In this document: piece by piece, positions 1-36,970 of the stretch
Layout of the letters: the number at the start of each line of letters is the position of its first letter
Numbering within the stretch: the first letter of the stretch is position 1
Assembly: GCA_009694215.1 (NCBI GenBank)
Contig: SHVN01000018.1
Coordinates: 1 to 36,970 of the forward strand
Source of the DNA: Xanthobacteraceae bacterium
Lineage (GTDB): Bacteria > Pseudomonadota > Alphaproteobacteria > Rhizobiales > Xanthobacteraceae
Reading direction: 5' to 3'
DNA: 36,970 nt
The notes under the pieces: generated by a model
What the model was told of the DNA's origin: nothing
The model's database searches: none
What the model saw: only the letters and a program-made list of their open reading frames with translations
Position numbers and translations under genes: made by a program

Positions 1-362
1 GGGCTCCTTGATCGAGTCTGGTGTCGAAGCTTTTAACTCCAACACGACCATGAATCGAAATAAGCACCTATCTCACAACTACGATGACCGTTTCGCTTCA
101 GACGCGATTGGGTAGGCAGAATGCTTTCGGAGCCCCTAGGACTCCATAGAGACTCGAATTGGACGTTCGAGGATGGATGAGAGAGGCTGAGCTACTAATA
201 ACGAATCTACGACGATGTATGAGCCTCTGGGAGTCCATCAATGCTGTCACACTGGTGTCACACCAAGAGCTCTGAAACAGAAAAGATTGACCAATATTGC
301 AAGGAATGCTGAATCGATATAAGTAATGGGAGTAGCTGATGTCCCCTGACTTTCTTGAAGGA
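1..362. other. AT-rich stretch with no recognisable gene; possible mobile-element edge
   Basis: This leftmost stretch is clearly richer in A and T than the rest of the window. I see no ORF with a convincing start, ribosome site or family resemblance. The longest plus-strand reading that could be a coding tail runs from about 216 to 335 and matches nothing I recognise. The abrupt change in composition occurs exactly at the tRNA-Thr gene, a classic integration target for genomic islands. The stretch may therefore be the end of an integrated element, or simply the edge of an assembled contig. Confidence 0.4.
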
Positions 363-437
363 CATGCCGTAGCTCAGTGGTAGAGCACCCCATTGGTAAT
401 GGGGAGGTCGTAAGTTCAATCCTTACCGGCAGCACCA
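363..437 (+). tRNA. tRNA-Thr (anticodon GGT) with two unpaired acceptor positions
   Basis: The cloverleaf can be drawn directly. The D arm is GCTC/GAGC. The anticodon stem is CCCCA/TGGGG around loop TTGGTAA, giving anticodon GGT, which reads ACC and ACU threonine codons. The T arm is GTAAG/CTTAC around TTCAATC. The CCA end is encoded at 435-437. The 3' acceptor strand CGGCAGC would need GCTGCCG at the 5' end, as I recall for rhizobial tRNA-Thr(GGT), but the sequence is CATGCCG, so positions 1 and 2 (C-C and A-G) do not pair. The other five acceptor pairs are intact. This looks like a tRNA copy whose extreme 5' end was replaced, for instance at the distal attachment site of an integrated element. 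Whether it is processed and charged is uncertain. Confidence 0.85.
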
Positions 438-453
438 GCCCCCTCGGCCGCCA

Positions 454-486
454 TTGCGACCCGTCGCGCCGAGCGGCGCATCGCAA
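454..486. terminator. Hairpin between tRNA-Thr and the isochorismatase gene
   Basis: An outer stem TTGCGA/TCGCAA (454-459 with 481-486) encloses an inner stem GCGCC/GGCGC (466-470 with 475-479). It lies between the tRNA and the convergent hydrolase gene, so it could end transcription from both sides. There is no long T tract, so factor-independent termination is not assured. Confidence 0.45.
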
Positions 487-488
487 CT

Positions 489-1199
489 CTATTCCGCCGC
501 AGAGAGGCCCTTCTGGGCGTTGCGCCGCAGGCAGCCGATGGCAAAGTCGGTGGACATGATGTCGCCGAAGGTCAGGTAGAAATTGTTAAGCGCCGCGTTG
601 TGGTCTTCGTCGGTGTTGGCCGCGTTGCCGTCGGTCACCATGATGGTCTTGAAGTTGCGCATCATGGCGTCGCGCGCGGTCGACTCGCAGCACACGTTGG
701 TGACGGTGCCGGTTATCAGGAGTGTGTCGAAACCCCGCGCGCGCAACACTTCCTCGATATTCGACGAGCCCTGGATGAAGGCGCTGTAGCGCTTCTTCTC
801 GACGATCAGGTCCGCCGCCTCGACCTTGAGATCCGGCCACAGGTCATAGCCCTTGCCGCCGACGGAGAGCGACCGCCTGCGCTTTTCGGTGCCTTTCGGG
901 CCGACCATGCCATAGAGCGTGGACCAGCTTGTCAGCGTCTCGTCGGTGAAGGCGGTCTGGATCCAGATGACAGTGCCGCCGGTGGCGCGCACCACCTGCG
1001 CAAGCCTGTTGATGTTGGGCACAATCTCGATCGCCATCGGACACGGGGCATGCGCCGTCTCGGTCGGCATAAAGCCGTTCTGCATGTCCACCACGACGAG
1101 CGCGGTCTTGGCCGGGTTGAGATCGTCGAAGATGTGCTCACGGCCGCGGCGGGCCACCACCCGGTCGATAATCGACTGCGAAATGGACGTCTTGTGCAT
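489..1199 (-). CDS. Isochorismatase-family cysteine hydrolase
   Basis: This encodes a 236-residue cytosolic hydrolase of the isochorismatase superfamily, which includes nicotinamidases, ureidoacrylate and N-carbamoylsarcosine amidohydrolases. The family triad is visible: Asp39 in VVVDMQNGF, Lys135 in VEKKRYSAF, and Cys170 in [12 protein letters not shown]. The KKRYS and ESTARDA wording most resembles the RutB/amidase branch, but the substrate cannot be read from sequence. A longer reading frame begins at 1265. I chose ATG 1199 because GGGAGGG sits about 7 bases upstream and the family N-terminus fits. The gene is divergent from hemA, with about 220 bp between starts, and stands alone on its strand. 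No pyrimidine-degradation partners are nearby, so a RutB role is not supported. Confidence 0.9.
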
Positions 1200-1285
1200 G
1201 GGGAGCCCTCCCGCCGGATGCCCGATTATGCGTCCGGCGGAGGCGCGAGGGCAACCGCGGTCCATGGCTTTTTGCCCACCAGCAT

Positions 1286-1299
1286 TTGATCCGGATCAA
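1286..1299. promoter_or_regulatory. FNR/FixK-type binding site upstream of hemA
   Basis: TTGAT-CCGG-ATCAA is a perfect palindrome matching the FNR/FixK consensus TTGAT-N4-ATCAA. It lies in the divergent hemA/isochorismatase region, centred about 128 bp before the hemA ATG. Oxygen control of hemA through FixK-type regulators is known in Bradyrhizobium, so activation of hemA under low oxygen is a reasonable inference. The site could also act on the divergent gene. Confidence 0.75.
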
Positions 1300-1420
1300 T
1301 CACAAGCCGCTGATTCACGGCCAACTAACGCCTCGACAAGCAGCGTGGAAGCCTTCTAAATTGAGTCACTCGAAGCGCAGCCAAATTGTAACAACCGGCC
1401 GGAATAGGCTTGGAATTCCC

Positions 1421-2647
1421 ATGAAGTACGATGCGTTTTTTGCTGCCGCCCTGGATCGTCTGCACGAGGAGCGGCGCTACCGGGTGTTTGCCGATCTCGA
1501 GCGCATCGCCGGCCGCTTCCCGCACTCGATCTGGCATGCGCCGCAGGGCCCCCGCGAGGTCGTGATCTGGTGCTCCAACGACTACCTCGGCATGGGCCAA
1601 CACCCCAAGGTGATCGGCGCCATGGTCGAGACCGCGACGCGGATGGGAACCGGCGCCGGCGGCACCCGCAACATCGCCGGAACTAACCATCCGCTGGTCG
1701 AGCTCGAGCGCGAGCTCGCCGACCTGCACGGCAAGCCTTCGGCGCTCGTTTTCACCTCGGGCTATGTGTCGAACCAGACCGGCATCCCGACCATCGCCGG
1801 GCTCATCCCGAACTGTCTGATCCTGTCGGACGAATACAACCACAACTCGATGATCGAGGGCATCCGCCATGCCGGCTGCGACAAGCAGATTTTCCGGCAC
1901 AACGATCTTGGCCATCTCGAAGAGCTACTGAAGGCGGCCGGCACCCGGCCGAAGCTGATCGCCTTCGAGAGCATCTATTCGATGGACGGCGACATCGCCC
2001 CGATCAACGCGATCTGCGATCTCGCGGAGCGCTACGGCGCGATGACCTATATCGACGAGGTGCACGCGGTCGGCATGTACGGCCCGCGCGGCGGCGGCGT
2101 TGCCGAACGCGATGGCGCAATGCACCGCATCGACGTGATCGAGGGCACGCTCGGCAAGGCGTTCGGCTCGCTCGGCGGCTATATCGCAGCGAGCGCCGAC
2201 ATCTGCGACGCGGTTCGCTCCTACGCGCCGGGCTTCATCTTCACCACCGCGCTGCCGCCTGCGGTCTGCGCGGCGACGGTCGCGGCAATCAAGCACCTCA
2301 AGACCTCGACCTGGGAGCGCGAGCGCCACCAGGAGCGCGCGGCGCGCGTGAAGGCCGTGCTCACCGCGGCGGGCCTGCCGGTGATGGATTCGCCCACGCA
2401 TATCGTGCCGGTGATGGTCGGCGACCCGGAGAAGTGCAAGGCGGCGAGCGACCGGCTCCTGTCCGAGCACGGCATCTACATCCAGCCTATCAACTATCCG
2501 ACCGTGCCGAAGGGCACCGAGCGGCTGCGCATCGCGCCGTCGCCCTATCACGACGACGGACTGGTGGATGCGCTGGCCGAGGCCCTGGTCGAGGTCTGGC
2601 AGGAGCTCGGCCTGCCATTGAAGCAGCGCCAGATCGCGGCGGAATAG
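1421..2647 (+). CDS. hemA: 5-aminolevulinate synthase
   Basis: This 408-residue PLP enzyme condenses glycine and succinyl-CoA to 5-aminolevulinate, the first step of heme synthesis by the C4 route used in alphaproteobacteria and mitochondria. The protein starts MKYDAFF and has the typical features of the alpha-oxoamine synthase fold: a substrate-site stretch NDYLGMG, the [13 protein letters not shown] segment, the YIDEVHAVG motif, and the PLP-binding Lys246 in GTLGKAFGS. Length is normal for the family. The frame is open upstream to 1286, but that extension is not family-like, and ATG 1421 gives the standard N-terminus. The FNR/FixK palindrome at 1286-1299 suggests oxygen regulation. Its stop codon directly abuts that of the convergent AbrB-family gene. 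Confidence 0.97.
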
Positions 2648-3763
2648 TCAGTCCTCGATCGTCGGCCGCGTCGCACCCGGCGGGCGCTCGCGCATCGGCT
2701 TGTCCGGCCCGCGGCGGAACCGATACGCCAGGAACGGCATCAGCATCGACACCAACAGGAAGCGCGACAGGTGCAGCGCGCCGACAAACACCGGGTCGAG
2801 ATGCAGCGCCAGCGCCAGCACCATCATGGTGTCCTGCGCGCCGGGCGCGAAGGCGACCACGGCGTCGGCTATCCGCACCGACATCAGCGCGGTCAAGACC
2901 AGGACCGACAGCGCCGCGATCGTCATCGCCACCGCGAAGGACCCCAGCGCCGCGCCGAGGAAGCGCAGCAGCGTCCGCGGATCGGTGTTGGCAAAGCGCG
3001 AGCCGGTGACAGCGCCGATGCCGATCACCGCCGCATAGACCGCCCACCACGGCAAGGTGGCATGAATGATCCCGACGCCGTGGAGGATGGCGGACGCCAG
3101 CATGGCGCCGAACATCAGCCCGCCCGGGAACCGCAGCCGCCAGACCAGCAGCGCCGCCGCCGTCGATACGACGACGAGAACGGCCAGATCGGCGATTGAA
3201 GCCGGCCCGGCGGCGGTGAAGCGCGCTAGGAGCCCGCCCTCCGCCGTCAGGCCGAAAAAGGAAAGCCCGGCGGGAATGCCGATGGTCAGCGCCACCACGC
3301 GCATGGTCTGCACGATCGCGATGGCGCGCAGGTCCGCCTTGTACTCGGCCGACAGAACCATCACCTGCGCCAACGCGCCGGGGCTCGCCCCGAACAGCGC
3401 CGATTGCGCGTCCCAGCCATGCACAAAGCGCAAGTACGACGCGGTGGCGGCCATCATGCAAAGGGTCGAGATCGCGAGCATGGCGACGCTGAGCGGAAAC
3501 GCGGCCAGTCCCTTCAGCGTCTCCGGCGTCACCACGGCGCCGAGCGAGATGCCGACCAGCACCGAGATCGCCCGCGACAGCGGCGCGGGAACGAGAACCG
3601 GCCGGCCCAGCAGCGCCGCGGTCGCCACTCCGAGCAGCGAGCCGGTGACGAGGCCGGCAGGAAAGCCGAGCCAGGTCAGGATCATCCCGCCCACGGCCGC
3701 AGCCGACAGCGTTTCGGCGGCGCGCAGCCACTCGCTTTTCGCTAGGATCGAAGGGGACGCCAT
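2648..3763 (-). CDS. AbrB-family integral membrane protein (often mislabelled ammonia monooxygenase)
   Basis: This is a very hydrophobic protein of 371 residues with about ten predicted membrane segments arranged as two similar halves. The first half carries SPGALAQVMVL and the second APGAQDTMMVLAL, the duplicated signature of the AbrB membrane family. Members are putative transporters or regulators of unclear function. They are frequently annotated as ammonia monooxygenase, which is not justified. ATG 3763 is taken as start; TTG 3775 is possible, and neither has a clear Shine-Dalgarno sequence. It is convergent with hemA with no base between the two stops. Confidence 0.85.
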   Translation of the reverse strand: MASPSILAKSEWLRAAETLSAAAVGGMILTWLGFPAGLVTGSLLGVATAALLGRPVLVPAPLSRAISVLVGISLGAVVTPETLKGLAAFPLSVAMLAISTLCMMAATASYLRFVHGWDAQSALFGASPGALAQVMVLSAEYKADLRAIAIVQTMRVVALTIGIPAGLSFFGLTAEGGLLARFTAAGPASIADLAVLVVVSTAAALLVWRLRFPGGLMFGAMLASAILHGVGIIHATLPWWAVYAAVIGIGAVTGSRFANTDPRTLLRFLGAALGSFAVAMTIAALSVLVLTALMSVRIADAVVAFAPGAQDTMMVLALALHLDPVFVGALHLSRFLLVSMLMPFLAYRFRRGPDKPMRERPPGATRPTIED

Positions 3764-3860
3764 CCGCGCGATCAATGCCGCGCCAATCCGGCGGCGTCAA
3801 ACCCCGGCGCGAAGCACGATCCGCACCAGATCGGCGGTATTCCTGGCGCCAATGGCTCCG

Positions 3861-4397
3861 TCAGCTTTTCTTCTGAATATCCCGCTGCAGATCGGCCATC
3901 ATATCGACCAGCCGGCGCCAGACATTCTTCATGAACGAAATGGCGCGGTCGAGCTCCGCATCGCTCAGCGGCTTGGGCTCTCTGGGCTCCTTGGGAGACG
4001 GGTCCGGCACGCTGGCAGGCGGCACCGGCGGCGGCACGGCAGCCTCGGCGACCACGCCGGACGGCAGTTCGACGCCGCGCGACAGCAGGGATTTCTTCAA
4101 CTCCGCATTCTCCCGCTGCAGGCGGCCGATCTCGCCTTCGAGCGCGGCGCGCTCGTCGGGCACCGCCTTGCAGGACCAACCGGGCGAACCCCAGCCGCAT
4201 TGCGCCAGTTGGCCGGTGCGGGAATCGAGCCGCACGAAGCCGCCGCCCATGCGATGGAAGGAGTAGCGGCCGTCCTCGGCGCCGGCCGGCGGCGCGGCCT
4301 GGGCCTGGTCCGTTGCTTGAGCCGCGGCGCGATCCGGGCCGGCGAGGCAGGCCAGCATGACCAAAAGAGCGGCACCGATCGGGGCAAGGCGCGTCAT
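3861..4397 (-). CDS. Small exported coiled-coil protein of unknown function
   Basis: This encodes a 178-residue protein I cannot assign to a named family. An N-terminal signal peptide is evident (MTRLAPIGAALLVMLACLAG, cleavage likely after AAAQ). Next come a short domain with two cysteines (CGW and SCK), a heptad-like stretch (about residues 82-103, ERAALEGEIGRLQRENAEL), a Pro/Glu-rich linker, and an amphipathic C-terminal helix with NVWRRLVDMMADLQRD. The start ATG 4397 is chosen for its signal peptide and a GGAGA ribosome site 8 bases upstream; the frame is open further up without support. It likely sits in the periplasm. It is divergent from the ATP synthase operon. Confidence 0.7.
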   Translation of the reverse strand: MTRLAPIGAALLVMLACLAGPDRAAAQATDQAQAAPPAGAEDGRYSFHRMGGGFVRLDSRTGQLAQCGWGSPGWSCKAVPDERAALEGEIGRLQRENAELKKSLLSRGVELPSGVVAEAAVPPPVPPASVPDPSPKEPREPKPLSDAELDRAISFMKNVWRRLVDMMADLQRDIQKKS

Positions 4398-4588
4398 TGT
4401 GGTCTCCGTGGCGGGCCGCTCGCGCGGCTCGCGGCCGGCGTTGCGGAGGGTCTGGCTGAGTCTCCAACCTAACATTGCCGCAGCTGCCAACGAAGCGCTC
4501 GCCGCGGTTGTTCCAGCCGCCTTGGTGACGTAGCGGAAACACTTGAAAACACTTGTCTTTCAATCAACTCCCGCAGTGCGGCGATTTC

Positions 4589-4617
4589 TTGACTCGCCCA
4601 AACCCAGTCACTATGGT
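4589..4617 (+). promoter_or_regulatory. Candidate sigma70-type promoter of the atp F0 operon
   Basis: TTGACT (4589-4594) and TATGGT (4612-4617) are separated by exactly 17 bases, a good housekeeping promoter arrangement. It would start transcription near 4624, about 70 bases before the atpI ATG. No competing arrangement is evident in 4398-4694, which otherwise holds no gene. Confidence 0.55.
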
Positions 4618-4694
4618 CCGCGCGGTCTCGAGGATGGCAGGAACCACCTGGGTTTGCTCGCAACGCCGCAGTGTCGAATCGAGGGCCGCCAAGC

Positions 4695-5057
4695 ATGGCC
4701 GAAGACACGGGCGACAAGAGCGAAAATAGGAACCGGTCAACCGAAGAGGCCGCTCTCTCCGCGAGACTCCAGAGTCTCGGCGAACGGCTCGCCCACCAAA
4801 AAGGGGCGGACCGGAAAGTCGAAGCTGGTCCCAGTTCGAGAAGCGATCCCTCGGCACTCGCCCGCGGCTTCCGCCTCTCCACCGAACTGGTCGCAGGCGT
4901 CCTGGTCGGTGCATTCATCGGCTGGGCGCTCGACAAGTGGCTCGGCATCTCGCCGTGGGGGATGATCGTGTTTCTCTTGATCGGCTTTGCCGCCGGCGTC
5001 ATCAACGTGATGCGCGCCGCGGGTGTTTCCACCGGACCGGGACCAAGACCGCAATAG
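4695..5057 (+). CDS. atpI: F0F1 ATP synthase assembly protein I
   Basis: This 120-residue protein has a polar, charged N-terminal half and a C-terminal pair of membrane helices (about residues 63-81 and 87-106, LVAGVLVGAFIGWALDKW then MIVFLLIGFAAGVINVM). The AtpI family assists assembly of the c ring and possibly magnesium supply. It heads the F0 operon, as is usual. GTG 4671 is an alternative start in the same frame. ATG 4695 is preferred because the protein then begins MAEDTGDKSE, like relatives, with GAGGG about 10 bases upstream. The stop is 32 bp before atpB. Confidence 0.9.
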   Translation: MAEDTGDKSENRNRSTEEAALSARLQSLGERLAHQKGADRKVEAGPSSRSDPSALARGFRLSTELVAGVLVGAFIGWALDKWLGISPWGMIVFLLIGFAAGVINVMRAAGVSTGPGPRPQ

Positions 5058-5089
5058 GCTAGCGACAAGACTACAGGAAGCTTCCGGCG

Positions 5090-5839
5090 ATGGCCGATCC
5101 GATTCATCAATTTGAGATCACCAAGATCGCGACGCTCGGCCATATCGGCGGGCATGAAATCGCGTTCACCAACTCCGCGCTGTTCATGGCGATCACCGTG
5201 GTCGGCATCTGGGCGCTGCTGATGGGCGGCAGCACACGCCGGGCACTGGTTCCCGGGCGGCTGCAGTCGATCGCGGAACTGTCCTACGAATTCGTCGCCA
5301 ACACCATCGAAAGCACCGCCGGCAAGGAAGGGATGAAGTTCTTCCCGCTGGTGTTCACGCTGTTCATGTTCATCCTGGTGGCGAACATCATCGGGCTCAT
5401 TCCCTACACGTTCACGGTGACGAGCCACATCATCATCACCGCCGCGCTCGCGCTCCTCGTATTCATCACGGTGCTGGTCTACGGCTTCTACAAGAACGGG
5501 CTCGGCTTCTTCCGCCTGTTCGTGCCGCAGGGCATCCCGATCTACATCCTGCCGCTAATCGTGTTCATCGAGGTGCTGTCGTTCCTGTCGCGGCCGATCT
5601 CGCACAGCGTGCGCCTGTTCGCCAACATGCTGGCGGGCCACATCACGCTCAAGGTGTTCGCGAGCTTCATCACGCTGCTCGGGGGCCTGGGCATTTTCGG
5701 CATCTTCGGCGCGACCCTGCCGCTGATCCTCGTGGTGGCGCTGACCGCGCTCGAGCTCCTGGTCGCGTTCCTCCAGGCCTATGTGTTCGCGATCCTCACC
5801 TGCATCTACCTCAACGACGCCATTCATCCGGGGCACTGA
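5090..5839 (+). CDS. atpB: ATP synthase F0 subunit a
   Basis: This is the 249-residue membrane stator subunit that forms the proton half-channels beside the c ring. It is strongly hydrophobic with five to six helices. The essential arginine is Arg175 in [14 protein letters not shown], the family signature that faces the c-subunit glutamate. The N-terminus [13 protein letters not shown] is typical of alphaproteobacterial subunit a. A GGAAG ribosome site precedes the ATG. It lies 36 bp before atpE in the operon. Confidence 0.98.
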
Positions 5840-5875
5840 CCCAAACCCCATCCAACCTCGAAAAGGAGTTTTCTC

Positions 5876-6103
5876 ATGGATCCAGTGGCCGCGAAGTACA
5901 TTGGTGCCGGCATCGCCTGCATCGGCATGGGCGGCGCCGGCGCCGGCGTGGGCATCATCTTCGGCAACTATCTCGCCGCAGCGCTGCGTAACCCGTCGGC
6001 CGCCCAGGGCCAGTTCGGCAACCTGATCTTCGGGTTCGCCGTGACCGAGGCGCTCGGCATCTTCTCGCTGCTGATCGCGCTGCTGCTGCTGTTCGCGCTC
6101 TAG
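5876..6103 (+). CDS. atpE: ATP synthase F0 subunit c
   Basis: This 75-residue hairpin of two membrane helices forms the rotary ring. Helix 1 carries the glycine-rich packing motif ([10 protein letters not shown], residues 17-26). The polar loop has RNP (38-40), and the proton-carrying carboxylate is Glu58 in [11 protein letters not shown] strong AAAGGAG ribosome site precedes the start, consistent with the high copy number of this subunit. It lies between atpB and the b' gene. Confidence 0.98.
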
Positions 6104-6124
6104 GCGGCAGGCTGATCGAACCCG

Positions 6125-6658
6125 ATGGCGACGAACGCACATACCGAACATCCGGGCGGCGGAAAACCTCAATTTCCGCCGTTCAACAAGGAGACGTTCG
6201 CGTCGCAGCTCGTCTGGTTCGCGATCTTCTTCATCGCGCTCTACGTCCTGATCTCGCGGTTCGCGATCCCGCGTCTCGGCGGGATCATCGAGGCGCGGCG
6301 CGGCCAGGTCGAAGGCGATCTGGCCGAGGCCAACAAGCTCAAGGACCAGTCCGACGCGGCTCTCGCGGCCTACGAAAAGTCGCTGGCCGATGCCCGCGCC
6401 CGCGCCCAGGCGCTGGCCGGCGAGACCCGCGACAGACTCAACGCCGAGGCCGAAAAGAGCCGCAAGGCGCTGGAAGCCCAGCTCGACATCAAGCTGGTCG
6501 AGGCTGAGAAGACCATAGCCGCGACCAAGACTTCCGCGATGACCAACGTCCGCGGCATCGCCGTCGATACCGCCGCGGCCATCGTCCAGCAGCTGATCGG
6601 CACGGCGCCTTCCGCAAGCGCGGTCGAAGCCGCGGTCGCCGACGCGCTGAAGCGGTAG
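6125..6658 (+). CDS. atpF2: ATP synthase F0 subunit b' (peripheral stalk)
   Basis: This 177-residue protein has a short polar N-terminus, one membrane helix (about residues 28-48, [16 protein letters not shown]), and then a long charged alpha-helical domain that dimerises with subunit b to hold F1 still. The extended N-terminus ([13 protein letters not shown]) and the presence of a second b-type gene right after it identify it as b', the divergent partner found in photosynthetic and related alphaproteobacteria. It is separated from atpF by 11 bp. Confidence 0.95.
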
Positions 6659-6669
6659 AAGCCAGGCCG

Positions 6670-7161
6670 ATGGACATGATCAAAGAGCCGGAATTCTGGG
6701 TCGCCGTCGCCTTCGTGCTGTTCATCGGCGTGCTGATCTATGCCGGCGCCCACAAGAAGGTGATCGACGCGCTCGACCACCGCAGCGCCCGCATCAAGGC
6801 CGAGCTCGACGAGGCCCGCCGCCTGCGCGAGGAGGCCGGCAAGCTGCTCGCCGAATACCAGCGCAAGCAGCGCGAGGCCGAGCGCGAGGCCGAGGCGATC
6901 ATCGTCGAAGCCAAGGCCGAGGCCGAGCGGGTGGCCGCCGAGACGCGCGGCAAGATGGAAGAATTCGTCACCCGCCGCACCAAGCTCGCCGAGGCCAAGA
7001 TCGGCCAGGCCGAGGCGCAGGCGCTTGCCGAGGTGCGTGCCGCCGCCGCCGACGCCGCCGTTTCGGCCGCGGAGAATATCCTGCGCGACACCGCCAAGGG
7101 CAAGGTCGCCGACGATCTCATCGCCCAGGGCATCGCCGACGTGAAGGCGAAGCTCAACTAA
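6670..7161 (+). CDS. atpF: ATP synthase F0 subunit b (peripheral stalk)
   Basis: This 163-residue protein has one N-terminal membrane helix (about residues 9-26, [18 protein letters not shown]) followed by a continuous charged helix rich in Ala, Glu, Arg and Lys, as expected for the stator coiled coil. It pairs with the b' product encoded just upstream. It is the last gene of the F0 operon; the F1 genes are not in this window, as is usual in this group. Confidence 0.96.
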
Positions 7162-7187
7162 CTCCGGCCATTAAGCTCGCTAACCGG

Positions 7188-7209
7188 GTGCTGCGCCGCG
7201 GCGTGGCAC
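7188..7209 (+). terminator. Hairpin downstream of the F0 operon
   Basis: GTGCTGCGC and GCGTGGCAC pair around a small GC-rich loop, with two G-T wobbles, starting 26 bases after the atpF stop. No T run follows, so it may be a pause site or RNA-stabilising hairpin rather than a full terminator. Confidence 0.35.
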
Positions 7210-7355
7210 ATCCCTGTGCACAACCGGTGTATAAAGATTCCGGTCCTAGGCCGCGCCTTCCAATGACGACGACCGCGTCCATAATCTTGCCACGCGAATC
7301 AACGTAGGCACGAAGGCGGCGGTCGCCCGGGCAGCGGCCTCTTTGAGAACCTGAC

Positions 7356-8011
7356 GTGTTCATCTTTGACTGCAACGGCGTGCTGGTCGACAGCGAAGCC
7401 ATCGTGGCCAACGTGGCAGCCACAGAGCTGACCCGCGCCGGTTTTGCCGTGTCTCCTGAGATCGTCGCCCGTTTCTTTGCCGGCCGGCGCCCGAGCAACA
7501 TGCTGGCCGACATCGAGACCGCGACCCAGCGCAAGCTGCCGCCTAACTTCGCCGCAACGCTTGCGGGCGCGACGCTCCGGCGGCTGCTGGCGGAACTGCG
7601 GTCCACCGCCCATGTCGAGCATGCCTGACCTGGCTGCGCGGGCCGAAATGCGTGGCGTCGTCCGCCCCCCTCGACCGCGTGCGGGTGAGCCTCGAAAGCA
7701 CCGGCCTGCTGCGCTTTTTCGATCCCTACCTGTTCTCGGCGAGCGCCGTTCCCCTCGGCAAGCCGGCGCCCGACCTGTTCCTTCACGTCGCGGCCAAGAT
7801 GCGCGTTCAGCCGGCCGACTGCATCGTGGTGGAGGATTCGCCGGCCGGGGTATCGGCGGCGCATGCCGCCGGCATGGTGCCGATTGGCTTCATCGGCGGC
7901 AGCCACACCAGCCCGAGCCTCGGCGCGCAGCTAACCCAAGCCGGCGCCCGCGCCGTGATCGCGGACATGCGGGCGCTCAAGAGCACGGTCGTCGCCCTTC
8001 GCGGCTGGTAA
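7356..8011 (+). pseudogene. HAD-family phosphatase, frameshifted
   Basis: This is a beta-phosphoglucomutase/phosphoglycolate phosphatase-like HAD hydrolase split between two frames. The first part (GTG 7356 to stop 7628) has motif I as IFDCNGVLVDSE. The second (about 7630 to 8011) has SSAPLDRVRVSLE, the GKPAPDLF lysine motif and the VVEDSPAGVSAAHAAGM motif. One base missing near 7624-7628 accounts for the shift: adding one restores HALTWLRGPKC, which fits the family. The second, acid-base aspartate of motif I is Asn (DCN instead of DCD), a further sign of inactivity. Either this is a decaying gene or the indel is a sequencing error, but the Asn is independent evidence. Confidence 0.8.
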
Positions 8012-8066
8012 TCCGAAATATTTGCAGGTTCGACAAGCGCCGCCCCGCGGACGGCGACCCGGCCCG

Positions 8067-8741
8067 TCAACTCGTCTTGCGGCGCGCGGCGGGTTTCGGC
8101 TTAGGCTTCTTCTGTTCCTGCACCGCGGTGGGATCGAACCCGATGTAGATCACGTAGGAATCGATTTCAGCGCCCCTGGGCATCGGGAATTCCATGCCTT
8201 CCGTCACATGCGTGAACAGCACGTTGGTGTCGCCGGGCGAAACCGACACGGCGATCCGGTCCAGTTTGGTCGTGATCGGCTTTGGATCAACGCCCTCGCG
8301 GATGATGGCGTAGCGCAGCGGCACGTCGACCGCGCCCGGGCTACCTTCCGGCCCGAGGATCACGCGCCCCTGGACGCCGACCTTGATCGACAGAATGTTG
8401 TTGGGCAGCAGGCGGCATTCGCGCGCGGTGGTGGCGATGGTGACCTGGTGCCGCAGGTTCATGGCGGTCGGCTCCGCCGGGTTGGCCGATGAGGTCAGCG
8501 TCGCCGCGCCCTGGCGCACCGTCACCTCGGGGCATTCGAAATTCGGCGGCAGCGTGCTGGCGGCCGACGCCTGGGCGCCGGCGGCGGACGAATCCGAACC
8601 GAACATCGACGAAAAGGATGACGTGGAGGGCAGCGATGGCAGCGATGAACAACCCGCGAGCAACGGGCCGAACATGGCGAGCACGACGCTCAGGCCACGA
8701 GAAAGCTGGAATCCAGACACGCCCACCCCACTGCTACGCAT
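8067..8741 (-). CDS. Putative lipoprotein of unknown function
   Basis: This encodes about 224 residues. The N-terminus is a lipoprotein signal with lipobox LLAGC; the acylated cysteine is residue 31 from the chosen start. A Ser-rich tether follows, then a beta-rich domain containing FECPEVTVRQGAATL, then VDVPLRYAIIREG and SYVIYIGFDP, and a basic Lys/Pro/Arg tail. I recognise the style of conserved rhizobial lipoproteins but cannot name a function. ATG 8741 is used; TTG 8747 is an alternative. It is convergent with the broken HAD gene. Confidence 0.75.
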   Translation of the reverse strand: MRSSGVGVSGFQLSRGLSVVLAMFGPLLAGCSSLPSLPSTSSFSSMFGSDSSAAGAQASAASTLPPNFECPEVTVRQGAATLTSSANPAEPTAMNLRHQVTIATTARECRLLPNNILSIKVGVQGRVILGPEGSPGAVDVPLRYAIIREGVDPKPITTKLDRIAVSVSPGDTNVLFTHVTEGMEFPMPRGAEIDSYVIYIGFDPTAVQEQKKPKPKPAARRKTS

Positions 8742-8886
8742 GCCCAAGGCTTAGGTCCGTAATGGCTAAATCCTGGTAAAGCCCGGGTAAATTCTTGCGG
8801 CTTTTTATAGCAGAGGGAACGTGGCGGCCCCAAGGCCGCGGCTGAACGGGCCCTGCTCATGGGCGAGCTTACGGGTTTCAGGCGCC

Positions 8887-9474
8887 TTACAGGCGTGGAT
8901 CGCTCTGAATCCGGGCGTACAGCAGGTGATCCTGCCATGTTCCGTTGATGCACAGATAGGACCGGGCATAGCCCTCGCGTCGGAAGCCGGTCTTCTCCAG
9001 GAGCCCCACGGAGGCCAAGTTGGTCGGGATGCAGGCGGCCTCCACCCGGTGCAGCCGCAGCACCTCGAACGCCGCCGGGATAAGCGCACGCACCGCCGCG
9101 GTCATGTAGCCCCGGCGGATGTAGGGGGCGCCGATCCAGTAGCCGAGCGAGCCCGCCTGGGCAACGCCGCGGCGGATGTTGGCGAGCGCCAGGCCGCCGA
9201 CCAGCGCATTGTCCTCGGCGCGGAACAGGAAGAACGGATAGGCCTGATCGGTCCGCATATCCTCGGCATAGCGCCGCAGCCGCTGACGAAAGGCCGGCCG
9301 CGTCAGGTCATCGGCCGACCAGGTCGGCTCCCACGGCGTCAGGAACCGGCGGCTCGTCTCGCGCAGCTCCGCCCAGGCGGGAAAGTCCGCCACCTGGGGC
9401 GCGCGCAGCACCACGCCCTCTCCCGCGATCGGCGGAAGCGGCTCCGGTGAGCTGAGGGTGCGAAACAGCGCCAT
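8887..9474 (-). CDS. GNAT acetyltransferase, RimJ/RimL type
   Basis: This 195-residue acetyltransferase resembles RimJ/RimL, which acetylate N-terminal residues of ribosomal proteins. Visible features are VVLRAPQVADFPAWAELR at the N-terminus, the SLGYWIGAPYIRRGYMTAAV region that holds the acetyl-CoA pyrophosphate loop (RRGYMT), and the HRVEAACIPTNLASVGLLEKTGF segment typical of this branch. It begins 9 bp after the M16 peptidase stop, so the two are cotranscribed. The exact protein substrate is not known. Confidence 0.88.
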   Translation of the reverse strand: MALFRTLSSPEPLPPIAGEGVVLRAPQVADFPAWAELRETSRRFLTPWEPTWSADDLTRPAFRQRLRRYAEDMRTDQAYPFFLFRAEDNALVGGLALANIRRGVAQAGSLGYWIGAPYIRRGYMTAAVRALIPAAFEVLRLHRVEAACIPTNLASVGLLEKTGFRREGYARSYLCINGTWQDHLLYARIQSDPRL

Positions 9475-9483
9475 CGATGAACT

Positions 9484-10755
9484 TCAGACAGCCCGGCGCC
9501 GGAGAGTCTCCACGATTGTCGCGGCGCCCTCAAGCCCGTCGCCGGGGCCGAGCGCCGCGATCGCCGGATGGGCGTGCTCCATCAGCGACGCGCCCGCGGC
9601 GCGCGTGGTTTCGACCGTCACGCGATCGATCCGCGCGACCATTTCCTCGATCGGCAGCGGCCGGCCATAGACCAGGATCTGGTTGGCAAGCTGGCGGGCG
9701 CGGGCGCCGGAACTCTCCAGCGCCATCAGCAGGCCGACCTTGATCTGCGCCTTGGCGCGATTGACCTCGGCCTCGGTGATGGAGCCTGCGGCGGCGGCGG
9801 TCTGATCGACCACCACCTGCATCAGCTCCTTCACGTCGCTGGAGTCGGTGCCGGCATAGATGCCGAACATTCCGGTGTCGGAATAGGGCGCGTGGAACGC
9901 CGAGATCGTGTAGCAGAGGCCGCGCTTCTCGCGCACCTCCTGGAACAGCCGCGACGACATTCCGCCGCCCAGCACGATGGTGAAGACCTGGAGGCTGAAG
10001 AGATCCGGATCGCGCTGCGGCAGACCCTCGAGCGCGAGCGCGATGTGAACCTGCTCGAGATCGCGCGCCTCAAGCTTGACGCCGCCGCCGAATTTCGCCG
10101 ACTGCGGCAGGGGCGCGGCAGACCCGTTGAAATGACCGAAGCGCCGCTCGGCCTCGGCGACCACCTGCGCGTGCTCGACCGCGCCGGTCGCCGCGATCAC
10201 CATGTCGGGGCCGCGATAATTACGCGCGAGATAGGTCCGCAGGTTCTGGTCCTTGAAGGCGCAGACGGTCTCGGGCGTGCCGAGAATGGCCCGGCCCATC
10301 GGCTGGTTCGGAAACGCGGTCGCCTGCAGATAGTCGAACACCAGATCGTCGGGCGCATCCTCGGTGGCGCCGATCTCCTGCACGATGACGTTCTGCTCGC
10401 GCTTGAGCTCCGCCGGATCGAAGGTCGGATGCGAAAGGATGTCGGACAGCACGTCGACCGCGAGCGGCATGTCGGTCTTGAGCACGCTGGAAAAATAGGC
10501 CGTGGTCTCGAAGCTCGTCGCCGCGTTGATGTCGCCGCCGACCTGCTCGATCTCCTCGGCGATCTGGCGCGCGGTGCGGCGCTTGGTGCCCTTGAACGCC
10601 ATGTGCTCGAGCAGGTGCGAAATGCCGTGCTCGTTGGGTTCCTCGTCGCGGCTGCCGGAGCCGACCCACACGCCCAGCGACGCCGTCTGCAAATGCGGCA
10701 TGCTGTCGGTGACGACAGTCAGTCCGGTTGGGAGATGAGTGACTTCCACGCTCAT
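9484..10755 (-). CDS. M16 zinc peptidase (mitochondrial processing peptidase-like)
   Basis: This 423-residue insulinase-family metallopeptidase has the inverted zinc motif HLLEH (His47, Glu50, His51) and the third ligand Glu127 in QNVIVQEIGATEDAPDD, so the active N-terminal half is intact. The C-terminal half includes the glycine-rich LGGGMSSRLFQEVREKRGL segment important for substrate binding. It closely resembles the beta subunit of mitochondrial processing peptidase, as usual for the rhizobial protein next to thrC. Its start overlaps the thrC stop by 4 bp (ATGA), indicating translational coupling. Confidence 0.95.
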   Translation of the reverse strand: MSVEVTHLPTGLTVVTDSMPHLQTASLGVWVGSGSRDEEPNEHGISHLLEHMAFKGTKRRTARQIAEEIEQVGGDINAATSFETTAYFSSVLKTDMPLAVDVLSDILSHPTFDPAELKREQNVIVQEIGATEDAPDDLVFDYLQATAFPNQPMGRAILGTPETVCAFKDQNLRTYLARNYRGPDMVIAATGAVEHAQVVAEAERRFGHFNGSAAPLPQSAKFGGGVKLEARDLEQVHIALALEGLPQRDPDLFSLQVFTIVLGGGMSSRLFQEVREKRGLCYTISAFHAPYSDTGMFGIYAGTDSSDVKELMQVVVDQTAAAAGSITEAEVNRAKAQIKVGLLMALESSGARARQLANQILVYGRPLPIEEMVARIDRVTVETTRAAGASLMEHAHPAIAALGPGDGLEGAATIVETLRRRAV

Positions 10756-12167
10756 GCCGCGGCTCCTTCACGCGCGGCACGACTCACCGCCAGAATGAAT
10801 TTCTCGATGGCACCCTGATCGACCGGCATCGGGGTCGCCCGCTCAGGCCGTTCAGTTAGGTCGGAAAGCCAGTCCGGCAAGGCCGGCCGGATGCCGCAGG
10901 CCGCTTGGACCGCGTCGGGGAACTTGGCCGGATGCGCGGTGCCGAGCACGATCATCGGCATGGCCGGATCGTGCACTTCCTTTTCCGCGACCGCCAGGCC
11001 CACGGCGGTGTGCGGGTCGACCAGCCGGGAGGTTTCGCGCAATGTGGTGCGGATCGTTGCCGCGGTCTCGTCCTCGTCGGCGCGACCCGCGGAAAACAGC
11101 GCGCGGATCTGCGACAGCGCGGGCGTCGACACCGAGAAGCGCCGCGACTGCGTGAGCGACGCCATCAGCGCGCGAACCTGCGCGGCGTCGCGGCCGGTGG
11201 CCTCGAACAGGAGGCGCTCAAAATTCGAGGACACCTGGATGTCCATGGACGGCGATGTGGTCGCCACCACCTCGCGCAGGTCATAGGTGCCGGTCGAGAG
11301 CGTGCGCGCCAGGATATCGTTGACGTTGGTGGCGATCACCAGCCGGTCGACAGCCAGACCCATCCGCTCGGCGACGTAGCCCGCGAAGATGTCGCCGAAA
11401 TTTCCGGTCGGCACGGTGAACGCCACCTTGCGGTGCGGGCTGCCCAGCGTCGCCGCGGCGGTGAAGTAATAGACCACCTGCGCGACGATGCGCGCCCAGT
11501 TGATCGAGTTGACGCAGGAGAGCCGCACGCGGTCGCGGAAGGCATGGTGGTTGAACAGGCCCTTCACCAGCGCCTGGCAGTCGTCGAAAGTGCCCTCCAC
11601 CGCGAGCGCGTGGACGTTGTTTTCGTTGGCGGTGGTCATCATGCGCCGCTGCACGTCCGAGACGCGGCCTTGCGGAAACAACACGAACAGATCGGCCCGC
11701 TCGCGGCCGCGGAATGCCTCGACCGCGGCGCCGCCGGTGTCTCCCGAGGTCGCCACCACGATGGTGGTGCGTTCGCCGCGCGCCGCCAGCGCATGATCCA
11801 TCAGCCGCGCGAGAAGCTGCATCGCCACATCCTTGAACGCCAAGGTCGGGCCGTGAAACAGCTCCAGCAGGAAGGTGTTGGCGCCGACCTGCGCGATCGG
11901 CACGACCGCCGGATGCCGGAACGTGCCGTAGGCCTCGCGGGCAATCCGCGACAGGTCCGCCTCCGCGATGGTGTCGCCGACGAAAGGCCGGATCACCTCA
12001 ACCGCCACTTCGGCGTAAGGGCGGCCGGCAAAGCCCGCGACGGTCTCGCGCAAAAGACGTGGCCAGCTCTCGGGCACATAGAGCCCGCCGTCGCGGGCGA
12101 GCCCCGCGAGCGTGACATCCATGAAGCCGAGCGACGGGGCCTCGCCGCGGGTGGAGACGTAGCGCAC
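10752..12167 (-). CDS. thrC: Threonine synthase
   Basis: This 471-residue PLP enzyme converts O-phosphohomoserine to threonine, the last step of threonine synthesis. The PLP lysine is Lys112 in HGPTLAFKDVAMQ. The phosphate-binding loop ATSGDTGGAA and the VPTGNFGD motif are present. Length and the N-terminal RYVSTRGEAPSLGF match the long, proteobacterial class of threonine synthase. It is the first gene of a minus-strand unit with the M16 peptidase and the acetyltransferase. Its conserved neighbour SURF1 is separated from it here by an apparent insertion. Confidence 0.97.
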   Translation of the reverse strand: MRYVSTRGEAPSLGFMDVTLAGLARDGGLYVPESWPRLLRETVAGFAGRPYAEVAVEVIRPFVGDTIAEADLSRIAREAYGTFRHPAVVPIAQVGANTFLLELFHGPTLAFKDVAMQLLARLMDHALAARGERTTIVVATSGDTGGAAVEAFRGRERADLFVLFPQGRVSDVQRRMMTTANENNVHALAVEGTFDDCQALVKGLFNHHAFRDRVRLSCVNSINWARIVAQVVYYFTAAATLGSPHRKVAFTVPTGNFGDIFAGYVAERMGLAVDRLVIATNVNDILARTLSTGTYDLREVVATTSPSMDIQVSSNFERLLFEATGRDAAQVRALMASLTQSRRFSVSTPALSQIRALFSAGRADEDETAATIRTTLRETSRLVDPHTAVGLAVAEKEVHDPAMPMIVLGTAHPAKFPDAVQAACGIRPALPDWLSDLTERPERATPMPVDQGAIEKFILAVSRAAREGAAA

Positions 12168-12491
12168 GAGCGTCCCTAGCGTGATTTGGAGCGTCTTTCG
12201 CGACCTTATGCGGATGGTCCGCGTTTCACAAGGAAACGCTTAAATATCTGGTATTTCTACAAAAACGACGATTTAAGACCAGGGCGCGTATCATGAATTC
12301 GGTTCTGTAATTGCGGCTCACTGAATGTCCGCTTCGCTCCGAAAGCGACTGAATTGTTTGGCTGCCGCGAAATGTCGCGAAGTGCCATGAACGACCGGCA
12401 GGCGTCATTCGACACCGCAGCAATCAGCGCCTCTATTCGATCACTTCGTCGGCGCTGACTAAGACTACCGTATATTCTATCGTGTCATCCA
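12168..12491. other. Intergenic region upstream of thrC, no gene seen
   Basis: These 324 bases have lower GC than the flanking operons and no plausible ORF. They contain the leader and promoter area of thrC, an inverted repeat at 12221-12239, and a stretch near 12325-12350 (ATGTCCGCTTCGCTCCGAAA) that resembles short degenerate repeats I associate with Bradyrhizobium-like intergenic DNA. That family link is from memory and uncertain. The region forms one flank of the apparently inserted receptor gene. Confidence 0.4.
12221..12239. repeat. Perfect inverted repeat in the thrC leader
   Basis: GCGTTTC and GAAACGC form a 7-bp perfect stem around the 5-base loop ACAAG, 54 bases before the thrC start. 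It could be an operator or an RNA hairpin. There is no T tract on either strand to make it a clear terminator. Confidence 0.4.
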
Positions 12492-13544
12492 TCACGGTGC
12501 TCTATAGACCAGCGCATCTTTGGCCTTCTCGACGAGAGATCGTGGCGTGGCAAATATCGTCGCAGCCAGTTCCTGCAGCTCTTCTCCCGAGATTGGATCG
12601 ATGGCAAGTCCGATGCGCTGTGCGTCCGCCAGCAGGGCCTGATCCTTCATTGTTTCCAAGAAGGCCTTACGGAGGGCCGCAACCCGATCAGCCGGAACGT
12701 CGGGGGCCATTAGGTAGGGACGGCCGAACGTTTCCGACGAGTAGATCAACTCCATAATCTTGCGGTTCTCGGGTGACGTAGCAAAGTCAACGGCGAGCGG
12801 AATACCCATCTTATTGATTTCCGGATTGCCCTTGTCGTGTTCCTGAACGATGACGCGGATGAATCCGGATTTGACCCAGTCAGGCTTCTGCGCATTCAGG
12901 CTCGACCAACTGAAGCCACAAAGCCCATGCACTTCATTCTTCTCAATCGCGAGCGTGATCTCCCGCGTGCCCGGGTAGCCGCTGACCTGCCGGATTTTCG
13001 CGCCCGTGGTGTTATTGAGCATTGCCGGGTAGTCCCGGGTCGACGTGCCGGGCTGACTAGCGCCAATGAGAAACTCCTGCGTAAGCGCTTGCTTAAAGCT
13101 CTTTATCGGGGCGTCGGAGCGAGCGATGCAGACGTAGTGATCGGTGGTGGCCGAGCCGATATGGATGAACTTGGTTGCGTCGTGACGCAGCCTGCGCGCA
13201 TTGCCGAGCAGCACGTCGAACAATCCGTCCATGATAGCGCTATTCTGCGGTGCGCCAATGACCGTGCCATCTTTCGGTGCAACGTTGTAAATGTGTGCGG
13301 CAGCGGCGTTGCTGCCAGCCCCGGGCATATTGGTCACTATCATCCCAGGGTTGCCAGGAATGTATTTTGGCATGTAGCGGGCGAGCAGGCGGGCGTAGAT
13401 GTCATAGCCGCCGCCAGCCGATGAACCGACAACTACGGTGATTTGTCGGCCCGTGTAGAACTTGGCAACGGCGTCTTGGGCGATGGCGGGGTAGTGACCT
13501 GACGTTGCCAAGATCGCGAGCAGTGAAAAAAACATTCTTTTCAT
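12492..13544 (-). CDS. Tripartite tricarboxylate transporter receptor (Bug/TctC family)
   Basis: This is a 350-residue periplasmic solute-binding protein. A signal peptide is clear (MKRMFFSLLAILATSGHY..AIAQ). Then come the family stretches ITVVVGSSAGGGYDIYARLLARYM, PGNPGMIVTNMPGAGS, and SAIMDGLFDVL. A longer frame begins at 13586, but ATG 13544 has a perfect GGGAGG ribosome site and gives the secretion signal. Such proteins deliver carboxylates or other small acids to a TctA/TctB membrane complex, but no such genes are nearby, so it is an orphan receptor. Base composition and codon choice are less GC-rich than in neighbouring genes, and it interrupts the usual thrC-SURF1 neighbourhood, suggesting acquisition by transfer. 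Confidence 0.9.
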   Translation of the reverse strand: MKRMFFSLLAILATSGHYPAIAQDAVAKFYTGRQITVVVGSSAGGGYDIYARLLARYMPKYIPGNPGMIVTNMPGAGSNAAAAHIYNVAPKDGTVIGAPQNSAIMDGLFDVLLGNARRLRHDATKFIHIGSATTDHYVCIARSDAPIKSFKQALTQEFLIGASQPGTSTRDYPAMLNNTTGAKIRQVSGYPGTREITLAIEKNEVHGLCGFSWSSLNAQKPDWVKSGFIRVIVQEHDKGNPEINKMGIPLAVDFATSPENRKIMELIYSSETFGRPYLMAPDVPADRVAALRKAFLETMKDQALLADAQRIGLAIDPISGEELQELAATIFATPRSLVEKAKDALVYRAP

Positions 13545-13671
13545 TTTGCCTCCCGATGCGCAGTCCATTAGTTTGCGTCGCCGCATGTCGGCTCTAAGCG
13601 TCTAGACGAGGCATCGTATCGGCTCAAACGAGTGCTTTGATAGTGGCAAAAACTCACTTCGCTGCTGCAAC

Positions 13672-13809
13672 ATGAGATACGGGCCGATGTCCGAGTCGGG
13701 TCATTCGCTGCCGAGCCATCGCGGACAAAAGTCCGCCGTTGTCTGCTGTTGCTCCAAAAGCAAAAGTGAAATCAGGCTATTGGCATCTGCCTCGATGGGC
13801 CTAAATAGG
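13672..13809. other. Intergenic remnant between the receptor gene and SURF1
   Basis: Translated on the plus strand this begins MRYGPMSESGHS. In my recollection, such SESGHS-type readings come from dispersed, non-coding intergenic repeats in Bradyrhizobium-like genomes, not from real proteins. I see no ribosome site and the frame runs antisense into SURF1. It may be a junction relic of the insertion that brought in the receptor gene. Confidence 0.25.
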
Positions 13810-14544
13810 CTATTTCGCCGCCGGCTCTTCGCGCCGGCGCTTGACCGCGAAGATCGCGCACATCGCCACCAGCACGGCGGCGAGCCCGAACCAGGTGATG
13901 GCGTATTGCAGGTGATCGTTGCGCAGTTGGACCTTGAGCGGAGCGGGATGCGGCAGGCCTCCGGGCGGCACCGGCGCCTCCTGCTCGATGTAGAACGGCG
14001 CGACCGCACCCCAGCCCTTCCGCCTCGCCATCGCCACCGGATCGCGCACCATCCAGATATCGCCCGCCGCGTCATGGTCGGAAACGAACAAGGACGGCGC
14101 TTCCGGCCAGCGGATCGAGCCGATGATGTCCTGCGGGCCGGAGGCCGCGGGGTATGAACGACTCGAGGTGAATCCGCGATTGACCACGACCTGCTGCCCA
14201 CCGGGCAGCCGCGCCGCGCCGAACACGAAATAGCCCGCGCCCTTGGCATCATCGCGGAGCGCGGAGCCGCCGGAGTAGACCAGCGCGTCGCCAGCGCCGA
14301 GAAATTCCACGCGCAGCCGGACGCGGGTGAATTCCGATGTGTCCGGCGTGAGCGCGGCCCAGGCGGAGGGCTGCGGCAATTCGGCAGGGGCCGCGCCGGC
14401 ACGCCGATCGAGCGTGGCGATCAAGCCTTCCTTCCAGGCCTTCCTTTCGAGCTGCCAGGTGCCAAGCCCGAGCAGGACCAGGAGGCCGAGGAAGGCAAGC
14501 GCCCCCGGGAGGAGCAGACCCCCTCGCCCGCGCACCGCCGTCAC
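13810..14544 (-). CDS. SURF1-family cytochrome oxidase assembly protein
   Basis: This 244-residue membrane protein helps insert heme a into subunit I of cytochrome c oxidase. It has the SURF1 layout: an N-terminal membrane helix followed by LGTWQLERKAWKEGLI, a periplasmic domain with GYFVFGAARLPGGQQVVVNRGF, and a C-terminal helix beginning NDHLQYAITWFGLA. The start is GTG 14544, overlapping the DUF983 stop as GTGA. The longer frame to 14658 is a low-complexity antisense-like extension. It is the last gene of the oxidase cluster. Confidence 0.93.
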   Translation of the reverse strand: MTAVRGRGGLLLPGALAFLGLLVLLGLGTWQLERKAWKEGLIATLDRRAGAAPAELPQPSAWAALTPDTSEFTRVRLRVEFLGAGDALVYSGGSALRDDAKGAGYFVFGAARLPGGQQVVVNRGFTSSRSYPAASGPQDIIGSIRWPEAPSLFVSDHDAAGDIWMVRDPVAMARRKGWGAVAPFYIEQEAPVPPGGLPHPAPLKVQLRNDHLQYAITWFGLAAVLVAMCAIFAVKRRREEPAAK

Positions 14545-14912
14545 GGTTTGGACTCGGTGCGGCCTTCGGCGGCGCGGTGGTGATATTGCAGGGCGACCAT
14601 CAGGCCCTTCATCGGGCGCAGCGGCAGCAGCGTCGTCGCCAGGATCAGCGGCAGCCACAGCAGCGCGTGCACCCAGAGCGGCGGCTCATATTTGAATTCC
14701 ACGATGAGCGCGCTGGCCACGACGATGAAGCCGGCAATGAGGATGATGAAAATCGCCGGGCCGTCGCCGGCATCGGCGAATTTGTAGTCCAGCCCGCAGG
14801 CCTCGCAGCGCGGCCGCACGTCGAGGAAGCCCTGCAGCAGCCGGCCATTGCCGCAACGCGGACAGCGGCAGGCGAGGCCCCTCGCAATCGGCAGCTTTGC
14901 TTCGTCAGTCAT
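14541..14912 (-). CDS. DUF983 zinc-ribbon membrane protein
   Basis: This encodes 123 residues with a CPRCGNG...CEACGLDY zinc-ribbon-like start (about residues 17-42) and two membrane helices (FIILIAGFIVVASALIV and ALLWLPLILATTLLPL). DUF983 proteins are regularly encoded between ctaE and SURF1 in alphaproteobacteria, so a role in oxidase biogenesis is inferred. ATG 14912 is chosen over an open frame to 15038 because the upstream part is translated repeat DNA. Confidence 0.9.
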   Translation of the reverse strand: MTDEAKLPIARGLACRCPRCGNGRLLQGFLDVRPRCEACGLDYKFADAGDGPAIFIILIAGFIVVASALIVEFKYEPPLWVHALLWLPLILATTLLPLRPMKGLMVALQYHHRAAEGRTESKP

Positions 14913-14919
14913 GCGTGGC

Positions 14920-14963
14920 CATCCTTCGAGACGCCCGCCTTCGGCGGGCTCCTCAGGATGAGG
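14920..14963 (+). repeat. Palindromic repeat, copy A of an inverted pair
   Basis: The unit runs from CATCCTTCGAGACGC, through an inner GC hairpin (GCCCGCCTTCGGCGGGC), to GCTCCTCAGGATGAGG. It is the same element as 14996-15040 in opposite orientation, differing mainly in the hairpin bases. It lies within the oxidase cluster between ctaE and DUF983. REP-like elements of this wording are common between genes in Bradyrhizobium-type genomes. Confidence 0.8.
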
Positions 14964-14995
14964 TTTGAGTATGTGGGCCGGTCTGCAAGCACAGA

Positions 14996-15040
14996 CCTCA
15001 TGGTGAGGAGCGGTCCGGAGGACCGCGTCTCGAACCATGG
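14996..15040 (-). repeat. Palindromic repeat, copy B of an inverted pair
   Basis: Read on the minus strand it is CCATGGTTCGAGACGC, a GGTCC/GGACC hairpin, then GCTCCTCACCATGAGG, matching copy A in the outer arms. The inner stem differs in sequence but keeps pairing, so the hairpin itself appears conserved. Together the two copies could fold into a larger structure over about 120 bases. Confidence 0.8.
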
Positions 15041-15088
15041 CCGCACACCGCCACCCTCAGCGCTCTCCTCAGGATGCGCCCATATTGC

Positions 15089-15958
15089 TCAGTGAGCGAG
15101 CGGCGTGCCGCCACCCCACACATAGATGCAGGCAAACAGGAACAGCCAAACCACGTCGACGAAGTGCCAGTACCAGGCACAGAACTCGAAGCCGAGGTGA
15201 TGCGTCGGCGTAAAGTGGCCCTTGTAGGCGCGGACCAGGCATACGATCAGGAACGTGGTCCCGATCAGCACATGCGCGCCGTGAAAACCGGTCGCCATGA
15301 AGAAGGTGGCGCCGTAGATGTGGCCGGAATAGGTGAAGGCCGCGTGGTAATACTCGTAGGCCTGCACGCAGGTGAAGGCGGCGCCGAGGATGACGGTCAG
15401 CCACAGACCGTTGATCAGCCCCTTGCGGTCGCCGTGCAGCAGCGCGTGATGCGCCCAGGTCACGGTGGTGCCGGAGGTGAGCAGGATCAGCGTGTTCAAC
15501 AGCGGCAGATGCCAGGGATCGAAGGTGCCGCGGAACGAGGTGTGATCCGCGCTCGGAGCCGGCGGCCACACGCCGCCGATCAGCTCGGTGCGCGCCACCT
15601 GGTGCACGTCGGCGGGGAATAGGGCCACGTCGAAATAAGCCCAGAACCAGGCGACGAAGAACATCACCTCGGAGGCGATGAACAGGATCATGCCGTAGCG
15701 GTGCGAAATCTGCACCACGCGGGTGTGGTAGCCGCCGTGCTCCGCCTCGTTGATGACGTCCCGCCACCAGGCGATGAAGGTATAGAGCACGCCGATCACG
15801 CCTGCGCCAAAAACGAGCGGGGCTGCCGCGAACATGTGGTGCATCCAGGTGATCGCGCCGACCGCCATCACAAAGGCCGAGATCGAGCCGACCGCCGGCC
15901 ACGGGCTCGGATCGACCAGGTGGTAATCGTGGTGCGGCTTGGCGTGCGCGTCGGCCAT
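15089..15958 (-). CDS. ctaE: Cytochrome c oxidase subunit III
   Basis: This 289-residue polytopic protein is subunit III of the aa3 oxidase and stabilises the catalytic subunit. It has seven hydrophobic segments and the typical stretches [25 protein letters not shown]-like [23 protein letters not shown] and the terminal [14 protein letters not shown]. It is 12 bp downstream of ctaG. Its downstream side carries the pair of inverted palindromic repeats. Confidence 0.97.
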
Positions 15959-15970
15959 TTCAGTCTCCGT

Positions 15971-16570
15971 TTAGTAAACCTTGTTCTGCCCCGGCGGCGT
16001 TCCGTCCGCGAACGGCCGCGAGGGCTCGCGTTGCGGATAGAACGTGTAGGACAGCGTGATGGTGTTGACGTCGGCGCCGTCGGTGTCCTTCGCCATCGCG
16101 GGATCGACGTAGAAGACAACCGGCATGTCGCGCTTCTCGCCAGCCTTCAGCGTCTGCTCGGTGAAGCAGAAGCAGTTGATCTTCTGGAAGAAGGCACCGA
16201 TGTTGAGCGGGGTGACGTTGTAAGCCGCGGTCGCGGTGATCTGGCGCGCGGTCTCGTTGATGACGCGATAGTTGACGGTGACGACCTCGCCGAGCCTGAC
16301 CCCGATCGAGTTCTGCTCGGGCTCGAAGCGCCACGGCAGGCCCGGGCCGACATTGGCGTCGAAGCGCACGGTGACGGCGCGGCCGAGAGCGCCGGACGGC
16401 GCCGAGGTGGCGACCTGGGTGCGGCCGTTGAAGCCGGTGGCGCGGCAGAACCAGTCGTAGAGCGGCACCGCGGCATAGGCCGCGCTCACCATGAAGGCCA
16501 CGCACAGGCCGCAACTCACGGCGACGACGATGTCGCGGCGGCGGAGTGGCGTGGCGGGCTGAGCGGTCAT
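15971..16570 (-). CDS. ctaG: Cytochrome c oxidase copper-assembly protein CtaG (Cox11 family)
   Basis: This 199-residue protein is anchored by one N-terminal helix (residues about 14-34) and exposes a periplasmic Cox11 domain that delivers copper to the CuB site. The copper motif is [11 protein letters not shown], with the paired cysteines, and the [14 protein letters not shown] signature follows the helix. The frame is open upstream. ATG 16570 gives the family N-terminus and lies 5 bp after the coxF-like stop. Confidence 0.96.
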
Positions 16571-16575
16571 GCTGT

Positions 16576-16752
16576 TCACAACGGGCGGACCATCACCCCC
16601 GGTCCCTTGACCAGGCTTACGGCGAAGATCAGGACGACGAAGGCTAGGAGCGCGAGCGCGATGGCGATCGAGCGGCCGCGGCGGCGGCGCTTCTGCTCTG
16701 CGATCAGGACAATGCCGGGTTCGGTAGGCTGCAGGTCCATCGCGAGGCTCAT
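16576..16752 (-). CDS. Small single-helix protein of the cox cluster (CoxF-like)
   Basis: This encodes a 58-residue protein: a polar N-terminus, the basic patch EQKRRRRGR, one membrane helix ([21 protein letters not shown]) and a short tail [10 protein letters not shown] small gene of this type sits between ctaB and ctaG in many alphaproteobacterial oxidase operons and is often called coxF. The function is not established. Its ATG overlaps the ctaB stop (ATGA), which supports its being translated. Confidence 0.85.
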
Positions 16753-17716
16753 GCAAACACACGTCCGAACGGGAGGCCGAACTGCTGCAGGCCGAGCACG
16801 CGCTCGGCCTGCAGCACGGCAAACAGCACGAACAGATAGACGATGGAGAAGCCGAACATCTGCTTGGCGGCCCGCTTGCCGGGCGAGCGATAGAGCCGGA
16901 AGGCAAGCGCCACCATCAGCGCGCCGCCGGCGATGGCGGTCGCGCCATAGATCAGCCCGGCGGTGCCAAGCGCCCACGGCAAGGCGCCGATCGGCGTCAG
17001 CAGAACGCTGTAGAGCAGGATCTGGCGGCGCGTCTCCTCGACGCCCGAAACCACCGGAAGCATCGGCACGCGGGCCCGGCGGTATTCCTCGACGCTGTAG
17101 AGCGACAGCGCCCAGAAGTGCGGCGGAGTCCAGAAGAAGATGATGAGGAAGAGAAGGATCGCTTCGAGCCCGATGCCGCCGGTCGCGGCCGCCCAGCCGA
17201 TCATCGGCGGAAACGCGCCCGCCGCCCCGCCGATAACGATGTTCTGCGGCGTCCAGCGCTTGAGCAGCATCGTATAGACGACGGCGTAGAAGAAGATCGT
17301 GAAGGCGAGCAGGCCCGCCGCGAGCAGGTTGATCATCAGGCCGAGGAACACAACGGAAAAGCCCGCGAGCACCATGCCGAAGGCAAGCGCCTCGCCCGGC
17401 TTGACGCGGCCGGCGGGGATCGGACGGTCCATGGTGCGCGCCATCACCGCGTCGATGTCGGCGTCGTACCACATGTTGAGCACGCCCGCGGCGCCGGCGC
17501 CGACCGCGATGCAGACCAGCGAGAAGAACGCCAGCACCGGATGCATGTGGCCGGGCGCGAGAACGAGGCCCGCAAGCGCCGTGAACACGACGAGCGACAT
17601 CACCCGCGGCTTCATCAGCGCGAGATAGTCGCTGGCGCCGGCCATGCTCGGCTCGGCGTAGGCGATTTCACTCCGCAGCGGAGCAGTACCAGCAGCGGTT
17701 TCGCGCGCGAGCGACA

Positions 17717-17717
<1 letters not shown>
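16749..17717 (-). CDS. ctaB: Heme o synthase (protoheme IX farnesyltransferase)
   Basis: This 322-residue, nine-helix UbiA-family prenyltransferase attaches a farnesyl group to heme b, giving heme o, the precursor of heme a. The catalytic metal-diphosphate motif is [19 protein letters not shown]. The second Asp-rich region is replaced by the family's [17 protein letters not shown]. The frame runs on into the opposite-frame reading of coxA, but the true start is ATG 17717, overlapping the coxA stop by one base (TAATG). It is coupled to coxA above and the coxF-like gene below. Confidence 0.96.
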
Positions 17718-19387
<1,670 letters not shown>

Positions 19388-20233
19388 TTATTTGGCAGCA
19401 ACGAGGTTCGTTGCCGGCCGGCTGTCATCGGTGGCGTATTTCTTTTTCGCCTGATCCAGCCAGGCGGCGTAGTCGCGATCGTCCACCACCCGCACCGCGA
19501 TCGGCATATAGGCGTGATCGCGACCGCACAGCTCGGAGCATTGCCCGTAGTACATGCCCTCGCGGCTGGCCTTGAACCAGGTCTCGTTCAGCCGCCCGGG
19601 AACGGCGTCGATCTTGATGCCGAACGACGGCACGGAGAAGGCGTGGATCACCTCGGCGCCGATGACCTGGACGCGGATCACCTTGTTGACCGGCACCACC
19701 AGCTCGTTGTCGACCGCGAGCAGGCGCGGCTGGTCGGCCTTGCGCTCGTTGTCCTTGAGCATGATCGAGTCGTACTCGAACTTGGCGTCCGGATAGGCGT
19801 AGCTCCAGTACCACTGCTTGCCGGTAGCCTTCACCGTCACGTCGGCGGGCGGAATGGTCAGCTGCAGGAACAGGAGCTTGAACGACGGCACCGCGATCGC
19901 CACCAGGATGACCACCGGCACCACGGTCCACATCACCTCGAGCAGCGTGTTGTGGGTGGTCCGCGACGGGTTGGGATTGGCTTTCGCGTTGAAGCGCACG
20001 ACGACGATCGCGAGCAGCGCCAGCACGAACAGCGTGATGATTATGATCAGGTACAGCAGGAAGTCGTGGAACCAGACGATGTTTTCCATGACCGGCGTCG
20101 CCGCCTGCTGGAATCCCATCTGCCAGGGAGATGGCTGGCCGGAGCCGGCCAGAGCCGCGCTGCCCGTCAGCAGTCCCGGCGGCACCGCAGCCGCCAGAGC
20201 GGCCCACCGCTTAAGCACAAGCATCGTCGTCAT
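19388..20233 (-). CDS. ctaC: Cytochrome c oxidase subunit II
   Basis: This 281-residue protein has a signal peptide, two membrane helices (about residues 50-100) and a periplasmic cupredoxin domain that receives electrons from cytochrome c. The binuclear CuA site is intact as CSELCGRDHAYM, with the upstream His in VIHAFSVPSFG; KQWYWSYAYPD is the aromatic electron-entry patch. ATG 20233 is chosen over the frame start at 20275 because AAGGAG lies 5 bases upstream and the signal peptide then begins correctly. It is the first gene of the oxidase operon. Confidence 0.97.
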   Translation of the reverse strand: MTTMLVLKRWAALAAAVPPGLLTGSAALAGSGQPSPWQMGFQQAATPVMENIVWFHDFLLYLIIIITLFVLALLAIVVVRFNAKANPNPSRTTHNTLLEVMWTVVPVVILVAIAVPSFKLLFLQLTIPPADVTVKATGKQWYWSYAYPDAKFEYDSIMLKDNERKADQPRLLAVDNELVVPVNKVIRVQVIGAEVIHAFSVPSFGIKIDAVPGRLNETWFKASREGMYYGQCSELCGRDHAYMPIAVRVVDDRDYAAWLDQAKKKYATDDSRPATNLVAAK

Positions 20234-20623
20234 TGCTCCTTCGACGAAATCGATCGTGACGCATCCTGGCCGCACCGGGGGCGTCGCTAGAGATCAAACC
20301 TGCCGCCGATCAGGCGCGCCCGACAGGGGCCGCGCTTCTCGGCAGACGGTGCGGCGGGAGGGGAATTCCCAAGCTTCTCAAACCATAATTCCCGTGCGGT
20401 CGCAATGTGCATAGGCGCTCGTCCAATGCGACAATTCGGGATATTTTGCATATATTGCCGGTCCACGACCGGAACGCGACAGCCGAACGCGATACGGCTG
20501 CAAAAACGCCCATTTGCACTGTTGAGACAGCGAGGCGGCGGTAGCTCATACGGGCGGCACAGTGGTATCCAAGGGGCTGCGATTCGCACGCATCCGCCTG
20601 GATTCGGAGCCGTCGGGAACGGG
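20234..20623. other. Divergent intergenic region between coxB and ialB
   Basis: These 390 bases hold no convincing gene. They must contain the promoters of the oxidase operon (minus strand) and of ialB (plus strand). The middle, around 20435-20457, is AT-rich. A CCGGTC-CAC-GACCGG inverted repeat at 20458-20472 is a candidate operator. I could not settle on a promoter. Confidence 0.4.
20458..20472. repeat. Short inverted repeat, candidate operator
   Basis: CCGGTC and GACCGG are exact inverted repeats separated by CAC, immediately next to an AT-rich stretch (GGATATTTTGCATATATTG) in the coxB/ialB divergent region. A regulator site is possible, but chance is not excluded in such GC-rich DNA. Confidence 0.3.
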
Positions 20624-21127
20624 ATGATGGGCAAATTCCTCGCCGCCACAATTGCGGTCGTATCCGTGGCGCTTTTTCTTCCAGGGTTCGCCCACGCCCA
20701 AGGCACGGTTCGCTCCGTCCACAGCGACTGGCAGATCCGCTGCGACACGCCTCCGGGCGCCCAGGCCGAGCAGTGCGCGCTGATACAAAGCGTCACGGCG
20801 GACGACCGGCCCAACATCGGTCTGACCGTCATCGTCGTGAAGACCGCGGACAAGAAGTCGCGGATCATTCGGGTGATCGCCCCGCCGGGCGTCCTGCTGC
20901 CCTCCGGGCTGGGACTCAAGGTCGACAATGCCGAACTGGGCCGAGCCGGCTTCATGCGCTGCGTGCCCAACGGCTGCGTCGCCGAGGTGGTGATGGACGA
21001 CAACCTGATCGGCAAGCTGCGGACCGGCCAATCGGCCACCTTCATCATCTTCCTGACGCCGGAAGAGGGCATCGGCTTCCCGATCAGCCTCAAGGGCTTC
21101 GGCGAGGGCTTTGACAAGCTGCCGTGA
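20624..21127 (+). CDS. IalB-family (invasion-associated locus B) periplasmic protein
   Basis: This encodes a 167-residue exported protein with signal peptide MMGKFLAATIAVVSVALFLP..AHAQ, then the IalB-family domain. The family cues are SDWQIRCDTPPGAQAEQCALIQ, RVIAPPGVLLPSGLGLKVDN and the paired cysteines in MRCVPNGCVAEV. The name comes from Bartonella, where the protein aids red-cell invasion. In free-living rhizobia it is a common envelope protein with no such role shown. The frame is open to 20405; ATG 20624 is selected by the signal peptide. It is often found near coxB in this order. Confidence 0.88.
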   Translation: MMGKFLAATIAVVSVALFLPGFAHAQGTVRSVHSDWQIRCDTPPGAQAEQCALIQSVTADDRPNIGLTVIVVKTADKKSRIIRVIAPPGVLLPSGLGLKVDNAELGRAGFMRCVPNGCVAEVVMDDNLIGKLRTGQSATFIIFLTPEEGIGFPISLKGFGEGFDKLP

Positions 21128-21150
21128 GATTGGTGTGCCGCGCTTTCCAC

Positions 21151-21248
21151 GCCATGCCCGGCCTTGTGCCGGGCATCCACGTCTTGCTTACTTGCGGGCG
21201 AAAGAAACCAGGAAGGCGTGGATGGCCGGGACAAGCCCGGCCATGACG
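21151..21248. repeat. Intergenic palindromic repeat (GCCCGG...CCGGGC family), copy 1
   Basis: The left arm GCCATGCCCGGCCTTGTGCCGGGCATCCACG (21151 on) and the right arm CGTGGATGGCCGGGACAAGCCCGGCCATGACG (to 21248) each form a hairpin and are roughly inverted relative to each other. A related copy lies at 27864-27957. Such elements are frequent between genes in Hyphomicrobiales. Here it lies between ialB and the dehydrogenase gene, and the ribosome site of the latter begins a few bases after it. Confidence 0.8.
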
Positions 21249-21265
21249 TCGTGGAGGGGTCGCGC

Positions 21266-22162
21266 GTGAATCTCGGATTTGTCGGCCTGGGCGCCATGGG
21301 CGCGTTGATCGTGCCGCGGCTGATGGCGGCCGGGCATAAGGTGACCGGCTGGAATCGGTCGCGGGACAAGGCCGACCCGCTGATCGCCGCCGGCATGGCC
21401 TTCGCCGCCACGCCGCGGGCGGTGGCGGCGGCCTCCGAGATCGTTTTCTCCATCGTCACGGATTCCGCGGCGGTCAAGGCGGTGGCGCTCGGACCTGATG
21501 GCATTGTGTCCGGCCTGCGCAAAGGCGGCATCTACATCGACATGAGCACGATCGAGCCGGACGCGAGCCGGGCGGTCGCCGGGCAATTCGCCAAGGCCGG
21601 GTCGATCATGCTGGACGGCCCGCTCTCGGGAAGCCCAGTCACGGTCAAGGCCGGCCATGCCTCGGTCATGATCGGCGGCGACGAGGCGGCCTTCGAGCGA
21701 GCGAAGCCGGTGCTGCTGGCGATCGGGCCGAAGGTCACGCGCATCGGCGGCAACGGGCTCGCCTGCCAGATGAAGATCGCGGTCAATCTGCTGCTCATGG
21801 TCGAGATCATCTGCTTCGGCGAAGCGGTCGCGCTCGCCGAGAAGGGCGGGGTCAGCCGCGAGGCCGCGGTGGACGCCATCCTCAAGAGCGTCGCAGCGTC
21901 GCCGGTGCTGGGCTATCGCGGGCCATTCATCCTGGAAGGCAAGATGCCCGAGGTGCCGCTCGCCGACGTCACGCTGCAGCAAAAGGACATGCTGCTGGCG
22001 CTCAATCTCGGCCGCCAGCTCGGCAGCCCGACGCCGCTCGCCGCCGCCGCCAACGAGATGATGAACGCCTGCCGCGGGCTCGGCATCGACCACAATGATT
22101 TCGTCGTAGCGCACCAAGTCTATCGCCGGCTTGGTGGACAGGATTCTGGAGGACAATCGTGA
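21266..22162 (+). CDS. NAD(P)-dependent beta-hydroxyacid dehydrogenase (3-hydroxyisobutyrate dehydrogenase-like)
   Basis: This 298-residue enzyme of the 6-phosphogluconate/3-hydroxyisobutyrate dehydrogenase family has the dinucleotide loop GLGAMG (7-12), the substrate-binding DGPLSGSPVTVKAG (117-130), and catalytic Lys170 in GNGLACQMKIAVN. It oxidises a beta-hydroxyacid or reduces the matching semialdehyde; the exact substrate is open. The frame is open from 21164, but that part is translated repeat DNA. GTG 21266 with GGAGGGG upstream is the real start. It overlaps the cupin start as GTGA and so heads a three-gene operon. Confidence 0.9.
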   Translation: MNLGFVGLGAMGALIVPRLMAAGHKVTGWNRSRDKADPLIAAGMAFAATPRAVAAASEIVFSIVTDSAAVKAVALGPDGIVSGLRKGGIYIDMSTIEPDASRAVAGQFAKAGSIMLDGPLSGSPVTVKAGHASVMIGGDEAAFERAKPVLLAIGPKVTRIGGNGLACQMKIAVNLLLMVEIICFGEAVALAEKGGVSREAAVDAILKSVAASPVLGYRGPFILEGKMPEVPLADVTLQQKDMLLALNLGRQLGSPTPLAAAANEMMNACRGLGIDHNDFVVAHQVYRRLGGQDSGGQS

Positions 22163-22644
22163 CAAACACCGGTGAAAAGATCGGAGCAGCCCTGGCCAAG
22201 GCCGTAAAAGCCGCGACCGGAATCACATCGGCGGCGCTCGGCGCCAAGATGTTCCGCACCAACATGAAGAACGTGCCGAGGGTCGAAGGCCTCAAGCGCG
22301 ACGACGGCTGGATCGACATGCAGGTGCAGTTCCTGATTGACAAGAAATCGGCTGGCGCCGATCACGTCGTCGGCTGGACCGTGCTCAAGCCGGGCGCGAG
22401 CCACGAGCGGCATCTGCATCGCAACTGCGACGAGTTCTTCATCGTGCTCAAGGGCCAAGGCCACATCATCACCGACAAGGGGCTAGAGCCTTCGGTCGAA
22501 GGCGACGTGGTCTATTCGCCGCGCGGCGTCTGGCATGGCTTCAACAACACGTCGAGCGAGGACGTGGTGCTGGTCTGGGGCTGGATGGGCGCGGGTTCGA
22601 TCGACGCGTCGGGCTACGAGAACCCGCCCGAAGGCCATTCATGA
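22159..22644 (+). CDS. Cupin-domain protein
   Basis: This 161-residue protein has a single cupin barrel after an Ala/Lys-rich N-terminal helix. Likely metal ligands are His85 and His87 with Glu92 in HLHRNCDEFF, and His126 in RGVWHGF. Such cupins act as small dioxygenases, isomerases or binding proteins. Start is GTG 22159 inside the dehydrogenase stop, and its own stop overlaps the next gene (ATGA), so all three genes are translated together. It probably serves the same catabolic route as its neighbours. Confidence 0.85.
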   Translation: MTNTGEKIGAALAKAVKAATGITSAALGAKMFRTNMKNVPRVEGLKRDDGWIDMQVQFLIDKKSAGADHVVGWTVLKPGASHERHLHRNCDEFFIVLKGQGHIITDKGLEPSVEGDVVYSPRGVWHGFNNTSSEDVVLVWGWMGAGSIDASGYENPPEGHS

Positions 22645-23345
22645 GCGACACGCTCAACGACCCGCGCATCGGCAACGGCATGCGCGCGCAGATGGAACTG
22701 CGGGCGCGCCTGCTCGACGGCGGCGCGAAGCAGATCGGCTGGAAGGTCGGGTTCGGCGCCCCCACCGCGCAGACCAACCTCCGGCTTACCGCGCCGCTCG
22801 TCGGCTTCCTGCTCGACCGCGCGCTAATGGAATCAGGCGCGGATGTGTCGCTCGCCGGCTGGCAGAAACCGGCCGCCGAAGCAGAGATCGCCGCCTATAT
22901 CGGCCGCGACCTGCCCGCCGGCGCAAGCCGCGAGGAGGTCCGCAAGTCCATCGCCGCGCTCGGCCCCGCCATCGAGCTTGCCGATATCGACTGCCCGATG
23001 GACGACGTGCAGGCCGTGCTGTCCGGCGATATTTTCCAGCGTCACGTGATCCTGGGACCGCGCGACATCATGCGCGCCGGCGCCCGCCTCAACGGGCTCA
23101 AGGGCCGCGTCACCCGCAGCGGCCAGGATGTCCCCGTCCCCGCCGATCTGGAAACCAACATCGGCGAGGTGGTCAACATCGTCCGCCACGTCGCGGACGT
23201 CGCCGCGGCGGCCGGCGGCGGGCTTCGCGCGGGGCAATTCATCATCTGCGGGTCCCTGACGGTGCCGATGCTGCTGGAGCCGGGCGAACGCGGCGTCAAT
23301 TTCACGTTGGAGCCGATCGGCTCGGTTTTAGTCCAGTTTTCCTAG
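22641..23345 (+). CDS. 2-keto-4-pentenoate hydratase-like protein (MhpD/FAH family)
   Basis: This 234-residue protein resembles MhpD-type 2-keto-4-pentenoate hydratases and 4-oxalocrotonate decarboxylases. Visible family stretches are QIGWKVGFGAPTAQ, the EAEIAAYIGRDLP metal-ligand region, GPAIELADIDCP, ETNIGEVVNIVRHVAD and AGQFIICGSLTVPMLLEPGE. These enzymes act late in meta-cleavage of aromatics. Next to a beta-hydroxyacid dehydrogenase and a cupin, a catabolic role for a small keto or hydroxy acid is likely, but no ring-cleavage dioxygenase is nearby. It is the last gene of the three-gene operon. Confidence 0.85.
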   Translation: MSDTLNDPRIGNGMRAQMELRARLLDGGAKQIGWKVGFGAPTAQTNLRLTAPLVGFLLDRALMESGADVSLAGWQKPAAEAEIAAYIGRDLPAGASREEVRKSIAALGPAIELADIDCPMDDVQAVLSGDIFQRHVILGPRDIMRAGARLNGLKGRVTRSGQDVPVPADLETNIGEVVNIVRHVADVAAAAGGGLRAGQFIICGSLTVPMLLEPGERGVNFTLEPIGSVLVQFS

Positions 23346-23528
23346 CGTTGCGGCGGTGGCATCCGGTGCGCCGCGCCGTCGTTGACGACCGAAGATCGCC
23401 TGAAAACCTGTCCCTTTTCGGGACTCCACTAGCGTCAAAAGACTATAAATTCCATAGACATATATGGTTAACAGAAACACAGTCGAGTAAAGCCCTACCA
23501 GATGCGGCGTACATGCGGAGAGCTTCCC

Positions 23529-23951
23529 ATGATGCGCATAATGACAGCGGCGTATGTGCTTTGTGCTGCGCTGTTGCTGACGGTCGGCGTGGGCGGATCT
23601 ACATCCGCCGAAGCCGGATACTACCGGGACGGATATCACCGGGGTGGCCATTACCGTGGCTATCGCAGCCGTGTGATCCGCACCGGCTACTACGGCGGTC
23701 GCAGCTATTACAGCCGCCGCGCCTACTACGGCGGCTATCGGACAGCCTACTACGGCGAGCCGGCGTATCGCAGCGTGGGCTACGTCGATCCGGGCTATGC
23801 CGAGCCGGCCTACGTTGACGCTGGCTACTACGACGCCGGATACACGGACGCCGGCTACTACGGCGGCTACGGCTACGGCTACGGATATGGCGGCTGCCAC
23901 ACAGCCTACATCCCGTACGGCTGGACCTGGTACCGGGCATCGAGCTGCTGA
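23529..23951 (+). CDS. Secreted Gly/Tyr-rich repeat protein
   Basis: This 140-residue protein has a signal peptide (MMRIMTAAYVLCAALLLTVG, cleavage after the SAEAG region) and a mature part made almost entirely of short Gly/Tyr units: YYGG, GYYDAGY, TDAGYYGG and GYGYGYGYGG. The first half also carries Arg, the second Asp, giving a basic-to-acidic gradient. It ends in GWTWYRASSC. I do not know a function; similar small secreted Gly/Tyr-rich proteins are common and variable in rhizobia. ATG 23529 is chosen over 23502 for the signal peptide and a GGAG about 10 bases upstream. Confidence 0.75.
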   Translation: MMRIMTAAYVLCAALLLTVGVGGSTSAEAGYYRDGYHRGGHYRGYRSRVIRTGYYGGRSYYSRRAYYGGYRTAYYGEPAYRSVGYVDPGYAEPAYVDAGYYDAGYTDAGYYGGYGYGYGYGGCHTAYIPYGWTWYRASSC

Positions 23952-23959
23952 AGACGGAG

Positions 23960-23983
23960 AGCGCGCCGCCGCAACGGCGCGCT
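23960..23983 (+). terminator. Strong hairpin after the Gly/Tyr-rich gene
   Basis: AGCGCGCCG and CGGCGCGCT form a perfect 9-bp stem around CCGCAA, starting 9 bases after the stop codon. The following sequence is only mildly T-rich (GCTCGTCTC), so termination is likely but not certain. Confidence 0.5.
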
Positions 23984-24138
23984 GCTCGTCTCACGCTCGC
24001 AACGGAACGATGAGCGGGCCGCCAGGCTCCGCCATTGCCCGGCCGGCGCCGGGAGGGTCAAGTTTTCGGCGTAAAACCGTGATCTGTGCGGACCGCGGTC
24101 GCCTTCCTATCTAAGATGGCGTGCCACTGGAGAACGCC

Positions 24139-25557
24139 ATGAATCCGAACGCCCCCCTCCTCGACCGCGCCGGCCTGGACAAGGTCCGCGTCGGCAAGCT
24201 GATCGACCGCGGGCTCGAGGGCGCCGACGATGGCGAGCTGTTCCTCGAATACAAGCAGTCCGAGATGCTGGTGTTCGACAATGGCCGGCTGAAGCAGGCG
24301 ACCTATGACACCAATCAGGGCTTTGGGATGCGCGCGGTGAAGGACGAGGCGGTGGGCTATGCGCATGCCTCCGATGTTTCGGAAGCGGCGATTTCGCGCG
24401 CGGCGGACGCGGTGCGCGCCGTAAAGGGCGGCCATTCCGGCAAATACGCCGAGGCGCCGGGCCGCACCAACGTGAAGCTCTATTCCGACGACAATCCGCT
24501 CGAAGCGCCCGGCTTCGACGCCAAGGTGAAGCTCTTGGAAACCATCGATGCCTATGCGCGCGCGAAGGACCAGCGCGTCCGCCAAGTCACCGCGAGTCTC
24601 GGCGCGTCCTGGCAGGTGGTCGAGATCGTGCGGCCCGACGGCCAGACCTACCGCGACATCCGCCCGCTGGTGCGCGTGAACGTGTCGGTGGTGGCGGCGT
24701 CCGGCGACCGGCAGGAATCCGGCTCCTACGGCTACGGCGGCCGCGAGGGCTATCAGAATTTCATCAGTGCCAAAACCTGGGAGCACGCCGCCGACGAGGC
24801 GGTGCGCATGGCGCTGCTCAACCTGGAATCGATACCGGCGCCGGCCGGCGAGATGAATGTGGTGCTCGGCGCAGGCTGGCCCGGCGTCATGCTGCATGAG
24901 GCGGTCGGCCACGGCCTCGAAGGCGACTTCAACCGCAAGAAGACGTCCGCCTTTGCCGGCCTGATGGGCCAGCAGGTGGCGGCCAAGGGCGTCACCGTCG
25001 TCGACGACGGCACGATCCAGAGCCGGCGCGGCTCGCTGTCGATCGACGACGAGGGCACGACGACCAACCGCACCGTGCTGATCGAGGACGGCATTCTCGT
25101 CGGCTACATGCAGGACCGCCAAAACGCGCGGCTGATGAACATGAAGCCCACTGGCAACGGCCGGCGCGAGAGCCACGCGCATGTGCCGATGCCGCGGATG
25201 ACCAACACCTACATGACCGCGGGCGACCGCGATCCGGCAGAGATCATCGCCTCGGTGAAGAACGGCGTGTACTGCGTCAACCTCGGCGGCGGGCAGGTCG
25301 ACATCACCTCGGGCAAGTATGTGTTCAACGTCACCGAGGCCTACAAGGTCGAGAACGGCAAGCTCGGCGCGCCGCTGAAGGGCGCCATGCTGATCGGCAA
25401 CGGGCCGACCGATCTCAAGCGGGTGATGATGGTCGGCAACGACCTCAAGCTCGACACCGGCGTCGGCACCTGCGGCAAGAACGGCCAGGGCGTGCCGGTC
25501 GGCGTCGGCCAACCGACGCTGCTGATGGAGCGGATCACGGTCGGCGGGACAGGCTGA
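24139..25557 (+). CDS. tldD: Metalloprotease TldD
   Basis: This 472-residue protein is TldD, which with TldE/PmbA forms a peptidase that processes modified peptides such as microcins and degrades unfolded peptides. The zinc motif HExxxH is present as HEAVGH at residues 253-258, and the C-terminal half has RRGSLSIDDEGT and the VENGKLGAPLKGAMLIGNG stretches of the family. ATG 24139 with TGGAGA upstream is preferred over GTG 24121. Its stop directly abuts the stop of the convergent PAN pseudogene. TldD next to ialB and coxB is a familiar rhizobial order; here other genes lie between. Confidence 0.95.
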   Translation: MNPNAPLLDRAGLDKVRVGKLIDRGLEGADDGELFLEYKQSEMLVFDNGRLKQATYDTNQGFGMRAVKDEAVGYAHASDVSEAAISRAADAVRAVKGGHSGKYAEAPGRTNVKLYSDDNPLEAPGFDAKVKLLETIDAYARAKDQRVRQVTASLGASWQVVEIVRPDGQTYRDIRPLVRVNVSVVAASGDRQESGSYGYGGREGYQNFISAKTWEHAADEAVRMALLNLESIPAPAGEMNVVLGAGWPGVMLHEAVGHGLEGDFNRKKTSAFAGLMGQQVAAKGVTVVDDGTIQSRRGSLSIDDEGTTTNRTVLIEDGILVGYMQDRQNARLMNMKPTGNGRRESHAHVPMPRMTNTYMTAGDRDPAEIIASVKNGVYCVNLGGGQVDITSGKYVFNVTEAYKVENGKLGAPLKGAMLIGNGPTDLKRVMMVGNDLKLDTGVGTCGKNGQGVPVGVGQPTLLMERITVGGTG

Positions 25558-26145
25558 TTACCTGACAACGCCCGACATGCAGCACGGCCGCCGCCGCGGC
25601 GCCGTGTTCCTATCCTTGAGATAGCACCGCGCCGAAGGCGAACCGTATCCCGGACACACATAGGACCACGCGCGGCAGCGGTTCTCGCCTTCGCAGGCCT
25701 GCACGCAGGCCGCAACATCCTGGTTGGCCGGAATCTCGAAGTTGCGATAGTCGCCGCCATAGCGGTCGATCGAATTCTCGACCGGACCCGAACGCATCTC
25801 GACCAGCGCCGCGCCCTTGACGCCGGACGCGCAGCACCGGTTTTCGACGAGCGGCTTCACCTGGTTCTTCAGCTAGCATGTGGCGAGGTTACTGCCGCCG
25901 AGCGCGGCGGTGCCCGGATAGGAAAAGGTCCACGCCCGGCAGCGGCCGTCGCGGTCACAGCGCGCCGAACACACGGCGGGATCGCCGGACGGCACCGTGA
26001 AGCGCGCATAGTCGCCGCCCGGCCGGTCGAAGCCGGTCTGCGCGCGAGCGGGGCCGGTCGCGAGGGCAAAGAGCGCAAGCCCGCACAGGCCCGCGGCCAA
26101 CAATCGCATCAGTGCCGCTGCGGTCCGATCGATGCATCGCCGCAT
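25558..26145 (-). pseudogene. Exported PAN/Apple-domain protein interrupted by an amber codon
   Basis: The frame encodes a signal peptide (MRLLAAGLCGLALFALAT..ARAQ) and two PAN/Apple-like domains. Each has the pattern GGDYxxF followed by cysteine pairs: CSARCDRDGRCRAWTFSYPG, then CVQACEGENRCRAWSYVCPG. A TAG at 25873-25875 falls after NLATC in the first domain and before LKNQVKPLVENRCCASG. Related domains have CWLK at that spot, so TGG (Trp) became TAG by one base. The frame continues intact to the natural TAA at 25558. It is therefore a recent nonsense mutant, a sequencing error, or a readthrough case. The start is uncertain (26145 or 26109). Confidence 0.8.
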
Positions 26146-26331
26146 GTTAAAGCATGATCCCAAAAAGGGGGACCGGTTTTGCCCGCAGCCGGCAAGCGGC
26201 TGATAGAAAAGAATGCGCCCGCCGGGGGGCGGCGGGCGCAGCATCCGGAGAGCGGAGGGGAGACCGCCGTTCCGGACGGTGGCCGATGGGAGGATCGGCC
26301 AAGACTGAAACACAACGAGACGAAACCCTGT

Positions 26332-26727
26332 TCAGACCAGATAGCGCGCCGAACGGTCGGCCGACGGGTAGCAGGGGATCGGCGGCGTCCCGAACAATTC
26401 GCTCGAGACCGTGGTGATCGGTACGCAACGCGCGTCCTGCCGCCTCCGCCGGCTGCCGCGCCGCTCCGCGGCACGGCGCGCCAGCACTTCGCTCGGGTCG
26501 CGCCACGGCGCCACGGCATAGGCGTCGCGCAGGTCGCTGCGGTTCAAGCCGATGTCAGCCAGCATGCGGTCGTCGAGTTCGGCAAGGCGCCTCGCCTCGT
26601 GACGGTTTTTGATCACCCCGGCGAGCCGCTTGAGGCCTTGCCGCGCAAGGCCGGCAAGCCCGGAGACCGCGCGGCCCAAAGGCGCCGCACCCGAGATGGC
26701 ATAGAGAGGAAATGGCAGGCATGACAC
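26332..26727 (-). CDS. DUF1127 (YjiS-like) protein
   Basis: The core LKRLAGVIKNRHEARRLAELDDRMLADIGLNRSDLRDA is a clear DUF1127 domain, a small arginine-rich helical module of alphaproteobacteria linked in some species to phosphate and carbon metabolism or RNA turnover. A basic tail with RRGSRRRRQD and an unusual proline-containing C-terminus follow. The start is unclear. GTG 26727 is in frame, but the AGGAG ribosome site fits better with ATG 26722, which is in another frame. This suggests either a non-standard start or a small indel near the 5' end. The gene is divergent from the LysR regulator. Confidence 0.7.
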   Translation of the reverse strand: MSCLPFPLYAISGAAPLGRAVSGLAGLARQGLKRLAGVIKNRHEARRLAELDDRMLADIGLNRSDLRDAYAVAPWRDPSEVLARRAAERRGSRRRRQDARCVPITTVSSELFGTPPIPCYPSADRSARYLV

Positions 26728-26847
26728 GCTCCTATTTCGTCCGGAAAATGCGGCAGGGACACCCTTTCGGGCCGCCGCATCGCTGCGGAGCCACCCAAAA
26801 TGCCCACCCGTATTTCCCCTGGACCATGGATAATTAGTGGCTCCCCA

Positions 26848-26876
26848 TTGATAAGTAGAACGAATGTTTTTAATAT
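26848..26876 (+). promoter_or_regulatory. Sigma70-type promoter of the LysR gene
   Basis: TTGATA (26848-26853) and TAATAT (26871-26876) are separated by 17 bases, close to the ideal housekeeping promoter. Transcription would begin near 26883, about 60 bases before the LysR start codon. Confidence 0.65.
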
Positions 26877-26877
26877 A

Positions 26878-26896
26878 ATCAATCATTTATAGTGAT
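26878..26896. promoter_or_regulatory. Candidate LysR-type box (T-N11-A)
   Basis: ATCA-N11-TGAT fits the T-N11-A inverted-repeat rule for LysR-family regulators. It overlaps the predicted transcription start of the LysR gene itself, a position expected for autorepression. It could also control the divergent DUF1127 gene. Confidence 0.5.
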
Positions 26897-26944
26897 GGAT
26901 AGCCGGCCCAAAACCGGCAGGAATCCTGGTTCAGGAGAGGCCCC

Positions 26945-27826
26945 ATGAGCGCCCTGATCGACGTCGACCAACTGCGCACCTTCATCGCGATCGTGGAGAC
27001 CGGCAGCTTCACCAAGGCCGCCGAGGTCGTACACAAGACCCAGTCCGCGGTGTCGATGCAGATGAAGCGGCTCGAGGAGCGGCTCGGCAAGCCGGTCTTC
27101 GCGCGCGACGGCCGCGCCTCCAAACTCACCGAGGACGGCGAGCGGCTGCTCGACTACGCGCGGCGCATCATCAAGCTCAACGTCGATGCGCTCGCCGCCT
27201 TCGACGACAAGGAACTGAGCGGCCGGGTGCGGCTCGGCCTGCCCGACGACTACGCCGACCGCTATCTGCCGGAGATCATGGCACGGTTCTCGCGCGCCTA
27301 TCCCGGCGTCGAGCTCACGGTGCTGTGCCAGCCGTCGGTCGACCTGGTGGAGCTGATCGACGCAAACGAACTCGATCTTGCGATCATCACCGACTGCGGC
27401 TCGTCGCGCGCGTCGGAGGCGTTCCGCCGCGAGCGGCTGTTGTGGGTAACGTCGAACCGTCATTCGACGCATCTGGAAGAACCGCTGCCGCTTGCGCTCG
27501 GGCGGCCGAGCTGCGGCTGGCGGCGCGCGGCGATCGAATGCCTGGAGACGATCGGGCGGCCGCATCACATCGCCTACACCAGCGCCAACGCCGGGGCGGT
27601 GGCAGCCGCGGTGCTGTCGGGCCTCGCGGTTTCGATATTCCCGGAATCAGGCCTGCGCCCCGGCATGCGCGTGCTCAGCCCCGCAGATGGATTCCCCGAA
27701 CTGCCGGCCTGCCGCGTCGGCCTGATCCGCAATCCGCACGAGAGCCTGTCGCTCGCCGACGCGCTCGCCGAGCACATCATCTCCTCGCTCGACAACCTTT
27801 CGGAAGCGGCTCGGGCGGCGGAGTAG
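26945..27826 (+). CDS. LysR-family transcriptional regulator
   Basis: This 293-residue regulator has an N-terminal winged helix-turn-helix (about residues 7-66, with TFIAIVETGSFTKAAEVVHKT then QSAVSMQMKRLEERLG) and a C-terminal periplasmic-binding-like effector domain. Within the latter, VRLGLPDDYADRYLPEIMARF and LDLAIITDC are clear. The domain resembles the LrhA/HexA-like branch, but the effector is unknown. GGAGAG lies 8 bases before the ATG. Its own promoter overlaps a T-N11-A site, suggesting autoregulation. It is convergent with gshA across a palindromic repeat. Confidence 0.93.
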   Translation: MSALIDVDQLRTFIAIVETGSFTKAAEVVHKTQSAVSMQMKRLEERLGKPVFARDGRASKLTEDGERLLDYARRIIKLNVDALAAFDDKELSGRVRLGLPDDYADRYLPEIMARFSRAYPGVELTVLCQPSVDLVELIDANELDLAIITDCGSSRASEAFRRERLLWVTSNRHSTHLEEPLPLALGRPSCGWRRAAIECLETIGRPHHIAYTSANAGAVAAAVLSGLAVSIFPESGLRPGMRVLSPADGFPELPACRVGLIRNPHESLSLADALAEHIISSLDNLSEAARAAE

Positions 27827-27863
27827 CTCTTCTCCACGCGCTGAACGATGTACCGACCTCTCC

Positions 27864-27957
27864 GCGTCATGCTCGGCCTTGTGCCGGGCATCCCGATTCA
27901 TGGAGCAAGGCATTGCCAATTCGATCGTCATGGCCGGGCCAAGCCCGGCCATGACGA
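27864..27957. repeat. Intergenic palindromic repeat, copy 2
   Basis: The arms CGTCATGCTCGGCCTTGTGCCGGGCATCCC (27864-27893) and TCGTCATGGCCGGGCCAAGCCCGGCCATGACGA (about 27925-27957) are the same family as 21151-21248, with strong hairpins. It fills the gap between the convergent LysR and gshA genes, where it could terminate transcription from both sides. Confidence 0.8.
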
Positions 27958-27985
27958 ACACCAATTCAGTGCGAAGCCTAATTGA

Positions 27986-29350
27986 TCAGTACGCGTATTC
28001 GTCGAAGATCGGCTCGACCGAACCCTTCCACGGTCCGTGGAATTTTTCCAGAAGCTCCTCCGCGGGCGTGATGCCACGCGCCACGACCTCCTGGAGCGGC
28101 CGGAGATACCGCGTCTCGTCGTGGCCGTTGCGATCGAGCTTGTTGCGGCGCGCGAGCCCCTTCTCGGCGAGCCGCAGCAGTACCACAGCCAGATCGAGGG
28201 TGTACTGATTGCGAATGAGCGCCCTAAAGCCGAGGCGCGGCACGTCGTCGCGCAATTTCTGGCGTTCCTCGGCGGTCCAGTCCTTCACGACCTCCCAGCA
28301 GGCGTCGAGATTGGCATCGTCGTAGATGAGGCCCACCCAGAACGCCGGCAACGACGGCAGGCGGCGCCAGGGGCCGCCATCGGAGCCGCGCATCTCGATG
28401 TAGCGCTTGAGCCGCACCTCGGGGAAGATGGTCGAGACGTGATTCACCCAGTCCGAAATCGTTGCGCGGTCGCCGGGAATGAGCTTGCCCGCGAGATGAT
28501 CGCGAAACGATTTTCCGGAGACGTCGATGTAGCTGTCGCCGCGCTTGATGAAATACATCGGCACGTCGAGTGCGTAATCGGCGTAGCGCTCGAAGCCCAT
28601 GCCAGGCTCGAACGCCCAGGGCAGCATGCCAGAGCGCGCATTATCGGTATCGCGCCAGATCTCGGAGCGGAACGACACGAAGCCGTTGGGCTTACCTTGC
28701 GTGAGCGGCGAGTTGGCGAACAGCGCGGTGCCGACCGGCTGCAGCGCCAGCGCGACCCGAAGCTTTTTCACCATGTCGGATTCGGAGGAGAAGTCGTGGT
28801 TCGATTGCACTGTGCAGGTGCGGTACATCATGTCGAGGCCGAGCGTGCCCACCTTCGGCATATAGGCCGTCATGATCTTGTAGCGGCCCTTCGGCATCTG
28901 CGGGATGTCGGCGCGGTTCCAGTTCGGCGTCATGCCGAGGCCGAGGAAGCCGATGCCGAGCGGCTTTGCCACCTCGCGCACCTGCGCCAGATGCGCCATC
29001 AGCTCGTTGCAGGTCTGGTGGATGGTCTCGACCGGCGCGCCGGATAATTCGAACTGGCCGCCGGGCTCAAGCGAGATCGCGCCGCCGCCGGTCACATCGG
29101 CGAGCCCGATGATGTTCTCACCCTCCATGATCGGCTCCCAGCCGAGCAGATGCTGCATGCCGTCGAGCAGCGCCCGGATGCCGCGCGGACCGCCGTAGGG
29201 CACCGGCCCGTGGCCGTTCACGGCAAAGGCGAACTTCTCATGCTCAGTGCCGACGCGGAATTTCGCCTTCGGCTTGCAGCCCGCCTCAAACCACGCGACC
29301 AACTCGTCGCGCGATTCGATCGGCGTCATGTCGACTTGGTCGCGAGCCAT
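27986..29350 (-). CDS. gshA: Glutamate-cysteine ligase
   Basis: This 454-residue enzyme joins glutamate and cysteine with ATP, the first step of glutathione synthesis. It belongs to the alphaproteobacterial/plant-type class, different from the E. coli type. Family cues are FRVGTEHEKFAF (31-42), GGAISLEPGGQFELSGAP, TCTVQSNHDFSSE and KRYIEMRGSDGGPWRRLPSLPAFWVGL, with the C-terminal GPWKGSVEPIFDEYAY. Length is normal. It stands alone, convergent with the LysR gene and 83 bp downstream of the methyltransferase gene on the same strand. Confidence 0.96.
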   Translation of the reverse strand: MARDQVDMTPIESRDELVAWFEAGCKPKAKFRVGTEHEKFAFAVNGHGPVPYGGPRGIRALLDGMQHLLGWEPIMEGENIIGLADVTGGGAISLEPGGQFELSGAPVETIHQTCNELMAHLAQVREVAKPLGIGFLGLGMTPNWNRADIPQMPKGRYKIMTAYMPKVGTLGLDMMYRTCTVQSNHDFSSESDMVKKLRVALALQPVGTALFANSPLTQGKPNGFVSFRSEIWRDTDNARSGMLPWAFEPGMGFERYADYALDVPMYFIKRGDSYIDVSGKSFRDHLAGKLIPGDRATISDWVNHVSTIFPEVRLKRYIEMRGSDGGPWRRLPSLPAFWVGLIYDDANLDACWEVVKDWTAEERQKLRDDVPRLGFRALIRNQYTLDLAVVLLRLAEKGLARRNKLDRNGHDETRYLRPLQEVVARGITPAEELLEKFHGPWKGSVEPIFDEYAY

Positions 29351-29433
29351 ACGGGGTTCCGGCGAAAAAAGGTCGCGACCTTAATCACGGGCGGGGCGAA
29401 AGGGCAATGTTGACAGGGGGCCGCCCGGGACGG

Positions 29434-30171
29434 TCAGCGCGGCTTCTGGAATTTCAGCACGAACTCGTCCACCGGGGTCTTGGACCGGAAAATCGGCTCG
29501 TCGCGCGGGTCCTCCGGATGGCGCAGGAAATCGGCCTCGGCGGCGAGCTTGAAGCCAGCGGCCTCGATCTCGCCCCTGAGTACGCTCTCCTCGATCCGGT
29601 GCAGGGTCTTGCCCACCGACGTGCCCGCGCCGGGCTTGGCCGAATGGTCGGCGATCACCAGGAACGCCCCGGGCTTCAGCGCGGCGAACAGCTTCTTGTT
29701 CATCGCCGCGCGATCGACCGCCATGTAGGTGGTGTCGTGATAAAAGAAGAAAAACGTGATGAGATCGAGATCGCTCACCTCGGCCGGCAGCGGATCGTCG
29801 AAATCGCGGGTAAGCGCGACGACGTTCTTCATCGCCGGCATCTTGATGCGCGCCTCGAACCGTTCCTTGGCGCGAGCGCTGCCCTCGGCGGCATCCTGGG
29901 CATAGACCCTGCCGCCCTCGCCGGCCGCGCGCGCCATCAGCTCGGTGCTGTAGCCGCCGCCGGCGCCCATATCGAGTACATGCATGCCCTCGCGCACGCC
30001 GGTGAACGCCAAGAGCTTCTCTGGATCGCGGCGCCGGTCGGTCTGGCGGTCGGCGTCGCTGCGGTCGGGCGCGGCGACGATCGCGGCGTAATCCTGCGCG
30101 AACGATAGGGCCGGCGCCGCCGCGAGCAACGCGGCGACGGCCGCCAGGACGAACGGGATCGCGCTTCGCAT
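29434..30171 (-). CDS. Class I SAM-dependent methyltransferase with a signal peptide
   Basis: This 245-residue protein begins with a convincing signal peptide (MRSAIPFVLAAVAALLAAAP, cleavage after SFAQ). A Rossmann-type methyltransferase domain follows, with motif I VLDMGAGGGYSTELMA (65-80), the acidic region near VVALTRDFDDPLP and LFAALKPGAFLVIADHS. It resembles the predicted methyltransferases of COG4798, several of which also carry signals. SAM is not known to be available in the periplasm, so the location or the activity is puzzling. Its ATG overlaps the FadJ-like stop by one base (TGATG), so it is the last gene of the fatty-acid operon. Confidence 0.85.
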   Translation of the reverse strand: MRSAIPFVLAAVAALLAAAPALSFAQDYAAIVAAPDRSDADRQTDRRRDPEKLLAFTGVREGMHVLDMGAGGGYSTELMARAAGEGGRVYAQDAAEGSARAKERFEARIKMPAMKNVVALTRDFDDPLPAEVSDLDLITFFFFYHDTTYMAVDRAAMNKKLFAALKPGAFLVIADHSAKPGAGTSVGKTLHRIEESVLRGEIEAAGFKLAAEADFLRHPEDPRDEPIFRSKTPVDEFVLKFQKPR

Positions 30172-32384
30172 CACGCGGCCTTCTTTCCGGGCGCGAAGCG
30201 GCCGTAGAAGCTCTCGCCCTTCTGCGCCATGTCGAGCAGGAGCTTGGCGGGGGCAAAGCGCGCACCGTGCTTCTTTTCTAGGCGCTGGCACAGTTCGACA
30301 AAGCGTTTCACGCCCATCATGTCGATGTAGGACAAGGTGCCGCCGGAGAACGGCGCGAAGCCGAAGCCCAGGATCGAGCCGACGTCGGCCTCGCGCACGT
30401 CGGTGAGCACGCCCTCCTCGAAGCAGCGCGCGGTCTCCAGCGCCTGCATCGCGAGAAAGCGGTCCTTGATCTCCTGCACATCGATCTTGTCGGGGTTGAG
30501 CTTGATCGGCTGCATATCGGCGAGCCCCGGCCACAGCTTCTTCGGCCCCTTTGCCGGATAATCGTAGAATCCCTTGCCGTTCTTGCGCCCCAGCCGCTGG
30601 TGCTCCACCACCATCGAGGCCAGAATCCCCTTCTGCCGCCGGTCGATGGCCGCCTCGCCGAGATCGTCTTCGGTCGCCTTGACGATCTTCCAGGCGAGGT
30701 CCACCGCCACCTCGTCGTTGAGCGAAAGCGGGCCAACCGGCATGCCGGCCATGCGGCCGACGTTCTCGATCATCGCGGCGGGAACGCCTTCGGCCAGCAT
30801 TAGATGGCCTTCGCGGAGATAAGTGCTGACCACGCGCGAGGTGTAGAAGCCGCGCGAGTCGTTGACCACGATCGGGGTCTTGCGGATGGTGCGGACGAAA
30901 TCGAGCGCCAGCGCCAGCGCCGCGTCGCCGGTTTGCTTGCCCATGATGATCTCGACCAGCATCATGCGCTCGACCGGCGAGAAGAAGTGAATGCCGATGA
31001 ACTTCGCCGGGTCCCTGGCGCCCTCGGCGAGCGAACTGATCGGCAAGGTCGAGGTGTTGGAGCCGAAGATGACGTTCGGCATCACCGCCTGCGCCTTGGC
31101 GGTGGCTTCGGCCTTCACCTTGCGGTCCTCGAACACCGCCTCGACGATGAGATCGACGCCGGCGAGCGCGCCGTAGTCGGCGGTCGCGGTAATGCGAGCG
31201 AGCACGGCGTCGCGCTGCGCCGCGGTGGCACGGCCCTTGTTGACCTGGTTGGTGAGGCCCTTGTAGACATGCGCCTTGCCCTTGTCGGCGCTCTCCTGGT
31301 CACGGTCGATCAGCACGACATCGATGCCGGCCTGGGCGCTGACCGAGGCGATGCCGGCGCCCATGAAGCCCGCGCCGAGGATGCCGACCTTCCCGATCCG
31401 CACCTGCGGCACGTTCGCCGGCCGCCGCGCACCCTTGCTGAGATCCTGCAGCGAGACGAACAGCGAGCGGATCATCGCCGCCGCTTCTGGCGAGCGCAGG
31501 ATCTTGCTGAAGTGGCGCGACTCCACGGTGAGCGCTCGATCCATCGGCAGCTGCAGGCCCTCGTACACCACCTGCATGATCGCGCGGGCGGCAGGGTAAT
31601 TATCGAATGTTTCTCGCCGGTAGATCGCATTGGCCGGCGGGAACGTCATCATCCCGGCCCGCGAATAGACCTGCCCGCCCGGCAGGCGGAAGCCGTCGGT
31701 GTCCCACGGCGCCTTGGCCTTGCCATTGGCCTTGGCCCAATCCTTCGCCGTCTTGACGAGATCGGCGGCCGGCACGACCGCATCGACGAGCTTCATCGTC
31801 TTGGCGCGGTTGAGCCTGAGCTGATCGCCCTTGAGCAGGAATTGCAGCGCATCGCCCGGCGCCAGCATGCGGGCCACGCGCTGGGTGCCGCCGGCGCCGG
31901 GGAACAGGCCAATCTTGACCTCGGGGACGCCCAGGCGGGTCTTGTCGTTGTCGGCGGCGATGCGCTGGTGGCAGGCGAGGCAAAGCTCGAAGCCGCCGCC
32001 CAGCGCCGTGCCGTTGATCGCGGCGACGAACGGCTTGCCGCAGGTCTCGATGCGCCGGTAGAGCTGCGAGAGCTTGCGGCTCTCGGCCAGCAGCACGGTG
32101 GCGGCGGCCTCCTCGCCCTTGCTCGCGACCATGTCCTTGAACGTGCGCGTCATCGTTTCCAGAAGCGCGAGGTCGGCGCCGGCGCAGAACGTCTCCTTGC
32201 CGGAAGTGACGACCGCGCCCTTGATCGCGGCGTCGCCCGCGATCTTCTCCACGATCGCCGACAGTTCGGCGATCACGGCGAGATCGATGACGTTCATCGA
32301 GCGGCCGGGCATGTCCCAGGTGACGAGCGCGATGCCGTCGGCATCGACGTCGAGCTTGAAATTGTCGGCCATATTGACGGTCAT
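30171..32384 (-). CDS. fadJ: Fatty-acid oxidation complex alpha subunit (enoyl-CoA hydratase / 3-hydroxyacyl-CoA dehydrogenase)
   Basis: This 737-residue fusion enzyme catalyses hydration and NAD-dependent oxidation in beta-oxidation. The N-terminal crotonase domain has the oxyanion segment ALGGGFELCLACH (Glu133) and the catalytic GVPEVKIGL (Glu155), matching the two glutamates of FadB. The central dehydrogenase has the NAD loop GAGFMGAG (337-344) and catalytic His466 in IHFFSPVE. ATG 32384, with AAGGAG about 9 bases upstream, is chosen over an open frame to 32498. It lies 20 bp after the decayed cupin and overlaps the methyltransferase gene. The thiolase partner is three genes upstream. Confidence 0.95.
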   Translation of the reverse strand: MTVNMADNFKLDVDADGIALVTWDMPGRSMNVIDLAVIAELSAIVEKIAGDAAIKGAVVTSGKETFCAGADLALLETMTRTFKDMVASKGEEAAATVLLAESRKLSQLYRRIETCGKPFVAAINGTALGGGFELCLACHQRIAADNDKTRLGVPEVKIGLFPGAGGTQRVARMLAPGDALQFLLKGDQLRLNRAKTMKLVDAVVPAADLVKTAKDWAKANGKAKAPWDTDGFRLPGGQVYSRAGMMTFPPANAIYRRETFDNYPAARAIMQVVYEGLQLPMDRALTVESRHFSKILRSPEAAAMIRSLFVSLQDLSKGARRPANVPQVRIGKVGILGAGFMGAGIASVSAQAGIDVVLIDRDQESADKGKAHVYKGLTNQVNKGRATAAQRDAVLARITATADYGALAGVDLIVEAVFEDRKVKAEATAKAQAVMPNVIFGSNTSTLPISSLAEGARDPAKFIGIHFFSPVERMMLVEIIMGKQTGDAALALALDFVRTIRKTPIVVNDSRGFYTSRVVSTYLREGHLMLAEGVPAAMIENVGRMAGMPVGPLSLNDEVAVDLAWKIVKATEDDLGEAAIDRRQKGILASMVVEHQRLGRKNGKGFYDYPAKGPKKLWPGLADMQPIKLNPDKIDVQEIKDRFLAMQALETARCFEEGVLTDVREADVGSILGFGFAPFSGGTLSYIDMMGVKRFVELCQRLEKKHGARFAPAKLLLDMAQKGESFYGRFAPGKKAA

Positions 32385-32404
32385 GGCGCTCACTCCTTGA
32401 TCGG

Positions 32405-32853
32405 TTAGCCGGACTTGCGCATCCAGCGTCGGCCCTTGTCGTCGCGCTCCATGCGGAAATCGACGTCGGGATAGTGCACGCGCTCGTCCTTCGAGCAAGT
32501 GCCGACTTCGAGATAAAGCGCGTCCTTGCCAGTGCGGTTGATCAGGCAGTGACCGATGCCGCCGTTGGCGCGCCAGCCGGCAGCGTCGCCGGGCTTGAGC
32601 ACGGTCTAGCCGCCGTCCTCATGCAGAACGAGTCGCCTTCGAGCATGTAGATGAACTCGTCCTCGCTCTCGTGCCAGTGGCGCAGCGCCGATTTCGAATT
32701 CGCCTTGATGCGCGCGATGTTGACGCCAAAGTGGGTGAGGCCCACCGCATCGCCGAGCTTCTGCTTCTCGCGGCCGGCAATCACGGACGCGAATTCCTTC
32801 GGATAGGAGGCGTTGTCGGTGAACGGAATTTGGGAGCGGTCGATCTTCGGCAT
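32405..32853 (-). pseudogene. Decayed tandem copy of the cupin gene
   Basis: The frame starting [14 protein letters not shown] at ATG 32853 reads as a cupin through RHWHESEDEFIYMLEGD, then loses frame near 32626-32634. The other frame resumes as [26 protein letters not shown] and runs to the stop at 32405, but it also contains a TAG at 32606-32608 where the copy upstream has a sense codon. At least two lesions, one indel and one nonsense change (GAG to TAG fits), are needed to restore the gene. It is clearly a paralogue of the intact cupin at 32859-33332, starting 5 bp after it. Confidence 0.85.
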
Positions 32854-32858
32854 CGGGG

Positions 32859-33332
32859 TCACGCCTTTCGCTGCGGATAGGGGTTGCCGTTCTTGCGCAG
32901 GTAGCGCCCGCCGCTCTTGTCGCGCTCGAGCCGCATGTCGATATCGGAATAGACCACGGTTTCGTTGACCGTCCGCGTGCCGACCTCGATGTAGACGGCA
33001 TTCTTTTGCGTGCGGTTGATCAGGCAATGGCCGTTGCCGCTGTTCGCCCTGAAGCCCGCGGCGTCGCCCGGCTTGAGCACGACCTCGCTGTGATCCTCGC
33101 ACAGCACGATCTCGCCCTCGATCACGTAGATGAACTCGTCCTCGTTGCGATGCCAGTGGCGCTGCGACGACCACGCGCCGGGCTTGAGCGTGGTGAGATT
33201 GATGCCGAACTGGCTCAGGCCCACGGCATTGCCAAGACGCTTGCGCTCGCGGCCGGCGATCGGCTGCCAGAACGGGTCGGGATAATTGTTGATCGTATCG
33301 ACGGGAATTCTGGCGGTATCGATCTTGGGCAT
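32859..33332 (-). CDS. Cupin-domain protein within the beta-oxidation operon
   Basis: This 157-residue single-cupin protein starts [14 protein letters not shown]. Likely metal ligands are the two histidines of [13 protein letters not shown] with its Glu, and the His in [10 protein letters not shown]. The C-terminal half has a charged tail ([20 protein letters not shown]). It is the intact member of a tandem pair. It starts 5 bp after the thiolase stop with GAGAGG inside the thiolase end, so it is part of the operon. The function is unknown; a role in handling an acyl-CoA or a sugar-like side product is only a guess. Confidence 0.88.
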
Positions 33333-33337
33333 CGCGC

Positions 33338-34546
<1,209 letters not shown>

Positions 34547-34568
34547 TGCGTTTCTCCTGCGCGCTCCG

Positions 34569-35726
34569 TTACAGACTGCGGGCGATCAACAGCTTCATGA
34601 TTTCGTTCGTCCCGGCATAAATGCGCATCACGCGGGCGTCGCGGTAGATGCGCGAGATCGGATATTCGTCCATAAAGCCATAGCCGCCGAACAATTGCAG
34701 GCAGCGGTCCGCGACCTTGGCGAGCGCGTCCGTGCTCCAGTACTTCGCCATCGCGGCGGTGGCGTTGTCGAGCTCGCCTTTCAGCGAGCGTGCGATGCAT
34801 TCGTCGCAGAACACCTTGGCCACGGTCGCCTCTGTCTTGCAGGCGGCAAGCTCAAACTGGGTGTTCTGGAATTCGATGATCTTCTTGCCGAAGGCCTGGC
34901 GCTGCTTGACGTAATCGACGGTGAGCGCGACCGCGCGCTCCATCATGGCGACCGCATGATAGGCCACGATCATCCGCTCCTGCGGCAGTTCCTTCATGAG
35001 TTGGACGAAGCCCTGACCCTCTTCCAGGCCGAGCAGGTTTTCGGCCGGCAAGGAAACGTCCTCGAAGAACAGCTCCGAGGTGTCGGCGGAATCGAGGCCG
35101 AGCTTCTTGAGCTTGCGGCCGCGGCGGAAGCCGGGCGCATCGGCGGCTTCCACCACCATCAGCGAAACGCCCTTGGCGCGCTCCTTCGGGTCGGTCTTGG
35201 CGACGACGACGATCAGGTCGGCGTGCTGGCCGTTGGTGATGAAGGTTTTCGAGCCGTTGAGCAGGTAGCGGTTGCCCTTCCTCACCGCCGTGGTCCGGAT
35301 GTTCTGCAGATCGGAGCCCGCGCCGGGCTCGCTCATGGCGATGGCGCCGACCATCTCGCCAGAGGCGAGCTTGGGCAGCCAGCGCTTCTTCTGCTCCTCG
35401 GTGCCGAAACGCAGGATGTAGGGCGCGACGATCCCGGAGTGCAGCGGCGCGCCGAATGCGTCCATGCCGGCCAAACTATAGGCGCGGTTAATGACGGTCT
35501 CATGGGCGAACGTGCCGCCCGCGCCGCCGTATTCCTCGGGAATCATGGCGCAAAGCAGGCCCGCCTGCCCGGCCTTGGTCCAGACCTCGCGCGGCAGGAT
35601 CTTGTCTTCGTGCCATTTGTCGACATGCGGCGTGAATTCGGACTTCAGGAAACGGTCGGCCTGATCCTCAAGGAGGACAAGCTCCTCCGTCATCCAGGCA
35701 GGACGCGGCAGATTGAGAGGGTTCAT
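34569..35726 (-). CDS. Acyl-CoA dehydrogenase
   Basis: This 385-residue FAD enzyme oxidises acyl-CoA to the trans-2-enoyl form, the first step of beta-oxidation. The FAD/substrate stretch is [10 protein letters not shown] (130-139). The position that holds the catalytic Glu in short-chain enzymes reads [10 protein letters not shown], with Ala in place of Glu. The base is instead likely Glu250 in [10 protein letters not shown], as in long-chain acyl-CoA and isovaleryl-CoA dehydrogenases. That suggests a longer or branched substrate. It heads the operon with thiolase, cupins, the FadJ-like enzyme and the methyltransferase. Confidence 0.95.
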
Positions 35727-35773
35727 CGCTGAAGCAGTTCCCGGGCGAATCTGATGACCCCCGCAGGATAGGC

Positions 35774-35818
35774 CGCCCCGAAGGGGCGCGCGAGAGCCAA
35801 GCGACCCGCTTCAGCGGG
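35774..35818 (-). terminator. Two adjacent hairpins downstream of the FeoB fragment
   Basis: CGCCCCG/GGGGCG around AA (35774-35788) and CCCGC/GCGGG around TTCA (35805-35818) lie between the FeoB fragment stop and the acyl-CoA dehydrogenase start. Read on the minus strand they follow the FeoB stop at once. They lack T tracts, so termination is only likely, but they would separate the two transcripts. Confidence 0.4.
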
Positions 35819-35826
35819 CGAAGGCC

Positions 35827-36717
35827 TCAGCCCGCCCCCAAGGCGACGGCGACATTGTAGGTGATGAAGGCTGCGACATAGGCCAACACCAGCATGTAGG
35901 CGAAGGTGACGAACATCCAGCGCCAGCTTCCGGTCTCGCGCTCGATCACGGCGAGCGTGGAGGCGCGCTGCGGCGCGAAGATGTACCAGACCAGCAGCGA
36001 CAGAGCGGTGACGAGGCTCCATTTGCTCGCGAGCATCTGGCCGATCTGCTCGGCCGCCTCCTTGCCGCCCTCGATCGCATAGACCGTGCCGAGCGAAGCC
36101 ACGGCCACCTCCCGCGCGGCCATACCGGGGATGAGCGCGACGCTGATCTGCCAGTTGAAGCCGACCGGCGCCAGGATCGGCTCGATCCAGCGGCCGAGCA
36201 TCGCCGCGAGGCTGAACTCGATGACCGGCTCGGTCGCGCCCTCCGGCGACCGCGGGAACGAAGCGAGGAACCAGATCAGCACCATCATCGAGAAGATCGT
36301 AGTGCCGGCGCGCTTCAAGAACATCATGGCGCGGGTATAGAGGCCGATGGCGACGCTACGCAGGCGCGGCAGCTTGTCGTCCGGCAGTTCGAGCATGAAC
36401 GGCGGCGTCGTATTCTCACGCCAGAAGAAATGATTGGCGACGAACGAAACCGCGAACGCGCTGAAAATCCCGGCAGCGTAGAGCCCGAACATCACCAGGC
36501 CCTGCAAGCCGATGAAGCCCAGCACCGGCCGATCCGGGATGAACGCGGAGATGATCAGCGTATAGACCGGGATGCGCGCCGAGCAGGTCATCAGCGGCGC
36601 AACCAGAATGGTGGTCAGCCGGTCGCGCTTGTTGTCGAACGCGGACGCCGCATTGCCGGCTCCCAGCATGATGGCAACGAGCAGGCTGATGCGGGGTAAG
36701 ATGCTCCGCGCTGTCAT
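35827..36717 (-). pseudogene. feoB: C-terminal half of ferrous iron transporter FeoB fused to a foreign leader
   Basis: From about residue 27 the 296-residue product matches the second Gate domain and C-terminus of FeoB (DNKRDRLTTILVAPLMTC, ARIPVYTLIISAFIP, LIPGMAAREVAVASLGTVYA, then IFAPQRASTLAVIERETGSW). The N-terminal GTPase domain, the first Gate and preceding helices, about 450 residues, are absent. In their place is MTARSILPRISLLVAIMLGAGNAASAF, which looks like a secretion signal and not like FeoB, with its own AAAGGAA ribosome site before ATG 36717. The fusion frame is open. Without the G domain iron uptake is unlikely, so I treat it as a remnant; a rearrangement or assembly chimera could both produce it. 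Confidence 0.8.
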
Positions 36718-36877
36718 GTTATTTCCTTTAAGGCGCTGTGGCGCGCGACGGCGCCTCAACAGGCATGATGGGCATTGGTTGCACGACCGCCCGCACAGCC
36801 CACAAAATCCTTGTTCGTGGTGAAGGAATGGTAGGATGCGACCGCAGCCGGCCCGTTGCGCGGTAATCGCGTACGGC

Positions 36878-36960
36878 CTCTGTCTCTGTCTCTGTCTCTG
36901 TCTCTGTCTCTGTCTCTGTCTCTGTCTCTGTCTCTGTCTCTGTCTCTGTCTCTGTCTCTG
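36878..36960. repeat. Hexanucleotide tandem repeat (CTCTGT)n
   Basis: About 13.8 perfect copies of CTCTGT run from 36878 to 36960 with no interruptions. On the minus strand one frame encodes an Arg-Asp dipeptide repeat. The array lies about 160 bp upstream of the chimeric FeoB start. Being a multiple of three it would not switch frames, but length change could alter promoter spacing. It is also at the window edge, which may reflect an assembly stop at repetitive DNA. Confidence 0.95.
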
Positions 36961-36970
36961 CTATGCAACG

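Follow-up and report, generated by a model that had tools for sequence, protein, structure and literature searches.

The DNA analysed here, the whole of which is called the window, is a stretch of 36,970 nt from a Xanthobacteraceae bacterium. The first-pass annotation had reported two places in it where convergent genes meet stop codon to stop codon with no intervening base, and both are indeed present, at 2645-2650 and 25555-25560. The genes and features concerned are the following.

1286-2647, plus strand: open reading frame of a 5-aminolevulinate synthase-like gene (hemA), 453 aa, PF00155, stop TAG at 2645-2647
2648-3775, minus strand: PF05145 gene (named AbrB; Pfam), convergent with hemA, stop TGA (complement TCA at 2648-2650)
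2645-2650: first stop-to-stop junction, TAG/TCA, gap 0
24121-25557, plus strand: tldD, metalloprotease subunit, PmbA_TldD domains and HExxxH motif (HEAVGH), stop TGA at 25555-25557
25555-25560: second stop-to-stop junction, TGA/TTA, gap 0, the vacant form of a slot filled by ccdAB in some relatives
25558-25872, minus strand: 3' part of a gene with a PAN domain, following an in-frame TAG, stop TAA (complement TTA at 25558-25560)
25873-26313, minus strand: open reading frame of the 5' part of the PAN-domain gene, ending at the in-frame TAG at 25873-25875 (complement CTA)

The name hemA is taken from the first-pass annotation, Pfam assigns the product to aminotransferase class I/II, and we infer that the true start is likely near 1421. 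At the first junction the hemA and PF05145 reading frames are both open. The genes of the second junction are not both intact, since the PAN-domain gene consists of two pieces in one frame, split by the in-frame TAG, and translation from its proper start would therefore stop 315 nt short of the abutting codon. The 5' part contains a signal-peptide-like start (by eye), and the PAN frame is open for 104 codons in the window versus at least 184 in 15 other measured genomes, a comparison that covers only frames not running into the edge of the locus. Calling PAN a pseudogene was fair in view of this TAG, with the caution that the genome is a draft assembly (77% complete, 198 contigs). A strong GC hairpin trailed by a T-rich stretch is found on the minus strand at 26214-26240, past a DUF1127 open reading frame (26332-26886) and ahead of the PAN gene. 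The product of tldD has both hallmarks of the TldD/E protease, the PmbA_TldD domains and HExxxH, the latter being the metal site of TldD/E (PMC5810440). A TldD paralogue with 24% identity, presumably TldE, is encoded in the same genome (at G000:C108, G000 being the genome of the window).

The distances between the stop codons vary among relatives at both places. The ends of hemA and the PF05145 gene are readable in nine of 11 same-genus genomes, the window counted, and they are convergent in all nine, with gaps of 0, 2, 53, 5, 8, 373, 11, 1 and 6 nt; seven of these lie between 0 and 11, and the remaining two are 53 (G006) and 373 (G004). Read in the hemA direction, the 53-nt spacer of G006 contains a strong hairpin followed by a weak T tract. 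An additional small reading frame was seen by eye in the 373-nt spacer of G004; this frame, of about 65 codons and on the hemA strand, lies in the hemA/PF05145 junction at L070, 11111-11483 (Rhodoplanes piscinae MAG MaH-04nov19-66). At another locus (L080, CATPBC010000353.1) the PF05145 frame overruns the hemA stop by 100 nt into hemA, so that either the assembly is wrong here or the two convergent genes share a long overlap. On the tldD side, gaps were tabulated for 19 genomes out of 30 loci with a PAN match inside the locus, the remaining 11 being left out, and in three of the 19 the PAN frame touches the locus edge. Besides the window, a single genome from a different genus (G029) has a gap of 0, and the other 17 have gaps from 10 to 1294 nt; the nine same-genus values are 0, 626, 41, 180, 10, 35, 626, 190 and 12. 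Exact abutment is not conserved among relatives at either junction.

The frequency of such gaps was estimated from a background sample of 1.55 Mb from three genomes of the family, comprising 317 kb of G000 plus the window, 800 kb of G003 (same genus) and 400 kb of G036 (same family), the latter two being single-contig genomes. Genes were called with a simple caller of our own, which is likely to under-call, with 279 genes in 354 kb, and which missed the PAN pieces, so that the second junction lies outside the resulting set of 203 convergent pairs. With the stricter threshold, a gap of 0 was found in six of the 203 pairs, the first junction of the window among them, and in five of 202 once the window's own pair was removed; a looser calling threshold gave eight of 219. 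The commonest value by far is -4 (22/203), gaps from 1 to 12 combined account for 29/203, and a third of the pairs (67/203) fall between -30 and +12. Overlaps of 1-30 nt are found in 20 of the 55 convergent pairs of G036. Exact abutment occurs about once per 260 kb sampled, and by rough arithmetic two abutments in 37 kb would have a chance of about 1% had the window been named in advance; it was not, and one of the two pairs involves a broken gene, which makes this figure weaker still, and the joint occurrence is regarded as a mild coincidence. The geometry of both junctions is ordinary tight packing, with a gap of 0 as one ordinary value. It resembles the tight convergent pairs described for prokaryotes, which have short gaps or overlaps and a jump at overlap length 4 (PMC2174442); no difference from the window's pairs was found, and these also end within a few nucleotides of each other.

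From the abutting stops the first-pass annotation had concluded that there is no room for a terminator and that each transcript must enter the opposite gene as antisense RNA. The former went too far, as terminators can sit within coding sequence: in E. coli, 23 of 116 genes that overlap convergently are reported to have a rho-independent terminator (PMC2174442), and a missing spacer is thus compatible with a terminator. Of the antisense claim, one half holds, since with zero spacer any mRNA 3' tail beyond the stop codon lies antisense to the neighbouring gene; the lack of a terminator does not follow from it. The standard, stricter scans found no intrinsic terminator at either junction, and a laxer scan gave weak matches with broken T runs at both, including a GC hairpin about 30 nt beyond the tldD stop, inside PAN, a match on the opposite strand about 60 nt beyond the PAN stop, inside tldD, and another that precedes the PF05145 stop by over 100 nt. 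In strength, the best hairpins of the junctions equal the window background of -19.0 (sd 3.3) kcal/mol, and hairpin plus T-run matches are no commoner in the scanned stretch than in shuffles. Elsewhere in the window, a GCS2 gene (27986-29350) converges with a LysR gene (26945-27826), and downstream of LysR, 40 nt within the 3' end of the GCS2 gene, lies a perfect 7-bp hairpin followed by TTTTT (28026-28042, plus strand), a candidate terminator inside the coding end of a neighbour. As far as predictions of this kind go, the scans fit transcript ends at the junctions that may be Rho-dependent, in-gene or weak.

Abutting stops might have been selected as an antisense device, with transcripts that overlap and regulate each other's 3' ends. 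The geometry does force some overlap of any 3' tail at both junctions, and a strong intrinsic terminator was seen at neither. However, both gaps vary among relatives, G006 has its 53-nt spacer with a strong hairpin between hemA and PF05145, and the PAN partner of the second pair is broken. Drift of the gap in relatives argues against selection for exact abutment, and because it is seen on the hemA and the tldD side, this explanation was set aside as very improbable.

In other genomes the second junction can be occupied. The nearest relative of the window by TldD (97%), G002, has 626 nt between tldD and PAN, and these encode CcdA and CcdB, while the window itself has no ccdA or ccdB at this place. 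An islet is recognized by a conserved site that is empty in a sister, and this is the arrangement found here, with a gap of 0 in G000 and 626 nt with ccdAB in G002. Searching for CcdB as PF01845 in 61 relatives, 39 of which have a TldD match, gave eight genomes, in six of which CcdB lies within 1.2 kb past tldD. In the family as a whole, CcdB was found in 21 of 391 genomes (a match is missing in 370), and in 20 of the 21 it is located inside the tldD/PAN interval on the tldD strand, the exception being G131. The CcdB match begins 293-1303 nt past the TldD match in these 20 slots. Judged by alignment score, a CcdA-like reading frame precedes ccdB on the same strand at every one of the 26 loci examined, namely the 20 family slots and six loci outside the family (it is partial in G088), and Pfam confirms CcdA in nine of nine and CcdB in four of four proteins submitted.

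Where ccdA adjoins tldD, nine loci were measured, and the distance from the stop of tldD to the start of ccdA was 51-69 nt in eight of them and 204 nt in the remaining one; G014 and G088 were left out, and G018 has other sequence there. Eight of the 20 slots contain a gene for signal peptidase between tldD and ccdA (tblastn, with Pfam PF10502 on one), and the same gene follows tldD in five genomes without ccdAB (tblastn). Three genomes, G318, G087 and G069 (L195, L197 and L207), carry about 0.9-1.0 kb of other sequence between ccdB and PAN, in which no signal peptidase match was found. Taken over the relatives, the slot is either empty or occupied by a signal peptidase gene, by a gene for methylguanine methyltransferase (G023) or by ccdA-ccdB running in the tldD direction. 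The ccdAB pairs are predicted toxin-antitoxin systems, and the function of the slot is likewise a prediction from sequence.

The residents of the slot are diverse. In a CcdB tree of 93 rows, whose bootstrap had not settled and which omits the two pieces of G044, 16 order-level and 40 phylum-level coordinate-only genomes and 21 of 30 phylum-level loci, the 20 slot CcdBs fall into three supported clades of 5, 6 and 9 members (100/99, 100/99 and 98/83). These clades cross genera, with g1, g3, g9 and g58 each having more than one. When two congeneric genomes differ in CcdB clade, their TldD proteins are 86-94% identical and their CcdB proteins 30-47% (9 pairs), and CcdBs of one clade average 55% across genera (range 32-75%, 44 pairs) and 62% within a genus (range 34-89%, 9 pairs), the ranges within and between clades overlapping and partial CcdBs being counted. 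A TldD DNA tree of 41 genomes, all of the family, includes 19 of the 20 residents, G249 being omitted because its TldD is cut by the contig start. On this tree the slot state needs 13 changes, and the three CcdB types alone need seven. The window and G002 are sisters (100/99) with opposite slot states, and the next branch, G007, has no ccdAB; the gap of 0 in the window leaves no ccdAB remnant. The CcdB match is partial in five genomes (G085, G088, G112, G014 and G069), which look as if they were decaying in place.

Several arrivals of ccdAB are favoured by these data over one. The opposite account is a single ancient islet that was inherited vertically and lost many times, the rapid evolution of CcdB mimicking several types. 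Such an origin stays compatible with the AU test, in which one clade for all 20 slot CcdBs is not rejected (p 0.117), the 370 family genomes without CcdB are as expected after loss, and identities within one clade also go down to 32-34%. Against it, same-genus CcdBs of different types share only 30-47% identity versus a mean of 55% for the same type in other genera, and the types interleave on the TldD tree. A single ancient islet is thus considered unlikely, and different ccdAB lineages most likely entered the tldD/PAN slot, were exchanged and decayed there.

A chromosomal ccdAB site with conserved flanks has a counterpart in E. coli. There, folA and apaH converge, and these flanks are not known to encode proteases. 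The ccdAB islet in the folA-apaH interval, a site called plastic, is similar in that ccdAB lies between two conserved genes and is absent from sister strains (PMC7232551); the slot described here differs in having tldD and PAN as flanks, in holding several CcdB types, and in that one flank encodes a protease tied to CcdA. This tie comes from E. coli, where tldD and tldE emerged from screens for CcdB resistance, their mutants being resistant, and where TldD/E degrades the CcdA41 fragment in vitro, while full-length CcdA is resistant (PMC5810440). The same paper describes the widely conserved genes tldD and tldE as elusive in function and mentions tld genes near lon, and in the portion consulted no mention of ccdAB near tldD was met. 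E. coli TldD/E with the F-plasmid ccdAB is comparable to the present case in the TldD with HExxxH and in the CcdA and CcdB homologues, which adjoin tldD in some relatives; the link in E. coli is genetic and biochemical, whereas here it is one of gene order (PMC5810440). No description of ccdAB beside tldD was found in the literature searched, and novelty is limited to that search.

One possible reason for ccdAB to stay next to tldD is that TldD/E controls CcdA turnover; their linkage would then hold the toxin module and its matching protease together through co-inheritance and perhaps co-transcription. Genomes outside the family bear on this. Searches there found CcdB in 48 of 397, 23 of 289 and 86 of 398 genomes, corresponding to 144 genomes as 13 were listed twice. 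TldD lies within 1.5 kb of ccdB in six of them, from three families, with about 0.15 expected by chance (rough arithmetic). Both genes are on the same strand in G610, G644 and G772, and in G780, G1236 and G1282 ccdB lies on the opposite strand, facing tldD across 16-20 nt. No TldD was found within 1.5 kb of ccdB in the other 138 genomes, among which some ccdB loci end at contig ends; these include all 58 CcdB genomes of other classes, and a coordinate check of 67 outside genomes found 18 without any TldD match. In two genomes of one genus in another family (G1347 and G1033; L303 and L304) the distance between ccdB and tldE is about 1.2 kb.

The slot was also considered as a general hot spot for toxin-antitoxin genes, with ParE_toxin (PF05016) as a control. 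This domain gave 156 matches in 42 of the 61 relatives (sum of per-genome counts), and none of the 150 matches listed lies within 5 kb of tldD (by eye), six further matches, in G004, G018, G033 and G059, being outside that list. The hot-spot explanation was dropped, as no ParE was near tldD among the 150 matches listed.

For a functional co-location of ccdAB and tldD speak the resistance screens and the in vitro degradation of CcdA41 by TldD/E (PMC5810440), the position of 20 of the 21 family CcdBs, the recurrence in three outside families, one of them with a different orientation, the proximity of ccdB to the partner gene tldE in two genomes, the lack of ParE near tldD among the matches listed, and the narrow range of spacers before ccdA in eight of nine measured adjacent loci. 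On the other hand, the link is missing from 138 of the 144 outside CcdB genomes, TldD itself was not found in some of them, and in eight of 20 slots tldD and ccdA are not adjacent, a signal peptidase gene lying between them. Moreover, full-length CcdA resisted TldD/E in vitro (PMC5810440), and the E. coli ccdAB is likewise found at one fixed plastic site, folA-apaH (PMC7232551). On this evidence functional co-location is possible but doubtful.

We consider it highly probable that both sites of the window are tight convergent pairs whose stop codons abut at present, and that the tldD/PAN interval is a labile slot, vacant in the window. The pairings themselves are old, and the spacer drifts through stop-codon shifts, small indels and gene insertions, zero being one value of many. 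Residents of the slot would arrive by horizontal transfer and be kept there, as insertions are tolerated between convergent genes and residents are carried across by the homologous flanks; the transcripts at the junctions would end by Rho or by in-gene termination, leaving short antisense tails. A sober reading of the slot goes no further than this insertion-tolerant convergent site, which passes its residents on via conserved flanks. A bolder one, which we put forward tentatively, is that linkage to tldD matters; it is favoured by the occurrence in three families besides this one, in one of them with the genes oriented differently, and the absence of the link from 138 of 144 outside genomes, together with the signal peptidase gene in eight slots, argues against it.

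The abutting stops are themselves ordinary, and the interest of the window lies in the vacant ccdAB slot behind its second junction, beside tldD. It may be, though we hold it with some doubt, that ccdAB is time and again attracted to, or retained at, a protease gene whose product controls its antitoxin, and that tldD-ccdAB forms a functional unit in the Xanthobacteraceae and some other alphaproteobacteria. If so, the abutting stops of the window would be that same site without ccdAB. The link between TldD/E and ccdAB rests so far on E. coli and the F-plasmid toxin, and native ccdAB pairs beside tldD, along with the empty slots of their sisters, would provide natural matched pairs in which the connection between TldD/E and CcdA could be tested.
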